Shown: positions 1 through 64,000 of the stretch, one piece after another
Layout: every line of letters begins with the position of its first letter
Numbering within the stretch: position 1 is the stretch's first letter
The notes under the pieces: model-generated
Database searches by the model: none
Told to the model about the DNA's origin: nothing
What the model saw: only the letters and a program-made list of their open reading frames with translations
Translations under genes and position numbers: made by a program
Source of the DNA: Rhodothermia bacterium
GTDB lineage: Bacteria > Bacteroidota > Rhodothermia > Balneolales > Balneolaceae
Direction: 5' to 3'
Length of the DNA stretch: 64,000 nt
Assembly (NCBI GenBank): GCA_030427885.1
Contig: JAUICM010000005.1
Location: 124,001 to 188,000 of the forward strand

Positions 1-1056
1 ATTAAGTTTACAAATACTTCTGCGATAGTAATTGCAAGTATTCTAATATTGGCAACTTATTTTTTTGCTAAAAAAGAATTGCTCAACCTGAATAGTTTAG
101 AAACGGAAACTTTGGTAATTGGTCTTTTCTTACTACCTGTACTGGCATTAGGGAATATCAGAGGGGCAACACTAAGAGGGTTTAGGCGAATTTTTCACGG
201 TCTGTTTCCGGAATCTATATTGAGGCATGCACTATTCGTAGTCGGAATTTTACTGATATCGAATTTTGCTAATGTTCAGTTTGACTCGAGAAGTGCAATT
301 GGATTGAATATAATTGCAGGGATTCTTAGTTATTTGCTAGGAGCATATTGGTTGATACTCTATTTACCCAAAAGGGTAAAAGAATCCAAAGAGGTTTACG
401 AAATTACTGTTTGGCTAAGAACATCGCTTCCTTTCTTATTAATTGGAGGTATTCAAATTATCCTGGCTAAAATTGATACTGTATTTATTGGCTTTATGCT
501 TGATTCACAAAGTGTAGGTATATATGAAATTGCTTTCCGAACGGCTTCTTTAACTGCGTTTACATTGGGAGCATTTAATTTTGTGTTAGCCCCATATTAC
601 TCTAAGTATTATAACGAGGGGGATCATAAGAACCTTCAAAAAATATCAAGAATTGCAGTCATAATAAACGGTGGTATTAGCATTTTGATATTGATTTTTC
701 TCATAGTTTTTGGTGAGGAAGTAATCTCATTTTTGTTTGGTGAAGAGTATACTGCAAGCTATCAACCAATGATAATTCTTATTTTTAGTCAGGTTATTGG
801 AGTTTTGTTTGGTTCAGTATCTATTTTATTAAGTATGACCGGTTATGAAAGAACTGCTCTAAAAATATTCGGTTATGCGGCACTAATGAATATCATTCTT
901 AACTATATCTTCATCCCGAAGTACGGATTATTTGGAGCAGCTTATACTAGCTTGACGTGTAGTTTTTTGTGGAAGGTATGGATGTATTATAAATGCAAAG
1001 TAATATTTAAGATAGATACTAGTATCTTTGGACTCATTAAACGCAAATCTAAATGA
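1..1056 (+). CDS. Oligosaccharide flippase (Wzx-like), 5' end cut by window
   Basis: Integral membrane protein of the polysaccharide flippase (MOP/MATE-like) type, which would move lipid-linked oligosaccharide repeats across the inner membrane. The frame is open from base 1, so the true start lies outside the window; an in-frame TTG at 49 is not needed as a start. About ten hydrophobic helices alternate with short basic loops. The segment around LLIGGIQIILAKIDTVFIG, followed by VGIYEIAFRTASL, resembles the central repeat of Wzx proteins. The stop codon overlaps the next start (ATGA), so it is translationally coupled to the Wzy-like gene. The assignment rests on topology plus cluster context; the exact substrate is unknown. 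Confidence 0.85.
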   Translation: MKFTNTSAIVIASILILATYFFAKKELLNLNSLETETLVIGLFLLPVLALGNIRGATLRGFRRIFHGLFPESILRHALFVVGILLISNFANVQFDSRSAIGLNIIAGILSYLLGAYWLILYLPKRVKESKEVYEITVWLRTSLPFLLIGGIQIILAKIDTVFIGFMLDSQSVGIYEIAFRTASLTAFTLGAFNFVLAPYYSKYYNEGDHKNLQKISRIAVIINGGISILILIFLIVFGEEVISFLFGEEYTASYQPMIILIFSQVIGVLFGSVSILLSMTGYERTALKIFGYAALMNIILNYIFIPKYGLFGAAYTSLTCSFLWKVWMYYKCKVIFKIDTSIFGLIKRKSK

Positions 1057-2234
1057 TGATACATAGGTTTTATAAATTATATGTATATGCTAACATTCTA
1101 ATTTCCTTATTGACAGGTGTGTTGTTGAAGTACAACATTAAACCCTTAGGAATAACACCTTCTATTGTTTATGCAGCTATATTTATAATCTTCAGTATTT
1201 GTGTGATAATAGTGAATATTGATAGGATAGTAATACGAAAATTTCTAGGATTCTCTATAATTTACTTTAATCTATCCCTTATCCTATTCTTTTTATTGTA
1301 CGGTTCCATTAGTATTGTTGAGGAAACAAACTATGTCTGGAATTTCCTATTGGCAATTGTCATCATTTACTTTGCTTCAAACTACCTTGATAGTGAGGTT
1401 TTTAAAAGAGCTATCGAGTTTAATAATATTGTACTTATTCTAAATATTCTTATCTCTGGATTACTGGATATTGGTTATCCGTCATATGAGTCGGGGGGAG
1501 TAGCAATAGGGACAAAGGGTTTTTTAAGTGGAGGGAATACTGCAAGCGTTTTAATAATTGCAACCTTTGTATATTATCTTTTTAAAAAGGAAAAGAATAA
1601 GGTTACCTATTTACTTTTGATAGCAACATTTGTTGCTGGGATGCTAGTTCAAACAATCGCTTTAATCGCGATACCACTAATACTATTTGGATACTTATTC
1701 TTAAAGTATTGGAGAACTGCTTTAATCGCCTCCGCTTTAATAATTTCTTTTTTTGTTCCACAAGTTATTTCGGGGGTATCAGAGCTCAATTTATATCGCT
1801 TAAATCGATCCAATTCTGGCGAAAATACTAATCTGGTATTGTCTCTAATTTCCAGCTCAAGAAGAATTGTTGATTCTTCAAAACAATTTGAATATCAGTT
1901 AGAACACCCGATTACCTTGATTAATGGAATCGGACGGTCCGGTCAAATTCTGTTTTGGAAAAGAGATGACTTTGACTTTTCAGGAACGGATATAAGTGAT
2001 ATAATTTTTAGATATGGAATCATTGGGTTTGGTATATATACCATTGCATTTATAGTACCTGTCTGGAGAGCAAAGAAACTTGGAATAAGTGATGAATATG
2101 TATATCCACCCCTGATCATCATTTTATATGGATTAATTGGGGGCTATGTATCCACAAGTATTACTACCTTAGTCTACTTGGCAATGTATATCGGTTTATA
2201 TAGGAAACATGAGAATAGTAGTTCTGACAAATAG
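1053..2234 (+). CDS. Wzy-like O-antigen/polysaccharide polymerase (putative)
   Basis: A 393-residue, very hydrophobic protein with about ten predicted transmembrane helices and one larger hydrophilic loop around residues 245-310 (SSSRRIVDSSKQFEYQLEHP region). This topology is typical of Wzy polymerases and O-antigen ligases, which have little sequence conservation. The start ATG overlaps the flippase stop by four bases. The 3' end overlaps the following glycosyltransferase gene by 26 bases. Flippase, polymerase and glycosyltransferase in one coupled run fit a Wzx/Wzy-dependent pathway acting at the inner membrane. Function is inferred from topology and position, since no diagnostic motif exists. 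Confidence 0.7.
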   Translation: MMIHRFYKLYVYANILISLLTGVLLKYNIKPLGITPSIVYAAIFIIFSICVIIVNIDRIVIRKFLGFSIIYFNLSLILFFLLYGSISIVEETNYVWNFLLAIVIIYFASNYLDSEVFKRAIEFNNIVLILNILISGLLDIGYPSYESGGVAIGTKGFLSGGNTASVLIIATFVYYLFKKEKNKVTYLLLIATFVAGMLVQTIALIAIPLILFGYLFLKYWRTALIASALIISFFVPQVISGVSELNLYRLNRSNSGENTNLVLSLISSSRRIVDSSKQFEYQLEHPITLINGIGRSGQILFWKRDDFDFSGTDISDIIFRYGIIGFGIYTIAFIVPVWRAKKLGISDEYVYPPLIIILYGLIGGYVSTSITTLVYLAMYIGLYRKHENSSSDK

Positions 2235-3351
2235 TTACCCAACGGAAGAGAACCCGTATAATCAGATTTTCGTTAAAAGATTTGTTCAAGGGATAGGACA
2301 AAGTTCTTCCATCGATGTTAAAGTTGTCTATAATAAAATTTATGATTGGGTAAAGGGAGCTACAAATAAAAAAAATATTCTGTGGACTTTTTTGAAGTAT
2401 ATATCTTCAGTTTTATCTTTTTTAAACTACTTCTTTTTTTATAGAAAAAAGCAAGATATTATATTTGCACAGGCAGTTATATATAATTCATTTTATGCAT
2501 TTATAATTAAATATTTTTTCAAAAATAGATATGTGATTTATGTGCACGGAGGAGATGTAAATTCTTATGATAAATTCACTATAGTAAACAAATGGATTAT
2601 TAGAAAATCACTAGAAAACGCAGATTATGTAATTGCAAACAGCCTTGATATAAAAGATAAATTGTATCAAATAAGTAGAATTAAAAATCTTGAGGTAATT
2701 TCCCCAGGAGTTGATACGAGCGTATTTTATAGTATTGAAGGAAAAGCAAATCCGAAATCTGTTGACCTTGGAATAGAAAAAAGGGATAAAGTTGTTACTT
2801 TTGTAGGAAATGCAATTGAAAGAAAGGGAATTAGAACCTATCTCAATGCTGTAGAGAGACTTAAAACTTTTTTGAAGGAAGAATCTGTTAAATTAATTTT
2901 TGTTACCGAAGGTCCAATGGTAACATTTATTCTACAAGAGATTGACCGGATCGGTTTGTTTGAAAATGTCATTTTGATTCCAAAAATGTCTCCTTCAGAA
3001 TTGAATTTTATTTATAATCTCTCGCATATTTTAGTATTCCCTTCTTTAAAAGAACCACTAGGTTTGGTAGGGTTAGAGGCTATGGCCTCAGGAGTACTTG
3101 TTATCGGTTCTGAAACCGGTGGTATAAAAGAGTATATTAAAAATAATAAAAATGGTTTTCTATTTGAACCTGGGAATTCGGAACATCTCGCTGAACTTCT
3201 AAAAAGCAATATCGAAAAATACGACATAGATACGTTTCGTAACGAAATGTCTAAAACCGTTGAAAACTATTCATTACTGAAAACGGTCGAAAGATTAACG
3301 GATTTATTCAATGATATATATACGAACAGAGTATTTAATAATAACATATAG
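2209..3351 (+). CDS. GT4-family glycosyltransferase
   Basis: A 380-residue GT-B glycosyltransferase of family 4, expected to transfer a sugar from a nucleotide donor to the growing lipid-linked repeat at the cytoplasmic membrane face. The N-terminal half holds the acceptor domain with VIYVHGGDVNSYD. The C-terminal donor domain begins near VVTFVGNAIERKGI and carries the E-x7-E signature in EPLGLVGLEAMASG (about residues 283-296), followed by VIGSETGGIKEYI. The gene begins inside the polymerase gene and its stop is followed immediately by the sulfotransferase ATG. Sugar specificity cannot be read from the sequence. Confidence 0.92.
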   Translation: MRIVVLTNSYPTEENPYNQIFVKRFVQGIGQSSSIDVKVVYNKIYDWVKGATNKKNILWTFLKYISSVLSFLNYFFFYRKKQDIIFAQAVIYNSFYAFIIKYFFKNRYVIYVHGGDVNSYDKFTIVNKWIIRKSLENADYVIANSLDIKDKLYQISRIKNLEVISPGVDTSVFYSIEGKANPKSVDLGIEKRDKVVTFVGNAIERKGIRTYLNAVERLKTFLKEESVKLIFVTEGPMVTFILQEIDRIGLFENVILIPKMSPSELNFIYNLSHILVFPSLKEPLGLVGLEAMASGVLVIGSETGGIKEYIKNNKNGFLFEPGNSEHLAELLKSNIEKYDIDTFRNEMSKTVENYSLLKTVERLTDLFNDIYTNRVFNNNI

Positions 3352-4134
3352 ATGATATTTATTCTTTCTTCAGGCAGATCAGGTTCTACCTTCTTATCTG
3401 AAACTATATCGGCTACAGGTATTGTACATATTGAACATCAAGAAAGTGGATCAAGAATAGTAAATATTCTGGGGAATATGGTTTTGCAAAATATCATTAG
3501 TATAGATACTGCTTTGAGTTTTATTAGAAAATTGAATTATGAACATCTATTTCATAAATCAAATTCAGACCCTTTGAGATCCTGTATGATTGCGGCACTA
3601 TTTAAAACTGGGTATTTCGATGATGTCAAAGTTATACACCTTATTAGGGATCCAAGAAATTTTGTCTCCTCATTTATGAATTGGAAAAGAGATTCATTAA
3701 AGAGAAAAATACTTCATCATCTAATTCCATTTTGGCAACCCACTCCCAGAATTAAAAAAGAGGGAAAAGAATCCTTCAAAGAGTCGATTCTTATAAGTAA
3801 GTTCGAACACTTTTGTTGGAACTGGAGTTTTAAGAATTCGATTTTTTTGGAAATCAAGGACTATACTGATCAGTACATGCTGGTAAAGTTTGAAGATCTC
3901 GTTTTAAACAGGGATTATGAAGTTGAAAAACTTGCTAACTTTATCGGCTTAGAGCTATCAGAGTTCCAGATTATTTTAGATTCAGGTAAAGTAAACAAAT
4001 CAAAAAGCTCAAAATTCCCCAAGTGGAATGAGTGGAGTCCATACCAAGCTAAGATTTTACAAAAACGCTGTGGGATCTTAATGAATGAGTTTGGTTATGG
4101 AAATGAAGAATCGTGGAAAAAATTAGTTAAATGA
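3352..4134 (+). CDS. PAPS-dependent sulfotransferase family protein
   Basis: A 260-residue sulfotransferase. The N-terminus MIFILSSGRSGSTFLSE matches the 5'-phosphosulfate-binding loop (P-loop-like GRSGST). VIHLIRDPRNFVSSF (about residues 96-110) matches the 3'-phosphate-binding motif with RDPR and a following serine. LVKFEDLV near residue 182 is also typical of the family. It probably transfers sulfate from PAPS to a sugar hydroxyl of the polysaccharide or of a secreted glycan. It abuts the glycosyltransferase and its stop overlaps the next start by four bases. Protein or small-molecule substrates cannot be excluded. Confidence 0.88.
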   Translation: MIFILSSGRSGSTFLSETISATGIVHIEHQESGSRIVNILGNMVLQNIISIDTALSFIRKLNYEHLFHKSNSDPLRSCMIAALFKTGYFDDVKVIHLIRDPRNFVSSFMNWKRDSLKRKILHHLIPFWQPTPRIKKEGKESFKESILISKFEHFCWNWSFKNSIFLEIKDYTDQYMLVKFEDLVLNRDYEVEKLANFIGLELSEFQIILDSGKVNKSKSSKFPKWNEWSPYQAKILQKRCGILMNEFGYGNEESWKKLVK

Positions 4135-5168
4135 AGAAAATCTTATTTGAAGTTTCCCATCCCAAACACTTCCATCAGTTTAAAAATTTAATCAAAATTT
4201 TGAAGAGTGATTTTGATATAAAAATAATAGCCAGGGATAAAGATGTCGTAATTAATTTGCTGCAAGAGTCAGGGATCCCATTTGATGAGTTTGGCGTTCA
4301 TAAAAAAGGAATGATGGGAAAGATCTTTGCAGTACCTAGACTTTTGTATTCCTATGCAAAGGTTGTAAATACATATAAACCCGACCTGGTTGTTAGCAGA
4401 TCATCACCTTATGCGGCCATAATTTCCAAATTTACAAGCATGAGAACTTTAATTCTTCCAGATAGTGAGGTAGTTTTCTTTAATAATAATTTTACAGTTC
4501 CGCTTTCGGATTATATCATAACTCCGGATAACTACACTTTAAGCCATGGAAAGAGTCATTTTAAGGTGAATGGCTTTTTTGAAAGTTCTTATTTGCATAA
4601 AGATTATTTCAAAAAAGATTTAACTGTATTTTCTGACCTAAATATATCTGAAGACGAGAAGTATTTTATTATCAGATTAGTAGGATGGTTTGCTAACCAC
4701 GATAAAGGAAATTCAGGATTTAATGATGAAGAGAAAAGTAGACTTATAAACTTTCTGAAATCAAAAGGAAGAATATTTATTTCAGGAGAGGGAGACCTCC
4801 CTGATTTTTTAAAGCCCTACAGATTAACAATTAAAGCATCACAATTACACACACTATTATCAAAAGCCACTCTTTACATTGGTGATTCACAAACGATGGC
4901 AACTGAGGCAGCGCTTTTGGGAACTCCTGCTATTAGATATAATTCATTCGTAGGTGAAAATGACATGTCTAATTTTATAAAACTTGAAAAGGAATACGAG
5001 CTGCTAATAAATGTGTCGGATTTTGAAGAAGTTTTGACGGCAGTTGAGCGTATGCTTTCAAATCCATGCTTGAGATCAACCCACCAAATAAGGGCAAAGG
5101 AATATTTTGAGGCTAATGGAGATGTGAATAATCAAACAGCAGATATAATTTATAGTTTACTGAAGTGA
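4131..5168 (+). CDS. DUF354 family glycosyltransferase-like protein
   Basis: A 345-residue protein that starts MKKILFEVSHPKHFHQFKN, the characteristic opening of DUF354 proteins, which resemble GT-B enzymes of the UDP-GlcNAc 2-epimerase/MurG fold. A second conserved region, ATLYIGDSQTMATEAALLGTPAIRYN (about residues 246-271), corresponds to the nucleotide-sugar-binding half of that fold. Such genes are common in archaeal and bacterial surface polysaccharide clusters. Start and stop overlap both neighbours, so the gene sits inside a translationally coupled run. The activity is not established for the family. Confidence 0.8.
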   Translation: MKKILFEVSHPKHFHQFKNLIKILKSDFDIKIIARDKDVVINLLQESGIPFDEFGVHKKGMMGKIFAVPRLLYSYAKVVNTYKPDLVVSRSSPYAAIISKFTSMRTLILPDSEVVFFNNNFTVPLSDYIITPDNYTLSHGKSHFKVNGFFESSYLHKDYFKKDLTVFSDLNISEDEKYFIIRLVGWFANHDKGNSGFNDEEKSRLINFLKSKGRIFISGEGDLPDFLKPYRLTIKASQLHTLLSKATLYIGDSQTMATEAALLGTPAIRYNSFVGENDMSNFIKLEKEYELLINVSDFEEVLTAVERMLSNPCLRSTHQIRAKEYFEANGDVNNQTADIIYSLLK

Positions 5169-5980
5169 AATTAAAAACTGACTTTACAGTAAGTATTTAT
5201 AAAGAATTATTGGAGGCTCTAAAAGCCCAGGGATATGAGTTCTATACTGTCAGTCAATACATTGAGGAACAACCAGATAAAAGAGTTATTCTTTTAAGAC
5301 ATGATGTTGATGATAAGAAAGAAAACTCTTTTAGATTTGCAGAGATTCAACAGGAAATGGGTATTGTAGGTACCTATTATTTCAGGATTATTCCTCAGTC
5401 ATTCAATAAAAAAATGATCAAAAGAATTGTGTCGATGGGGCATGAAATAGGTTACCATTATGAGGACATGGATTTTGCTAATGGAGATCCAAAAAAGGCG
5501 ATCAAGTTATTTGAAAATCATTTGAGTGAGTTCGCTAATATCGTGAATATTAAAACGATTTGTATGCATGGAAGCCCATTGAGTAAATATGACAATCGGG
5601 AACTTTGGAATTATTACGATTATCATAGTTATGGAATTATAGGCGAGCCATATTTTGATTTAGATTTTAGTAGCATTTTATATTTAACAGATACTGGTCG
5701 GAAATGGGATGGAAATAAAGTCAGTATTAGAGATCGATCACCAAGTCAAGAAATAAATGTTTACATGAAAGGCAAGACCCCTCTTTCAGATCAAATTTCA
5801 TTTCGGTCAACAAATGATATAATAAGTGCGCTTCTATCAAATAATATGCCTGAAAAAGTGATGTTCAACTTTCACCCTCAACGTTGGACTAATGAAATCA
5901 TGGAATGGGTAATTGAACTTCTAAAACAGAATTCAAAAAACATGATAAAATGGGGACTCAATAAAGTTCGTAACATATGA
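5165..5980 (+). CDS. Polysaccharide deacetylase-like (NodB-fold) protein
   Basis: A 271-residue protein with NodB homology features. RHDVDDKKENSFRFAEI (about residue 45) carries the Asp-Asp metal motif, GTYYFRI follows, and GHEIGYHYEDMDF (about residue 97) matches the second motif with the histidine pair. FNFHPQRW near the C-terminus may supply the late catalytic histidine. It probably acts on an N-acetylated sugar or a glycan intermediate. No signal peptide is seen, so a cytoplasmic step is likely. The start is GTG, overlapping the previous stop. The 3' end overlaps the epimerase gene by four bases. Confidence 0.72.
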   Translation: MKLKTDFTVSIYKELLEALKAQGYEFYTVSQYIEEQPDKRVILLRHDVDDKKENSFRFAEIQQEMGIVGTYYFRIIPQSFNKKMIKRIVSMGHEIGYHYEDMDFANGDPKKAIKLFENHLSEFANIVNIKTICMHGSPLSKYDNRELWNYYDYHSYGIIGEPYFDLDFSSILYLTDTGRKWDGNKVSIRDRSPSQEINVYMKGKTPLSDQISFRSTNDIISALLSNNMPEKVMFNFHPQRWTNEIMEWVIELLKQNSKNMIKWGLNKVRNI

Positions 5981-7023
5981 AAGTAATGTCAGTAGTTGGG
6001 GCTAGACCCCAGTTCATTAAACTTGGACCTCTAGCAAGAGAAATTGAGAAAGATTTTGAGCATATAATTGTACATACGGGTCAACACTATGATCACGAGA
6101 TGTCAAATTTGCTATTTGAGCAACTTGAAATACCAAGTCCTCAAAGTAATTTAGGAATCGGTTCAGGGGGGCATGGGGAGCAGACAGGCCGAATGCTAAA
6201 AGAACTGGAGCAGGAAATGTTACACCATCGTCCGGCTCTAGTAATAACTTTTGGAGACACTAACTCTACGTTAGCTGCTTGTCTTGCCGCATCAAAAATT
6301 GAAATTCCATCAGTACATGTTGAAGCCGGTCTAAGAAGTTTTAATCGTAGTATGCCAGAAGAAATAAATCGAATTATTGCGGATCATACTGCAGAGTTAT
6401 TATTTGCTCCTACTAGTGAAGCATTTAAGCACTTGCAGAGAGAGGGGCTTGAGGATAAGACAATTGTTACCGGTGATATAATGGTGGACTCGCTTAAGTT
6501 TATACAAAGAAAAGTTAAGTCAAATGAGTATACTGGCAAACCCTATTATCTATTGACTTTGCATAGGCCTTATAACGTTGATGATATTTCAAATATCAAA
6601 AGCCTTTTTTCGCAATTATCTCAGCTAGATGAAGAAATAGTTTTTCCAATACATCCTAGGACAAGAAAAATTATCGATGAAAGTGATTTAATTTTGCCCA
6701 AAAATTTAAAAATCATTTCTCCTCAAGGCTATTTGGAATTTCAAAGTCTTGTAAAGTATTCTCTAAAAATAATTACAGATTCAGGGGGGCTTCAAAAGGA
6801 GGCGTATATAGCAGGAAAACCATGTATTACTTTAAGACCTGAGACGGAGTGGGTTGAAACTGTAGTATCAGGTTGGAATACTTTAATGGATATTAATGAC
6901 GAATATTTATCTGAAAAAATCGCTGAATTTAATCCTGTCAATTCAAGACCAGATTTGTATGGAAATAATGTTGCATACAAAATGAAAAATGAGATTAAAA
7001 ATTTGATTGATAGATTTAATTAA
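5977..7023 (+). CDS. wecB: UDP-GlcNAc / UDP-GlcNAc3NAcA 2-epimerase (WecB/WbpI type)
   Basis: A 348-residue non-hydrolysing 2-epimerase. Family signatures are VVGARPQFIKLGPLA at the N-terminus, HTGQHYDHEMS, FGDTNSTLA, HVEAGLRSFNRSMPEE, and DSGGLQKEAYIAGKPC near residue 268. The late TEWVE segment matches WbpI-type enzymes better than the TERPE form of housekeeping WecB as I recall them, so the substrate may be UDP-GlcNAc(3NAc)A rather than UDP-GlcNAc. The WbpB-like and WbpD-like genes downstream support this. It is coupled to the deacetylase gene by an ATGA overlap. The 2-epimerase activity is secure; the substrate is inferred. Confidence 0.9.
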   Translation: MKVMSVVGARPQFIKLGPLAREIEKDFEHIIVHTGQHYDHEMSNLLFEQLEIPSPQSNLGIGSGGHGEQTGRMLKELEQEMLHHRPALVITFGDTNSTLAACLAASKIEIPSVHVEAGLRSFNRSMPEEINRIIADHTAELLFAPTSEAFKHLQREGLEDKTIVTGDIMVDSLKFIQRKVKSNEYTGKPYYLLTLHRPYNVDDISNIKSLFSQLSQLDEEIVFPIHPRTRKIIDESDLILPKNLKIISPQGYLEFQSLVKYSLKIITDSGGLQKEAYIAGKPCITLRPETEWVETVVSGWNTLMDINDEYLSEKIAEFNPVNSRPDLYGNNVAYKMKNEIKNLIDRFN

Positions 7024-7092
7024 TAAACAATAGAATTCTATTTTTATAATCCTTATTATCCTATTCTATGGTTTGTAATTATTTGGTTTACA

Positions 7093-8127
7093 ATGAAACA
7101 AATACTAAAGAGAACTCATAAGGATTCAGGAGTAGACCAGTTCATAAGAGATTGTCAACTTGGTTTACAAATATCTGATTTTACTATACTCAAAGATGAA
7201 GGCCTTGAGGTACTGAGTGTGGATGGTACTTCTCTTGGTTTAGTTAGGGTTGGTAAAATCAATAATTTAAATCGAATTAATAAATATTTTGAGTCAATAA
7301 ATAATGCACTTAAGAAGGGACAGTTCTTTCTACTTTCTTTAGAAACACAGGAGATGAGAAAACTGAAAATTCTCAGTAATTATCCTAGCCCAATAAATTA
7401 CGTCGTCTATTTGTTCGATTTTATCTTTAATCGAATCCTGCCTAAATTAAGTTTTAGTCAGAGCCTATATTTCAAAACACCACTCAGTAAAAATAGAGCT
7501 ATATCTCTAACAGAATGTTTGGGGCGCTTGATTTCGTCTGGTTTTGATATTATCAATACCAGAAAAATTGGTTACTCCACTTACATAATGGCTCAGAAGA
7601 AAAGCTTTCCAGAGTATGACTTGAATCCTACTTATGGCCCATTAATTAAATTGAAGAGGGTTGGGCTTGGAGGACAATTTTTTGAAGTATATAAGTTTAG
7701 AACAATGTATCCATATTCAGAATATTTGCAAGAGTATATATTCGAAAGAAATAATTTACAAAGTGGTGGTAAAATTAAGGATGATTTTAGAGTAACCAGT
7801 TGGGGTAAATGGTTTAGGAAATTTTGGATTGATGAGCTGCCAATGATTTTAAATTTGTTCAAAGGACAAATGAAGCTTGTAGGTGTAAGACCTTTGAGCT
7901 ATCACTATTTTAAGCTTTATCCGGAAAAAATTCAGGAACTCAGAAGCAGGGTGAAGCCTGGTTTAATACCACCTTTCTACGCAGATTTACCAAAAACACT
8001 TGATGAGATTGTTGAATCTGAAACGAAGTATATAGATTCATATTTGAAAAATCCGTTAGCAACGGATGTAAGTTATCTTGTGAAAGCTACGTATAACATT
8101 ATGATTAAGAGAGTTCGGAGCAACTAA
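7093..8127 (+). CDS. Sugar transferase (phosphoglycosyl transferase-like) without membrane helix
   Basis: The C-terminal half (about residues 175-340) is a bacterial sugar transferase domain. It shows KLKRVGLGGQFFEVYKFRTM, then WIDELPMILNLFKGQMKLVG with the catalytic Asp-Glu pair, VRPLS, and VKPGLIPPF. These enzymes move a phospho-sugar onto undecaprenyl phosphate to start repeat synthesis. Family members normally carry a re-entrant membrane helix just before this block; here a soluble region of about 170 residues replaces it. Its end (LISSGFDIINTRKIGYSTYIMAQ) faintly recalls the last strand of methyltransferase folds. It follows the epimerase after 69 bases. Confidence 0.78.
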   Translation: MKQILKRTHKDSGVDQFIRDCQLGLQISDFTILKDEGLEVLSVDGTSLGLVRVGKINNLNRINKYFESINNALKKGQFFLLSLETQEMRKLKILSNYPSPINYVVYLFDFIFNRILPKLSFSQSLYFKTPLSKNRAISLTECLGRLISSGFDIINTRKIGYSTYIMAQKKSFPEYDLNPTYGPLIKLKRVGLGGQFFEVYKFRTMYPYSEYLQEYIFERNNLQSGGKIKDDFRVTSWGKWFRKFWIDELPMILNLFKGQMKLVGVRPLSYHYFKLYPEKIQELRSRVKPGLIPPFYADLPKTLDEIVESETKYIDSYLKNPLATDVSYLVKATYNIMIKRVRSN

Positions 8128-8255
8128 CAAGATTGAAAAGTGTATTTATACTTTTAATAATCAAATAAGGTTTTCATCGAAGATTTCTGGAAAATTTTGT
8201 TAGGTGAATCATATCATATAAATAAGGACATTTATCTCAAGGAATATACTTAAGC

Positions 8256-9287
8256 ATGAAAAAAGTTAATTTTTCTGTTATCGGATTTGGAAGGATTGGT
8301 CAAAGACATTCAAAAATAGCTTTTGAATATGAACACTCAAATTTAGTATCTGTTACCGATATTGATCAAGATCAGTTAAAAAAAGCAGAGGATCTTAGTC
8401 TTTTAGAAATCGAGAAGTATCTAAGCATAGATGAATTTATTAAAAATGATAATCGCCAATCTGATGTAGTTTGCATTGCTACTCCTAATGGATTTCATGC
8501 GGAATATGCGGTAAGGCTCTTAGAATCAGGGTACAATATCGTCATAGAAAAACCGATGGGTTTGAGCGTTAAGGAATGTGAAAATGTAATAAAAACAGTT
8601 GAAGAAACAGGAAAAACTGCTTTTGTAGTAAAACAGAATCGCTTTAGTCCAACTTCAATTTGGCTTAAGAACATAGTTGAGAATAAAATTATTGGAGATG
8701 TTCTGCTTGTTCAAACTAATTGTTACTGGAACAGAGATGATCGCTATTATTCAACCAGTAATTGGCGAGGTACTCTTGACCAAGACGGTGGGAGCTTATT
8801 CACTCAATTCAGTCATTTTATTGATATAATGTATTGGGTTTTTGGAGATATAAAGAATCCAAAGGCAATTTATAAGAATTTTACTCATCCCAATCTTGCG
8901 AATTTTGATGATAGCGGTTTTGCAAATTTTGAGTTTTTGAATGGAGGTATAGGATCATTGAATTATTCAACCTCCTGTTGGGATACTAATATGGAAAGTA
9001 GTATAACCGTTATCGGTACTAAGGGGAGTTTGAAAGTTGGAGGGCAGTATATGAATGAAATCGAATATTGTCACATAGAGAATTATTTAATGCCTGAACT
9101 TCCGCCAACAAACCCGCCGAATGATTATGGTCCTTTTAAAGGAAGTGCTGCAAATCATCATTATATAATTGAGAATGCTGTTAATACTTTAAATGGTAAT
9201 GAAGTTCCTAGTGCCACTGTTTATGATGGTATGATGGTTGTTAGTATAATTGAAAAAATTTATCGATCAGCTGGATACATAAAATAG
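8256..9287 (+). CDS. Gfo/Idh/MocA family dehydrogenase (WbpB-like)
   Basis: A 343-residue NAD-dependent oxidoreductase. VIGFGRIGQRHSKIA (residues 8-22) is the Rossmann glycine motif, CIATPNGFHAEYA and EKPMG (about residues 95-99) are the canonical Gfo/Idh/MocA motifs, and GGSLFTQFSHFIDIMYWVFGD carries the active-site histidine region. The immediate neighbour is a WbpD-type acetyltransferase six bases downstream, which suggests the WbpB role: oxidising the 3-position of UDP-GlcNAcA on the way to a 2,3-diacetamido-uronic acid. The AT-rich 128 bases upstream probably hold a promoter. The family is certain and the precise substrate is inferred. Confidence 0.88.
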   Translation: MKKVNFSVIGFGRIGQRHSKIAFEYEHSNLVSVTDIDQDQLKKAEDLSLLEIEKYLSIDEFIKNDNRQSDVVCIATPNGFHAEYAVRLLESGYNIVIEKPMGLSVKECENVIKTVEETGKTAFVVKQNRFSPTSIWLKNIVENKIIGDVLLVQTNCYWNRDDRYYSTSNWRGTLDQDGGSLFTQFSHFIDIMYWVFGDIKNPKAIYKNFTHPNLANFDDSGFANFEFLNGGIGSLNYSTSCWDTNMESSITVIGTKGSLKVGGQYMNEIEYCHIENYLMPELPPTNPPNDYGPFKGSAANHHYIIENAVNTLNGNEVPSATVYDGMMVVSIIEKIYRSAGYIK

Positions 9288-9293
9288 TTTAGA

Positions 9294-9857
9294 ATGTTTA
9301 TTCACGAAACAGCAATTGTTGAAACCCCCGAGTTAGTTGGTAAAAACTCTAAGATTTGGCATTGGGTGCATGTAATGGCGGGAGCTAACATTGGAGAAAA
9401 TTGTGTACTAGGACAAAATGTTTTCGTTGGGTCAAAAGCTATTCTGGGAGACAATGTTCGTATTCAGAATAATGTTTCAATTTATGATAGTGTAATTCTT
9501 GAAGATGATGTTTTTTGTGGTCCTTCGATGGTATTTACAAATGTAATCAACCCAAGAAGTCAAGTTACAAGGAAAGACGAATATTTAAGTACTATTGTAA
9601 GACAGGGAGCTTCAATTGGAGCAAATGCAACAATTATTTGTGGGAATGAAATTGGTGAATATGCATTTATCGGAGCTGGAGCTGTAATAACAAAGTCTGT
9701 ACCTGCATATGCTTTAGTAGTTGGTAATCCGGGAAGACAAATTGGATGGGTTTCAAAAATGGGGCATAGACTGGGATTTAATAAAAGAAATATTGCAATT
9801 TGCCCTCAAACAAAAGAGGAATATTTATTATCAGAGAATAAAGTTTCACTTTTATAG
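9294..9857 (+). CDS. WbpD-like UDP-3-amino-uronate N-acetyltransferase
   Basis: A 187-residue left-handed beta-helix acetyltransferase built from hexapeptide repeats (IGENCVLGQNVFVGSKAILG, then IGANATIICGNEIGEYAFIG). The opening IHETAIVETPELVGKNSKIWHWVHV and the segment FCGPSMVFTNVINPRS are typical of WbpD/WlbB enzymes, which acetylate the 3-amino group of UDP-GlcNAc3NA. It would act after a WbpE aminotransferase, which is not in this window. It is the last gene of the + strand polysaccharide run. No strong terminator is seen in the 84 bases before the convergent SLBB gene. Confidence 0.88.
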   Translation: MFIHETAIVETPELVGKNSKIWHWVHVMAGANIGENCVLGQNVFVGSKAILGDNVRIQNNVSIYDSVILEDDVFCGPSMVFTNVINPRSQVTRKDEYLSTIVRQGASIGANATIICGNEIGEYAFIGAGAVITKSVPAYALVVGNPGRQIGWVSKMGHRLGFNKRNIAICPQTKEEYLLSENKVSLL

Positions 9858-9941
9858 TACTTCCTGTTTTTATTGTGATGTATTATAAAAGGGTAAATAT
9901 TATTACGCTTAATTTCTTCTTAGTTAATAATAGATTTTATC

Positions 9942-12389
9942 TTAATTATTCCTGATCTGGAAGATCGTATTGGTCACAATAGCAGCCATTGATACAATGG
10001 TGGAATACAATGTGACTTTCTCAGCAGTAGACATTGGAGGTTTTTCCTTTTTAGGAGGAATAATGATCACAGATCCAGGTCTTACATCAGGGTATGATTT
10101 AAAGAAGAGGAATCGCTTTGTTCGGTCCACCTCACCATTAGCATATACCACATAAGCACTCTTTTTATTGGCATCTTCTGTAAACCCACCAGCTGAGCTG
10201 ACATAACTTTTTAAGGATTTTCCATCATCATATCTCACATTAACAGGGTATAAAACCTCACCACGCACCTGAACAGTTTGTAGTTTTTTAGGAATGTTAA
10301 TTACATCACCCTCTTGAAGAAGCAGATTGAATTCTGAATTGGGATTATCAAGCGCTTCTTGAAGTTTTATACCAACCTTTGATAAAGATTCAACATTTTG
10401 AACGGTAACAGAATCTTCAAGATTCAGTTCTACCTCTTTTTGGTCCCGATCAAACTTTCTTTCCAAAGAAGCGCCTTCAACGTATGCAAACTCAGTAGTT
10501 CCACCACTTTTTTCAATGAGATCGGTTAACTTGAAATCTCTGGTTGAAAGAGCATAGGTGCCTGGATATAATACCTCTCCTGTAATCTGAACTAATTGTT
10601 GATCTTCGTAGGCGGGGGACTTACGAACAAAAATCTGATCAAATGGTAGAAGTATAGTTTCTTGTAACTCAGGATTAAAACCTAATCCATTGTCAACTTG
10701 AACTGAAATGATCTCGGCTATTTGAGAACTAAGAACTCCGGATTTAGTATCCGTAACTCTTCTTGCGATCTCAATATTATATGGAGCAGCTTCTTCTTTA
10801 AATCCACCGGCCTCAAAAATGAGATCCTGAAGAGTTATATTTTCAACATATTCAAAACTACCTGGTTGTATGACAGAACCTGAGATTCGTATTGTTCTTT
10901 CTTCCCTGAGATCGAATATAGAAGAGATCTTTATACGATCCTCCTTCTGAAGTTCAACATCACTGCTGTCATTAAGAAGTTCTTTAAGATTTACTGAGAT
11001 GGCTTCAATAGTGAAATCAGGTTTAGTACGATAGATGATGGCTCGATCCAGGTAGGCATCCCCTCTGAGGCCCTCAGCATGTTCAATAAGTTCAGAGAGG
11101 GTAGAATTCTTTTCCAATTGATAAAATCCGGGGCGGTAAACAGCCCCTTCTATCTCAATTCTATTGGAATATCGGTCGATGATCTTTCCCACATTTACAA
11201 TGTCACCGTTATTTAGTGAAGTATTGCTTTCCTCGGGATAATTGATGTCAAGGACGCTTCTTTCTGTCTTGGTATTTCTTTCTATCAGGATTCTATTACT
11301 GTAAGCCTCAGGTCCAAATCCTCCTGTGAAGCTGATCAGATCTCCGATAGTTTCTCCTTCAACAGTTTCAAAAAGTCCTGTTCTTTTAGTTTCACCCTCA
11401 ACGGTTATACGGTTAACAACAGGGTCAACACGAACGATATCCTGATCCTGAAGTGTAATATTCTTTTCCAGAGTTCCTTCTACTAAAAAATCATACAAGT
11501 CAACCGTTTCAAATACTTTTTGGTCACGGATCACTTTAATGGCTCGGAATGTACCATTATCACTAGGACCTCCTGCTGCATAAAGAGCATTGAATACAGT
11601 GGAGAAGGATGTGAGTGTAAAGGTACCGGGGAAATTTACTTCGCCTACAATATTAACCTGAATACTTCTCAGACTACCCAATGAAATTTGAGCATAGGTA
11701 TTTTTATTTGCGCCTTTCAGGCCAGAGTAAATCGTTGATAATTTATCAAGTAGTCTGGTTGTTGCTTGCTCGATAGTTAATCCACTAAGAAAAACTGGTC
11801 CAAGGTTAGGGATATTGATCGTTCCATCGGGAGTTATGGTCAACTGGTAGGTGTTCTCAGCTGCCCCCCAAATATCAATAATGATCTCATCACCAGCACC
11901 CAGTTTATAATTTTTAGGGGTTGGAACATTCAGGGAGGGTTCAAAAGTCAGATTTTGATTAGAGAAGATATCGGAACCAAAAACTCTGGATTTTTTTTCC
12001 ATTTGCAAAAGAAAACCCAGGGTATCAACAGGGACTTCATTCTGCTGAAGCTGTTTAATTTTGTTTAGCTGGCTTTCGTCAGCTACTCTCAATCGGTTAT
12101 TGGAACCATTATCACTGTTTTCTGCCTCAGAATTTAATTGAACCTGACTTAATCTGGATTTCAGTTTACTGATTTCAACAGAACTGACCCCACGGGCACG
12201 TGCAATAGCCTCAACTTGGGAAATCGTAAGCCCCTGATCTTGCATGCGCTGGTAAAGCTGAACAATTTGTTGGTCGGAAAGTTCATCTGACCGAAGATTA
12301 TTAAAATCGATATTGCTAGATTGTCCAACAGCGACTTGAACAAAAATAGATAGTATAACAAGTAGTAAGGCTGGTAATTTTCTCAACAT
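9942..12389 (-). CDS. Multi-SLBB polysaccharide export outer-membrane protein (Wza-like)
   Basis: An 815-residue protein with a signal peptide (MLRKLPALLLVILSIFVQ, cleavage near VAVGQ). A poly-export domain starts near residue 160 (NYKLGAGDEIIIDIWG), followed by about six SLBB-type beta-grasp repeats. These recur with signatures such as VEGETKRTGLFETVEG, IEGAVYRPGFYQLE, ISGSVIQPGSFEYVE, ITGEVLYPGTYAL and VRGEVLYPVNVRYD. A single hydrophobic helix near the C-terminus (TLYSTIVSMAAIVTN) could anchor it. This size is roughly twice Wza and typical of Bacteroidota-like export proteins. It lies convergent to the polysaccharide cluster and divergent from the exosortase gene, so it probably exports that glycan. 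Confidence 0.9.
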   Translation of the reverse strand: MLRKLPALLLVILSIFVQVAVGQSSNIDFNNLRSDELSDQQIVQLYQRMQDQGLTISQVEAIARARGVSSVEISKLKSRLSQVQLNSEAENSDNGSNNRLRVADESQLNKIKQLQQNEVPVDTLGFLLQMEKKSRVFGSDIFSNQNLTFEPSLNVPTPKNYKLGAGDEIIIDIWGAAENTYQLTITPDGTINIPNLGPVFLSGLTIEQATTRLLDKLSTIYSGLKGANKNTYAQISLGSLRSIQVNIVGEVNFPGTFTLTSFSTVFNALYAAGGPSDNGTFRAIKVIRDQKVFETVDLYDFLVEGTLEKNITLQDQDIVRVDPVVNRITVEGETKRTGLFETVEGETIGDLISFTGGFGPEAYSNRILIERNTKTERSVLDINYPEESNTSLNNGDIVNVGKIIDRYSNRIEIEGAVYRPGFYQLEKNSTLSELIEHAEGLRGDAYLDRAIIYRTKPDFTIEAISVNLKELLNDSSDVELQKEDRIKISSIFDLREERTIRISGSVIQPGSFEYVENITLQDLIFEAGGFKEEAAPYNIEIARRVTDTKSGVLSSQIAEIISVQVDNGLGFNPELQETILLPFDQIFVRKSPAYEDQQLVQITGEVLYPGTYALSTRDFKLTDLIEKSGGTTEFAYVEGASLERKFDRDQKEVELNLEDSVTVQNVESLSKVGIKLQEALDNPNSEFNLLLQEGDVINIPKKLQTVQVRGEVLYPVNVRYDDGKSLKSYVSSAGGFTEDANKKSAYVVYANGEVDRTKRFLFFKSYPDVRPGSVIIIPPKKEKPPMSTAEKVTLYSTIVSMAAIVTNTIFQIRNN

Positions 12390-12474
12390 TGTAAAGGGGA
12401 GAATGTTTTCCTAATGACGTAGATGAATTCTAAATTAATTCAATAATTTAAGAAACTAATAACTAAAGCACTAA

Positions 12475-13005
12475 ATGAACTCGCCTGTAATAAAATTTAT
12501 TCTTAAAGCACTTTTTATATTCATAGTATGGTATTTGGTATATGAATTATGGCTGTTGCCGAACGGGGCTTTAGACAATTGGTTGGCTCTCAATATTGTT
12601 GAGATCAGTAAAGGTATCATACATACTTTAGGGTATGAAGTTTGGTCAGTGAACAGGATCCTGGGTATTGGCGAAAATGGAGGGATTGAGTTAGTAGATG
12701 GCTGTACCGGAATTTCAGCCATTGGTCTTTTTCTTGGTTTTATACTTGCTTACCCCGGAAACTGGAAGGATAGAGTTAGTTTTTGCTTCATCGGAATCGG
12801 AGTTATTTATATAGTAAACATTCTCAGGGTGGTTACTTTGGTTATAACTCAGGAAGAATGGATCGAGTTCTTTGATATTACTCACGACTATTCTACCACT
12901 ACTATATTCTATATTGTAATTTTTCTGTTATGGATGCTTTGGGTTAAATACAGTGATGGAGATTTCAAGATCAAAAATGAGTCTAAACATGTCCAAGCTG
13001 CTTAG
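12475..13005 (+). CDS. Exosortase/archaeosortase family protein (short, XrtF-like)
   Basis: A 176-residue membrane protein with about five helices. The three catalytic positions expected of exosortases are visible: Cys in VDGCTGISAIG (about residue 79), Arg in NILRVVTL (about residue 121) and His in DITHDYSTT (about residue 140). Exosortases are thought to cleave C-terminal sorting tags and pass the protein to a surface acceptor, usually near polysaccharide genes as here. Its small size recalls the XrtF class found in Bacteroidota. It overlaps the next gene, also a membrane protein, which suggests a dedicated partner. The cognate tagged proteins are not visible in this window. Confidence 0.85.
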   Translation: MNSPVIKFILKALFIFIVWYLVYELWLLPNGALDNWLALNIVEISKGIIHTLGYEVWSVNRILGIGENGGIELVDGCTGISAIGLFLGFILAYPGNWKDRVSFCFIGIGVIYIVNILRVVTLVITQEEWIEFFDITHDYSTTTIFYIVIFLLWMLWVKYSDGDFKIKNESKHVQAA

Positions 13006-13474
13006 AAAACTTTTTTTTATAGCCATTATTGGATTGGTTTACTTTGGGGGAGTTCGAAAAATGAGAAGTGCTATCCATAATGCTCATATGGGATCTGTTT
13101 TACCAAGTAAGTATGGCGAAATTGACTCAGATCTGATCTTTTATTCACAATCTTCAGTTTCTTTTACTTTTGAATATAATGCCAATACTGAGTTCACTAA
13201 GAAAATGTATAAGATCCCATTTGGGATGTTTTTCTTGTTTTCCATGATTGGACTTATAATGTTAGGTTCCCGAAAGGAAGCTTTTTACATATTGATAGTG
13301 ATTCATTTTCTTGGGGGAATCATTTCATTTCTAGCATTGATTTACTCAGTACCTGATCATCCTTATTATTTAGTAATACCAGATATGATAGGAAGATATT
13401 TAATTCCGTTACTCTCTTTAGGTTTAGTGGCTTTGTCTTATCTTCAAAAGAAAAACGGTGCAGATGAAAGCTGA
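12977..13474 (+). CDS. Exosortase-associated four-helix membrane protein
   Basis: Not recognised as a named family. It has about 160 residues, an N-terminal helix (LFFIAIIGLVYFGGV), an extracytoplasmic segment of about 50 residues rich in Ser/Tyr/Phe, and three further helices. Four in-frame ATGs (12953, 12956, 12977, 12989) lie inside the end of the exosortase gene. I choose 12977 as a compromise; 12989 is equally possible. The overlap of tens of bases argues for co-translation and a joint role. Small integral proteins following short exosortases are known as system-associated proteins in Bacteroidota; membership here is inferred from position and topology. Confidence 0.65.
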   Translation: MSLNMSKLLRKLFFIAIIGLVYFGGVRKMRSAIHNAHMGSVLPSKYGEIDSDLIFYSQSSVSFTFEYNANTEFTKKMYKIPFGMFFLFSMIGLIMLGSRKEAFYILIVIHFLGGIISFLALIYSVPDHPYYLVIPDMIGRYLIPLLSLGLVALSYLQKKNGADES

Positions 13475-14744
13475 GCTTGAACAGCAAAATTCAATATTGA
13501 GATCATTAACTGAGTTAATTAAAGACCCGGCTTCAATTTTTAAAGTTGATTTGAGCATTCTGAAAACCGATAGAGTATGGATACTTGGAGCGGGAAAAGC
13601 TTCAGTTGAAATGGCTAAAAGTTTGATCAAGCAAACAAATATTGAAGTTCTGGATGGCTTGATCATTTCTAATACTGAGCACCCCGATTTCTCTGGAATA
13701 CAGATTTTTAAAGGGAGTCATCCTTATCCAGATGAATCTTCTGTTTCGGCATCTTATGAACTCAGAGAGCTGGCCAGAAATATTCAGGAAGGGGATACAG
13801 TTGTATTTTGTTTGTCAGGAGGGGCTTCTTCTTTGTTATGTATTCCAGTAGCCGGAGTAGAAATTGAAGAACTAGCATTGACATATAAATTATTACTGGA
13901 GTCTGGAGCTGATATACATGAGATAAATATTGTTAGAAAGCATTTGTGTGAATTAAAAGGGGGGCAGCTTGCCCAGGCCCTACATCATACAAATCTAATC
14001 ACACTAGCGATCTCTGATGTTCCAGGGGATCATCTGGAAAGTATTGGAAGTGCTCCTACTGTGTGTGATCCATCAACATTTAAAGATGCATTTCAGATCC
14101 TCAAGAGATTCTCACTTTGGAATGATGTTCCTCACTCCGTGAGAATACATATAGCAAAAGGAATGAGTGGAGATATACCGGATACCCCAAAACCAGAGAT
14201 CAACGAACATCCTAATCATACTGTACAGATCATTTCAAAAGCATCATATTTGGCAGATGGAATCGCCAATGAATTACAATCCAAAGGTTTTAATACCTGG
14301 ATAAATAAGGATGCATATTCAGGGAATGTGAAAATGGTATCCAAAGAAATATGTAGCAAAGCTATTTCTGTGTTAAGCAGAAATGAACCAGTTAAAAAAC
14401 CTGCTGCGTTGATCTATTACGGAGAGAGTACGGTTGATGTGAATGGGGATGGGCTTGGAGGGCGTAATCAGGAGCTAGCATTAGCATCAGCTATTTCAAT
14501 TGAAGGTCAGCATTCAATATCGATGCTAAGTATTGGAACAGATGGAGTGGATGGTCCAACTGATTCTTCCGGAGCCATTATTAATTCTGAAACTACTCTT
14601 AAAGCCCGAAAGAAAAAGGTTGAGCCGGAACAGTACTTGCAGAATAATGACTCGTATCATTTTCATGAGGAAATGGAAACGCATATCAAACTTGGACCTA
14701 CAGGAAATAACCTGATGGATTTACAAGTTGTAATTATTGAATAG
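13464..14744 (+). CDS. Glycerate 2-kinase (MOFRL/DUF4147 type)
   Basis: A cytoplasmic kinase of about 426 residues that makes 2-phosphoglycerate from glycerate. The N-terminal DUF4147 domain contains WILGAGKASVEMAKSL and FCLSGGASSLLCIP. The C-terminal MOFRL domain contains GGRNQELALASAI, SIGTDGVDGPTDSSGAIIN and the closing LGPTGNNLMDLQV. A GTG at 13458 also opens the frame, but the ATG two codons later (13464) is the more ordinary start. Both overlap the preceding membrane-protein gene by a few bases. Its presence behind the exosortase pair is probably just operon packing. Confidence 0.92.
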   Translation: MKAELEQQNSILRSLTELIKDPASIFKVDLSILKTDRVWILGAGKASVEMAKSLIKQTNIEVLDGLIISNTEHPDFSGIQIFKGSHPYPDESSVSASYELRELARNIQEGDTVVFCLSGGASSLLCIPVAGVEIEELALTYKLLLESGADIHEINIVRKHLCELKGGQLAQALHHTNLITLAISDVPGDHLESIGSAPTVCDPSTFKDAFQILKRFSLWNDVPHSVRIHIAKGMSGDIPDTPKPEINEHPNHTVQIISKASYLADGIANELQSKGFNTWINKDAYSGNVKMVSKEICSKAISVLSRNEPVKKPAALIYYGESTVDVNGDGLGGRNQELALASAISIEGQHSISMLSIGTDGVDGPTDSSGAIINSETTLKARKKKVEPEQYLQNNDSYHFHEEMETHIKLGPTGNNLMDLQVVIIE

Positions 14745-14792
14745 TTGAGCGGAATGGCGCGACCCTTTATCTTAGAGATTTAAAACAAGAAT

Positions 14793-15821
14793 ATGATCTG
14801 GCAAGACCCAATTTATTTATGGCTCCTTCTTACCATACCGGTGATACTCATAATAATATGGTATCGCTTAAGGGGAGTAAGAAAAGCCCAAAAAAAATAC
14901 TTTAGTAAGGAACTCTTTGATTCGCTAAGAAAAGGATATTGGCAGGCTGGAAGTTCTGTAAAAACGATTTTGTTCATAATTGGATTCATCTTTCTTTTGG
15001 TTGCATTGGCTGGCCCAAAGGTTGGAACCGAAGTGCGTGAAGTGAAAAGAAGGGGTATTGATATGTTGATAGCCCTGGATCTTTCTGCCAGTATGAATGC
15101 CGAGGATGTTCGTCCAAGCCGACTTGAAAAGTCAAAATTTGAGATCAACCGTTTGATCGAAAGACTGAAAGGTGATCGTGTAGGTTTGGTGGTATTCACC
15201 GGAGAAGCTTATTTGCAGAGTCCAATGACCCTCGATTATTCTGCACTCAAACTCTTTCTTGAGATCGTGGATACTGAGCAGATGCCCAGCTCAGCAACAG
15301 ATTTCAATGCCGCAATGGAAACGGCATTAGCGGCTTTTGAATCATTGGAAGAAAATGAGAATTCTGCGGACGCAGCCAAAGTGCTGTTGATCATTTCTGA
15401 TGGGGAAGACCATGGTCAGAGTTTCGATGAATCCCTTGCTGATTTAGTGCAGAATTCAATTGCAGTATATACGCTTGGGATTGGAACCAGTGAAGGAACT
15501 ACCATACCATTGTATGAAGCAAATTCCGGACAATTGATAGGATATAAGCGAGACAGAGAAGGAAAAGTAGTAACCACAAGTCTGCAAAGAGATATTCTGC
15601 GACAGATAGCCTCAAAGGCTAATGGAAATTATTATGAAATAGAACGCGGTAATGATGGAATTGACGCCTTCTTAGCAAGAGTAGATGAACTCGAGAAAGG
15701 TGAATTTTCAAGTCAGGAATACGCCGATTTTAAAAATCAATATCAGTGGATGGGAGCGCTTGGGTTACTTTGTTTTGTATGTTCAGCTATGTTTCCCGGA
15801 CATAAGAAAAAACAAGAATGA
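14793..15821 (+). CDS. BatA-like VWA-domain membrane protein
   Basis: A 342-residue protein with two N-terminal helices (IYLWLLLTIPVILIIIWY and TILFIIGFIFLLVALAG), a periplasmic von Willebrand A domain, and a C-terminal helix (WMGALGLLCFVCSAMF). The metal-ion-dependent adhesion site reads LDLSASMNAEDVRPSR (DxSxS, about residue 92), with TDFN and SDGED supplying the other coordinating positions. This is the layout of BatA/BatB proteins from aerotolerance-type operons. No MoxR or BatB partner lies next to it, so it is a detached member. Its stop overlaps the next gene by four bases. Confidence 0.85.
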   Translation: MIWQDPIYLWLLLTIPVILIIIWYRLRGVRKAQKKYFSKELFDSLRKGYWQAGSSVKTILFIIGFIFLLVALAGPKVGTEVREVKRRGIDMLIALDLSASMNAEDVRPSRLEKSKFEINRLIERLKGDRVGLVVFTGEAYLQSPMTLDYSALKLFLEIVDTEQMPSSATDFNAAMETALAAFESLEENENSADAAKVLLIISDGEDHGQSFDESLADLVQNSIAVYTLGIGTSEGTTIPLYEANSGQLIGYKRDREGKVVTTSLQRDILRQIASKANGNYYEIERGNDGIDAFLARVDELEKGEFSSQEYADFKNQYQWMGALGLLCFVCSAMFPGHKKKQE

Positions 15822-16564
15822 TAAAACTATTCATTACGGATCTGGATGGCTGCATGACCGATCCGTTTATTACTCCTGACTGGGAGGCTTATTCTAAAGT
15901 AAGAGCATTGAACCTGAAAAGTGCTGAAGATGCATTAATACCACCGTTAACGATCTGTACAGGAAGGCCAATGCCTTATGCAGAGGCCATGGCTCAGATA
16001 TTAGGAGTAGAGATACCTTTCGTTTTTGAAAGCGGGGGAGGGATGTATGATGTCAAAAGTAATAAGGTTACCTGGACTCCAAGTCTGACTGAAGAAGTGA
16101 CGGAGCAGGTTAGAAAGCTCAAGAAATGGTCTCAGGATAATTTAATATCAAAATATCCTGGCTCGATCCCCGAATTCGCGAAATATACTGACATAGGTAT
16201 TATCCATCAGGATGCCTCAGTGATTGACGAGATCAATAAGAAAAGTATAGAATACATTTCGGCAAACTACCCTTTGTTTGAAGTGCACTACACTCCCGTT
16301 TCGGTAAATATTATTCTCAAAAAGGCGAACAAAGGCCAGGGAATCAAAATGCTTTGCCGGGAATTAGGTCTGAGTTTGGATGAGGTAGCCTACATCGGAG
16401 ATTCAAGTGGTGATGTGCCCGGACTCGAGATAGTAGGATTCCCATTTGCTCCATCAAACGCTGCCGAGCCTACCAAAGCTGTTGCAAAAGTAACTGAAGG
16501 CAGAGCTACATTTGGGGTTCTGGAGGCGTATAACTCAATAGTTGAGCACAACCGGTCACTGTAG
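15818..16564 (+). CDS. HAD-superfamily (Cof-type) phosphatase
   Basis: A 248-residue HAD hydrolase. Motif I is FITDLDGCMTD (residues 5-15), motif II is ICTGRP, and motifs III-IV are visible as the lysine region KKANKGQGIKML followed by AYIGDSSGDVPGLE. A cap of about 90 residues lies between motifs II and III, as in sucrose-phosphatase, phosphoglycolate and Cof-type enzymes. The substrate is probably a sugar phosphate. It is coupled to the BatA-like gene by an ATGA overlap and ends only four bases from the convergent DUF4175 gene, with no visible terminator between them. Confidence 0.85.
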   Translation: MIKLFITDLDGCMTDPFITPDWEAYSKVRALNLKSAEDALIPPLTICTGRPMPYAEAMAQILGVEIPFVFESGGGMYDVKSNKVTWTPSLTEEVTEQVRKLKKWSQDNLISKYPGSIPEFAKYTDIGIIHQDASVIDEINKKSIEYISANYPLFEVHYTPVSVNIILKKANKGQGIKMLCRELGLSLDEVAYIGDSSGDVPGLEIVGFPFAPSNAAEPTKAVAKVTEGRATFGVLEAYNSIVEHNRSL

Positions 16565-16568
16565 GACT

Positions 16569-20012
<3,444 letters not shown>

Positions 20013-20065
20013 TTAATAAACAGCTTTACCCCTTTAAAAACTATAAAGATTGGTTAAAATTGCGG

Positions 20066-20941
20066 TCAGATATCATTCAGAGATAATTTTTCAGCCACCG
20101 TAAATTTGTGGTCGTCATAACTAACCTTGAGCATCTCAACATCAAGATCATGTTCCAGATAGAGATACCAGTTATTCTCGGCGGCTTGTTTCATGAATAA
20201 CTCTTTTTCTTTCAAAGTTTCGATTGGACGCATATCGTAACCCATTACCCAGGGGAGAGGGAGGTGTACATGGGTTGGGAGGAGGTCAGCAACAAATACT
20301 ATGGTCTTATTATCTCCATCTATCTTAGGAAGTTGTTGCCCAAGGGTGTGGCCATTGGCGATAACTGTTGAAAGTCCTGACTCAAAAATATGATGGTCAT
20401 TAACTAAATTGAGTTTACCACTTTCTTTTATGGGCTGGATGTTATCCGGTAAAAAGCTGGCCGTTTCCCTTGCATTGGGATTAGTAGCCGTTTCCCAATG
20501 CCGTTCATTCACATGATACACAGCATTCTTAAATGCATAATTAATATTTCCTTTATCATCAAAGAAAGTAGTACCTCCACAATGATCAAAATGAAGGTGA
20601 GTGAAGATGATGTCCGTGATGTCATCAAAATTAAAACCTTGTTCTTGTAGTGAATGGGAAAGTTCACGCTCAGAGAAATCGATCTGATAGATATCCATCA
20701 TCTTATCATTGAACTTGGTTCCTACTCCATTATCGATTAGGTAGATCTTTCCGGTTACCCTGGATTTTATAAGTAAACAGCGCATAGTCATAGATATCCG
20801 GTTCTTTTCATCAGCAGGGATTCCACGGGACCAAAGTGTCTTCGGGACTACCCCGAACATTGCTCCGCCATCCAGTTTAATATCTCCGGTTTCTATTGTA
20901 TAAAGCTCAAAATTTCCAACAACTGCTTTAGATAACGCCAT
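20066..20941 (-). CDS. MBL-fold metallo-hydrolase
   Basis: A 291-residue metallo-beta-lactamase-fold hydrolase. The metal motif THLHFDHCGG (HxHxDH, about residues 110-119) is intact. A second histidine lies in ANGHTLGQQLP and a metal aspartate in FVADLLPTHVH; the protein ends with a further HD pair. No signal peptide is present, so it is cytoplasmic. Family members hydrolyse lactones, thioesters or phosphoesters; the quorum-quenching lactonase-like layout is a possibility but not provable here. It lies downstream of the respiratory operon, separated by that operon's terminator, and upstream of DUF4175 on the same strand. Confidence 0.85.
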   Translation of the reverse strand: MALSKAVVGNFELYTIETGDIKLDGGAMFGVVPKTLWSRGIPADEKNRISMTMRCLLIKSRVTGKIYLIDNGVGTKFNDKMMDIYQIDFSERELSHSLQEQGFNFDDITDIIFTHLHFDHCGGTTFFDDKGNINYAFKNAVYHVNERHWETATNPNARETASFLPDNIQPIKESGKLNLVNDHHIFESGLSTVIANGHTLGQQLPKIDGDNKTIVFVADLLPTHVHLPLPWVMGYDMRPIETLKEKELFMKQAAENNWYLYLEHDLDVEMLKVSYDDHKFTVAEKLSLNDI

Positions 20942-20970
20942 TTAATCGACCTTTTTAATTTATCAGAAAA

Positions 20971-20999
20971 TCCAAATTCCAGATACCAAATACCAACTC
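20971..20999. repeat. Degenerate intergenic ATACCAA-type repeat
   Basis: A short low-complexity stretch, CCAAATTCC-AGATACCAAATACCAACTC, sits between the MBL gene start and the operon terminator. It belongs to the style of degenerate AAC/CCAA repeats also seen at 61722-61783. Confidence 0.5.
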
Positions 21000-21006
21000 A
21001 TTATAT

Positions 21007-21050
21007 AAAAAAAGCCCCGCACATAAATGAATGCACGGGGCTTTACATCG
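21007..21050 (-). terminator. Rho-independent terminator of the act-cox operon
   Basis: The arms AAAGCCCCG (21011-21019) and CGGGGCTTT (21036-21044) pair perfectly, with inner partial pairing and a loop of about 12 bases. Reading the - strand, the hairpin is followed by a T-run (the A-run at 21007-21013 on +). It lies 13 bases beyond the coxD stop, so it closes the respiratory operon. Confidence 0.9.
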
Positions 21051-21062
21051 TTTGTTTACTTC

Positions 21063-21377
21063 TTAGAAAGAAGGAACCGCATCAACCCGGTAAAGAGTAT
21101 CTAACAGGGTAACACTTACCATCAGGAAGAAAAACACTAAGGCTCCAACAAGGAGCATTGCATTGAACTTTGAGTCCCAGTATAGTCCCATGAAGAACGA
21201 AGCAACCAGGTATGCTTTTACAAAAGCTATGGTTAGTGCTGCAATTATATCAAGAGGAGATGGTAATCCGAGGTTTGACACTACAACAGTGAGGATTGTG
21301 AGGAAGATCAATGCTCCTCCAACCAACCAGAGTTGTTTCGCCGTGGAAATATGGTGTTCGTGATTGTGTTCGCTCAT
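21063..21377 (-). CDS. coxD: Cytochrome c oxidase subunit IV (CoxD/CtaF-like)
   Basis: A small oxidase subunit of about 104 residues with three helices (LWLVGGALIFLTILTVVVS, IIAALTIAFVKAYLVASFFMG and MLLVGALVFFFLMVSVTLL). The middle helix FVKAYLVASFFMGLYWD is the family signature. I place the start at ATG 21377 (MSEHNHEHH) rather than the further upstream in-frame codon at 21398. 21377 has a GAGAGG ribosome site upstream and avoids running into the coxC end. It is the last gene of the operon and is followed by the terminator. Its role is assembly or stability of the oxidase core. Confidence 0.9.
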   Translation of the reverse strand: MSEHNHEHHISTAKQLWLVGGALIFLTILTVVVSNLGLPSPLDIIAALTIAFVKAYLVASFFMGLYWDSKFNAMLLVGALVFFFLMVSVTLLDTLYRVDAVPSF

Positions 21378-21390
21378 TTTCAAAAACCTC

Positions 21391-22056
21391 TCATTCAATT
21401 AAGTATAGTAGTGGGAAAAGGAAGATCCAGATCAGATCAACCAAGTGCCAGTAAAGTCCGGTTATCTCAACTGGTGTATAATATTCGCTATTGAAATGTC
21501 CTTTGCCAGCTCGTATATAAAGCCAGATCATAAGACCGATACCAACAAGCACGTGAAGCCCGTGAACTCCGGTCATCATGTAATATATTCCAAAGAAGAT
21601 ATTTGCTCTCGGGTCACTTAGTTCATGAAGAATTTCAGGTGTTGGATTCCAGAACGAACCTGGTGCAATACCCAAATGTAATTTATGCTCATATTCAAAG
21701 TACTTGATTACCATAAATACACAAGCAAGTGCGATGGTAATAAGCAGGTTGATCCTCAGGCCTTTAGTTTGGTTCTTTTGAGCTGAACGGATGGCCATAG
21801 CTACCGTTAAACTACTTCCGATAAGTACGATGGTGTTAACACCACCCCAGAGTTTGTTAAGCTCCAGGGCTGCCTGAGTAAAGAGTTCGGGATACCAGGC
21901 TCTGAAAACGATATACGCACAGAAGAGCCCACCGAAAAAGAGTATTTCGTTCACCAGGAATACCCACATTCCCAACTTTGCTGATTCAAACTGTTGGTCT
22001 GAATCTACAAAATGGTGCTGAACATGAGCCGGGTGTGTTGCTGAATGATTCGCCAT
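21391..22056 (-). CDS. coxC: Cytochrome c oxidase subunit III
   Basis: A 221-residue membrane protein with five predicted helices. Signatures are KLGMWVFLVNEILFFGGLF near residue 28, the ANIFFGIYYMMTGVHGLHVLVG segment, and the closing ITGLYWHLVDLIWIFLFPLLYL, all typical of haem-copper oxidase subunit III with five rather than seven helices. It sits between coxA and coxD in the operon. It stabilises the catalytic subunit and may shape oxygen access. Nothing unusual is seen. Confidence 0.95.
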   Translation of the reverse strand: MANHSATHPAHVQHHFVDSDQQFESAKLGMWVFLVNEILFFGGLFCAYIVFRAWYPELFTQAALELNKLWGGVNTIVLIGSSLTVAMAIRSAQKNQTKGLRINLLITIALACVFMVIKYFEYEHKLHLGIAPGSFWNPTPEILHELSDPRANIFFGIYYMMTGVHGLHVLVGIGLMIWLYIRAGKGHFNSEYYTPVEITGLYWHLVDLIWIFLFPLLYLIE

Positions 22057-22077
22057 TTATATGTTCTGGTTATTTAG

Positions 22078-23811
22078 TTAAGCTTTTTCTGTTTCATCAG
22101 TAGTAACCTCATGATGATCGCCATGACCATTATGAGACACAGCCAGTCCTAACTGGAATTCTTCCATTGGCTGGTGGTAATCATATGGCCCGTGAATGAT
22201 CACAGGAGTGTGGTCAAAGTTGTGGAAGTCAGGAGGTGATGTTGCCTGCCATTCCAGTCCACGACTGTTCCATGGGTTAGCAGGAGCTTTTTCACCATTG
22301 ATGAGAGATTTCATCAGATTGTATAGTATGATCAGGAATGCTACACCCAGAATGTAAGATCCGATCGTAGAGGTCTGATGAAAGATCGTGAATTGATCAA
22401 TGTAGTTGTAATACCGGCGTGGCATCCCTTGTGCTCCCATCACAAACTGTGGAAGGAAGGTAGTATTGAAACCGATGAAAATGAGAACTGCAGAAATTCG
22501 ACCGAGTGTCTCATTATACATTTTACCAGTCATCTTAGGCCACCAGTAGTGGAGACCAGCAAGAAGCGCCATCAGCGTACCGCCCATCATCACATAGTGG
22601 AAGTGGGCAACTACGTAATATGTGTCGTGCAGGTGGATATCAACAGAAAGAGCACCCAGCGTGATACCTGTAAAACCACCAATAGTAAAGAGAAACAGGA
22701 AGACGAATACATACAGCATTGGAGTCTTCATATCGATGGAACCTTTGTATAAGGTGGCCACCCAGTTCAGGATCTTAATACCTGTTGGAATACCTACCAG
22801 GAAGGTCAGGAATGAGAATACAGTAGTAGCTACTGAACTCTGTCCTGAAGTAAACATGTGGTGTCCCCATACGAGGAAGCCAATAAAAGCAATAGCCAGA
22901 GATGAAAGAGCAATGGCCCAGTAACCAAAAATATGTTTCTTAGAAAAAGTGGTAATTACCTCTGAAATGATCCCGAAACCAGGAACGATCATGATATATA
23001 CAGCAGGGTGAGAGTAGAACCAGAAGAAATGCTGGTACAATACCGGATCACCACCAAGAGCAGGATCGAAAATCCCGATATCCATGATGTTCTCCATTGA
23101 AAGAAGTAGGATAGTAATAGCAAGTACCGGAGTTGCAAGAACCTGGATGATGGAGGTTGCATACAATGCCCAGATGTTCAGAGGTAGCCGGCCCCAGGTT
23201 ATTCCGGGAGCACGAAGCTTGTGAATGGTTGTGATAAAGTTCGTTCCTGTAAGGATAGAGGAAAACCCAAGGATAAACACACCAAGTGTTACCCAGATCA
23301 CACCAGCAGAGTTGGCGTCAGAACTGTAAGGAGTGTAGAATGTCCAGCCAGTATCAAATCCGTTGTTAGCAAGAGAGATAAAGGTGAAGATCGCACCAAA
23401 TACATAGATATAGAAACTAGCCAGATTCAAGCGTGGGAAGGCCACATCTTTTGCTCCCAGCTGCATCGGAAGAACAAAGTTACCCAAAGCGGCGGGGATA
23501 CTAGGTACCAACACAAAGAATACCATCATTGCACCATGAAGGGTAAACAATTGATTGTAGGTATCTGCTTCAATAAAAGTTTTTGCGGGAGTCCAAAGCT
23601 CAGTTCTAAGCGCTAAAGCAAGAAATCCTGCCAGAGCAAAGAAGAATGCTACTGCACCCAGATACATCAGGCCGATCTTTTTATGATCAACCGTGGTCAT
23701 CCATGCCCATAAACCCTTTTCGTCTGTCAGGTAGGTATTGGTGGGATTGTCAGATGGTTTAAAACGCTTAACCTGTAGCGTCGTCAAATTTTTGGTTTCA
23801 GCTACTGCCAT
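22078..23811 (-). CDS. coxA: Cytochrome c oxidase subunit I (A2-type, YS motif)
   Basis: A 577-residue catalytic subunit with 12 helices. The haem and copper ligands are in place: [13 protein letters not shown] (low-spin haem His), the [13 protein letters not shown] block (Cu-B His and the cross-linked Tyr), WGHHMFTSG (two Cu-B His) and [12 protein letters not shown] (both haem His). The usual Glu of the HPEVYI motif is Ala, and Tyr-Ser precedes HP. This is the YS signature of A2 oxidases such as Rhodothermus caa3. It reduces oxygen to water with proton pumping, fed by the CoxB cytochrome domain. Confidence 0.97.
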
Positions 23812-23812
23812 A

Positions 23813-24754
23813 TCACTTAAGTGTTTTTAGATATTCAATAATGTTGGAAATTTCATCATCGCTAACGCGTCCTTCGTAAGGAGTCATCACATTGTCGTAG
23901 CCTTGTACAACTTTAGCGCCTGGATTCAGGATAGATTCTCTGATGTAGTTCTCATCAACTGTTACTGTTGAGCCGTCAGAAAGGGTTTCCTGTTTTCCAA
24001 AAAGTCCTTTAAAAGAGGGGCCAATGATCTTGGTTCCGTCCAGAGAGTGACAGGTTTTACAACCCTGAAGGCTGACTAACTGCTCACCTTGTTCAACCGG
24101 AGATCCTGAAACGCCGCCACCATTAGTTTCTAACCAGGTTTCAAACTCATCTGGTTCATGAATGATCACTTTAGCAAGCATATTGGAATGGCTAGTACCA
24201 CAATATTCGGTACAGAAAATCTGAGCTTCGCCCGCCTCTTCTGCCTGGAACCAAACATAAGTATAGCGGTTTGGAAGAACATCATGCTTTACACGAAAAT
24301 CAGGAACAAAGAAAGAGTGAAGAACATCACGAGACTGCATAACTAATTTTACCGGACGACCTTTGGGAACGTGTAGTTCATTAAGTGTCTGGGCTCCATT
24401 AGAATAGTTGAATCCCCAGTTCCACTTAAATGCATTAACGTGGATCTCATAAGCATCATCAGGAACTGATCGGAGGTTCAGCCATCCTGAATATCCCCAT
24501 CCAAAAATAACAAGAGTGATCAGTAATGGAATTACAGACCAGGAGATCTCAAGTGTATTGTTATGAGTGATGAGAGGAGTCTCATCATCTTCAGATTTTC
24601 TTTTGTACTTAATTGCAAAGTATATCAGTGCAATAGTGATCCCAACCAACAGGATGAAACTCACTTCGGTGATGAAATGAAAGAGCCCGTCAGTACTGTC
24701 TGCCGTAAGCGGAGACTGGTTATCCGGGAGCATGAAATCGAATAGTCTGCCCAT
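23813..24754 (-). CDS. coxB: Cytochrome c oxidase subunit II with fused cytochrome c (caa3)
   Basis: A 313-residue subunit II. Two N-terminal helices (about residues 26-46 and 70-92) precede a cupredoxin domain with the Cu-A site [12 protein letters not shown] (about residues 182-193) and the upstream histidine in [17 protein letters not shown]-terminal cytochrome c domain carries CKTCH (about residue 231) and the axial Met region ([12 protein letters not shown]). It passes electrons from cytochrome c to CoxA. Its cytochrome domain closely resembles the C-terminal domain of the ActE protein in the same operon. The gene lies one base from coxA and shares its first base with the SCO stop. Confidence 0.96.
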
Positions 24755-25587
24755 TATTGGTAGTCGATATTAGATGTTAGTTTTTTACCTTTTTCGCGTA
24801 GCCAAAGAAGGCCGATAAAGATACCAAGAATAATTAGTGTAGCCAAGCCACCAACCTTCATTATGTTGATTGCTATAGGTGCATAACTATTGGAATCCGG
24901 ATCGTATTGATAGCAGTACATTACGATCTTCTCGAGTGTACTTCCTATCTGCCCATCGGCTGATTCGTAGAGTGCATTTCGCACATCAAATTCGTTGTAT
25001 TTGATACCATACAGGTAACGTGTGATCTTTCCATCAGGACTCAGCATAATGATCGCAGCACTATGTGCATATTCGCTGGTTCCTTCAACTTCATTGTATT
25101 TGAAGCCTACGGATTGAATTACTTTGTCGATCTGGGACTGTCTACCGGTAAGAAAGTACCAGCCTTTTTCAGCATCTTTCTTATTCAGTTTGGAAACGTA
25201 CTTTTCCTTGTACTCTGCAGCCAGAGTATGATCTTCATCAGGGTCAATGCTGAAAGAGATGATATTGTATTCATTTCCTGGCGACCAGGCTAACTCACCG
25301 GCCACATTAAGGACACCATCCACGACCAGACCACAAAGCATGGGGCATTCATAGTATAATGGATTCAGGATCACAGGTTTACCATCTTCAAGGAGGGAGG
25401 CGATAGTAACGCTATCTCCGGTCGAAGTTGCAAAGATAGCATCAGTTGGGATGTAGTCTCCCAAATGTTCTTCTATGCCGACGCCTTGCAATGCTTCAGG
25501 CTGTCCTTGATTTAGCTGAGCTTCAGCGGTTAAGGGAAATGAAAGCACTGCAGGCAGTAATAATACTGACAGTGCGATACGTCTCAT
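24754..25587 (-). CDS. SCO1/SenC/PrrC family copper chaperone
   Basis: A 277-residue thioredoxin-fold protein. It has a signal peptide (LSVLLLPAVLSFPLTAEAQ), the copper-binding CxxxC motif in YYECPMLCGLVVDG (about residues 78-91), a conserved distal His in EYAHSAAIIML, and a C-terminal membrane helix (GGLATLIILGIFIGLLWL). SCO proteins load the Cu-A site of oxidase subunit II. The gene directly precedes coxB and overlaps it by one base, which fits that job. The C-terminal anchor is seen in related Bacteroidota-type SCO proteins. Confidence 0.93.
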   Translation of the reverse strand: MRRIALSVLLLPAVLSFPLTAEAQLNQGQPEALQGVGIEEHLGDYIPTDAIFATSTGDSVTIASLLEDGKPVILNPLYYECPMLCGLVVDGVLNVAGELAWSPGNEYNIISFSIDPDEDHTLAAEYKEKYVSKLNKKDAEKGWYFLTGRQSQIDKVIQSVGFKYNEVEGTSEYAHSAAIIMLSPDGKITRYLYGIKYNEFDVRNALYESADGQIGSTLEKIVMYCYQYDPDSNSYAPIAINIMKVGGLATLIILGIFIGLLWLREKGKKLTSNIDYQ

Positions 25588-25592
25588 AAATA

Positions 25593-25979
25593 TTAGTCAA
25601 CAGCTATTTTGTTAATAGCTTCGTCAATTGGAATACGATAAATGCCTTTTTCCTGATCAATAACTCCAAATGAGTTAAGTTCTTCAGTTTGGTCGGCTTT
25701 AAGTTTAGTAACCTCTAAATATCTGCTGGTAACCGAAGCATTTTGCTGGGCATTAAAAATACTGTACTGAGCGAAAAACATTAGTGCTACAACAAAAACC
25801 ACTACTGTAATAATTCCGAGGCCAGACCATATGAACAACTTGCTGTAGTTCATAGTGTCATCATTCACACCATGGGATACAGCACCTGCGAATGATGCGT
25901 CAGCAGTTTCCAGTGTTACATCATCGCCAGAGGCGCCAGATACTTTTGTGTTTGAATCTTCCATGTGATCAGCAGACAT
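25593..25979 (-). CDS. Small single-helix membrane protein of the act-cox operon
   Basis: About 128 residues. It has a hydrophilic N-terminal tail of about 45 residues, one helix (LFIWSGLGIITVVVFVVALMFFAQY) and a periplasmic C-terminal segment ending YRIPIDEAINKIAVD. I choose ATG 25979 over the upstream TTG at 25988, since it is an ordinary start. The IPIDEA(I/M)-type ending is something I associate with short proteins near SCO genes in related genomes, but no function is known to me. Placement between actF and the SCO gene suggests a role in oxidase or ACIII assembly. Confidence 0.7.
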   Translation of the reverse strand: MSADHMEDSNTKVSGASGDDVTLETADASFAGAVSHGVNDDTMNYSKLFIWSGLGIITVVVFVVALMFFAQYSIFNAQQNASVTSRYLEVTKLKADQTEELNSFGVIDQEKGIYRIPIDEAINKIAVD

Positions 25980-25994
25980 AGCTAACAATCGGTA

Positions 25995-27200
25995 TTATTG
26001 GTGATAAGTTTTTTCGAGGCATTCTTCCAGCTTAGGATCATTTTCCGGGATCATGCTATTCTTTTTGAATGTATTGAAGAACAATCCAAAGAAAATTCCT
26101 CCCAGACCCAGGAACGTAGTTATATCTATCCAGCTAAAGTCCAGTCCGTGAGCATCTTCAGAATGCATTGCAGGCATTACGATCCAGTAGATCTCCAGGT
26201 AGTGGATAACCAGAACAACAGTTGCTACAAGCATTAGTACTTTCTTTTGATGCTTTCTCTCCCGGTTTAACAATACAAGGAAAGGGAAAGCAAAACGGAA
26301 GATCAGAAGTCCGTATGCGATATACTGAAAACCACCTTCAAGTCGGTCGTAGAACCAAAGTGTCTCTTCAGGAAGGTTAGCGTAGTAGATCAACAGGAAC
26401 TGGCTGAATGCGATGTATGCGTAGAAAATGGTGAATGCAAATAACCAGGCACCAAGATCATAGATGTGCGGCTGGCCAATGGTATTTGTTAAAAGTCCTT
26501 TTTGATGCAGAAAGAATACCATTAGAATCATAACAGCCCAGAAACTCTGGAAGCTGATTGCAAAGAAATACACACCGAACATAGTAGAGAACCAGTGTGG
26601 GTCAAGAGACATCAACCAGTCGAAGCCGGCAAATGCGATTGAAAGAGCAAAAAGAGGAATAGCTGGAGCACTTACTTTTCTCATAAGAGTTGTTACGCCC
26701 CAATCACCAGTTTTCTCGAGCTCTACAGAAGCTTTGTATAATTTACGGCCTACAAATCCCCAAAGAGCAAAGTAGATAACCTGACGGATAATGAAGAAGG
26801 TCGGGTTAAGGAAAGCAGATTTGGCTTTCAGGATCTTATCAGTGGCAACTGCTTCTTCATGACTCCAGTGGTACAGGTTATGCATTCCCAGAATAACAGG
26901 AATGATGAAGATTGCCCAAATCCAGATATTTGCACCAAAGGTTTCAGGAATTCTTCGAACAAGCGTTCCCCATTTGGATTTAGTGATATGGTGGAACATC
27001 ACCATAAACACAGAAGCCAGTGCTATACCTGTGAAGAAAGTAAAACTAACCAGGTATGAAAAGAAGAATTGGTCGTGATTAACAAAATATCCGATCACAC
27101 TGAGGATGATCCCAACAGCACCAACTCCGAACAGAATTTGTGGAAGTTTGCTGTCAGCAGGGAATGTTAGATTATCAGTTATTGTAGGCTTATGACTCAT
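25995..27200 (-). CDS. actF: Alternative complex III subunit ActF (quinol:cytochrome c oxidoreductase)
   Basis: A 401-residue polytopic protein with about ten helices. It is related to the ActC/NrfD fold but lacks a clear quinone-site signature. Recognisable segments are SVFMVMFHHITKSKWGTLVRRIPE near residue 65, FAGFDWLMSLDPHWFSTMFGVYFFA near residue 185, and FSQFLLIYYANLPEETLWF. These are typical of ActF in Bacteroidota and Rhodothermota. ActF is one of the two large membrane subunits of alternative complex III, which oxidises menaquinol and reduces cytochrome c. It follows actE and precedes the small membrane protein. Confidence 0.93.
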   Translation of the reverse strand: MSHKPTITDNLTFPADSKLPQILFGVGAVGIILSVIGYFVNHDQFFFSYLVSFTFFTGIALASVFMVMFHHITKSKWGTLVRRIPETFGANIWIWAIFIIPVILGMHNLYHWSHEEAVATDKILKAKSAFLNPTFFIIRQVIYFALWGFVGRKLYKASVELEKTGDWGVTTLMRKVSAPAIPLFALSIAFAGFDWLMSLDPHWFSTMFGVYFFAISFQSFWAVMILMVFFLHQKGLLTNTIGQPHIYDLGAWLFAFTIFYAYIAFSQFLLIYYANLPEETLWFYDRLEGGFQYIAYGLLIFRFAFPFLVLLNRERKHQKKVLMLVATVVLVIHYLEIYWIVMPAMHSEDAHGLDFSWIDITTFLGLGGIFFGLFFNTFKKNSMIPENDPKLEECLEKTYHQ

Positions 27201-27224
27201 TTTCTACGTATTTAAGCAAATATC

Positions 27225-28259
27225 TTAATGTTCGCTCAGTGTTTTGATGTATTCTAGGATGGATTGAAGATCACTTTCAGAAAGTGCGCTGTATGCATTT
27301 GGCATTGAAGGCGCAAAGCCATCAACGATCTTAGCACCAGGATTCAGGATCGATTCTTTGATATAATCTTCATCCGCAGTAACGGTCATTGTTTCACCGT
27401 CTTCGGTAGTAACTTTGACTTCATGTCCAAAAAGGTTTTGCCATGTTGGTCCGATCACTGCTGTTCCGTCAGTAGAGTGACAGGTTTCGCAGGCATATGT
27501 AGCAGCTAATTCCTTTCCACGTTCCGCTGAAGCAGGGGTGCCGGCAGATTTAGCTTCTTTGGCTGCGGCCAGTTCAGCTGCTTTTTCCTGTGCTGCATTG
27601 TATTCAGCCTGAATACTGCTCAGATCCACATCATATTCCTTTATCTCATCTTCTGATACATTATGGCTGGCTTGTAAAGCTCTGATGTATCCAACAATAG
27701 CCCAGCGGTCTTCAACCGGGATCTGATGAGCATAAGATGGCATATTTCGCACACCATTATATATAGCTGAGTAAATTTCTCCGTCCGGCGCTTCTCTTAA
27801 ACGATCCTGGTGGTACGTAGGGGCGGGTACATAACCATATCCATTCATGATCATTCCATCTCCTTTTCCGGTAATACCATGGCAGGGAGTACAGAAGATC
27901 TCGAAACGTTCTTTACCGCGATAAAGAAGTGCTCTGGTTAGTTCAACAGGCATTTCTTCGATCCATTCACCATTCTCATCAACGCCTTCATAGTAAGCAG
28001 CATCAGCTTTTCGGAGTCCACGGGCAACAGTTCCTTCAACAGGTTGTCGCATTGAGCGTCCGTCAGCAAAGAAGTTATTCACTTCCTGAGCTTCCTTTCT
28101 TGGTTGTTGATCCATGTTAAGGTTAGGGTGGATCGGTGTTTTCTCAGAGAGCGTTCCCTGACATCCACTCAGAACAACACCCACAGCCAAAATGCCTGCG
28201 GCTTTCTTAATACCGTTAAGATTCATGAAAGATGATATTCCGTGATTAATCTTAGTCAT
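27225..28259 (-). CDS. actE: ActE lipoprotein cytochrome c with a second fused cytochrome c domain
   Basis: A lipoprotein of about 344 residues. The lipobox VVLSGCQG ends a signal peptide. Domain one carries CTPCHGITGKGDG (about residue 118) and the axial Met in NMPSYAHQIP, as in mono-haem ActE. A linker rich in Ala, Glu and Lys follows. Domain two carries CETCHSTDGT (about residue 256) and closely matches the CoxB C-terminal domain. I choose ATG 28259 because GAGGAAG precedes it; 28226 would also give a signal peptide. It overlaps actD by eight bases. The extra haem domain is unusual for ActE as I know it. Confidence 0.9.
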   Translation of the reverse strand: MTKINHGISSFMNLNGIKKAAGILAVGVVLSGCQGTLSEKTPIHPNLNMDQQPRKEAQEVNNFFADGRSMRQPVEGTVARGLRKADAAYYEGVDENGEWIEEMPVELTRALLYRGKERFEIFCTPCHGITGKGDGMIMNGYGYVPAPTYHQDRLREAPDGEIYSAIYNGVRNMPSYAHQIPVEDRWAIVGYIRALQASHNVSEDEIKEYDVDLSSIQAEYNAAQEKAAELAAAKEAKSAGTPASAERGKELAATYACETCHSTDGTAVIGPTWQNLFGHEVKVTTEDGETMTVTADEDYIKESILNPGAKIVDGFAPSMPNAYSALSESDLQSILEYIKTLSEH

Positions 28260-28800
28260 ACACTTCCTCAATATGAGTAGCGCCTGCTTCTTCAAACAAT
28301 TCTTTTACAAGATCAGCCTGAAATTTGCTGTCTTTAGCCTCAATGCAAACAAAGAAGCCATCGTCGGTAGCTTTTTTAAAGCGTTCAACGTTGAATAATG
28401 GATTATAAAGTTTCGGAAGTCCGTTCAGGAACAACATTCCGAAAACAGCACCAAATGCTGAAAGCAGTACGGTGAGCTCAAAAGTCACAGGTACCCATGC
28501 AGGTGCATTAAAAAATGGTTTACCACTGATGTTATGAGGATAATCCATCACAGACATCCAGTACATCATAGAAACTGCACCGGTGAATCCGATGAGTCCA
28601 CAGGTAAGAACGATCCATCCCAGTTTTGATTTAGGAAGGCTCATTGCCTTATCGATTCCATGAATTGGGAATGGAGCGTAGGTATCAAATTTATCATATC
28701 CGGCGGCTACCACTTTCTTAGAAGCGTCAATAAGAGCCTTAGGATTCTTGAATTCGGCCAGGATGCCGTATAGTTCGCTGTTTTGTTCAGTAGTACTCAT
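28252..28800 (-). CDS. actD: Alternative complex III subunit ActD (DUF3341)
   Basis: A 182-residue DUF3341 protein. It begins with a cytoplasmic ferredoxin-like segment (LYGILAEFKNPKALIDASKKVVAAGYDKFDTYAPFP), then has two helices (LGWIVLTCGLIGFTGAVSMMY and WVPVTFELTVLLSAFGAVFGM), and ends with a second small domain (DDGFFVCIEAKDSKF). This is the known layout of ActD, which anchors the peripheral subunits of alternative complex III. It lies between actC and actE with short gaps or overlaps, as in other act operons. Confidence 0.95.
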   Translation of the reverse strand: MSTTEQNSELYGILAEFKNPKALIDASKKVVAAGYDKFDTYAPFPIHGIDKAMSLPKSKLGWIVLTCGLIGFTGAVSMMYWMSVMDYPHNISGKPFFNAPAWVPVTFELTVLLSAFGAVFGMLFLNGLPKLYNPLFNVERFKKATDDGFFVCIEAKDSKFQADLVKELFEEAGATHIEEVYD

Positions 28801-28805
28801 ATTCG

Positions 28806-30233
28806 TTAAACCGTCTCAGCTTTAGGTTGAGGAACTTCAACCACATGAGGGTGGAATTCCTGAGTTTCCTCATCGTAATTATGCGGATCTGCCTGAGGCA
28901 GTACAGCTTTGATCTCAGCAATAGCAACCATCGGCAGGAAGCGAAGAAATGCCAGAAACAGGGTAAAGAAAATACCAAAGGTTCCTACATAAGTAAGTAC
29001 GTCCCAAATAGTTGGGGAGTAGTAATCCCATGATGATGGCAGATAATCGTTTGCCAGCGAAGTAACAGTGATCACAAAACGCTCGAACCACATACCAATG
29101 TTTACAACAATAGAGATAAAGAAAGTGAAGCCAACACTTGTTCTTAGTTTTTTGAACCAGAAGAACTGTGGCGATAGCACGTTACAGGTCATCATGATCC
29201 AGTATGCCCATGCATAAGGACCCGTTGCCCGCAGAATAAAGATCGCTTTTTCATACTCAACTCCGCTGTACCAAGCGATGAAAAACTCCATCATGTAGGC
29301 AAAACCTACCATAGAACCAGTAACCATGATGATGATGTTCATTTTCTCCATGTGGTCATTGGTCATAATATCTTCCATGCCGTAGATCTTTCGGGCCACG
29401 ATCATAAGAGTCAATACCATTGCAAAACCAGAGAAGATCGCACCTGCCACAAAGTAAGGAGGGAAGATGGTGGTGTGCCATCCCGGAATCATCGAAACCG
29501 CAAAGTCAAAGGATACAATGGTATGTACAGAAAGAACTAACGGAGTAGCAAGACCGGCAAGGATCATATAAGCTTTTTCATAATTCCACCATGCACGGTT
29601 ACTTCCAGTCCAGCCAAGAGCAAAAAGACCGTAAGAAAATTTCCTGATCTTGTCGGTTGCTTTATCTCGCAGGGTAGCAAGATCTGGGATAAGACCCACG
29701 TACCAGAATAATAAGGATACTGTAAAGTAAGTACTTACGGCGAATACGTCCCAAAGAAGAGGGGAGTTGAAATTCGGCCACATTCCCATCTGGTTAGGGA
29801 TTGGGAATACCCAGTAGATCACCCAGATACGACCAACGTGAATACCAGGGAACATCAAAGCACAGATTACGGCAAAGATGGTCATTGCCTCAGCAAAACG
29901 GTTAATGGCAGTACGCCAGTCCTGTCGGAACAGGAAGAGGATCGCCGAGATAAGTGTTCCGGCGTGGCCAATACCTACCCACCATACAAAGTTAATGATG
30001 GCCCAACCCCAGCCTACAGGGTTCATAAGACCCCAGACACCGGTTCCTTCCCAGATCAGGTATCCAACTGCGATCAAAAATACTCCTAAAAATGCATTGG
30101 CCAGCAACATAGCTGCATACCATGGCTTTGGAGTAGGTCTAAGGTTTACATCGGTTACAAGCTTTGTAAGGCTGGCAAAGTCGTGATTGCCTTTTACGAG
30201 CGCTGGTTCCGGTATGTATTCGTATTTACTCAT
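28806..30233 (-). CDS. actC: Alternative complex III subunit ActC (NrfD/PsrC-like)
   Basis: A 475-residue membrane subunit with about ten helices, homologous to NrfD/PsrC. It carries the expected segments [35 protein letters not shown] near residue 85, [10 protein letters not shown], and [14 protein letters not shown]. ActC holds the menaquinol site of alternative complex III and contacts the iron-sulfur part of ActB. Its start overlaps the actB stop by one base. Nothing unusual was noted. Confidence 0.95.
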
Positions 30234-33200
30234 TAGTGGGCTAATTCCTGATTAGTTTCTTCTACCAAAGCTGGGTTTGGATTAGTCAATTTAGCAATGT
30301 ACGAGGTGCGTGGGCGAACATTAAGCTCTTCCAGCATCAGATAGTTACGTTCGTTGCGCTTCATTTTTGACACTTCGCTATTCTCGTCAGTCAGATCACC
30401 AAAATAGATGGCATCGGCAGGACAAGCTTGCTGACATGCGGTAACAACAGCTCCGTCTTCAGGACGCGGAGTGCCATTTTTGATCTTAGAATCAATTTTG
30501 GCTCTGTTAACACGCTGAACGCAGTAAGTACATTTTTCCATTACCCCTCGGAAACGAACTGTAACCTCTGGGTTCATGGCCATTTGTATGATATCCGGAT
30601 CGTCTCCGGTGGTTAAATATTCTTTTGGATAGTTAAAGAAGTTGAAACGACGAACTTTGAACGGACAGTTGTTGGCACAATATCTGGTACCGATACAACG
30701 GTTATAGGTCATTTGGTTCATTCCATCTTCACTGTGCGTGGTTGCAGCTACAGGACAAACCTGCTCACAAGGAGCCAGTTCACAGTGCATACAAGGTACT
30801 GGCTGGTGCACAGATTGTGGAGAATCAACATCTCCAACATAATAACGGTCATTTCTGATCCAGTGCATTTCACGACCGCGGCTAACTTCCTTTTTACCGA
30901 TAACAGGGATGTTGTTCTCACTTTGGCAGGCAATAATACATACACCACAACCAAAACATGAGTTCAGATCAATTGCCATTCCCCATTGAGGTTCGCTATC
31001 CGGATAGAGTTGAGGATCAAAAAGGGTAATAGGTTTCTCTTCGCCTTTCTCTTTAGCTTCTTCCAGTCCCGGAACTTCATAAGTATGCTGTTTCAGGAAT
31101 GAAGCGTAATCAGGATTCTCAAGATAGTGAGCGAGACTACTCTGACGGTACATATCACGTCCTTCAAGACTATGGTGATCCTGAACACAAGCAATTTTGA
31201 GTGTTCCACCTGTGGAACTGATACTACCGGCGCTGAACAACCCTGAGTTTTTACGAAGTGGATAAGTATTTACACCACCTTGCGTTTCAGAACCGCCAAG
31301 CAACTCTGAACTATCAACAGTTACATCAGCTACCCGTCCGATTCCGGTACGGCCATATCCAACGGTTAAAGTAACGGATCCGTCAGCATGACCAGGCTGA
31401 ACCCAGGCCGGGATCTCAACAGAAGTGCCGTTTACTGTTACGGAAATAAGATCTTCGCTCTCAACTCCAAGTTCTTCGGCAGTGTGAGGACTCATCAGAG
31501 CAACGTTATCCCAGGTAATCTTGGTCATTGGGTCAGGAAGTTCCTGCAACCAGCCAAGGTTGGCAAAACGGCCATCATATACAGATGCATCAGGTCTGAT
31601 CACAACCTCAATACCATCAACAGATGAGGTAGAAGCAGGTTTCAGAGAACTTGAAAGGCGTACGCTTGCAGTTTTATATCCATCCAGGATGTCAACACCA
31701 TCATGAAGTACGTCTTTCCAGCGGTTTTCAAAGTTTCCGCCGTAATATCCTTTAAATGTATTCTGTACAAGCTCATATCCGGATACTTTCTCACCATATG
31801 TGATCACATTAAGTAACTCTATTTCACTTAATGAATCGTGAAGAGGAAGGATCTGTGGTTGAATTACAGAACGGGCACCGCCAAATGAGAAACCATCTCC
31901 CCAGGCTTCGAGGAAATGAGAACGGCTTACATGCCATGAAGCCTGCTTGGCAGTTTCATCAACATAGGTGCCTAAGTGAATAACCTGGCTTGTATTTTTG
32001 AGAGCGCCGGCAAAATCAAGATCCGCAGGAGCTGTAAGCGAAGGATTGGCTCCAACGATAACAACTGCATCATACTTTCCGGCTTTCATACCAGCAACTA
32101 CATCAGCAAAGGCTTTGTTGTTGTCCTGGTTATCAAATGAAGGCACTTCTTTGTAGTTAACAGTGCTGCCTACATTTTTAAGTGCATAATTTATTGCTGA
32201 AACAACAGCATGAGCCTGAGCTGAATGAGCCAGACCTATAGATACTGCACTTCGACCTGCATTTGATGCAAGGTCATCAGCGAGTACGGTGAGGAATTTC
32301 TCCCCAGTGAATTTGTTATTTACGCTACTGAACGCATTCAGACCGTTGATCCGGCTTGAAAGTGCTCCGGCCAGTGCATTTGCAAAAGCTGAGATCTCAC
32401 TCGCTTTAACGCGGAGGCGGTGATCAGCATAAGAACCGGTAAGTGTGAAACCATTTTCAACAGCATAGATCCGGTTCATTGAATCTTTAGTGCTGGTAAC
32501 TTTTCGGCGACCGGTAACCTGCTTGGCGTATTCCACATTATTTGGATGAGTCGCTGCTAAGAAATCATCATCAAGAGAAACTACAATATCAGCATTTGAA
32601 TAGTTGTAGTGTGTTCTTAGCCTACGACCAAAAGCAATAAGGTTACCTTCAATGGCATTATTTTCGCCAAATGGTTCATAGGTCACCCAGCTTGAATTTC
32701 TGAATTTTCTCAGAGCACCTTCCTTCAATGCTGTATAAGTAGGAGAGGAATTAGCTTCTGAGATGAAAGCAACTTTCTTATTCTGATCTGCAAAAAATTC
32801 CTGTGCAAATACTACAAAATCGTTTGAGGAAACTTTCTTACCGTTTTTTAATGGATACTTGGAACGGTCAGGATCATACATCTCCAGCATAGTAGCTTGC
32901 TGGTACACATTGGTGTTACCCTGGCTGGCAGGATGTAGTTCGTTACCTTCTACTTTGGTAGGGCGACCTTCGTGGTTCTCAATAACAAGACCGGTGAGGT
33001 TACCAAGAAATGGCATTGCAGTTGCATAATGCAAAGGAATACCTGGAACTACGTCTTCCGGTTGTTTAGAATAAGGAAGAATCTTTTGAACGGGACGGCG
33101 ACATGCTGCAAGACCTGCAAGTGCAATAGAAGCACCCATCACACGAAGAAAACCTCTTCGTGATACACCGTCGTTTAATTCGGTAGCATTCTCAGGAAAT

Positions 33201-33286
33201 TCGCGTTCAACAAATTTTTGGTATTCCTGGTTTTGAGCTAATTCGTTTAAGCTTTTCCAGTATGTATTCTGTGTTACTTCGCTCAT
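30233..33286 (-). CDS. actB: Alternative complex III subunit ActB (molybdopterin-like/Fe-S fusion)
   Basis: A 1017-residue periplasmic protein exported by Tat: [21 protein letters not shown] near residue 42 is a twin-arginine signal with a possible lipobox Cys. Residues of about 60-700 form a molybdopterin-oxidoreductase-like region that lacks cofactor in known ActB. From about residue 779 a ferredoxin-like domain holds four cysteine clusters: [38 protein letters not shown] and CTYC with a later CQQACP. These bind three 4Fe-4S and one 3Fe-4S centres in the studied complexes. It passes electrons from ActC to the haem subunits. Confidence 0.95.
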
Positions 33287-33319
33287 CTGGTGATGTATAG
33301 GTTCAAAAATCCTTCGTTA

Positions 33320-33964
33320 TTAATAATGACATCCCTGGCAGTACTGCGGCGGGCTTACATTATTCTTTTTAACTAGTTCGCTTCCGAGTTTCATTTGGTC
33401 TTCAGCCTTGTAACCCATGGTGGTCACTTCTTCAACAGGACGCAGGTTCTTTTCCGGGTTGCGGTGGCAATCAAGACACCAGCTCATGCTGAGTGGCTCT
33501 GCCTGGTATACAACTTCCATTTTATCGATACGTCCGTGGCAGCTTTCACATCCAACACCCACATTTACGTGAGCGGCGTGGTTGAAGTAAGCATAATCAG
33601 CAAGATTATGCACCCGAACCCATTCAACAGCCTTACCTGTTTCCCAGCTTTCTCTGATCGGAGCGAGTTTATCACTATCGGTTTTAACCTGACCATGACA
33701 GTTCATACAGGTTTGAGTAGGAGGGATGTTTGCTTGTTTTGATTCAAACACAGCTGTATGGCAGTACTGGCAATCAAGGCCGAGCTTGCCCACATGAATC
33801 TTGTGAGAGTATGGAACAGGTTGTTCTGGTGCGTATCCAACATCTGTATAATTAGGAGAAAAGAAGTACCAGACTCCGAGAACAACTGCGTTAAGCAGGA
33901 CAATTAGTCCTATAAGTAGTTTACGAGGAACTTGATTTGTCCACTTCGGGAAAATCTGCGCCAT
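33320..33964 (-). CDS. actA: Alternative complex III subunit ActA (pentahaem cytochrome c)
   Basis: A 214-residue multihaem cytochrome with an N-terminal signal-anchor helix (LLIGLIVLLNAVVLGVWYFF). Five CxxCH motifs are visible: CQYCH, CMNCH, CESCH, CLDCH and CQGCH, the last at the extreme C-terminus, matching the five haems known for ActA. Distal His ligands occur in the intervening segments, for example YSHKIHVGKLG and YFNHAAHVNVG. It is the first gene of the act-cox operon; the 302-base space upstream is shared with the divergent DUF420 gene. Confidence 0.95.
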   Translation of the reverse strand: MAQIFPKWTNQVPRKLLIGLIVLLNAVVLGVWYFFSPNYTDVGYAPEQPVPYSHKIHVGKLGLDCQYCHTAVFESKQANIPPTQTCMNCHGQVKTDSDKLAPIRESWETGKAVEWVRVHNLADYAYFNHAAHVNVGVGCESCHGRIDKMEVVYQAEPLSMSWCLDCHRNPEKNLRPVEEVTTMGYKAEDQMKLGSELVKKNNVSPPQYCQGCHY

Positions 33965-34266
33965 AAAAAATGCTGATTTTAGGTTTGCGAATCCGAGCTT
34001 GAAGCTCCCAATTTGAAGCCGCGCAAATCTATCGAAATTTTCACTTGGATTGTACCAATAGATGCAGATATCGTTTATTTAAAACCGTTCTAAATAAACG
34101 AACGTCACTCCAGAGCGGGTAGTTAGTTTCAAAGCTGCGAAAAGATAAAACAGATTTCATAAAATATCTTGCCTGAATAGGTAAAAAAACAAAACACTCT
34201 GGAACGAAAGTCCTTAACTTTAAGTGTTTCAAGAACCGAAGTGAAAATTAGAATTTAAAAAAGCGA
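33965..34266. promoter_or_regulatory. Divergent intergenic region between actA and the DUF420 gene
   Basis: 302 bases with no convincing gene; short frames here lack family resemblance. It must hold the promoter of the act-cox operon (leftward) and that of the DUF420 gene (rightward). The only clear structure is an 11-base inverted repeat at 34071-34101, listed separately. Bacterial -10/-35-like words are present but not distinctive in this AT-rich stretch. Confidence 0.6.
34071..34101. promoter_or_regulatory. 11-bp inverted repeat, candidate operator
   Basis: TCGTTTATTTA (34071-34081) and TAAATAAACGA (34091-34101) are perfect inverted copies with a nine-base spacer. The site lies about 110 bases upstream of actA and 165 bases upstream of the DUF420 gene. 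The AT-rich arms and lack of a T-run favour a protein-binding site over a terminator. It differs from the TTTAAGAC operators further right. Confidence 0.5.
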
Positions 34267-34836
34267 ATGGCGGAACCAGTAAAACTCCCTGAAACAATCA
34301 AGGCACTCGAAAATTTCGATTCCAAAAAGGCAATCTATACCATTATTGCAGTAAGTGTGGCTGCGTTATTATTTCTTGTCTGGCTTATTTATCTGAAAGC
34401 ACCGGCTGCAACGGAAGTACCCTGGGTTAAAAATCTATCTGCTTTGAATGCAACCTTCAATACCATAAGTACTATGTTGTTGCTTCTGGCCTACCGTGAA
34501 GTGAAGAGGAAAAATTATTTGAAGCACATGAACTATATGATCAGTGCCTTCATCTCTTCAACCCTTTTTCTTGTCTGTTATATTATATACCATCATTTTG
34601 TAGGAGACACCAAGTTTTTAGGGGAAGGGTTAATAAGACCTGTTTATTTCTTTATTCTGGTATCTCATATAATATTATCCGCATTTGTGGTGCCACTCGT
34701 GCTTTCCGCATTCTACTTCGCCTTCACTGGTAAATATGCAACGCATAAAAAGATCACCCGATGGGCCTTCCCGATCTGGTTGTATGTGTCTGTAACCGGG
34801 GTATTGATCTTTGTGCTTCTGAAAGCATTTGGGTGA
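34267..34836 (+). CDS. DUF420 membrane protein
   Basis: A 189-residue protein with five or six helices: IIAVSVAALLFLVWLIYL, FNTISTMLLLLAYREVKRKN, SAFISSTLFLVCYIIYHHFVG, YFFILVSHIILSAFVVPLVL and FPIWLYVSVTGVLIFVLLK. The motif HMNYMISAFISSTLFLVCYI and the late AFTGKYATHKKITRWAFPIW are typical of DUF420 proteins, which are often found beside cytochrome oxidase genes and may assist their biogenesis. It is divergent from the act-cox operon, which fits that link. The function is unproven. Confidence 0.88.
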   Translation: MAEPVKLPETIKALENFDSKKAIYTIIAVSVAALLFLVWLIYLKAPAATEVPWVKNLSALNATFNTISTMLLLLAYREVKRKNYLKHMNYMISAFISSTLFLVCYIIYHHFVGDTKFLGEGLIRPVYFFILVSHIILSAFVVPLVLSAFYFAFTGKYATHKKITRWAFPIWLYVSVTGVLIFVLLKAFG

Positions 34837-34888
34837 AAATCGGGAGCTATTAAATTCTTCTGTTTGATAAGGATGTAAGGCTTCTTAT

Positions 34889-34910
34889 TTTAAGACAAAA
34901 TAGTCTTAAA
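34889..34910. promoter_or_regulatory. Perfect 8-6-8 inverted repeat before the Rrf2 gene (putative operator)
   Basis: TTTAAGAC (34889-34896), spacer AAAATA, GTCTTAAA (34903-34910). It ends eight bases before the ATG of the Rrf2 regulator gene, where bound protein would block transcription or initiation. Copies occur before nirK. It is inferred to be the binding site of that regulator (autoregulation). Confidence 0.7.
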
Positions 34911-34918
34911 TAAATTCC

Positions 34919-35368
34919 ATGTTATTATCCAAGTCTTGTGTGTACGGATTGAGAGCTTCATTGTATTTGTCGGCAAAGCAGGATGAGTACATTTCAATTC
35001 GCGAAATAAGTGAAAAGCTGGACATTTCTTTTCACTTCCTTACCAAAATACTACAACAGCTTACAGCAGATGGATTGATGGAATCATATAAGGGTCCGAA
35101 TGGGGGAATACGACTTTCTCCAAAAGGAAGAAAAGCTACCCTATTAGATATAGTGATTGCGATAGATGGTCCGGAGCTTTTCACTCAATGTGCCTTAGGT
35201 CTTCCTGGATGTGGTTCAGAGGACCCTTGTCCGCTGCACGAAAGCTGGCTTGGCACACGAACCGCAATAAGTAATATGCTGGAGAAAACCTCCCTGGAAG
35301 AAATTGCAAAAGAAGGCAAACAAAATAGATTCAGAATATCAGCAGGTGGTACTTTCAACTGGAGCTGA
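34919..35368 (+). CDS. Rrf2-family Fe-S transcriptional regulator (NsrR/IscR-like)
   Basis: A 149-residue regulator. The winged helix-turn-helix covers about residues 1-80 (SIREISEKLDISFHFLTKILQQL, then the wing GPNGGIRLSPKG). Three cysteines in CALGLPGCGSEDPC (about residues 92-105) match the iron-sulfur cluster-binding loop of NsrR, IscR and RsrR. Such proteins sense NO, redox state or cluster status. The downstream RIC repair gene and NirK point to NO/nitrite sensing. A perfect inverted repeat sits just before its start, and related sites precede nirK. Identity as NsrR is inferred, so no symbol is given. Confidence 0.9.
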   Translation: MLLSKSCVYGLRASLYLSAKQDEYISIREISEKLDISFHFLTKILQQLTADGLMESYKGPNGGIRLSPKGRKATLLDIVIAIDGPELFTQCALGLPGCGSEDPCPLHESWLGTRTAISNMLEKTSLEEIAKEGKQNRFRISAGGTFNWS

Positions 35369-35404
35369 TGTAAGAAAAGAACAAATTCATATTGTGTTCA
35401 TATT

Positions 35405-35426
35405 AATCAGATAAAATACTCTTAAA
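35405..35426. promoter_or_regulatory. Degenerate operator/half-site before the RIC gene
   Basis: AAAATA followed by CTCTTAAA (35413-35426) is identical to the right half of the nirK site, including the following AACTT. The left arm (AATCAGAT) does not match. It lies 17 bases before the ric ATG and may be a weaker site. Confidence 0.45.
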
Positions 35427-35442
35427 ACTTTAAATAGATCTT

Positions 35443-36138
35443 ATGAAAAATCTAAAACAAATGACTGTAGGTGAAATTGTAGCGGAAGATTACCGGGCTT
35501 CCCAGGTATTCAGGTCTAAAGGACTGGACTTTTGCTGCGGAGGTGGAAAATCACTTGAAGATGCCTGCAGTTCCAAAAACATAGATATTGAGCAGGTTGT
35601 AGAGGAACTGTCATTGCTGCAACATACTATCTCAGCAGAACCAAATTACAATGAATGGGGATTAGATTTTCTGGTGGATTACATTGAGCAGAACCATCAT
35701 AGGTTTGTAAGAAAAATGCTACCTGAAATATATTTCTATGCAGAGAAAGTTGCGGGAAGGCACGGTGTTAATCACCCCGAGTTATTGGAAATTGTAAGTG
35801 TGGTGAGGGAACTGGGTGCGGAATTGGATGATCACCTTACAAAAGAAGAGACCGGAGTATTTCCTGCAATCAAAGAACTGGTTCGGAACCATGAAAAAAT
35901 ACAGATCGGGCAGAATACAATGGAAACCCTGGAAGATGAGCATGAAACCGCAGGAGAATTAATGGCCAGAATTGAAAAACTGACCAATGGTTTTACGCCT
36001 CCGGAGGGTGCCTGTGCTTCGTACCAGATATTGTTCAAAAATCTGGAGGCCTTTAGCGCTGATCTGCACAAACATGTGCACCTGGAAAACAATATTCTAT
36101 TTCCGAAAGCGCTGGCTCTGGAAAATAGAATTAACTGA
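35443..36138 (+). CDS. RIC/ScdA/YtfE family di-iron iron-sulfur cluster repair protein
   Basis: A 231-residue protein. The N-terminal ScdA domain has the Cys-rich GLDFCCGGGKSLEDAC (about residues 26-41). A hemerythrin-like four-helix bundle follows with the expected metal ligands: NHHRFVRKMLPE, DHLTKEETGVFP, DEHETAGELM and HVHLENNILFP. RIC proteins repair Fe-S centres after nitrosative or oxidative damage, probably by delivering iron or releasing NO. It follows the Rrf2 gene by 74 bases and precedes two membrane proteins and nirK. It is probably under the same regulator. Confidence 0.95.
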   Translation: MKNLKQMTVGEIVAEDYRASQVFRSKGLDFCCGGGKSLEDACSSKNIDIEQVVEELSLLQHTISAEPNYNEWGLDFLVDYIEQNHHRFVRKMLPEIYFYAEKVAGRHGVNHPELLEIVSVVRELGAELDDHLTKEETGVFPAIKELVRNHEKIQIGQNTMETLEDEHETAGELMARIEKLTNGFTPPEGACASYQILFKNLEAFSADLHKHVHLENNILFPKALALENRIN

Positions 36139-36156
36139 GGCCTTAATATAGGAGGG

Positions 36157-36600
36157 ATGACCGTGCCTTTGATAACCCGGATATTTCTGAGATCAGGATT
36201 ACTTTTTTTTATGGGATCACTGGTACTTGGAATAGCGCTACAGGTGGAGGCATTGGGGTTTCCCGGATTGGTCCCATTGTTCTGGCATACTTTAATGGTG
36301 GGCTGGATCACACAGATCATTATGGGTGTTTCTTTGTGGATGTTTCCAGGCCGCAATAAAGTGGAGAGTTTCAGTAATCAGAAATGGGCCTGGCTGGCAT
36401 ATATATTTCTGGAATCAGGACTTATTCTCCGGATCATTTCAGAGCCACTCGTTCTTGTATCAGTATCATCCGCATGGAAAGTGATCCTAATAGTTTCTGC
36501 GTTCTTTCAATTTTTTGCGGTGATGAGTTATGTGATTGAGATTTGGCCGAGAGTAATATCCAAAGACAAACTGGTGCGGAAGAAATTCAAGGGGAAGTGA
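36157..36600 (+). CDS. Four-helix membrane protein with HxxxxGW motif (nitrite cluster)
   Basis: Not assigned to a named family. It has 147 residues and four helices. The second helix reads FWHTLMVGWITQIIMGVSLWMFP, a His-x4-Gly-Trp pattern that recalls helices of haem-copper/NO reductase subunit I. AGGAGGG lies directly before ATG 36157, which is too close for ideal spacing; GTG 36163, two codons in, would be better spaced and may be the real start. The next gene encodes a similar four-helix protein with the same pattern, so they may be halves of one haem-binding or sensor unit. Function is unknown. Confidence 0.75.
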   Translation: MTVPLITRIFLRSGLLFFMGSLVLGIALQVEALGFPGLVPLFWHTLMVGWITQIIMGVSLWMFPGRNKVESFSNQKWAWLAYIFLESGLILRIISEPLVLVSVSSAWKVILIVSAFFQFFAVMSYVIEIWPRVISKDKLVRKKFKGK

Positions 36601-36601
36601 A

Positions 36602-37012
36602 ATGCCTGATGTATCCAGATGGATGATCCGAATGTCACTGGTATATTTTCTTGTGTCAGCTGGCATCGGGATGTGTATGCTTATAAATAAAGCCCATCCT
36701 TATTTTCCTGAGGTATGGCTGTTACTGCCCGTACATATCGAGTTCATGATATTCGGTTGGGTGATCCAGTTTACTCTTGGGACTGCATACTGGATCTTAC
36801 CCCGTTTTCTGGATACAAAAGGTCGGGGGAATGGAAAAGCAGCTATGGCTATGCCGGTCTTGCTGAACATGGGCATTGTTCTGGTAGCATTGTCAACTTC
36901 TGGAACCGGCTTCAGCTACCTGGCACTATCAGGAAGAATACTTGAAGCACTCACAGTGATCCTGTTCATCTCACTGCACTGGAAGAGAGTGGTAAGCTAT
37001 TCGGAATCATGA
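36602..37012 (+). CDS. Four-helix membrane protein, paralogue-like partner of the preceding gene
   Basis: A 136-residue protein with four helices, including VHIEFMIFGWVIQFTLGTAYWILPRF. This repeats the His-x4-Gly-Trp arrangement and ends in Trp-x2-Pro like the upstream protein. Its start is one base after the upstream stop. The resemblance is to single helices of haem-copper oxidase subunit I, but the chain is far too short for a full oxidase. It is probably membrane-bound and co-expressed with RIC, which suggests a part in NO handling. No family was recognised with confidence. Confidence 0.75.
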   Translation: MPDVSRWMIRMSLVYFLVSAGIGMCMLINKAHPYFPEVWLLLPVHIEFMIFGWVIQFTLGTAYWILPRFLDTKGRGNGKAAMAMPVLLNMGIVLVALSTSGTGFSYLALSGRILEALTVILFISLHWKRVVSYSES

Positions 37013-37033
37013 GATTTGATCAGAATCAAAATA

Positions 37034-37055
37034 TTTAAGACATCTTCATCTTAAA
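37034..37055. promoter_or_regulatory. Distal 8-6-8 inverted repeat upstream of nirK
   Basis: TTTAAGAC (37034-37041), spacer ATCTTC, then ATCTTAAA (37048-37055), a seven-of-eight match to the inverted arm. It has the same geometry as the site before the Rrf2 gene. It lies 71 bases (centre to centre) upstream of the proximal nirK site, so two regulator dimers could bind cooperatively. Confidence 0.6.
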
Positions 37056-37104
37056 TTTACAATCACTCATTAAACTGCTTGCAGAATATCAATCGACAAA
37101 CTTA

Positions 37105-37126
37105 TTTAAGACAAAATACTCTTAAA
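37105..37126. promoter_or_regulatory. Proximal 8-6-8 inverted repeat before nirK (putative operator)
   Basis: TTTAAGAC (37105-37112), spacer AAAATA, CTCTTAAA (37119-37126). Only one base differs from the perfect site before the Rrf2 gene (C for G at the inner edge of the right arm). It ends ten bases before the nirK ATG. Confidence 0.7.
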
Positions 37127-37136
37127 ACTTAAAATC

Positions 37137-38237
37137 ATGAAAACTTCAGTAAACAAAATCAGACAATTCGTAGTGCTTGCAGCACTGACAATAGTACTTG
37201 CTATACCCTCTCAGGTAAATGCACAGGATAATGTGGATCAGTTAAAACGCGTTAAGCAAGAATTGGTAGCTCCACCATACCTGCCAGAATACGATCAAGT
37301 GGCAAAAGGGGAGCCGGTGATTGTTGAAGTGCGAATGAGCATTGAAGAAAAAGAATTAGAAATTGCACCCGGTGTAAAGATCTGGGCCATGACCTTCGAT
37401 GGCTCAGTGCCAGGACCAATAATCGTGGTTCACGAGAATGACTATGTGGAACTTACCCTCGTTAATCCTTCAACAAATACACTTCAGCATAATATTGATT
37501 TCCATGCTGCAACTGGTGCTATGGGTGGCGGGGATATATCAAAAGTGAATCCTGGTGAAGAAGTCACTATCCGCTTTAAAGCCACTAAATCCGGTGTGTT
37601 TGTATATCACTGCGCACCGGGTGGGGTGATGGTGCCCCTGCACGTAACTGCCGGGATGAATGGGGTGATCATGGTGCTGCCAAGAGAAGGACTAAAAGAT
37701 GAGAATGATAAACCTGTTCGATACGACAAAGCATTCTATATCTCAGAACAGGATTATTATGTACCAAAAGACAGTGAAGGTAATTTCAAGGAATATGGTT
37801 CACCGGCAGAGAGTTTTGGTGATGTAATGGAAGTCTTTGAAACATTAACTCCGACACACATCATATTTAATGGTGTTCAGGGCTCATTGATGGGTGAAAA
37901 TGCACTCAAAGCAAAAGTTGGTGATAAGGTATTATTCATAACCTCACAGGCTAACAGAGATACACGTATTCACTTGATTGGTGGTCATGCCGATCTTCTT
38001 TGGGCAGGAGGTTCTTTCAATGACAAGCCTGTTACAAACTATGAATCATGGAGTGTAGCCGGAGGATCTGCAGTAGCAATGATGTATGAATTCCTTCAGC
38101 CGGGAACATACGCATATCTCAATCATAACCTGATAGAAGCATTTATGTTTGGAGCAGCAGCCCTGGTAAAAGTGGAAGGAGAATGGGATGATGACCTGAT
38201 GAAGCAGGTAAACGAACCCTCAGCAATTAAAGAATAA
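37137..38237 (+). CDS. nirK: Copper-containing nitrite reductase NirK
   Basis: A 366-residue periplasmic enzyme reducing nitrite to NO. It has a signal peptide ([20 protein letters not shown]) and two cupredoxin domains. Type 1 and type 2 copper ligands are visible: [10 protein letters not shown] (about residues 119-128, including the catalytic Asp), then VYHCAPGG and [11 protein letters not shown] (Cys, His, Met; about residues 156-175). The second-domain catalytic His is in [11 protein letters not shown] and the last copper His in YLNHNLIEA. No NO reductase gene lies in the window. Its promoter holds two Rrf2-type inverted repeats. A terminator follows. Confidence 0.97.
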
Positions 38238-38257
38238 TCAACCCTGAAAAGTCAATG

Positions 38258-38290
38258 AAAAGGCAATCTCAGTAATGAGGTTGCCTTTTT
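38258..38290 (+). terminator. Rho-independent terminator after nirK
   Basis: AAAAGGCAA (38258-38266) pairs with TTGCCTTTT (38281-38289), with an inner CTC/GAG pair and a six-base loop, followed by T residues. It separates nirK from the porin gene, which therefore has its own promoter or relies on read-through. Confidence 0.88.
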
Positions 38291-38315
38291 AACATCAATT
38301 TAATGAGGTACCATC

Positions 38316-39584
38316 ATGAACCTAAATTATACCTTCCGTTTAAGATTATTATTCATCAGTGTAATAATGATCTTCTCAGGATCGCTCAGTGCTCAATTAA
38401 GTTTTGAAGGTGAGTTCAGGCCGAGAACAGAACTTAGAAACGGATATCGAATACTACATACCTCCGATTCTGATCCTGCTTTTTTCATTTCTCAGCGCAC
38501 AAGGTTGAATCTTTTGTTTAATGAAGAAGCGTATCAGTTTAAACTAGCTGCACAAGATGTGAGAACCTGGGGTGATGAAGCTCAGATAAAGGATAATGCC
38601 AATCTGAATATCCATGAAGTCTGGGCAGAGATTAGAGCAACTGAACAGTTTAAGATCAAACTTGGGCGTCAGGAATTGGTGTATGACGATCAGAGATTAT
38701 TGGGAAGTGTGAACTGGTCGCAAATTGGGAGAAGCCATGACGCCATTCTTGTTAAATATCAGAATGAGGATTCTAAACTCAGTATAGATTTGGGTGGAGC
38801 CTACAATCAACAAAATGAATCGGTTCTTGGTAATAGTTATACGCTGGATAATTATAAGCTACTTTCGTACCTGTGGATGAATAAAAAACTGGGAGATATG
38901 GATCTTTCAGGTATGCTGTTAATGGATGGCTTCGAAACTATTCCGGGAAATATGAATTACCGTTATACCTATGGAACTCATCTCAATTACAAGATTAACG
39001 GTTTGGTTACATCCGGGTCGGCTTACTTACAAAAAGGAGATGACAAAACACGGACGAATATTTCCGCTTATATGATCGCAGGAAAAGTTTCATATAAGAT
39101 CAGGACTTTAAACATGGCTGCGGGTATTGATTATTTATCTGGAGGGGATAAGGATGACGCTGATCCGGGGCGATATGCTTTTAATACCTTATATGCCACC
39201 AATCATAAATTCTATGGAAACATGGATTATTTCCTGAATATTCCTAACGATACAAAAGGAGGCGGGCTTCAGGATATCTATGCAAATTTAGGATATACCA
39301 TGAGTAATGCTGTACAAATGAATTTATCTGTGCACAATTTTTCTCTGGCAAAAGAGATCATCTATCCTTTAAACAGCACGGCTTCTCTTGAACGGGGGTT
39401 AGGAACCGAGCTCGATATTTCGGGCTCCTATACATTCGGTAACGAGATGCGTTTACAAGCAGGATATTCAATTCTATTACCCACTGATTCTCTGGAACAA
39501 CTTCAGCAGGTATCAGCTAACGGAATGCAACAATGGGGGTGGGTTATGCTTGTTCTCACGCCAGAATTCTTTACCGGCAAATAA
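38316..39584 (+). CDS. Outer-membrane beta-barrel porin (alginate-export-like)
   Basis: A 422-residue protein with a signal peptide (LLFISVIMIFSGSLSAQ) and alternating amphipathic strands ending in an aromatic-rich C-terminus. The segment LSFEGEFRPRTELRNGYR near residue 30, followed by FFISQRTRLNLLF and IKLGRQELVYDDQRLLGSVNWSQIGRSHDA, is typical of alginate_exp (AlgE-like) porins seen in Bacteroidota. Position after nirK suggests an anion (nitrate/nitrite) channel, but this is only context. The strand pattern supports a barrel of about 18 strands. Confidence 0.8.
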   Translation: MNLNYTFRLRLLFISVIMIFSGSLSAQLSFEGEFRPRTELRNGYRILHTSDSDPAFFISQRTRLNLLFNEEAYQFKLAAQDVRTWGDEAQIKDNANLNIHEVWAEIRATEQFKIKLGRQELVYDDQRLLGSVNWSQIGRSHDAILVKYQNEDSKLSIDLGGAYNQQNESVLGNSYTLDNYKLLSYLWMNKKLGDMDLSGMLLMDGFETIPGNMNYRYTYGTHLNYKINGLVTSGSAYLQKGDDKTRTNISAYMIAGKVSYKIRTLNMAAGIDYLSGGDKDDADPGRYAFNTLYATNHKFYGNMDYFLNIPNDTKGGGLQDIYANLGYTMSNAVQMNLSVHNFSLAKEIIYPLNSTASLERGLGTELDISGSYTFGNEMRLQAGYSILLPTDSLEQLQQVSANGMQQWGWVMLVLTPEFFTGK

Positions 39585-39667
39585 TTATAAGACTTATGCA
39601 TTGATACATGTTTGTGATTTGGCATAATTCAGATACTTTAACCTGTACTGAATTTAAATGTCAGGTT

Positions 39668-40294
39668 ATGAAAGAAAATTCACCAAAATATATTGTATCG
39701 GTCTTGATTCTGTTAACTCTGTTGAGCTGTAAAAGCGAGGATGTAGTGGCAGATCTCGATTATCCTCTTATCGTAGAACTGAGTGGAATAGTAAATAAGA
39801 ATATTGGAAATGAGAATACTCAGTTCAATGCTTACCTTAGCTCACGCACAAATATCAACGGTGATATCACGGACCAGTTCTTTGGGTTGAACTTTAATGC
39901 AGAAACGAGATACGAAACTGAGAATAAAGATATCGTAATGAATCGTTTGCTTATGAGTATTGAGTCCTTATCGGGATTTCCAGCACCCGGAAACTATACG
40001 ATCTCGGACCATCGTTCAGACTCCACCTTTATTGCAAGCATCAGATATAATGAACAGCGAAGGGGTGACTCTCAAAGTAATGTTTTTACATTAGCCTACT
40101 TTCTGGAGTCGACAACTGGTTCACTCAAGGTCTATAAGACAGATAATGGGACTTTCAGGGGGGAGTTTGAGATCGTTGCAGACCTTACGGGGGGCAGCAG
40201 TTCAACCTATACAGCCGATGAGCCTCCGGTTCGGGAAGAATATTCATACCAGGCTTCCGCACTTACCCTGATCGGTGAATTCCAGATCGACTGA
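39668..40294 (+). CDS. Lipoprotein of unknown function
   Basis: I start it at ATG 39668 (MKENSPKY) because this gives a proper lipoprotein signal: a hydrophobic stretch (YIVSVLILLTLLSC) with the lipobox Cys at about residue 22. A longer frame from 39608 would put a non-signal-like tail in front. The mature protein of about 187 residues is beta-rich and polar, with an apparent domain around GNYTISDHRSDSTFIASIRYNEQ. It follows the porin by 83 bases on the same strand. No family recognised. Confidence 0.7.
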   Translation: MKENSPKYIVSVLILLTLLSCKSEDVVADLDYPLIVELSGIVNKNIGNENTQFNAYLSSRTNINGDITDQFFGLNFNAETRYETENKDIVMNRLLMSIESLSGFPAPGNYTISDHRSDSTFIASIRYNEQRRGDSQSNVFTLAYFLESTTGSLKVYKTDNGTFRGEFEIVADLTGGSSSTYTADEPPVREEYSYQASALTLIGEFQID

Positions 40295-40372
40295 CCGCTA
40301 CATATTTTTATAATTCTGTATCAAAGTTTCCAGTACTTTTGCTGCATACTAATCACCATAAATGGATACATA

Positions 40373-42013
40373 ATGAAAAGAGTATCAATACTTATCATCT
40401 TAGCGCTGGGGTTGGCTGAGGCTGCCTCGGCACAATTCGGGAGAGAACCAGAGTTCACCAGACAGGATACATTAAGAGGAAGTATCACACCAGAGAGAGC
40501 ATGGTGGGATTTAAGCTATTACCACCTTGATGTAGGAGTTAATTTTGAAGACAGCACGATCTCGGGCAGCAATCTTATTCAATACAAGGTGCTTGATGAA
40601 TATTATACGATGCAGATCGACCTGCAGGAGCCTATGAAGATTGATAAAGTAGTTCAGGGCGAGAATGAACTGGATTTTTCACGTGAAGGAAATGTGTACT
40701 GGATAACGTTGGAAGAAAAGCAAACTCCGGGCACAGTTCAGGAGCTCACTGTATTCTACAGCGGTAAACCCCGAAAAGCAGTCAGAGCTCCATGGGATGG
40801 TGGTATCAGCTGGGCAAGGGATGCAAATGGAAATCCTTTTGTGGCAAACTCGAACCAGGGATTAGGAGCGAGTGTCTGGTGGCCTAATAAAGATCACATG
40901 TACGATGAAGTGGATAGCATGCTGATCAGTGTTACGGCGCCAGAAGATCTTATGGATGTCTCGAACGGTCGTTTGCGAAAAGTGGATGAAAACGGAAATG
41001 GCACAAAAACCTGGCACTGGTATGTCGATAATCCTATAAACAACTATGGAGTGAATATTAATATTGGTGACTATGCACATTTTGGTGAAGTGTATGATGG
41101 AGAGAAGGGTAAGCTGGATATGGATTATTATGTACTATCATATAATCTGGAGAAAGCAAAAGAACACTTCAAGGATGCTGTTAGGACCATGGAAGCATTC
41201 GAATATTGGTTTGGTCCATATCCGTTTTATGAAGACGGGTACAAACTGGTTGAAGCACCCTATCTGGGTATGGAGCACCAGAGCTCTGTTACTTATGGAA
41301 ACCAATACATGAAAGGGTACCTGGGTCGTGATCTTAGTGGTACTGGCTGGGGATTAGAGTTTGATTATATCATTATTCATGAAAGTGGTCACGAGTGGTT
41401 CGCCAATAACGTAACCTACAAGGATATTGCGGATATGTGGATCCACGAAAGCTTCACTTTTTACTCAGAAAGCCTCTTTCTGGAATATCATTATGGTACT
41501 GAAGCCGGATATGAATATATCAGGGGAACCAGAACCGGTATTGGAAACTACAGTCCGATCATCGGTAAATACGATGTGAATTATGAGGGAGCTGATCTTT
41601 ATAACAAGGGGGGGAATATGCTTCATACTTTGCGTCAGGTCGTAAATAACGATTCGCTTTGGAGAGCAACACTTCGTGGCATTCAAAAAGACTTCTACCA
41701 TGAAACGGTTACAACTCAGGAGATAGAAGATTATATGGCCGAAAAAACAGGTCTCGATCTGGAAGGATTCTTTGATCAGTATCTCAGGGATAACAGAGTC
41801 CCAAATCTGGAATACGGTTTCAGAAATGGTTCACTGGTGTATCGCTGGACTAACTGTGTCAGAGGGTTTGATATGCCTGTTAAGGTATTTGTAGAGGGCG
41901 TTGAAGTATGGCTGAAACCAACAACCCGATTTCAAACCACAGAAGTGGACGGAACCAGCCTGAAAGTAGATCCGGATTTCTATGTTGCAAGCCAGTTTCT
42001 TTTCGATAAATAG
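40373..42013 (+). CDS. Secreted M1-family zinc aminopeptidase-like protein
   Basis: A 546-residue protein with a signal peptide (VSILIILALGLAEAASAQ). The zinc motif HESGHEWFANNV (HExxH, about residues 335-346) and the third ligand Glu in DMWIHESFTFYSE, 19 residues on, are intact. The usual GAMEN exopeptidase motif is replaced by GMEHQSSVTYG, as in secreted M1 branches of Bacteroidota. N-terminal beta domain: ERAWWDLSYYHLDVGVNF. It probably cleaves peptides in the periplasm or outside. A TACTTTTG word at 40334 resembles the Bacteroidota -7 promoter box and lies 32 bases before the ATG. Confidence 0.9.
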   Translation: MKRVSILIILALGLAEAASAQFGREPEFTRQDTLRGSITPERAWWDLSYYHLDVGVNFEDSTISGSNLIQYKVLDEYYTMQIDLQEPMKIDKVVQGENELDFSREGNVYWITLEEKQTPGTVQELTVFYSGKPRKAVRAPWDGGISWARDANGNPFVANSNQGLGASVWWPNKDHMYDEVDSMLISVTAPEDLMDVSNGRLRKVDENGNGTKTWHWYVDNPINNYGVNINIGDYAHFGEVYDGEKGKLDMDYYVLSYNLEKAKEHFKDAVRTMEAFEYWFGPYPFYEDGYKLVEAPYLGMEHQSSVTYGNQYMKGYLGRDLSGTGWGLEFDYIIIHESGHEWFANNVTYKDIADMWIHESFTFYSESLFLEYHYGTEAGYEYIRGTRTGIGNYSPIIGKYDVNYEGADLYNKGGNMLHTLRQVVNNDSLWRATLRGIQKDFYHETVTTQEIEDYMAEKTGLDLEGFFDQYLRDNRVPNLEYGFRNGSLVYRWTNCVRGFDMPVKVFVEGVEVWLKPTTRFQTTEVDGTSLKVDPDFYVASQFLFDK

Positions 42014-42030
42014 TACAGGAACTTAATAGT

Positions 42031-42064
42031 AAAAAGATCACCGAATACCGGTGATCTTTTTTTA
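42031..42064. terminator. Bidirectional terminator between M1 peptidase and lactonase genes
   Basis: AAAAGATCACCG (42032-42043) and CGGTGATCTTTT (42049-42060) form a perfect 12-base stem with a five-base loop, flanked by A-run and T-run. It serves both convergent genes. Confidence 0.93.
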
Positions 42065-42069
42065 TATCA

Positions 42070-43248
42070 TCAATAAAATGCGATGCAAACCGGGGTCATT
42101 ACTCCGGTAAGGTTGTCTTTCAGGGTTATTGCTCCAGTACTGGAATTCAACTCAAAAACTGCAATGTTATCCGAATTCTGATTCGCCACATACATCAGTG
42201 CTCCATCAGGGTGGATCGCAAAGTTTCGTGGGATCTCACCTCCGGATGAAGTGGTGCCGATATAGGAAAGCTCACCGCTTGTTGCATCAACAGAATATCT
42301 GACTATACTGTTATGTCCTCGATTTGAACCATACAAGAATTTACCATTTGGGTGTACGTGTATATCGGCTGTTGAATTGCTTTGAGATGTATTGGGGGGG
42401 AGGGTACTCAGGTTCTGGATTGGTACAAGAGTTCCATCACTGGCATCATACTGAAAAACGGAGATCGTACTTTTAAGCTCGTTTATAACATAAGCGATCG
42501 GCAGATCAGGATGGAATTCCATATGTCTTGGGCCTGAACCGGCAGGTAATTGAGCAAACTGCTGATGTGTTTTAGTAAGGGTTCCTGTTTGATGGTTGAT
42601 CTCATAACTCCAGATCTTATCACTTCCAAGGTCGGGAAGGAAAAGGTATTTATTATCCGGACTGACTTTAGCCATATGAACATGAGAAGCATTTTGATTT
42701 GGATGTGGTCCTGATCCAACATGATCGAGCTGTTGCTTAGCCTGCAGACTTCCATCTTCATTTCTTTTATATACCATAACCACACCTCCCTGGTAATTAG
42801 CTGCAAATACGAGCTTACCGGTCGCATCAACGCTTACATGAGCCGGAGAATTTGCGTTAGTAGGGTACCTGTCGATGTAGCTAAGTGTGAGGTCTTCATT
42901 TATGGTGTAGGCATATACATAGCCATATTGACCACGGTTTCCACCTAACTCACTTACCGCATACAGATTTTTCTTATCGGGAGAAACGGCTACAAAAGAG
43001 GGGTTTATAAGCTCAGCAACTGTAGTATCGAGCGATAGCAAGCCAGTATCTTCACCAACGGATGCACGATAGATGCCATCCGCCTTACCATTTACCCACC
43101 CTTCATTTTCAGTATAGGTACCAATGAATACAGCGACCGGCTGCTCGTCCGGGTTATTGTTTCCATTGGGATCATTTTCTGAGGGAGCTACACAGTTAAG
43201 ACAGGCGATCACAGAAAACGCGATCACGAATAAAGAAATATATTTCAT
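42070..43248 (-). CDS. Lactonase family seven-bladed beta-propeller lipoprotein
   Basis: A 392-residue protein of the 6-phosphogluconolactonase-like (YbhE/Pgl) family. Repeated blades contain signature pieces: FIGTYTENEGWVNGKADGIYR, PSFVAVSPDKKNLYAVSEL, PAHVSVDATGKLVFAANYQGG, DPHPNQ-like GPHPNQNASHVHMAKVSPDN, GPRHMEFHPDLPIAYVINEL and IPRNFAIHPDGALMYVANQNS. A lipoprotein-like signal precedes it (LFVIAFSVIACLNC), so it is exported, unlike the cytoplasmic Pgl. A role in sugar-lactone hydrolysis outside the cytoplasm is likely but the substrate is unknown. Confidence 0.9.
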   Translation of the reverse strand: MKYISLFVIAFSVIACLNCVAPSENDPNGNNNPDEQPVAVFIGTYTENEGWVNGKADGIYRASVGEDTGLLSLDTTVAELINPSFVAVSPDKKNLYAVSELGGNRGQYGYVYAYTINEDLTLSYIDRYPTNANSPAHVSVDATGKLVFAANYQGGVVMVYKRNEDGSLQAKQQLDHVGSGPHPNQNASHVHMAKVSPDNKYLFLPDLGSDKIWSYEINHQTGTLTKTHQQFAQLPAGSGPRHMEFHPDLPIAYVINELKSTISVFQYDASDGTLVPIQNLSTLPPNTSQSNSTADIHVHPNGKFLYGSNRGHNSIVRYSVDATSGELSYIGTTSSGGEIPRNFAIHPDGALMYVANQNSDNIAVFELNSSTGAITLKDNLTGVMTPVCIAFY

Positions 43249-43307
43249 TGGGTGGTTAGTGAGTGAGAATTAAACGGGAAGATAGGGTCTTCCCGTTAAA
43301 AATCACT

Positions 43308-44291
43308 TCATTCTGCCCGGAACTTCTCAATTTTATGGTCAACCGGATCCAAAGACTGCAGATAAGCGAAAATGGCGCCCAGCTCTTCCTCTCCCATACC
43401 AGTGTAAAATCGCCATGGCATTGCGGTATTTGCATTTCCCGGGGCAATAACAGTTTTGTTGATTGCCAGAGAGGTATCCTGAAACTGTTTAAAGCGTGCA
43501 ATGAATACATCTTCAGTCCACTTTCCGAGGCCATTTTCAGGGTGGGGAGTTAGGTTAGCAGAAGTCGCTATTCCACCCGTGGGAAGTGGGAATTCCTCTC
43601 CACCTGCGAAAGCCATTCCTGGAATAGGAGTACCCTGATCCATTGGGGTATGGCAATCGCCACAGCTTGCCACAGTAGTAAGATATTTGCCATAAGCTAT
43701 CTTATCAGCGGCATCCGGTTTTTTTGTGAATACCGGGTCGGAAGGAATCGTTTTCATAATAAGGTTCATCGGGAAAGATGCATTTGAAGCAGGCACATCG
43801 TTCTCAATAGATTCGAGAGTGCGCAGATAGGCTATGATGTCATAGATATCTTCTTTATCAGCCTGAGCATAATTAGGATATGGCATGATCGGAAATAGAG
43901 CATGTCCATCCTTGTTTACCCCAGAGGTGATAGCCCGAAATAGTTCGCCATCGGTCCAGTCACCGAGGTGGTAAGGAGTAAGATTCTTGGCGTAGAAGTT
44001 ACCCGGCAATCCTTCTTCTGTCCCGAACAAATATCCGCCTTTACCAATTTTTGTGGAATCGATATAAGGAGCGAATTTATCATATATGTGATCACTGTGG
44101 CAATAACTACATGCAAAAACACTATTTGCCAGATATTTACCATGAGCCACTCGTTCAGGAGTTACCTCAATAGTGAGATCCGGAGCGTCACTAACTTTTG
44201 GGAACGCAGTATTCAGGTATAAAAGTGCACCACCGATAAGCACTAATACCAGAACCAATAATCCCCCGATTATTTTCAGAAATGTTTTCAT
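43308..44291 (-). CDS. Dihaem cytochrome c, membrane anchored
   Basis: A 327-residue protein with an N-terminal helix (IIGGLLVLVLVLIGGALLYL) and two cytochrome c domains: CSYCHSDH (about residue 60) and CGDCHTPM (about residue 208). Axial Met candidates are in FPIMPYPNYAQ and ANTAMPWRFYTGM. The layout resembles dihaem subunits of sugar or alcohol dehydrogenases and c4-like electron carriers. It follows the lactonase gene's upstream region on the same strand, so electron flow linked to sugar oxidation is conceivable. No dehydrogenase partner is adjacent in this window. Confidence 0.85.
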   Translation of the reverse strand: MKTFLKIIGGLLVLVLVLIGGALLYLNTAFPKVSDAPDLTIEVTPERVAHGKYLANSVFACSYCHSDHIYDKFAPYIDSTKIGKGGYLFGTEEGLPGNFYAKNLTPYHLGDWTDGELFRAITSGVNKDGHALFPIMPYPNYAQADKEDIYDIIAYLRTLESIENDVPASNASFPMNLIMKTIPSDPVFTKKPDAADKIAYGKYLTTVASCGDCHTPMDQGTPIPGMAFAGGEEFPLPTGGIATSANLTPHPENGLGKWTEDVFIARFKQFQDTSLAINKTVIAPGNANTAMPWRFYTGMGEEELGAIFAYLQSLDPVDHKIEKFRAE

Positions 44292-44462
44292 AATACCTCT
44301 TTTTATGTTTTATCAGGGCTTCATTTTGTAACCCATGAGCCCGGGCGCCGCAAATTTGAATAATTGGCAAGACAAAATCTAGAGGTATTAATCTTCAGGA
44401 TAAACTATTTTTTATAGGGTGATATAGTTAAGTCTATTTATTGTTAGTGGCACATTAAAGGA

Positions 44463-45212
44463 TTAATTAGAATACCAATCCTTCAGTTTTACTTCGGTGC
44501 TCACATCCCCTGCCTCAACCAGTTTTTTAAATTCTTCGATATTTTGACCCCGGTAGTGGTAAGGATAAACAATGGCAGGCCCGAACTCGATGACTGCATC
44601 AGCAGCCTGTTCCGGGGTCATAGTGTAGGGTAAGTTCATACATACAAAAGCTATATCAATTCCTTCCAGAGCTCTCATTTCGGGTATGTCTTCTGTATCA
44701 CCGGAAATGTAAATGGTTTTACCAGCGAGGGAGATCACGTATCCATTTCCCCGCCCTTTAGTATGAAACGACTCTTCATCTTCAGGAAGGTTATACATAG
44801 GAACTGCTCGAACCATTAGATCTTCAACCAATGATTCATCATCGTTATCCATGATTATGAGTTGATCGTGGTATTTCTGATCCATTTGTTCTGCAACAGC
44901 CTGGGGAACGATAAAAGTGGTGTTTTCGGTATCAAGGCCATTGAGGGTTTCAGGATTTAAATGGTCACCATGAATATCAGTGATGAAGATAAGATCCGGG
45001 GCATCGAAATCAGCAAAAAGTCCTGCTCCGCCGAATGGATCTACATAAATAGTGAGGTCATTGAGAGTGAATGCAATGGTACCGTGGTTCAATGGGTATA
45101 CAGTCAGTTCTCCTTTATCAGTGTCATAGGTGTCAGGATCTGAAGAGAGCTGAGCTGTTGCGGTGTTTAAGAATGAGGCACCCAGAATAAGTATTAACGC
45201 CAGTTTTTTCAT
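44463..45212 (-). CDS. Periplasmic MBL-fold (UlaG-like) hydrolase
   Basis: I choose ATG 45212 (MKKLALILILGASFLNTATAQ), which gives a clean signal peptide; the longer frame from 45254 adds 14 residues in front. The mature protein of about 229 residues has HGTIAFTLNDLTIYVDPFGG, the metal motif DIHGDHLNPE (HxDH, lacking the first His of HxHxDH, as in UlaG-like proteins), ISGDTEDIPEMR and a late histidine in YPYHYRGQN. The substrate is unknown. It is the last host-like gene before the prophage. Confidence 0.85.
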   Translation of the reverse strand: MKKLALILILGASFLNTATAQLSSDPDTYDTDKGELTVYPLNHGTIAFTLNDLTIYVDPFGGAGLFADFDAPDLIFITDIHGDHLNPETLNGLDTENTTFIVPQAVAEQMDQKYHDQLIIMDNDDESLVEDLMVRAVPMYNLPEDEESFHTKGRGNGYVISLAGKTIYISGDTEDIPEMRALEGIDIAFVCMNLPYTMTPEQAADAVIEFGPAIVYPYHYRGQNIEEFKKLVEAGDVSTEVKLKDWYSN

Positions 45213-45254
45213 GTTATGTATGGTTAGTTTTAAGCTATTGTTGAGTATTGACAA

Positions 45255-45434
45255 AGGACAACTAAATAATTTCGTTAAAAATTCATTTATATCAAGATTG
45301 CTTCGGTTAAAATCCTGAATAGTATTTCAGAACTTGTATCTTGGATGACTTTCATCAATGTACCAAACCGCGAAATTTGATTATTAAAACTACAACAAAT
45401 AGATAAGTAAATTATTTTTCAGTTGACAGTAGTT
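45255..45434. other. Host-prophage junction candidate
   Basis: 180 AT-rich bases between the UlaG-like gene and the last phage fibre gene. No gene, tRNA or clear terminator is seen. It probably contains the promoter of the hydrolase gene and the left attachment core, but the core cannot be named without the other end. Confidence 0.4.
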
Positions 45435-46628
45435 CTACCGGCCAGCTCTTGAATATACCTTCATCAGGTCTGAATCTAAAGAAACCCCAAAGAAAGCAAG
45501 CTCAGTAAGAGCTGCGTTGAGATAATCAGTTCCATTCCCGCCCGGAATTACACTTGTAAAATCTGTTGCTATAGTAGCCGTGAGATCCTCTGATATGTCA
45601 CTTCCATTCACGGAGAGCGTTACCTGATTATTTTTGTAGGATACCAAAGCAATGATTTCACTTGAAGCATCCTCGATCTCAATATCTGCCTGAGTCACTC
45701 CACCGGTTACAACCAGGCAGTGTACTACATCATCCGTATCTCTATTGATTTCTATGTAGCTTGTGCCGGCATCGTTTTTCATCCTAAAGAACACTGGTGA
45801 TAGTCCACTGATTAAGTTCTTTGCATGGACCAAGATCGATCCCTTTCCTCCGGCCACATCAAGCTTTGAAAGGTCCGTGAGTAAATAATCATCCGGCTCG
45901 TTAGCAGCAGCAGCAGCAGTGGTCTTTTTATAAGGTGCTGGATATTTACCAGGATTAACACCCGATTTCGCAAATATAAGTGAGGATGACCCATTCCCAG
46001 TGTAAGATGAATTAGTGTTGTTCGATAAGCCCCAAAATACTCCGGTATTCGCAGTGGATGATGCCTGCTTTGCTTTATAGCAGCGATAGAAACCATTTCC
46101 CAAAGGAATCATTCCTGCATCGGTTTCCCCGGATAAAATCACACCGTTCTCTATATCAAAAAAGACGTTTCCTCCTCCACCCGGAGAACCTAATGTTAAT
46201 CTAAGATCTCTGATTGCAGTAGTATCACCAAGTGCGACGTCCGCCCAATAACAATACCAATTTCCAGAAGTGACTGCTGTATTCGCATTCTGAGCTGAAG
46301 GAGTTATTGCTCCGGCATCCTCAATGATCTCATCTGCCGGTTCTCCATCTGGCCCGGTTTCGGCATCTACTGAAACAGTGATATCATTTTTAGTCCAGGA
46401 ATTAAAATCTTCTGAAGGATAGATAAGATTATTCACGTCACCCCAAACGTCGATTCCTAGCAAAAGACCGTTCTCATCAAAAACATATGCTGGCTCATTT
46501 ATAGATATTTCAACAAGTAATCCAAGAGCTCCGAGATTATTCCGGATCTCGTTTCTAGTTAGTGATATTAATGTATCGAGTTGCTTTCTATTAAAAAGAA
46601 AAGCCAGAACGGGTTTAACAAAATTCAT
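45435..46628 (-). CDS. Phage tail/head-spike fibre protein with LamG-like C-terminus
   Basis: A 397-residue protein. Residues of about 60-240 follow the pattern of phage head-spike/fibre domains (NLIYPSEDFNSWTKNDITVSV, DGEPADEIIEDAG, WYCYWADVALG, RCYKAKQASS). Residues of about 255-390 look like a concanavalin-type LamG sandwich (GSILVHAKNL, FFRMKNDAGTSYIEINRD, ALVSYKNNQVTLSVNGSD). It would bind a surface glycan. It is the last gene of the late operon, four bases after the esterase-domain protein. Fibre identity is inferred from domain style and position. Confidence 0.75.
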   Translation of the reverse strand: MNFVKPVLAFLFNRKQLDTLISLTRNEIRNNLGALGLLVEISINEPAYVFDENGLLLGIDVWGDVNNLIYPSEDFNSWTKNDITVSVDAETGPDGEPADEIIEDAGAITPSAQNANTAVTSGNWYCYWADVALGDTTAIRDLRLTLGSPGGGGNVFFDIENGVILSGETDAGMIPLGNGFYRCYKAKQASSTANTGVFWGLSNNTNSSYTGNGSSSLIFAKSGVNPGKYPAPYKKTTAAAAANEPDDYLLTDLSKLDVAGGKGSILVHAKNLISGLSPVFFRMKNDAGTSYIEINRDTDDVVHCLVVTGGVTQADIEIEDASSEIIALVSYKNNQVTLSVNGSDISEDLTATIATDFTSVIPGGNGTDYLNAALTELAFFGVSLDSDLMKVYSRAGR

Positions 46629-46632
46629 AGTA

Positions 46633-48465
46633 TTACTTGTTAATTAGATAGTTTAAAATGATATCGGCTGTGTCCTCACCAACTAATTGGTACCCTCTAT
46701 AATCCCAATGGACCACATCACCACCGCCGATCATATAACCCAAATCATCTAGTGTTTTGGGGAGTTGAGATCCTAAAATCACAGTACCGCCCACATACTC
46801 GTCTGCAAGTTCAGCGCATATCTCTCTGGCTTTAGTCCAGGCACCAGTCTCACCACCGATCAGGCTTCCAAGTTCATTAAAGACAAATACGGTATCCGGA
46901 TACTGAGCAAAAATCCAGTCCAGGAAATCCTCAGCTGCCGCTTTTGCTGTTGCTTTAGCGGCGGTTTGATCCCCTTCACCAGAGATCCAGCTGGCTTCTT
47001 GTTCAAGTCCCTGGAATAGAATGAAATCGGGACCTTTACCAGCTGCTGCTTCATAGGATTGTAGATCTGCCAAAAATGGAGCGCGTAAGTTCCCTGTAGC
47101 ACTCCAATTGTTACCTGCGGAAGATCCTGAAACCTCCATCAATCCAGCACCGCCTACAGCTCCGCACACTTCTGTAACCTTGCTTACATGTGGATTTTCC
47201 AGTAGTCTCGAAGCCAGATAATTCATCATGGAACCATCGCCGTCATCAGCAGGTGGTCGATCGGTAACAAGCTGCTCTTCACTGTCGCCGTCCCAATAAT
47301 ACCCACCGACAACTGGGAATGGATAGTCCGGGTTGCCTGTGTCGCCATCCTGTCCAACCATGTTAGATTGACCACAAGTTCCGATAAAAATCTCTGATAT
47401 GAAGGTAGAATCGAGGTTGTACGCCAGAGAGCCGTTGGCCTTCTTAGATACCAATGCCCCGGAATCAGCATCGAGGAATAAATACCTAAATCCGGATGGT
47501 GGATTTGGCACTGCACTCGATGCGATCACCGGGATAGGTAGCGGCTCCCCGACGGTGATCTTAGATAAAGCCAATAAGAGCAGATCCGGATTGCTGGAAT
47601 ATTTAGCCGCCTCAATTGCGATCTGATTCGTCAGTATATCAAAATAGTTAGCCTTAATTTTAGCTTCATTCAGGAAAAGGTCCGCCATCATATCCTGAAG
47701 AGCCCGAAATGCTTTATATGACCATGTTGAAACACTTTTACCAGTCTGCAAATCCACCTCATCATCCGGATCTAGCTCGCTAACCCCTTCATTAGCCACC
47801 TTCACCCATACACTGTTTCCATCATCCCATGCCCATAAACCATGATTTGCGCCCTTTAGGGTATGTGTGCCGGTTCCGGCATCTGTGAGATCGATAGCTG
47901 ATCCGCCAGGAGTATTTGACAGCTTCAGGCTTCCACCTCCTGTATCTCTTGTATAATAAGTTCGACCAAGAACCAGTGGAGCAGGTAGCGTGTCTGTAGT
48001 TGATGGCACCACAGCATCACCATCACTAAAGATATCTCCGGCATCATCAATGGTATCTGTGCCCGGTGTTACATCGTCAGCCGGAAATACAAGTTCACGG
48101 GTATCGATAGTCCTGATCCGGCGCATCACCCCGTCATCCTCATCGGTGATCGTATCTAACGTGGTTTTGTTTGCCACTGCCAACACCGACTGAAAATACC
48201 CGGAAGTACTCAGGAACTGGTAAGTGATCAACGGATCACCATCATCAGCCCAGGCATTGGAGCTCTCGATCAATCGTTGCAGTAACCCATCGGAAGTAAA
48301 ATAAGCGCCGATACTTCCGTCCACTCCGGTGGTCGCTGGTGGTACATCAACGGTATGACTCCAAACATCTACATCGGCCACAGCCAGACTATGAGCAGTA
48401 GCATTTTTAAGAGCATTGATAACCGTTGATAAACTCTGATATTTTAGTACTTCTTCGCCAGCCAT
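46633..48465 (-). CDS. Phage tail fibre with SGNH/sialate-esterase-like domain
   Basis: A 610-residue protein. The N-terminal 350 residues are a beta-rich shaft with repeated ADGD/TDAG-like turns. From about residue 360 a hydrolase domain begins with FIGTCGQSNMVGQDGD, the GQSNM nucleophile block of sialate O-acetylesterase (SASA) domains. It continues with VCGAVGGAGLMEV and DFILFQGLEQEASW and ends with VVHWDYRGYQ, which could supply the catalytic Asp-x2-His equivalent. This would remove O-acetyl groups from the host glycan during adsorption. It overlaps the next gene's start by one base. Confidence 0.8.
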   Translation of the reverse strand: MAGEEVLKYQSLSTVINALKNATAHSLAVADVDVWSHTVDVPPATTGVDGSIGAYFTSDGLLQRLIESSNAWADDGDPLITYQFLSTSGYFQSVLAVANKTTLDTITDEDDGVMRRIRTIDTRELVFPADDVTPGTDTIDDAGDIFSDGDAVVPSTTDTLPAPLVLGRTYYTRDTGGGSLKLSNTPGGSAIDLTDAGTGTHTLKGANHGLWAWDDGNSVWVKVANEGVSELDPDDEVDLQTGKSVSTWSYKAFRALQDMMADLFLNEAKIKANYFDILTNQIAIEAAKYSSNPDLLLLALSKITVGEPLPIPVIASSAVPNPPSGFRYLFLDADSGALVSKKANGSLAYNLDSTFISEIFIGTCGQSNMVGQDGDTGNPDYPFPVVGGYYWDGDSEEQLVTDRPPADDGDGSMMNYLASRLLENPHVSKVTEVCGAVGGAGLMEVSGSSAGNNWSATGNLRAPFLADLQSYEAAAGKGPDFILFQGLEQEASWISGEGDQTAAKATAKAAAEDFLDWIFAQYPDTVFVFNELGSLIGGETGAWTKAREICAELADEYVGGTVILGSQLPKTLDDLGYMIGGGDVVHWDYRGYQLVGEDTADIILNYLINK

Positions 48466-50546
48466 TAATTCAGTATTAGGGTTTCGATTTCATAATGAAG
48501 ACCATCGATCTCGATGAATTTTGAGGACTCGGTCACGCTGTTTGCTCCGCCATCATAATCGAGTACAAAACCGTATCCGGAACCAGCCTCAGCTCCTTTA
48601 GTAAATCCTTCCAGGAGCTGACCATCGTCCGCGACCACCGTCAAAGGATCTACCGCCTCATAATCTTCCGGATTGTAGTACTTGAGCTTTGTTATTCCGG
48701 TAGGATCTTCAAAGGCCTCTGCAGAAAAGCACTCCACTTCGCCGGTGACCATATTCCACTTGTATTCAAGTGGGATAGCATACAAGGTTTCAGTCTCACT
48801 AAGAGCCAGAGCGATTGTCTTCGTCCAGTCCGGGAGTAAATATTTCCGTGTTTTAAAAAGCGGGTATTCAATCTGATCGCGGTTACACTGGCACATCCTG
48901 TCATAAGGAGCCACTTCAAATATTGATGCTGAATTCCCGGCGTTATCGATGAAATCAGCAATGATCCACTCATCATTAGAGTCATAATATTCATAGCAGA
49001 AGCGCTCACTATATTCATCCGCATCGCCCTGGCCGAATACCAGGGTTACCCGCTGCGGGTTGCGAACACCACGACTATTCACATAGATTGCATCCTGTCG
49101 TTCAAAAGACAGTTTCAGCTCGATACTGAATTCATCCACATACACCTTCACTGGCCGAATCGCCACTGCTGCCGTGCTTTTGATATAGATCTCCACATAG
49201 CCTTGCTTGCCTTCAGGCGGAGTGATGGTCAGGCTGTCCGATACCGTTACAGCGTTCTGGTAGTCGATGGTTTCTTCCGTAAAATTGGTCAGGGTAACAT
49301 CATCGTAATCCTTCCAGGCAGCTGCTGCATAATCCCAAGCTTTGATCGTTCCATCTTCGCCATAAAACCACAGGCGCATGTATTCCACATCGCCGTCTTC
49401 ATTATTGATATCGATGCGGAAACTGAAATCCAGCTGGATACGATCTTCATCATTGATCGCATATTCTGAGCGCTGTTTAACCCAGCCGTCCTTCACCACA
49501 CCGCCTTCCAGTCCGTAAGTAGTCTGGAAGATGGAATCAGCGTTACCGGGATAGATCTGCTGATTCAGGTTATTCGCATAATAGATACCGGAGTGTTCCC
49601 ACCCGGAGCTGATCCAATATGACGAAGTATTGAACGGCTTCACCGAGCTGAAATCAGGATCTACAAACAGATCTCCATTCATTTTAAAGCGAGTGTATAT
49701 CTCTTTGGGGCCGGGCTTGAATCGACCTTTAGGCTTCAGAGTCACTTGATCAGAGGTGAGTGCTGTTCTGAAGGACTGGGTGATCAACGCTGGTTCCACG
49801 ATCGATGCACCAAATCGAATACCAGAGACCGATACCGGAGCCGTCAGCTGACGCTTACGCTCAACAATAACCCAGGTACGTTCCTGCTGTTTGATCTGCA
49901 GGTTGAACTGCTCGCAAAACACCTTTAGCACATCCCAATAAGAAAGCCGTCCACCAGTTTCATCATGTCGGATCATAAAGCTCTTTTTAACCCGGTACCC
50001 GATAGGAAAACGGCTGGCATTGTCGGAGCTTTCCCATTGGCTGAAGAATTCAATATTACCACCAAGACCGAGCCTGGTGAAGCATTCCTCGATAAAGGCA
50101 TCCAGTTCGATGTAGGCATCCTCGCCATTGAAGTATTCATCTTTGAGCAGGCCCATTGCATTCGTGGCCACCAGATCCAGCTGTGGATTGCTCTCAAAGT
50201 ATTCTTTGTCACTCGATGGCAGATACAGGTACAGCTCATATTCCACAGTCTCGTCATCCATCACCTGCAGCTTAAAATCCTTCTTGGCCCGGTTGGTCAT
50301 CCGGGATAACAGATCGTACTTGTCTTTGATACTGAATTGGATCTGTACCGGCATCATGAAATAGAACATATCATTGCCACGGTTGCCGGCCACCAGTAAG
50401 GGGTCACCTTTGATCCCGATCTCTGTCACTTCTTCCGGATCTTCCGCAAAGCGTTCCAGGATCTGGAATGTCCTGGTCTCAGAACTGCCGGCAGAGCTGG
50501 CATTCTTCATAAGGATATCTTCCGATGCGATCAGCGTGTAGCTCAT
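48465..50546 (-). CDS. Phage tail hub/baseplate-type protein
   Basis: A 693-residue protein following the tape measure gene, the usual place for distal tail and hub proteins of siphoviruses. N-terminal segments (TEIGIKGDPLLVAGNRGNDMF, IQFSIKDKYDLLSRMTN) look like distal-tail/hub folds; the middle (SYWDVLKVFCEQFNLQIKQQERTWVIVERK) resembles a tail-associated hub insertion seen in Bacteroidota phages. The C-terminal part (GQGDADEYSERFCYEYYDS) is unassigned. It overlaps the tape measure stop by four bases. No enzymatic motif was seen. Confidence 0.65.
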   Translation of the reverse strand: MSYTLIASEDILMKNASSAGSSETRTFQILERFAEDPEEVTEIGIKGDPLLVAGNRGNDMFYFMMPVQIQFSIKDKYDLLSRMTNRAKKDFKLQVMDDETVEYELYLYLPSSDKEYFESNPQLDLVATNAMGLLKDEYFNGEDAYIELDAFIEECFTRLGLGGNIEFFSQWESSDNASRFPIGYRVKKSFMIRHDETGGRLSYWDVLKVFCEQFNLQIKQQERTWVIVERKRQLTAPVSVSGIRFGASIVEPALITQSFRTALTSDQVTLKPKGRFKPGPKEIYTRFKMNGDLFVDPDFSSVKPFNTSSYWISSGWEHSGIYYANNLNQQIYPGNADSIFQTTYGLEGGVVKDGWVKQRSEYAINDEDRIQLDFSFRIDINNEDGDVEYMRLWFYGEDGTIKAWDYAAAAWKDYDDVTLTNFTEETIDYQNAVTVSDSLTITPPEGKQGYVEIYIKSTAAVAIRPVKVYVDEFSIELKLSFERQDAIYVNSRGVRNPQRVTLVFGQGDADEYSERFCYEYYDSNDEWIIADFIDNAGNSASIFEVAPYDRMCQCNRDQIEYPLFKTRKYLLPDWTKTIALALSETETLYAIPLEYKWNMVTGEVECFSAEAFEDPTGITKLKYYNPEDYEAVDPLTVVADDGQLLEGFTKGAEAGSGYGFVLDYDGGANSVTESSKFIEIDGLHYEIETLILN

Positions 50547-53338
50547 ACCTCGTTCCCCGTTACATCCTGATTGCGCTTATACTCTCTTTCCTTATCGATC
50601 ATTTCACCGATCGAGATAGCAGGCCGACGCGCCTCAACCCGGTCCATAGCAGCAGTCACGGCTTCAGCAATCACAGAGCTGTTGATCCCGGCCGGGGTAA
50701 TAGAAGGAAGGTCGATTTTCAGAGATCCTGATTGGATCATTCCACCTTGCGCCGCAGTAGGCAGGCCTCTGGCTAAGCGGGAAGCAAAGCCCGGATCTTC
50801 ATTTATGCGTTTAATGAGCGGGTAAGCTGCACGTGTGCTGTTCCGGTTGATCACATACTCGCCTTCCTCTGCCTCGATCAGGGTACCGCCCTGACTGTGG
50901 CGCTTACCGAATACCGGCCCGCCCTTCTCATAAGGGTTTGGCTGAGCTAAAATTACACCCGTTTGAAGAGCACCTAAAGAACCCACAACTGCCGCTAACA
51001 AAACATTAGGCAAAGCCTCAATTATACCAAGAGCAGTCTGCATTGCAGCACGAAATACATTTGCAGCTTTATCCAGGTTAAACTGCTTTCTCTTTTCAGC
51101 CTGTATTTTCTTAGCGTATTCTTCTTCAATCTTCTCACGTTTTTTTAACAGCTCTTTCTTCTGGTCCTCACTAAGATTTTCTGCAGCCAGCTCTGCATTT
51201 ACGTTTTCTAAACGCTGTTCCTTTTCACGTTCCAGATCATCGATCCGCCTTTCAATTGCTACACTGAACAAATCCACCATCGTATTGAATCCCTGGCCAA
51301 TGTAATCAAAGTACTCGCGGACCTGCTCCATCTTCTTCGCGTGGTCATCGTCCGTTTTTTGGCTCACTATATCCAGTTGCTCTAACAGCTCATAGAGTTC
51401 TGTCATCGTAGCAGCATGTTTCTCTCGATCAGCATCTGAAGTAGCTGCTATGTAGGCTTTTTCTTCCTCGCTAATACTTTTTTTAATGCCCTGAATAGAT
51501 ACCAGATCAGCCTTTATCTCATCTTGTTTCTTTTTCTCCTTTTCATACTTGGCAGTGATCCCGTCGATCTCTGCCTGCAGTTGCTCCATGCGTTGGTTGT
51601 GGGCATCGCGCTCCGCCTCAGTAGTGGCATTTAGGAACTTCTGCTTTTCATCATTAAGCTCTTTCTGCAGGCCGGCAAGAGTGCGAAGGTCTGCCACTTC
51701 GGTATTTTTCTTCGGATCATCATTTGAATTAGCCTTTTTAAGTGCTTCAATGTAGTGCTCAAATGAAACTGTACCTTCATCATAGGCTTTGCGTAACTCA
51801 GCCACTCGTGCTTCGTTGTTGGCTATCTCAAGGTTTAACTTTTCAAGATCTGGTGTTAACTCTCTTATCGTCGCCAGTGCGGTGGCATCAACACCTACAC
51901 TATTATCATCACTGCTTTTTTGAAGTTCCGCTATCTGATCCTTTATCGCGTCACGATTCTTTTTTCGGCGAAGAGTATCAATTTCAATAGCAGAAATCTG
52001 ATCAAATAAATAATCGTTTGTGCGTTCATAAGCTTCTCTCAGCTCTTCTTCTTTTTCCGCGGTCAGCTCTTTTTCCATTGCAGCCCTTGCGAGCTCTTCT
52101 CGTAGCGATCGCACCGATCGTGCCTGTGCATCGCTGGCACTGGTCTGCAGCAGCAGCTCTTTCCTGAGATCCGAATGGGTATCCAGCCATTGGTTGATCA
52201 CAGAGATACCACCTGCAAACTGCTCAATCAGTCCGGCCACATTGTTGATCAGGCTTACCATCAGGCCGTTGCTCTCCTGGAAAGCAGGGATAAGCGCACC
52301 ATCCATCACTGCCCACAATCGGTCAGTGGCACCTTCAAAGGTATCCATCCGTACTGCAGCCTGTTCATAAGCTACATTTGATCCGGTCACTTTCTCCGCC
52401 ATTGATTCCACGGCATCAGCTTCCCGGATAAGGATAGACGCCGCATTGAATGCTTCCTCACCAAAGATCTGCTTAAGAGCAGCAGCATCATCCAGGATAG
52501 GATTCAGTTGCTTCAGGGTTTTGATCATCCCGTTCGCTTTCAGATCCACATTTTCAATACCATATTTAGCGAGATCTTCGCCTGCGGTTTGCAGCCTGAG
52601 ATACATAGCACGGAGCGCGGTACCGGCACGCTCGCCCACCTGTCCATTGGCGGCCAGTATCTGTATCTGTGCGTTCACAGATTCAATATTGTCATCAGCT
52701 CCTGCAGCAGCAGATCCGGCATTGATCAGGGCAGAAGTAATACCGGGAACTTCAGCAGCTCCGTATTTAGATCCTGCCGCCATTGTGTTTATCACACGCG
52801 CACTTTCATCAGCGGAAAGATTAAACTGGTTTATGGCCATTGTAGTGGCCTGCACAGCTTCTTCCAGTTCAATACCTGCCGCCTTGCTCAGCACCACTGC
52901 TTCTTCAGATACTTTCTGCAGGGTCTGGAACCCTTCCTCAGTTCCGAAGTCGATCTTCTGGGCGAGCTGAGAGGCTACCAGTTTATTGGCCTCGATGATA
53001 TTGGATGCGCTGGTTCCGTAGATCTTGGAGAGCTGAAGAGATCGGGAGCCTAACCGGTCCAGCTGGGTGCCGGTGATGCCGGTGATCGCTTCCAGGCTGG
53101 CAAGCTGAGTCTCAAACTCTTTGCCTTTTTCAATACTCCGGGATACTGCACGCTGAAGCACCAATCCAACACCGCCAGCTGCTGCAATCCGTCCGATGTT
53201 GTCCAGGCTGAGCAGGCTCTTTGAAGTCTTCTGTACCTGATTCTCAAAGGTATCCTGCGCAGCTCCGGCTTTACGCCACCCGGTTACTGCTCCGGTGGAG
53301 TCAACATCAACGTAGTATGTAACAGTGGTTTTAGCCAT
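50543..53338 (-). CDS. Phage tail tape measure protein
   Basis: A 931-residue protein. The N-terminal third matches the TP901-type tape measure core (EFETQLASLEAITGITG, LSKIYGTSASNIIEANK, TTMAINQFNLSADESARV, INAGSAAAGADDNIESV, GQVGERAGTALRAMYLRLQT). The middle is long coiled coil rich in Lys and Glu, and hydrophobic segments lie near residues 765-790 (AALGIIEALPNVLLAAVVGSLG-like). At about 0.15 nm per residue this predicts a tail of about 140 nm. It starts inside the end of the -1 frame of the tail chaperone. Confidence 0.93.
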   Translation of the reverse strand: MAKTTVTYYVDVDSTGAVTGWRKAGAAQDTFENQVQKTSKSLLSLDNIGRIAAAGGVGLVLQRAVSRSIEKGKEFETQLASLEAITGITGTQLDRLGSRSLQLSKIYGTSASNIIEANKLVASQLAQKIDFGTEEGFQTLQKVSEEAVVLSKAAGIELEEAVQATTMAINQFNLSADESARVINTMAAGSKYGAAEVPGITSALINAGSAAAGADDNIESVNAQIQILAANGQVGERAGTALRAMYLRLQTAGEDLAKYGIENVDLKANGMIKTLKQLNPILDDAAALKQIFGEEAFNAASILIREADAVESMAEKVTGSNVAYEQAAVRMDTFEGATDRLWAVMDGALIPAFQESNGLMVSLINNVAGLIEQFAGGISVINQWLDTHSDLRKELLLQTSASDAQARSVRSLREELARAAMEKELTAEKEEELREAYERTNDYLFDQISAIEIDTLRRKKNRDAIKDQIAELQKSSDDNSVGVDATALATIRELTPDLEKLNLEIANNEARVAELRKAYDEGTVSFEHYIEALKKANSNDDPKKNTEVADLRTLAGLQKELNDEKQKFLNATTEAERDAHNQRMEQLQAEIDGITAKYEKEKKKQDEIKADLVSIQGIKKSISEEEKAYIAATSDADREKHAATMTELYELLEQLDIVSQKTDDDHAKKMEQVREYFDYIGQGFNTMVDLFSVAIERRIDDLEREKEQRLENVNAELAAENLSEDQKKELLKKREKIEEEYAKKIQAEKRKQFNLDKAANVFRAAMQTALGIIEALPNVLLAAVVGSLGALQTGVILAQPNPYEKGGPVFGKRHSQGGTLIEAEEGEYVINRNSTRAAYPLIKRINEDPGFASRLARGLPTAAQGGMIQSGSLKIDLPSITPAGINSSVIAEAVTAAMDRVEARRPAISIGEMIDKEREYKRNQDVTGNEV

Positions 53339-54100
53339 ATAGCAATTTACTCAGGTACGCCAGGGCGATCTGAGTGTAGGTTCTTTGGTGCGTCAGTCTT
53401 TCAAGGGTTTCGTCGTTCCCGGCCGAAAGCATCAGGATCAGACGGTTATGAAGATCCAGCTCCTTAGTGGTTTCAGTTCTCCATGTTGCCAATTCATCTT
53501 CATAATCGTCCCAGGCCTGTTGGGCCTCGGTCAGTTCTGAAGTAGTTCGCCCAGGTTGTTCTGGCCGTTTATTGATCTTGCCAAGAATTCGTTCAGCGCT
53601 TTCGATGTCGGATTCCGCTTGCCCGCAAAATCTAAAAAAGCCTGGTTCACCACGTCTTCTTTCAGGTTGTCAAATGCATCCTGATCCAGTATGGTGATCT
53701 TTGGTTCTTTCTCTTTTCCTTCCGGCCAGCTCACGTCCAGGATCTCCTTAAACCCATCAAACAGCACCGGGGCAAGGGCGGCGTGGATGTAGTACTCGGT
53801 ATATACATCTTCTACCTGGTACAGGGGTTTTCGGGTCACTCTGATGGCAGCCACTTTCTTTTCTTCTTCAGTGAGAAAGCGTTCCAGTTTGTTCGTTTTA
53901 GCATCGATCCTCACTTCCAGCCATTTGAAAGGAGTATCGCCGGCCTGCTCGGCCCAGTCGGCCCGGTCGGCTTCTTCGCTCCGGATGCGCTTACTGCACA
54001 CCGCAGCCAGTTGTCGGATATTTCCCTTGCTGGTCACCTTCAGCGGATAGCGCTGTTTAGGGTCATTAGCCAGGGGATAGTACATTTTTTTTTCACTCAT
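53331..54100 (-). CDS. Tail assembly chaperone GT-like fusion made by -1 frameshift
   Basis: Frame 0 runs 54100 to the slippery site at 53639-53633. After slipping on T-TTT-TTA, reading continues in the -1 frame through about 100 codons with no stop (RFCGQAESDIESAERILG, ELTEAQQAWDDYEDEL, ALAYLSKLLYG) to TAA at 53333-53331. The product would be about 255 residues. This -1 segment has no start of its own and ends inside the tape measure ATG, as in lambda G-T. The extension is rich in Glu, Leu and Arg and looks helical. Frameshifting is inferred from sequence and position. Confidence 0.8.
53531..54100 (-). CDS. Tail assembly chaperone, frame-0 product (G-like)
   Basis: A 189-residue protein directly upstream of the tape measure, the G position of siphoviruses. 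It is acidic and mixed alpha/beta (YYPLANDPKQRYPLKVTSKGN, EVRIDAKTNKLERFLTEEEK, VEDVYTEYYIHAALAPVLFDG) and carries no signal peptide or helix. It would be made in excess over the frameshifted form and help load tube subunits around the tape measure. The start is followed by SEKKMYY; a gap of 11 bases separates it from the next upstream gene. Confidence 0.8.
   Translation of the reverse strand: MSEKKMYYPLANDPKQRYPLKVTSKGNIRQLAAVCSKRIRSEEADRADWAEQAGDTPFKWLEVRIDAKTNKLERFLTEEEKKVAAIRVTRKPLYQVEDVYTEYYIHAALAPVLFDGFKEILDVSWPEGKEKEPKITILDQDAFDNLKEDVVNQAFLDFAGKRNPTSKALNEFLARSINGQNNLGELLQN
53633..53639 (-). promoter_or_regulatory. -1 ribosomal slippery heptamer T-TTT-TTA
   Basis: In the coding strand the frame-0 codons are GCT TTT TTA GAT, so the heptamer obeys X-XXY-YYZ with X=Y=T and Z=A, the same as the HIV-1 site. 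It is placed where frame -1 is already open and before the frame-0 stop. No strong downstream hairpin could be named by eye. Confidence 0.8.
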
Positions 54101-54111
54101 AGGTTTGCCCG

Positions 54112-54615
54112 TTATCGGTTGAACCAGCTGGGGTATGAAGTCAGCGGGTTTTTGGTTAAAAATCGTATTGGCATCGATGGAACGAAGCGACCGCTTTTGG
54201 CGGCGCTTAGCAGCTCATTACTGCCAGACTCTGGGATCACTTCGTATTTGGTAGCCACATTCACATCATCGCCGTCCTGCAGGGCAGGGTAGAAATACAC
54301 AGGGGTGGTCTTATGCGCCACCAGGGCATTCAGCAGATCCGCGATCCCGATAGCACTCACAGAAGGGTAATCTGTATCATCGGCGAGAGTGTAGGCGGCA
54401 CCGGCATTCAGTTGCTGAGCCAGATATCCCGCCCGAAAATGAAAGCGGAAATGCAGACTGATCAGATCGGCGTTGTTCTTACGGCTGGCGCTGGTCCATT
54501 CGTCCCATTCCGGAAGATCCTGGATCTTATACTCACCAACCTCGAACAGATACACGTTTCCGTCATACTCGAAGGCGGCAATGGTGATCCGGTCGCTTCC
54601 TGCTATTCCTGGCAT
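54112..54615 (-). CDS. Phage structural protein, unassigned (tail module)
   Basis: A 167-residue protein between the tail tube genes and the chaperone. It is mostly beta (ITIAAFEYDGNVYLFEVGEYKI, ADLISLHFRFHFRAGYLAQQ, TPVYFYPALQDGDDVNVATKYEVIPESG). No catalytic motif, helix or signal was seen. Position and pattern suggest a minor tail component or tail completion protein. I do not recognise the family. Confidence 0.65.
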   Translation of the reverse strand: MPGIAGSDRITIAAFEYDGNVYLFEVGEYKIQDLPEWDEWTSASRKNNADLISLHFRFHFRAGYLAQQLNAGAAYTLADDTDYPSVSAIGIADLLNALVAHKTTPVYFYPALQDGDDVNVATKYEVIPESGSNELLSAAKSGRFVPSMPIRFLTKNPLTSYPSWFNR

Positions 54616-54626
54616 AGTTCATCCTC

Positions 54627-55319
54627 CTAGCCTGCCACGTAGTCTTCCAGGCCATCTGCTCTGAGTGAGGCCTGCGTTGCTCCGTTCAGCGTCCAATCGA
54701 TCCGCCAGGTGTTGGCCGGAAGGGTTAGTGTGACAGATCCGCGCTCATTGTTGAAGCTGTCAGTGGCTGATCCAAGACTACTGCCATCGGTGCCGTCCGT
54801 GCCATAATCAAACGCTTCCAGGGTAAGATCAAAAGCACTTGCTTTGGTGGCGGCCAGCGTTAGGTCGATACCCGCGATCGGTAACACCAGCGAAGTGCCG
54901 GCCTCACCATAGATCAGGTTTTTACGCTGCTTCGGTGAAGCATCGTCTTTTTCCAAAGTGATCTTCAGCGAGTTGTCACCTTCGTTGCGTTTCACTTTGG
55001 TCATCGGAAGCAGCTGCTTTGCGGCAGTGAACACCGTCCAGATCATGGAACGGCTGAAACGGCCTTTCCCGATCGCAACCATTCGCAGAGGCGTGCGGGC
55101 AGCCTTCCAGCTTTCGATCTGTGATTCACCCTCAAAGTCCGGGGATTCCAGCATCATGCTGTTACGCTCCCCGCTTTGATAATCACCAGTGGTATGTTCT
55201 TGGTTGATGGGCTCTATTCCGTAACCTGTCTCACCTACCAACAGGTTTAACTGTACCACGTTGCCGGCGGCATCAAATACAGAGCCGAGATCCCAGTCGT
55301 CTGTGTAATAGATAGACAT
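54627..55319 (-). CDS. Tail tube-like protein, longer paralogue
   Basis: A 230-residue protein sharing two landmarks with the gene immediately upstream: QEHTTGDYQSGE (about residue 39) and KVKRNEGD (about residue 108). The C-terminal part adds an Ig-like or beta-sandwich extension (LVLPIAGIDLTLAATKASAFDLTLEAFDYG). It is likely a tail tube or tube-decoration subunit. The pair arose by duplication and diverged. Eleven bases separate it from the next gene downstream. Confidence 0.65.
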   Translation of the reverse strand: MSIYYTDDWDLGSVFDAAGNVVQLNLLVGETGYGIEPINQEHTTGDYQSGERNSMMLESPDFEGESQIESWKAARTPLRMVAIGKGRFSRSMIWTVFTAAKQLLPMTKVKRNEGDNSLKITLEKDDASPKQRKNLIYGEAGTSLVLPIAGIDLTLAATKASAFDLTLEAFDYGTDGTDGSSLGSATDSFNNERGSVTLTLPANTWRIDWTLNGATQASLRADGLEDYVAG

Positions 55320-55328
55320 AGTTCAGGA

Positions 55329-55742
55329 TTAAGAGGTTAAGGCTGCAATTTTAGTGAAAGCGGTATCGCCGTCTTCATTCCAGGAAATACTCCATTCAGC
55401 GTCGCCTTCATTTCGTTTTGCTTTTGGAACCAGAAGCGCCTTCATGAATACCGGATCAGTGGTTTTCAGGATCACGCCGTCTTTGAATACCAGCGCCACA
55501 TATTTTTTCACGCGGTTAAGCGCCTTTACAGTCGCATAGTCTTCAAAATCATTCAGGTAAATGGTCGGTGCTCCATTCTCGCCAGACTGGTAGTTTCCGG
55601 TCGTATGTTCCTGCTCGATAGATGTGGGCGGTAAGTTCTCCGCACGTGTGATGGTTCCACTGGCTTGTGTCCAGCTGTCAACCGTTCCATCATCACTGTA
55701 GTGAATTTCTTCAACTCCACCGGTTCTGTATTCTGCTGCCAT
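55329..55742 (-). CDS. Tail tube-like protein, shorter paralogue
   Basis: A 137-residue protein containing QEHTTGNYQSGE (about residue 45) and KAKRNEGD (about residue 107), the same landmarks as the longer neighbour. It is compact, beta-rich and lacks the C-terminal extension. Size fits a minimal tail tube subunit. It lies nine bases before the longer paralogue. Which of the two forms the main tube cannot be told from sequence. Confidence 0.65.
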   Translation of the reverse strand: MAAEYRTGGVEEIHYSDDGTVDSWTQASGTITRAENLPPTSIEQEHTTGNYQSGENGAPTIYLNDFEDYATVKALNRVKKYVALVFKDGVILKTTDPVFMKALLVPKAKRNEGDAEWSISWNEDGDTAFTKIAALTS

Positions 55743-55745
55743 GAT

Positions 55746-56018
55746 TTAGTCCTCTGTTTTTTTGTCGTTAATTAGTTCAAATCGTTCCGGGTGTTTCTCG
55801 ATCCACTTCACATGGCGGTAGTCCGGATTCTCGCCTCGCGGGTACTCTACATTCTCACTGGCGTTGAGTACATCGCCGTAAATATCTTCTACCACAACCG
55901 ATCCCACCTTGCTGATGTACCGGTCTGCAGCTTTACCCTGGCCGATCACTTTACGGCCGGATTCTTTGGGCGCAAGCACCCGAAATCGTTGTCCCTGTTT
56001 GATCTTCTTTTTAGCCAT
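55746..56018 (-). CDS. Small basic phage protein, unassigned
   Basis: A 90-residue, Lys-rich protein (MAKKKIKQGQRFRVLAP, then GSVVVEDIYGDVLNA and YRHVKWIEKHPERFELI). No helix or signal. Its stop overlaps nothing, and its start shares a base with the upstream membrane protein's stop. It may be a head-tail joining or tail-associated accessory protein. Not recognised. Confidence 0.6.
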   Translation of the reverse strand: MAKKKIKQGQRFRVLAPKESGRKVIGQGKAADRYISKVGSVVVEDIYGDVLNASENVEYPRGENPDYRHVKWIEKHPERFELINDKKTED

Positions 56019-56461
56019 CAGATACCTCCCAATGCTAACACTATTCTAAGTACAGAAGGCCAGCCAAACAGCACAGCCAGTACTTCATAGGCTCCGAGCA
56101 TGAAGATCCCGAACGAGGTATACACCCGGATGGTCTTTCGTTGTTCAGGGCTAAGCTCTGCTGAGTCATTGATCACGCCGTCATCGAGCAGATCATGGAT
56201 CGCTTCAACCGCTTCAACCGCTTTATCCTGTACAGGGCCTGCAGCCTTTAGCTGGCTGGTCAGCCTATAGATCTTTTCAGCCTTTTCACGGATCGAAGCA
56301 TCTTTTGCATTCGGTACCGGGCTGAGATCCGAAGCACCACGCAGCACAGCTCCGATCACTTCACGGGGTTTTTTCAATGGAAGCAGCTGGTGCAGTTTTT
56401 TGCCCACACTGTTCTTTCCTAAAATGGTTCTCACTATCGGCCAGTCTTTAAAGGGTTTCAT
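56018..56461 (-). CDS. Phage membrane protein, possible lysis-module member
   Basis: A 147-residue protein with a hydrophilic N-terminal two-thirds and two C-terminal helices (TSFGIFMLGAYEVLAVLFGW and PSVLRIVLALGGI). It overlaps the preceding 71-residue membrane gene by 14 bases. The topology could suit a holin-like or spanin-assisting protein; this is a guess from context beside the DUF5675 gene. No family recognised. Confidence 0.55.
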   Translation of the reverse strand: MKPFKDWPIVRTILGKNSVGKKLHQLLPLKKPREVIGAVLRGASDLSPVPNAKDASIREKAEKIYRLTSQLKAAGPVQDKAVEAVEAIHDLLDDGVINDSAELSPEQRKTIRVYTSFGIFMLGAYEVLAVLFGWPSVLRIVLALGGI

Positions 56462-56663
56462 TTTTTGCCTGCTCCCGTTTTAATACTTCTTTTTTGATTT
56501 TATGATCGATGATCCGGTTGGCGATGCCTACGGCAATAAAAATGGTACCAACAATACTGGCGATCGTGGCCAGCACGAACGACACCTTGTCCTGCACATT
56601 CAGCGCCGTCCACCAGCTACCGGCAGAAACGGCGATCGCTATCATATTTTTGATCCAGTCCAT
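56448..56663 (-). CDS. Two-helix small membrane protein (holin-like)
   Basis: A 71-residue protein with two helices (MIAIAVSAGSWWTALNV and VSFVLATIASIVGTIFIAVGIA) and a charged C-terminal tail (DHKIKKEVLKREQAKNE). Small size, two helices and a basic tail are the usual marks of holins, and it follows the DUF5675 gene with a one-base overlap. Assignment is by topology and neighbour only. Confidence 0.6.
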   Translation of the reverse strand: MDWIKNMIAIAVSAGSWWTALNVQDKVSFVLATIASIVGTIFIAVGIANRIIDHKIKKEVLKREQAKNETL

Positions 56664-57091
56664 TAGTTAAAAACCGATTGAAATTTTGAGTCTTTTTGAA
56701 CAACAAAAGGGCAGCCACCTTCAGGAACTAACTTCATTATGGCTTCTAATGCATCACCGCTGGATATCACATCGATCGTTCCGTCTTTATCTATATGGCC
56801 AAACCAAAGACCAGGAATAACACAGCCATCGGTGTGGTCCCATAAGTTTCCTTTATGCATTAAAATATTATCTCGCTCTGGTACCCCTGTTATAGCCAGG
56901 CATTTACCATGGGTTGGTGATATATGGTGCTTGATCCAATATTCACCCTCTGGAATGCAGCTTACGTTTCTGATATTGAAAAAATCAGAGGGCTGTAAAC
57001 TTGCAAAGTTTTGCTCGTTCGGATACACTGTGAGTAATCCTAATACACTTTTTCCGGTATCTCTTAAATAATGATTGACTATCTTACTCAC
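56663..57091 (-). CDS. DUF5675 family protein (phage)
   Basis: A 142-residue DUF5675 protein. Its landmarks are YLRDTGKSVLGLLTVYP at the start, CIPEGEYWIKHHISPTHGKCLAITGVPERDNILMHKGN in the middle, and HTDGCVIPGLWFG (about residue 86), whose His/Gly-Cys recalls L,D-transpeptidase-like sites. Members are frequent in phages of Bacteroidota and are suspected of acting on peptidoglycan. Next to it is a holin-like protein, which supports a lysis role. Enzyme activity is not established. Confidence 0.8.
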   Translation of the reverse strand: MSKIVNHYLRDTGKSVLGLLTVYPNEQNFASLQPSDFFNIRNVSCIPEGEYWIKHHISPTHGKCLAITGVPERDNILMHKGNLWDHTDGCVIPGLWFGHIDKDGTIDVISSGDALEAIMKLVPEGGCPFVVQKDSKFQSVFN

Positions 57092-57500
57092 CGTATCGCT
57101 CCGTGTTAAATTTGCTCAGGGTAAAATTCACAGTCAGCAGCTCCCGGCCACCGATCACACCCGGCGTATATTCCACCAGGCCATTGATCATCCAGTCCGC
57201 GTCCGGAAACAGTTCATTACAGAATGCCGTGAAATAGCCTTCCAGTTCCGTGTAGTCCGTGGCTTCAAAATTCTCATCATGTACCTGCTCCTTATCCAGT
57301 TGGCAGGCGATCATGCATCCATAGTCCCAGTTCCCGTCATAGTGGGAATTGGTCGTATTCTTGCTCTCAAACACTTTTTCCCGACTAATAATGAAAAAGC
57401 CAGGGAAATCATCCTGTCTCATAACCGGCCGGTCATGCTTGGCAACAAGTGCCTCAACCTCGGCTGCTTTGGTCAGTATGTGTTTTACATTAGCCTGCAC
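57084..57500 (-). CDS. Phage tail terminator/completion-like protein
   Basis: A 138-residue protein (MQANVKHILTKAAEVEALVAKHDRP, then RREKVFESKNTTNS-like region, GCMIACQLDKEQVHDEN and VIGGRELLTVNFTLSKFN). It follows the HK97 gp10-like gene in the place where tail terminator proteins usually occur. The start overlaps that gene by 11 bases. Secondary structure is mixed alpha/beta. The call is positional. Confidence 0.55.
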   Translation of the reverse strand: MQANVKHILTKAAEVEALVAKHDRPVMRQDDFPGFFIISREKVFESKNTTNSHYDGNWDYGCMIACQLDKEQVHDENFEATDYTELEGYFTAFCNELFPDADWMINGLVEYTPGVIGGRELLTVNFTLSKFNTERYGE

Positions 57501-57969
57501 TTGGTAGCCCTCTCATAATAGCTGCTTCTATTTTCATCGGGGCGGTTCTCCGGATCTGTCGCCATGCAGTTTCTGCGAAAGGCTTTGCTTCCGTTCCTTT
57601 GCTCGCGATCTTCTTACGAACGAACCAGGTAACGCTATCCAGTTTGGCTCCGGTAAATCCGAGCTTTTTAAACACCCAGCGCCTGATCGGCTTAACTGGT
57701 GTCCAGTGTGGTTTGGTGCCGTCATGTACAAAGATCCCGTGTTTCACATTGCTGCCAAACTGCAGGCGGATCTTGTTCAGGACACGTTCCACCTGGTAGC
57801 TCAGGCTCTTATACAGCTGACGGTCCACATTGATATCATGTTTATCCAGGTAGCGGCGCATGGTGTCCCTGGCAAAAATACCCAGGGCTTCCATTTCAAC
57901 TTCAATGGCACGCTCAACCGCTTTGCGATCTGCTTCCGTATCGATATTTCCAACCTTGCGGATACTCAT
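57490..57969 (-). CDS. HK97 gp10-like neck protein
   Basis: A 159-residue protein with an N-terminal helix and a signature typical of HK97 gp10-family head-tail joining proteins: GIFVHDGTKPHWTPVKPIRRWV (about residues 78-100) followed by the late FAETAWRQIRR. Basic C-terminus. It overlaps the next upstream gene by four bases and precedes the tail-terminator-like gene, as in many siphoviruses. Confidence 0.7.
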   Translation of the reverse strand: MSIRKVGNIDTEADRKAVERAIEVEMEALGIFARDTMRRYLDKHDINVDRQLYKSLSYQVERVLNKIRLQFGSNVKHGIFVHDGTKPHWTPVKPIRRWVFKKLGFTGAKLDSVTWFVRKKIASKGTEAKPFAETAWRQIRRTAPMKIEAAIMRGLPSAG

Positions 57970-58484
57970 GAGCCACCACTCCGGAAGGAGATCTCTTCGT
58001 TAAGATCGGGGTTGCTGCCTACCGCAGTGAATCCAAAGCCTTCGCCTTGCCACTGAGCATCTACATCAGCTTGCGTTTTAAAGATGGTGTCGTCAATGGC
58101 AATATCCGGGATCAGATGACGAATCGCTTCCAGTGCTTTGCCATAGATCAGCTGGGCCAGCTCGGCAGTCTGTCTCGGACTCATCAGCTCAGTCTCATAA
58201 TCACCGGCACCAATGGTGCGGGCAAGGCCGCCGTCGTCTACAGCACGGAAACCGAGGATCTGCGCAGAAAGATGCAGAGCCAAAAGGCACTCAGCAAGAG
58301 CGGCACTTTTGGCGTCCACATCTCCGGGCAATGCGGCAACCAGCTCATCATACTGATCAGTACCGAGCAGCTGGCGAAGCTTACGCTCAGCAGCTGGCTG
58401 ATACGGCAATACCTTCGCAGCCGGGGTCAGATTGATCCCGCTGTAAGTCTTGATATCCGCCGCCGATGTGATCAGTGATGCCAT
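57966..58484 (-). CDS. Head-tail connector-like protein (gp6-type)
   Basis: A 172-residue, largely helical protein (AERKLRQLLGTDQYDEL, SAALAECLLALHLSAQILGF, SPRQTAELAQLIYGKALEAIRHLIPD). Connector adaptors of HK97/SPP1 type share this all-helical plan and this position between capsid and neck genes. It starts 11 bases after the small capsid-side gene. The family is recognised only by pattern. Confidence 0.65.
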   Translation of the reverse strand: MASLITSAADIKTYSGINLTPAAKVLPYQPAAERKLRQLLGTDQYDELVAALPGDVDAKSAALAECLLALHLSAQILGFRAVDDGGLARTIGAGDYETELMSPRQTAELAQLIYGKALEAIRHLIPDIAIDDTIFKTQADVDAQWQGEGFGFTAVGSNPDLNEEISFRSGGS

Positions 58485-58495
58485 TCAGATACTGG

Positions 58496-58840
58496 TTATT
58501 TTTTCTTGGTTTCTTTGTCCGCCTCAGGCTCTTCAGTGAGCTCGTCAGCATCAACCGCATTCAATGGTTTGAGCTTCAACTCTTCCTCAATTCGATCCAG
58601 GCGCGCGTTCACGAATTCCAGATCCACTGCAGAAGCCGTCTTCTGTACCACTGGCGATTCATGGTTTTGGCTGAGCTTCAAATGGTCTTTGTTTGACTCA
58701 TCAAAGAGCTCTGCCTTTTTCTTGAAGATATCAGGCAATGCCTTGTATTCTTCCTCTGACAGCAGCTGGCCTTTGGTATAAGTTTCTTTGGCCGTGGAAA
58801 TGCTGGCGCTGGTTACGATGTATTGCTTTTGCTTAGGCAT
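58496..58840 (-). CDS. Small acidic phage protein near the capsid genes
   Basis: A 114-residue, very charged protein (MPKQKQYIVTSASISTAKETYTKGQ, then LSEEEYKALPDIFKKKAELFDES and a C-terminal acidic run TEEPEADKETKKK). It contains a short coiled-coil stretch around AVDLEFVNARLDRIEEEL. It might be a head decoration or assembly accessory. Not recognised. Confidence 0.6.
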   Translation of the reverse strand: MPKQKQYIVTSASISTAKETYTKGQLLSEEEYKALPDIFKKKAELFDESNKDHLKLSQNHESPVVQKTASAVDLEFVNARLDRIEEELKLKPLNAVDADELTEEPEADKETKKK

Positions 58841-58854
58841 GATAGTCCTCAGTC

Positions 58855-59394
58855 TTAGTTTGAATTTTGTACAAAGGTGGAATTCGAAGTAGGTGCCCCG
58901 GTATTCTTGGGCATGTAAGCCTCCCAGGTGAGAATATTCCCCGGATTACTGGCTTGCCCGTCAAAGTGAAGCCGGGCCCATATAGAACTCTTGAACTCAA
59001 TGAGCGCTGTACCTCCGACGGTGCTTAGTGTATCATAGGTCACCCCGGCGGTCATTTGGTCTTTTACTGCAGTTGATATCGACTTCCAGTTGGTTAGGTC
59101 ATTGCTGTATTCCACAAAGAGGTTGATGTCCTCAGTCCCGGTCGAATCCGGTACGGTCACGGTCACGATGCCGATACCCTGGTTACTGTTCCCGATAAAA
59201 AAGGGCTGGGTATAATGACTGGCAATGGAATCGCCGTCTTCGGTATCCATATCAATGGTTCCGGTATACCGGGCATAGGTGAAGCCTTCCTTCACGGAAG
59301 TCGTGATGTTATAGGTCTGAGCCTGCGCAACGGGCTGGATCACTGCAAGGGCGAGCGCCAAAAAGATCAATAAGGGGTTGAATAATTTTTTCAT
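58855..59394 (-). CDS. Phage-encoded secreted protein in the head module
   Basis: A 179-residue protein with a textbook signal peptide (KKLFNPLLIFLALALAVIQPVAQAQ, cleavage after AQA), followed by a beta-rich mature domain (EGFTYARYTGTIDM, GIVTVTVPDSTGTEDINLFVEYS, NILTWEAYMPKNTG). It lies behind the major capsid gene and its terminator and before the small acidic gene, which is an unusual place for an exported product. It has no lipobox or transmembrane helix besides the signal. Possible roles are a lysogenic-conversion or superinfection factor, or a tail-tip component translated in situ; function is unknown. Confidence 0.8.
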   Translation of the reverse strand: MKKLFNPLLIFLALALAVIQPVAQAQTYNITTSVKEGFTYARYTGTIDMDTEDGDSIASHYTQPFFIGNSNQGIGIVTVTVPDSTGTEDINLFVEYSNDLTNWKSISTAVKDQMTAGVTYDTLSTVGGTALIEFKSSIWARLHFDGQASNPGNILTWEAYMPKNTGAPTSNSTFVQNSN

Positions 59395-59422
59395 GATGGT
59401 GGTTTGTTTATTGAAAGGGGTT

Positions 59423-59456
59423 AAAAAACCGGCCGGGCATTATACCCGAACCGGTC
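59423..59456 (-). terminator. Terminator after the major capsid gene
   Basis: In the coding direction, ACCGG-TT-CGGG pairs with CCCG-G-CCGGT around a seven-base loop TATAATG and is followed by six T residues. It is 26 bases past the capsid stop. The loop happens to spell a consensus -10 box, so the same sequence could start the next transcript. Confidence 0.8.
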
Positions 59457-59481
59457 TGAGCTTTATCGATGCATGGTTGAA

Positions 59482-60417
59482 TTACACTGAATGCTGTCCG
59501 AACACAATCGCATCACCTAACACATAATTGGCTGAGATAGCCATGCGAACAGTGATCTGGATTTTACCTTTTCGGTTGCTTACATCCCGGCCAATGGTCA
59601 TCTGGAAACCATAACCAATAGCAAGGTTGCTTCGTACCGTCAACATCACGTAATCAGTTGAAGCACCATATACTGGATAAATAGGGATACCCATATAGTA
59701 TAGTGGTCGAGGCTTACTCTGGCCGAATAACACCATGTCACCCGCTGTTGTTTGACGGGCACCTATCTCTTCGGCGTATGCCAGATACAGATCCGTGCTT
59801 ACATAAAAACCGAGCAGGTCAATTTGATCAGCATAGTCTTTTGGTAAGGCACGAAGCAAACGGCCAAAAATGGTACTTGGCTTTTCAGTTACTTTATTAA
59901 ATGCCACATCATGGACATTGGCGTCTGCCAATGCACGCTTATAGAAGCCGTCAGTGGTTCTTAAAGCTTTATTCGTTCGGGTAGTCGCAGGTAGATCAGT
60001 ATCACCATTAAAGGCAATTAGAACGGAATCTTTACCGCCCCGAATACTCAGTTGCTGATCCAGGTATTCGTTCAGGCGTCCTTTCATGATGTTGCGTCGC
60101 AGGTTGGTGAACGTAAGGTCCACAGCACCCACAACCTCAACAGGTATTAGTTTATTCTGTTGATGGGTAGGGACAATGATATCACCATCACCCGGCTCCT
60201 GACCTTCAACATCCAGTACGAACATGGGTTCGCCGAATACTAATGAATCAAGACCTAGAGAGGTTTGGATTCCGTCCTCAACTCTTAGAGATTGCAGAAC
60301 CATTGTCTGGTCAACCATCAATGAGATGAACTCAGTAGGGTCCTGATGCGCCGCCATCCCGTTGGCGCTTGAATCGAATGTCGCCTTAACGACCTTTAGA
60401 ATTTCTTCGTTTGTCAT
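59482..60417 (-). CDS. Phage major capsid protein (HK97-fold, putative)
   Basis: A 311-residue protein with the layout of a HK97-type capsid subunit. It has an N-terminal helical arm (NEEILKVVKATFDSSANGMAAH), a P-domain-like helix region, a beta segment QLSIRGGKDSVLIAFNGDTDLPAT, and a late KYPVYG-like strand with GIPIYPVYGASTDYVMLT, followed by NRKGKIQITVRMAISANYVLGDAIVFGQ. It is downstream of the protease/scaffold gene and followed by a strong terminator, as expected for a highly expressed capsid gene. The exact capsid subfamily is not determined. Confidence 0.8.
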   Translation of the reverse strand: MTNEEILKVVKATFDSSANGMAAHQDPTEFISLMVDQTMVLQSLRVEDGIQTSLGLDSLVFGEPMFVLDVEGQEPGDGDIIVPTHQQNKLIPVEVVGAVDLTFTNLRRNIMKGRLNEYLDQQLSIRGGKDSVLIAFNGDTDLPATTRTNKALRTTDGFYKRALADANVHDVAFNKVTEKPSTIFGRLLRALPKDYADQIDLLGFYVSTDLYLAYAEEIGARQTTAGDMVLFGQSKPRPLYYMGIPIYPVYGASTDYVMLTVRSNLAIGYGFQMTIGRDVSNRKGKIQITVRMAISANYVLGDAIVFGQHSV

Positions 60418-60435
60418 GGGTGTTTCCTTATTGGT

Positions 60436-61575
60436 TTATCCGATACCAGGAAAGATTCCCAGTGCCGATTTTTTTACAGGTTGCGGGTCATCGTCATCAT
60501 CTTCCTGCCCCGGAACTGTCTGGCTTCCGTTCGCAGATTTCTCCACCTTCGCAAGGCGGTTTTCAAAATCTTCTTTCATATCGCCAACTGTTTTAGTCAG
60601 CGCTTCAATGGCTTCGAGTTCCGGGCTCTTCGCAGTTTCCTCGGATTTCTCCACCTCGGTATCTTTGTTTTTTGTTTCGTCAGACATGGTTTCGTCCTCG
60701 GTTTGTGTTTGTTGTTTGGATATGGTTAGCCCGTTTACATGATCAATGAACTGCTGTGCATTTTCGAGGAGCTGCGCCTTTTTGTCGCTCACGTCCTCAT
60801 CATGCATCGCGTTCCAGTTGGCAGAGTCCAGGGCATAGATCGCCTGGCGTAACTCTTCAGAGCCCAGTGAACTGTCAAAATCTTTACGGATCTCCTCCGG
60901 GATCTCAATCTCTCCCGATTGAACTGCCTTTAATACTTCGGTAAAAGTCGATATACGGCCTTCGTTATTCGTCATATTCACACCCTTCAAAAATTTCTTC
61001 ATGTTCTGGAACATCGGAGCGAAGTATTTCTTCACTTCCTCAATAATGAATTCCGCTTTCTCAACATCAGTCTCTTCAAGGCTCTCGGCTTCAGCATAAC
61101 CCTGCATGCTAAGTCCCTTCAGGTCGCCGTCTTTAACCTGCTGCCAGGTTTCATCATCGGTCACCTTCAGAACCACATACCAGGTTCCTTCCGGATCATT
61201 CGGGAAGTCAGGGTGTTCACCCTTTAGGATGGAGCTTTCCACCACAAAGCCTTTGTCCGGATTTTCGTCGTGCTGTTTGTCTACCCGGTTGGTCTTGCCA
61301 GCTGCCAGAAAAGCGTGAGCAGCTTTCTCGATCTCTTCGGCGGTCATGGTATCCTCGTGAGCATCCACTTCGCCGGGAGCGTACACCACGCCATAGAGCA
61401 GGCGTTTATCATCGTCCGATTTACGGAAAGAGATCTGCTTCTGGATCTGATCGCCGATCTCTTCGATATCTCTGTTCTTATAGATCACCGTGCGCTGATT
61501 GGCACCAGCGTCCACAATAGAGATAAACTCTACATTCAGATTTTTTAAACGGCGTTTCGCTTTAGGTTTCGGCAT
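60436..61575 (-). CDS. Prohead protease (XkdF/S78-like) fused to scaffold
   Basis: A 379-residue protein. The N-terminal half is an XkdF-like S78 protease: VEFISIVDAGANQRTVIYK opens it, VDKQHDENPDKGFVVESSIL (about residue 98) offers the His, and DGDLKGLSMQGYAEAE (about residue 155) the Ser. The C-terminal half (from about residue 201) is helical and charged, ending in an acidic tract DDDDD, as in scaffolds. ATG 60975 with GAAGGG upstream is in frame and could start a separate scaffold, as with lambda Nu3. It precedes the capsid gene by 18 bases. Confidence 0.8.
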   Translation of the reverse strand: MPKPKAKRRLKNLNVEFISIVDAGANQRTVIYKNRDIEEIGDQIQKQISFRKSDDDKRLLYGVVYAPGEVDAHEDTMTAEEIEKAAHAFLAAGKTNRVDKQHDENPDKGFVVESSILKGEHPDFPNDPEGTWYVVLKVTDDETWQQVKDGDLKGLSMQGYAEAESLEETDVEKAEFIIEEVKKYFAPMFQNMKKFLKGVNMTNNEGRISTFTEVLKAVQSGEIEIPEEIRKDFDSSLGSEELRQAIYALDSANWNAMHDEDVSDKKAQLLENAQQFIDHVNGLTISKQQTQTEDETMSDETKNKDTEVEKSEETAKSPELEAIEALTKTVGDMKEDFENRLAKVEKSANGSQTVPGQEDDDDDPQPVKKSALGIFPGIG

Positions 61576-61779
61576 TCGACCAGATGTTGATTTGAATCTG
61601 CTCGAAAACTAAGAAGGGCGGGTCTGTGAATTAACGTAGCAACCAGCTACGGAAGAGGGGTGAAGTAAAAGATAAGCTGTACCTATGTTAAACAATCCCG
61701 AACAAAAAAGGAACCCCCAGAAACTAACAGCCAGCAGCCAACAGCCAACAGCTAATAGCTAACCACCAACAGCTAACCA
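61576..61779. other. Noncoding gap between minor head and protease genes
   Basis: 204 bases with no credible gene on either strand. The left part (61576-61720) holds the ribosome site and start region of the protease; the right part is the degenerate repeat at 61722-61783. Unusually long for a late phage operon. Confidence 0.5.
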
Positions 61780-61783
61780 CTAA
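61722..61783. repeat. Degenerate AACAGCTAAC-type repeat
   Basis: Overlapping copies of words such as CCAACAG, CAGCTAA and CTAACCACC recur about every seven to ten bases, reaching into the stop codon of the minor head gene. Similar degenerate repeats are common between genes in Bacteroidota-like genomes. Its origin is unknown. Confidence 0.6.
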
Positions 61784-63117
61784 TCCTCCCAAGAGCCCTT
61801 CAGCCTCAATCCATTAGATAATGAACCGGCAAAAGAACCGGCAGGATTATCCAGTCCGCGTATAGAATGAAACTGCAGATCATCACCCACCACCGCCGTA
61901 CCCGCATCCGAAAAGAAATGAAATTCAAACTGACGCTTGCCATCCGGCGTATTATTCACCTTCGCAATGATCCCATTCGCATTTCGAATGATCCCGCGAC
62001 CGGCCTTCAGGTACTCATCCGCATCCTCGGCAATACCCAGCGATCCCGCATACTGCGCCAGATTCTTATCCAGGGTATCAGGATCGAAGCCCATGCGGCG
62101 CTTGCTGCGGATCGTATCCACCCAGTTGGAATATTCGCCGGCATCCAGGCTGTTCAGTTTCTTCTTGTCATCCCGGCCAACACCCTTGCCCATTTTAGAG
62201 CCCGTCACCGTATTACGCTCACTGATCTCCCGTTCAGCCCTTAGCACGGTACGGCAGGCGAAATGATAGCCGGGGATCTTAGCCCCGTTCGGCAGGTTTT
62301 TGGTCTTGATCTGCGAGATCTGCTCCGCCTGGGGCCACGGCGCGATCTCCCGTATCTTTTCAGGGTCATCATTATCGATGATACGATTCATCTCTATAAC
62401 AAGCTCACTCACTTTAATACGCCGCCCGTGCATATGGCGACACACTTCCGTAGTACGGTGATCCAGCTGAGCCTCCACAACCGCCCATTCAATTTCGGCA
62501 CGCACCATTCCGTTGATGCTTCCAAACTCACGCGACCGGGTTACCACATGATCAGCATATCCTTCCCAGTAGCGGAAGCTCTGCACGTTGTACTTCTTGG
62601 CAAACTCATCCATGAACAGCTTGCCCGCTTCCTCACGGTTCAGGCCGCCCTCAATGATCTGCTTTCCAAACTCCCTGATTTTATCCTGCAGCTGATCGTC
62701 AAAATGGTGGAGTACCGGGTAGGTGGCATAGCGTTCCAGCGCAGCCAGGGCGCGGGTGTCCACAATGTTAAAGGTAGGTTTAAAAGCGAGAATGCCCTCC
62801 ATTCCTGCCACATAACTGCTCGTCTGCAATTCCAGCATATCTGCAGCCACATCATTGGCAAAGGAAGGACCGAGCCGAACCCGCAGTTGTGCGATCATCT
62901 GGTCCAGTGCTTCCTCTGTAAACGCCTCCCGGTTATTCACCGCCCGGATCACATCCCGTATCGCCTCCGTAGTCGCATCATTCCACGAACGGATCAGCAA
63001 ATCCTGCAACTCCGCCGAGATCCGGTCATACTCATCCTTCCTCACCAACGCCCATATCTTCCGCGCCTCAATGATCCCCTTCGTAACCAGATAATATTTC
63101 CTCAGATCCTGAAGCAT
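61780..63117 (-). CDS. Phage minor head protein (SPP1 gp7/Mu gpF-like)
   Basis: A 445-residue protein. The middle carries the minor-head signature SFRYWEGYADHVVTRSREFGSINGMVRAEIEWAVVEAQLDHRTTEVCRHMHGRRIKVSEL in pieces (about residues 196-254): the D-x2-TTEVCRHMHG segment matches the conserved Cys/His core of gp7/gpF proteins. The C-terminal 130 residues (YLKAGRGIIRNANGIIAKV, FHFFSDAGTAVVGDDLQFHSIRGL) are an extra domain that may be DNA- or capsid-binding. It sits after the portal and before the protease as expected. Confidence 0.88.
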   Translation of the reverse strand: MLQDLRKYYLVTKGIIEARKIWALVRKDEYDRISAELQDLLIRSWNDATTEAIRDVIRAVNNREAFTEEALDQMIAQLRVRLGPSFANDVAADMLELQTSSYVAGMEGILAFKPTFNIVDTRALAALERYATYPVLHHFDDQLQDKIREFGKQIIEGGLNREEAGKLFMDEFAKKYNVQSFRYWEGYADHVVTRSREFGSINGMVRAEIEWAVVEAQLDHRTTEVCRHMHGRRIKVSELVIEMNRIIDNDDPEKIREIAPWPQAEQISQIKTKNLPNGAKIPGYHFACRTVLRAEREISERNTVTGSKMGKGVGRDDKKKLNSLDAGEYSNWVDTIRSKRRMGFDPDTLDKNLAQYAGSLGIAEDADEYLKAGRGIIRNANGIIAKVNNTPDGKRQFEFHFFSDAGTAVVGDDLQFHSIRGLDNPAGSFAGSLSNGLRLKGSWED

Positions 63118-63121
63118 TAGA

Positions 63122-63310
63122 TTAGGAGTCGTATTCGTGTGCCAGAAGGATTTTTATGTCTACAAAAAACGGATCTCCATGCTTATCGATAACAAATTCA
63201 GGAGCCATACCAGCAATTTTCATATTGGATTCTTTCTCAAACTCTATAAGAATTTTAGAAAGCTCTGATTCTGTCTTTGTTTTGAGTTCGCTTATTTTCG
63301 AAACATCCAT
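63122..63310 (-). CDS. Small AT-rich gene between portal and minor head (moron-like)
   Basis: A 62-residue protein with a helical N-terminus (ISELKTKTESELSKILIEFEKESN) and a beta C-terminus (APEFVIDKHGDPFFVDIKILL). Its bases are far richer in A and T than the flanking head genes, and it lies between two noncoding stretches, the classic sign of an inserted accessory gene. No strong ribosome site is seen before its ATG. Function unknown; it could also be a chance frame. Confidence 0.55.
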   Translation of the reverse strand: MDVSKISELKTKTESELSKILIEFEKESNMKIAGMAPEFVIDKHGDPFFVDIKILLAHEYDS

Positions 63311-63422
63311 AATTCAACATTTATAATTCATCATTTACAATTCCGGGCAAAGCTTGCCCGGCGCTTCGTTCATTTCCCGTTCATTTTTCGATTTCCCGCA
63401 CGCAAAACCAAAAAACGTCACA
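63311..63422. other. Noncoding AT-rich insert with a GC-rich hairpin
   Basis: 112 bases with repeated AATTCA/TTTATAATTC-like words, then a 19-base inverted repeat (arms CCGGGCAA and TTGCCCGG, 63343-63361, three-base spacer). The hairpin is not followed by a T-run on the - strand, so terminator function is doubtful. Confidence 0.5.
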
Positions 63423-64000
63423 TTAATCGCGCGAAGCCGCCAAACGCTTTCTGAGCTGAATTAGCTCATTTACATTCTGTTCCAGATTCGCACTGCTTCC
63501 CAGCCGGCTCATAGCGTCCTCATCCAGAGCAGGATATCCAAGATCCTCACGGGCTTCCTCCGGAAGAATAACACCATGCTGCAAAAGAATACCCGCGATC
63601 GTGGCATCCACTTCCGGATCAGTGATATCCAGTCCAATAAATTCAATCTTCCATTTATGATCGCCAAAGGTGGGCAGGATCGTCCGGTTATAGAAATCAG
63701 CGATTCGGCTCCGTTTAGGTCCGGCCTCAATCTGCTCAAATAAAGAAAGCTGTTCTTTGGTCTCATTACCTCCGCCAAGCTGGCCGGCCGTAACCACGCC
63801 AGCCATACGCGGTGGCAATCCATGTGAGCTGATCACCATATCCCGCGCCTGCTCCCGGATCTTACCCATAAAATCATTCTTGGTACCAAAATCCATTTCC
63901 AGCTTCTCGATCTTCACCTTCACCTGTGGATCGTCCGTATCGAAGATCAGGGTACGCCCGGCGTTCTTTGTACCGGTGGCCTGACTGGCAAGGAAGCTGC
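63423..64000 (-). CDS. Phage portal protein, N-terminus cut by window
   Basis: The frame is open to the right edge (SFLASQATGTKNAGRTLIFDTD...), so the visible 192 residues are only the C-terminal part. Signatures of the PBSX/P2-type portal wing and crown are KLEMDFGTKNDFMGKIREQARDMVISSHGLPPRMAGVV, with the typical LPPRMAG, followed by TKEQLSLFEQIEAGPKRSRIADFYNRTILP. The in-frame GTG at 63923 is not a real start. It is the first structural gene visible, so terminase genes should lie beyond 64 kb. Confidence 0.85.
   Translation of the reverse strand, partial: SFLASQATGTKNAGRTLIFDTDDPQVKVKIEKLEMDFGTKNDFMGKIREQARDMVISSHGLPPRMAGVVTAGQLGGGNETKEQLSLFEQIEAGPKRSRIADFYNRTILPTFGDHKWKIEFIGLDITDPEVDATIAGILLQHGVILPEEAREDLGYPALDEDAMSRLGSSANLEQNVNELIQLRKRLAASRD

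Follow-up and report, generated by a model that had tools for sequence, protein, structure and literature searches.

An Rrf2-family regulator gene, the gene of the Fe-S cluster repair protein RIC and the copper nitrite reductase gene nirK are close neighbours at this locus, and similar inverted repeats precede all three. This raises the question of whether the Rrf2 protein uses the repeat as its operator and, if so, which genes that protein would govern and in response to which signal. We considered it in a window of 64,000 nt (G000:C10:124001-188000) from a Balneolaceae genome of 4.15 Mb, and in the genomes of relatives.

The palindrome and its copies

The Rrf2-family regulator of 149 aa is encoded at 34919..35368 (+ strand), the RIC/ScdA/YtfE di-iron Fe-S cluster repair protein at 35443..36138 (+; TIGR03652, 239.6 bits, above cut-off) and nirK at 37137..38237 (+; TIGR02376, 475.9 bits). 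A reading of the sequence alone had reported a perfect palindrome before the first of these genes and a copy one base off before nirK, and both were recovered. Precisely, TTTAAGAC-N6-GTCTTAAA occurs with 0 mismatches ahead of rrf2 (34889..34910, +, as TTTAAGACAAAATAGTCTTAAA), 8 bases from the ATG, and the proximal nirK copy, with 1 mismatch (37105..37126, +, TTTAAGACAAAATACTCTTAAA), lies 10 bases from the ATG. A second nirK copy, claimed to lie 71 bases upstream of the gene, also exists with 1 mismatch (37034..37055, reading best on the - strand), but the 71 bases are the distance between the two copies, and the start of the distal one is 103 bases before the nirK ATG. As for RIC, only a right half had been noticed; the arm is there, but it belongs to a full site, AATCAGAT-AAAATA-CTCTTAAA, with a degenerate left arm (35405..35426, +, AATCAGATAAAATACTCTTAAA), and the RIC genes of relatives carry better full sites at the same place.

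In the whole genome (4,146,071 bases), the pattern search returned only three places with at most one mismatch, namely the perfect copy and the two nirK copies, whereas order-2 Markov sequence would yield 0.003 such places by chance in 64 kb. When 3 mismatches were allowed the pattern barely exceeded chance, so the signal resides in the near-perfect copies. With the oriented pattern AAGAYAAAAKASTCTTAA, the top three places of the genome were those at rrf2, nirK and RIC, RIC being the third.

The same motif is conserved among relatives. The named relatives are Balneola, Gracilimonas, Fodinibius and Rhodohalobacter. In 80 loci from named genomes, we took the best match at most 200 bases upstream of the Rrf2 gene, and in 54 loci it had 0-3 mismatches, where 0.2 were expected from shuffles. 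A position matrix was built from the Rrf2 promoters of relatives only, the window being excluded (56 distinct sites, 28.6 bits; consensus TATTTAAGAY-AAAAKA-STCTTAAATA). It assigned 38.8 bits to the rrf2 site, 36.3 to the proximal nirK copy, 27.2 to the RIC site and 25.4 to the distal nirK copy (- strand), with the next-best place in the window at no more than 11 bits and a maximum of 15.3 over 30 shuffles. A matrix of 12 non-Balneolales promoters (Calditrichota, Ignavibacteria and other) placed the identical four on top, in the same order, with 34.6, 28.8, 23.7 and 21.3 bits, the next place having 11.1.

We rejected the weaker genome copies at C3:108069, C5:134845, C10:38129 and C2:99155, which scored at most 19.4 bits and stood at no gene known to be related. 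The idea of a motif used broadly in Bacteroidota was also dropped: apart from Balneolales and a small number of other genomes, the motif was no more frequent than the reversed control.

Targets among relatives and the link with the regulator

In the 80 loci, 114 of the 118 sites of at least 20 bits were no more than 250 bases away from where an Rrf2, RIC, NirK-type or cytochrome c gene starts, while the shuffled loci (0.81 Mb) gave 1 match. A site was present upstream of 75 of 81 Rrf2 genes, of all 21 RIC genes and of 29 of 35 cytochrome c genes, the cytochrome c gene being followed by clade II nosZ (Sec-type, TIGR04246) in 30 of the 35 cases; in L107 nosZ is followed in turn by nosD and an ABC ATPase gene. 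The operator is also present at nirK orthologues and at some nirK-like genes that align with nirK of the window, and it is missing from nirK-like genes that are more remote (L197-L202, with about 35% identity). The Ignavibacteria locus L122 has the gene order rrf2, RIC, porin-like, nirK. In a further 22 loci, chiefly of Rhodohalobacter type, the Rrf2 gene heads an rrf2-hemN pair. Genes for acetate-CoA ligase (in three genomes), for PrpD-like proteins and for tyrosine phenol-lyase are less common targets. This comparative evidence supports the earlier proposal that a single regulator serves rrf2, RIC and nirK. The label "nitrite/NO regulon" that came with it is too narrow, because the regulon of relatives includes nos genes and hemN.

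Some loci deserve a separate description. The acetate-CoA ligase alpha-type gene is directly downstream of the operator in L061, L168 and L086, and two further genomes (L162, L110) have PrpD-like genes with the operator. The NirK-like protein encoded at L053:282-1406 and L173:1548-2681 is divergent (about 190 bits for TIGR02376, against a cut-off of 296), and its gene has the operator and promoter layout of nirK. Another NirK-like protein (L129:456-2147) has a C-terminal amicyanin/plastocyanin domain, and its gene has one operator in common with a divergently oriented RIC gene. A conserved protein of about 600 aa, which matched no Pfam or NCBIfam family, often adjoins RIC or an operator copy (L073:7372-9189, L109:852-2648, L132:1953-3770). 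In a Calditrichota locus, rrf2 with its operator precedes the gene of a multihaem cytochrome that remotely resembles hydrazine dehydrogenase (L144:6478-7719).

Is the palindrome a protein-binding site at all? A perfect inverted repeat so close to start codons could also act as a hairpin in the RNA or be a DNA repeat of the dispersed kind, but in the 63 sites considered the arm positions next to the spacer vary without pairing (C/C in 13, T/C in 10), and the copies are restricted to specific genes, with no others in the genome. Since this variation breaks base pairing, we considered the palindrome as a DNA site and rejected the hairpin; the hairpin-or-repeat explanation as a whole is scarcely credible. 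The spacer AAAATA, which the sequence-only reading had seen to be common to two copies, was not incidental either: the form AAAA(T/G)A is conserved, and it is A-rich on the coding strand, hence oriented with the gene, in 112 of 117 site-gene pairings.

Whether the Rrf2 protein is the one that binds was judged from co-occurrence in the Balneolales genomes searched for both motif and orthologue. Of 20 genomes that have the Rrf2 orthologue 15 carry the motif, and of 9 that lack it none does (p = 2e-4, an optimistic value because the genomes are related). The operator is most constant at rrf2 itself, as would be the case for an autoregulated gene, and the genome's two other Rrf2-like places, L017 and L018, lack a site. 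Another regulator of the same pathway, for instance of FNR or DNR type, might own the site, with rrf2 as merely one of its targets, and a perfect FNR/DNR-type box, TTGATCAGAATCAA, does occur just upstream of the distal nirK copy (37016-37029). But the motif itself is without FNR-box features and follows the Rrf2 orthologue, so to speak, in presence and absence, and we regard this alternative as very unlikely. The box was not conserved in the relatives examined; its presence here means that more factors may act on nirK. It is very probably the Rrf2 protein that binds the palindrome.

Promoter layout and the distal copy at nirK

In 42 of 68 Rrf2 promoters, which are related sequences and not 42 independent events, a TTG is found 26-27 bases upstream of the operator. 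In the window, the -35-like hexamers are TTTGAT before rrf2 (34863..34868, +), with its TTG 25 bases ahead of the operator, and CTTGCA before nirK (37078..37083, +), with its TTG 26 bases ahead of the proximal copy; no TTG at that spacing was seen before RIC or CytC. This spacing puts the operator on the -10/start region: the -10 region would overlap the left arm, and transcription would start inside the operator. With the operator over a -10-like region, repression by occlusion of the -10/start region is the favoured mode of action.

The two nirK copies leave room for a different mode, in which the Rrf2 protein activates nirK at the distal copy and represses it at the proximal one, or loops both. 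The spacing is similar where both copies occur (71 bases in the window, 69-70 in L171 and L053), and the second operator could therefore serve looping or activation. But the right arm of the distal palindrome, ATCTTAAA, is part of an element, TTCATCTTAAATTCACAA, which is common to the aligned nirK and nirK-like promoters, 58-61 bases upstream of the proximal operator, and to which chance matches are rare. The distal left arm TTTAAGAC is found in the window, L053 and L171 and is absent from L195, L173 and L170, nirK or nirK-like promoters that nevertheless keep a form of TTCATCTTAAATTCACAA. The conserved feature at this position is hence another element, and the distal copy, half of which belongs to it, is the weakest case among the four. 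In some species it may be a genuine second operator, overlaid on the site of another factor; activation or looping as the way in which nirK is controlled seems to us unlikely. In the window, the conserved nirK-promoter element is TTCATCTTAAATTTACAA (37045..37062, +), overlapping the distal copy, and it has the form TTCA...TTCA with an 11-base period.

The regulator and the signal

The Rrf2 protein of the window belongs to the Rrf2 superfamily (PF02082/TIGR00738, 105.1 bits, cut-off 73.3), with a winged-helix fold. The structure model, of a monomer, has the Rrf2 fold at high confidence (pLDDT 90); in fold comparison CymR, IscR, RsrR and NsrR were about equally similar (Z 13.5-16.4) and could not be told apart. 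In the 81 Rrf2 sequences C91, C98, C104 and H107 are invariant, and Cys7 is present in 80.

NsrR comes close among described regulators, being an NO-sensing Rrf2 protein with nirK, hmp, ytfE/dnrN and nnrS in its regulon, and the present regulon resembles it in the Rrf2 fold and in having RIC/ytfE (dnrN) and nirK as targets (PMC1274295). However, we rejected an identity with NsrR on three grounds. The protein scores 45.3 bits against the NsrR equivalog cut-off of 182 (NCBIfam). The operator here is AAGAY-N6-RTCTT, whereas that of NsrR is gATGyAT-N5-ATrCATc (PMC1274295), a motif that was at chance level in the window and absent before rrf2, RIC and nirK, in agreement with the earlier reading, which did not recognise a described NsrR site in the palindrome. 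Finally, Asp8, which in S. coelicolor NsrR is a ligand together with C93, C99 and C105 (PMC5411485), is replaced by V or I in 68 of the 81 sequences (V in the window) and is D in 2.

The ligands instead match, in type and order, those of the [2Fe-2S] cluster of E. coli IscR (C92, C98, C104 and H107; PMC5411485), and because Asp8 is also absent the regulator is IscR-like in this respect. It differs from IscR in the spacing of the first two Cys, which is longer by one residue, in having no isc genes nearby and in its targets, which are nir, ric, nos and hemN. It missed all the equivalog cut-offs; IscR gave the best equivalog score, but far below the threshold (64.1 bits, cut-off 207.55). These features point to an autoregulated, probably Fe-S-sensing Rrf2 regulator of a new subgroup, and not to NsrR.

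Taken as a whole, these data make it likely that the palindrome is the operator through which the Rrf2 protein, by way of a probable Fe-S cluster, represses rrf2, RIC and nirK. The protein would bind TATTTAAGAY-AAAAKA-STCTTAAATA, probably as a dimer through the winged helix, and on the -10/start region of the three promoters it would block transcription. The cluster would very probably be held by C91, C98, C104 and H107. Exposure to NO, or a cluster that is oxidized or lost, would disturb the protein and release the operator, after which rrf2, RIC (for Fe-S repair) and nirK would be expressed. In relatives the same regulator would also control hemN and the cytochrome c-nosZ operons.

With the same regulator and operator, the signal could be O2 or the redox/Fe-S status and not NO, the Rrf2 protein replacing FNR for anaerobic genes. 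The hemN, acetate-CoA ligase and PrpD targets of relatives suggest as much, together with the operators at clade II nos operons, the IscR-like C-C-C-H ligand set (PMC5411485) and the apparently few FNR-type regulators of the genome (one clear HTH_Crp_2 match). But the targets in the window are nirK and RIC, a protein that repairs NO damage, and both fit NO, which can likewise induce denitrification genes and hemN; we hold the O2/redox signal to be a real possibility, though short of probable. One wider proposal comes nearer to an even chance without quite reaching it: that a single Rrf2 subgroup, with C-C-C-H and a near-invariant Cys7, is a general denitrification and anaerobic haem switch in Balneolales, Ignavibacteria and Calditrichota, acting on nirK, RIC, clade II nosZ and hemN and doing the job of FNR/NnrR in Proteobacteria.

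Carriers of clade II nosZ consume N2O, and to our knowledge little is known about the control of nos genes in such carriers outside Proteobacteria. A defined operator and regulator common to nirK, RIC, nosZ and hemN would make this question directly testable. The NO regulons of HcpR, DNR and NnrR have similar targets but differ in their FNR-type family and FNR-like operators (PMC1274295). A like neighbourhood of Rrf2, cytochrome c, nosZ, nosD and nosF genes is described for Melioribacter roseus (PMC3534657) and an Ushuaia Bay metagenome (PMC6264515). In the accessible parts of these two papers, a regulatory role of the Rrf2 protein next to clade II nos genes is proposed or left open (PMC6264515 calls it "difficult to predict"), and no operator is given for it. 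In literature that included few subscription papers, we found neither this operator nor a denitrification regulator of Balneolales. The putative conserved Rrf2 regulon with its operator is hence without description in the literature searched, and one previously undescribed switch seems to govern denitrification in these bacteria.

The genome of the window itself has nirK and gave no NosZ over the cut-off; NorB was not found in it either, as its two COX1-family proteins of full length look like respiratory oxidases. Its regulon also bears on when such partial denitrifiers release NO. Between RIC and nirK there are two probable members of the RIC operon, which encode a 147-aa membrane protein with weak COX1 similarity (36157..36600, +) and a half-length COX1/NorB-like membrane protein of 136 aa (36602..37012, +; PF00115). 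Each of the two is similar to the initial part of a subunit of COX1/NorB type, and the pair is kept downstream of RIC in about a dozen loci.

Follow-up and report, generated by a model that had tools for sequence, protein, structure and literature searches.

Between a 189-codon gene and the tape measure gene of a Bacteroidota prophage lies a long open reading frame in the -1 phase that hardly any start codon could serve, which raises the question of whether one protein or two are made from this gene. The window, that is, the whole stretch of 64,000 nucleotides that was analyzed, corresponds to C10:124001-188000 of a 4.1 Mb genome in 13 contigs. The prophage very probably makes a rare, longer form of a tail-assembly helper protein by a -1 slip of the ribosome. 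We give a probability of about 0.86 to the reading in which the locus is a tail assembly chaperone pair of the lambda G/GT type, with -1 ribosomal frameshifting, carried by a Mu-like prophage; the proposed fusion would then be a protein overlooked by standard gene calling. The features concerned are the following:

50543..53338, minus strand: tape measure protein, 931 aa (PHROG 28 at 1.3e-35; Pfam PhageMin_Tail at 1.2e-20)
53331..53633, minus strand: T-like -1 frame, 100 codons post-slip, first codon AGA at 53633, stop TAA at 53333-53331
53331..54100, minus strand: proposed G-T fusion, 256 residues, the predicted product of a -1 shift
53531..54100, minus strand: G-like ORF, 189 aa, proposed from its position to be a tail assembly chaperone
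53633..53639, minus strand: slippery heptamer T-TTT-TTA, in phase, at codons 155-156 of the 189-aa ORF
54112..54615, minus strand: 167-aa gene directly upstream of G, no family match
54627..55319, minus strand: candidate major tail protein, a function suggested by position (33% identity to 55329-55742)
55329..55742, minus strand: second, shorter candidate tail protein, paralogous to 54627-55319

The genetic setting was read from the neighboring genes. Beyond the right edge of the window (L017) we found a terminase (phrog_38, 1.6e-56), a portal (1.3e-23), a transposase-like protein with a weak rve match (0.0047) and a MuB-like ATPase (AAA_22, 1.5e-13), and the window itself holds a weak Phage_Mu_F match at 61780-63117 (0.0015). 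Together, the terminase, the portal, the transposase-like protein and the MuB-like AAA ATPase mark the island, judged on its gene content, as a Mu-like transposable prophage. The adjacent paralogues at 54627-55319 and 55329-55742 share the motif EHTTG-YQSGE and may represent a duplication of the major tail protein. Elsewhere in the same genome (G000:C13:191153-191791, L025), a further phage-like region, with large ORFs of its own, holds a second terminase-like gene that shows 32% identity over 208 residues.

All frames of the minus strand were laid out from 54400 to 53000. The G/T pair immediately precedes the tape measure gene on the same strand, and the heptamer at 53639-53633, which frame 0 reads as GCT TTT TTA, is in the phase needed for tandem -1 slippage, as the first-pass annotation had stated; it is the sole in-phase XXXYYYZ site in the 45-codon G/T overlap. 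An open -1 frame extends from 53669 to 53331 (112 codons), and the roughly 100 codons previously claimed between the 189-residue gene and the tape measure proved to be exactly 100 after the slip. Frame 0 continues for 33 codons beyond the heptamer. A shift would join 156 frame-0 residues (through TTA) to 100 residues of the -1 frame (from AGA), with AFLRFCGQ across the junction, so that the fusion comes to 256 residues and not the 255 given earlier. The TAA that ends it does fall within the tape measure gene, whose ATG is at 53338-53336, but in codons 2-3 (ATG GCT AAA, 53338-53330) and not inside the ATG itself, as had been annotated; the overlap of the two genes is 8 bases.

In the proposed mechanism, most ribosomes would read the 189-aa frame-0 protein (G), and a small fraction would slip back one base on T-TTT-TTA, with tRNA-Phe and tRNA-Leu re-pairing on TTT TTT, to give the G-T fusion ending just inside the tape measure gene. 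If the lambda model applies, the tape measure would be coated by many copies of G and few of G-T, with the T portion bringing in the major tail protein, and both G and G-T would be absent from the virion. A published review covers what G-T frameshifting does and how widely it is conserved; according to the same work, U-UUU-UUA is much less shift-prone in Escherichia coli than A-AAA-AAG and a slip at UUUUUUA can yield both Leu and Phe (PMC5009743). The junction of the fusion could accordingly read AFLRFCGQ or AFFRFCGQ. A modest slip site would fit a low fraction of fusion protein, though this is not proof of it. No signal of a stimulatory RNA structure was seen downstream of the slip site (z of 0.24; z between -1.2 and 1.7 in a second test).

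We then asked how much of this arrangement chance would provide, with codon tables built from 5,493 codons in 19 further genes of this prophage. The rate of in-phase XXXYYYZ sites is 0.0058 per codon and that of the T6/A6 type 0.0020 per codon, so that 0.26 and 0.09, respectively, would be expected by chance in the 45-codon overlap, and the heptamer alone is for this reason weak evidence. The strong part of the case is the open, coding-like and start-poor frame at this position. With a -1-frame stop frequency of 0.083 per codon in the prophage's genes, an open run of 112 codons has a probability of ~6e-5, and no -1-frame run of at least 90 codons was found inside the prophage's other genes. 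The 100 T codons have a coding score of 0.146 per codon, which none of 308 wrong-frame 100-codon pieces reached; among real genes this would rank low, with 97% of the true pieces above it. When the window and five other bacterial stretches were scanned, this was the only pair combining a start-poor -1 run, an in-phase site and an adjoining tape measure. A coincidental and untranslated -1 frame beside a heptamer, which the frequency of in-phase sites would allow, is scarcely credible given the length of the run, its score, and a place and layout typical of other phages.

The score also varies along the locus. It is 0.33 per codon in the G frame up to the slip site, and in the T frame it peaks after the frame-0 stop, where the remaining 65 codons reach 0.223 per codon. 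Such a peak would be expected if T were a separate short gene, coupled to G by termination and re-initiation, and the -1 frame does offer starts for it: TTG 53492 (53 aa), ATG 53432 (33 aa), and CTG 53534, which overlaps the frame-0 stop. The earlier description of a frame with no start thus holds for the first 47 codons after the slip, where there is no ATG, GTG or TTG, and fails further on, where the TTG and the ATG exist. However, the 46 codons ahead of TTG 53492 are already coding-like in the T frame (0.177 per codon vs -0.009 in frame 0), the T frame is open back through the heptamer, and the comparator phages described below have the same start-poor layout. We therefore regard a separately initiated T as improbable and favor continuous translation into T by frameshifting.

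Two further explanations turn on the run of six Ts. As the junction is a homopolymer, where one base fewer or more changes the frame, a sequencing or assembly error could have split one continuous gene, in which case only the fusion would exist. Against this, frame 0 stays open and coding-like for the 33 codons beyond the run (0.149 per codon, with the T frame near neutral at 0.011 over the same overlap), and the frame changes at the same place in nine of nine comparators, unlike a random error, making such an artifact still less probable than a separate T gene. A homopolymer could equally be a site for slippage of the RNA polymerase, which would make the frame change real but produced through mixed mRNAs. 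Six Ts are nevertheless short for slippage by bacterial RNA polymerase, and the run lies in the exact heptamer phase for ribosomal slippage; we consider the transcriptional route very improbable. A -1 shift of the ribosome is the reading that we retain.

Relatives of the G and T proteins were sought in several collections. Neither G, T nor the fusion gave a PHROG, Pfam or PDB sequence match above noise, and nothing above noise was found for them in IMG/VR, 195 related genomes, 394 phylum-level genomes or GenBank phages. Weak matches to G in genomes G006 and G072 (E of about 0.01) were rejected, as they are located among host housekeeping genes. No relatives turned up either when the queries were the major capsid, the 693-aa gene that follows the tape measure, or the candidate tail protein, and the single-sequence AlphaFold model of G alone was unusable (pLDDT 37). 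The G-T frameshift device is known to be conserved despite low sequence similarity (PMC5009743). Because G, T and the fusion are without a detectable homologue, we compared the architecture in distant phages instead.

Nine comparators, chosen by terminase or tape measure similarity or as known Mu-like phages and not at random, were inspected: PaMx73, B3, RcapMu, 3927AP2, BalMu-1, Peternella_1, TCUEAP3, CAM-P21 and genome G270. In all nine, a -1 run crosses the stop codon of the gene that precedes the tape measure, a likeness of architecture only that does not imply homology to the window's genes. An in-phase XXXYYYZ site is present in the overlap of eight of them (T-TTT-TTC in PaMx73, C-CCT-TTC in B3, G-GGA-AAC in RcapMu, A-AAA-AAG in 3927AP2 and Peternella_1, A-AAA-AAC in BalMu-1, T-TTT-TTT in G270 and T-TTT-TTG in CAM-P21), and none was found in TCUEAP3. 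The same style of inspection revealed no clear -1 pair in Flavobacterium phage FCV-1, Bacteroides phage BT-TP2, some faecal contigs and genome G138.

The layout of the G270 prophage (L037:207-886) is as in the window, with a T frame that lacks a start for 66 codons and ends at the tape measure TAATG; a resemblance of its T to that of the window, seen by eye, was not significant (shuffle P of 0.08). In Elizabethkingia phage TCUEAP3, the start-poor -1 frame (L029:22157-22456) is unannotated, and its T matches phrog_11996.

Taken together, the ORFs, their phase, the open and coding-like -1 frame, the gene order and the comparative architecture support the G/GT reading, and we infer the slippage itself, its rate and the chaperone function. 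The lambda G/GT-like interpretation proposed from the first pass is supported by the position, phase, direction and heptamer, by the -1 coding score and by the comparison with Mu-like phages.

A group of IMG/VR phages (L004-L006 and L038-L055 except L048) has a tape measure 35-39% identical to that of the window over about 300 residues, its N-terminal half. The layout in these phages resembles that of the window, with a gene of ~165 aa, a start-poor frame of ~95 codons and then the tape measure, but their T occupies the +1 (or -2) frame and not the -1 frame. The junction TTT-TTT-CG(T/C) is invariant in 15 of 15 distinct sequences, many of which are closely related, and TTC accounts for a third of the Phe codons elsewhere in the same G genes (41 of 125). 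The extended junction AAR-TTT-TTT-CGY is likewise found in all 15 (L004:4290-4345 and the same place in L005, L038-L047 and L050-L055). Six of these sequences have no ATG, GTG or TTG in the T frame for 30 to 186 bases past the site; the remaining nine carry a GTG, not conserved, three bases past it. Influenza PA-X uses UUU-CGU as its +1 shift motif (PMC3498833), and the clade's junction is a candidate +1 tail chaperone frameshift resembling it; for the clade sequence AAATTTTTTCGT, +1 and -2 are the alternatives.

When the G and T families from IMG/VR were compared with the window's G and T at the profile level, no homology was detected. For the IMG/VR G family, structure prediction gave a confident fold (pLDDT 93.8), but this fold has no PDB match and resembles named tail chaperones only very weakly (E of 1-3). 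It is conceivable, though doubtful, that the direction of frameshifting switched around the same U6 core, from or to -1 at U-UUU-UUA in the prophage and +1 at UUU-UUU-CGN in the IMG/VR clade. If so, evolution could exchange one direction for the other and still preserve the G:GT outcome.

The -1 tail chaperone frameshift is a widespread and well-described device used by most long-tailed phages, and the locus is a new example of it. The +1 (or -2) by-product from IMG/VR is of more interest than the -1 locus itself. What the locus adds is a G/GT pair of low similarity, in a prophage tail module with almost no sequenced relatives in the searched collections. Start-poor T frames ahead of tape measures are also left unannotated in published Bacteroidota-host phages such as Peternella_1, whose record lacks the T frame at L028:26615-26899.

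Among the known systems, Peternella_1 (a Winogradskyella phage, genes 46 to 47) is likewise Mu-like with a Bacteroidota host and has a start-poor -1 frame of 94 codons, an in-phase heptamer and a stop inside the tape measure start, but it is of the contractile-tail type (annotated sheath), uses another heptamer and has no sequence similarity. In lambda, the heptamer is G-GGA-AAG instead of T-TTT-TTA, no sequence similarity was detected, and the shift occurs near the very end of G, whereas 33 frame-0 codons follow the slip in the window. Shared with lambda gpG/gpGT are the position before the tape measure, the -1 direction, and a short product with a rare C-terminal extension (PMC5009743).

The nearest precedent is PaMx73, a Pseudomonas Mu-like siphophage of the D3112 group (core ORFs 35/36), for which a -1 frameshift at T-TTT-TTC has been proposed at the same position (PMC4378225). 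It differs from the window in its host and in its Z base (C instead of A), and the similarity of the G proteins is not significant (shuffle P of 0.49). The two nevertheless share a Mu-like genome, a T-TTT-TTN site in the gene just before the tape measure, a long frame-0 remainder after the site (43 codons in PaMx73 vs 33 in the window) and a -1 run that extends to the tape measure start, and in both the run is preceded, at a distance of one base, by AACCAGG, which may be chance.
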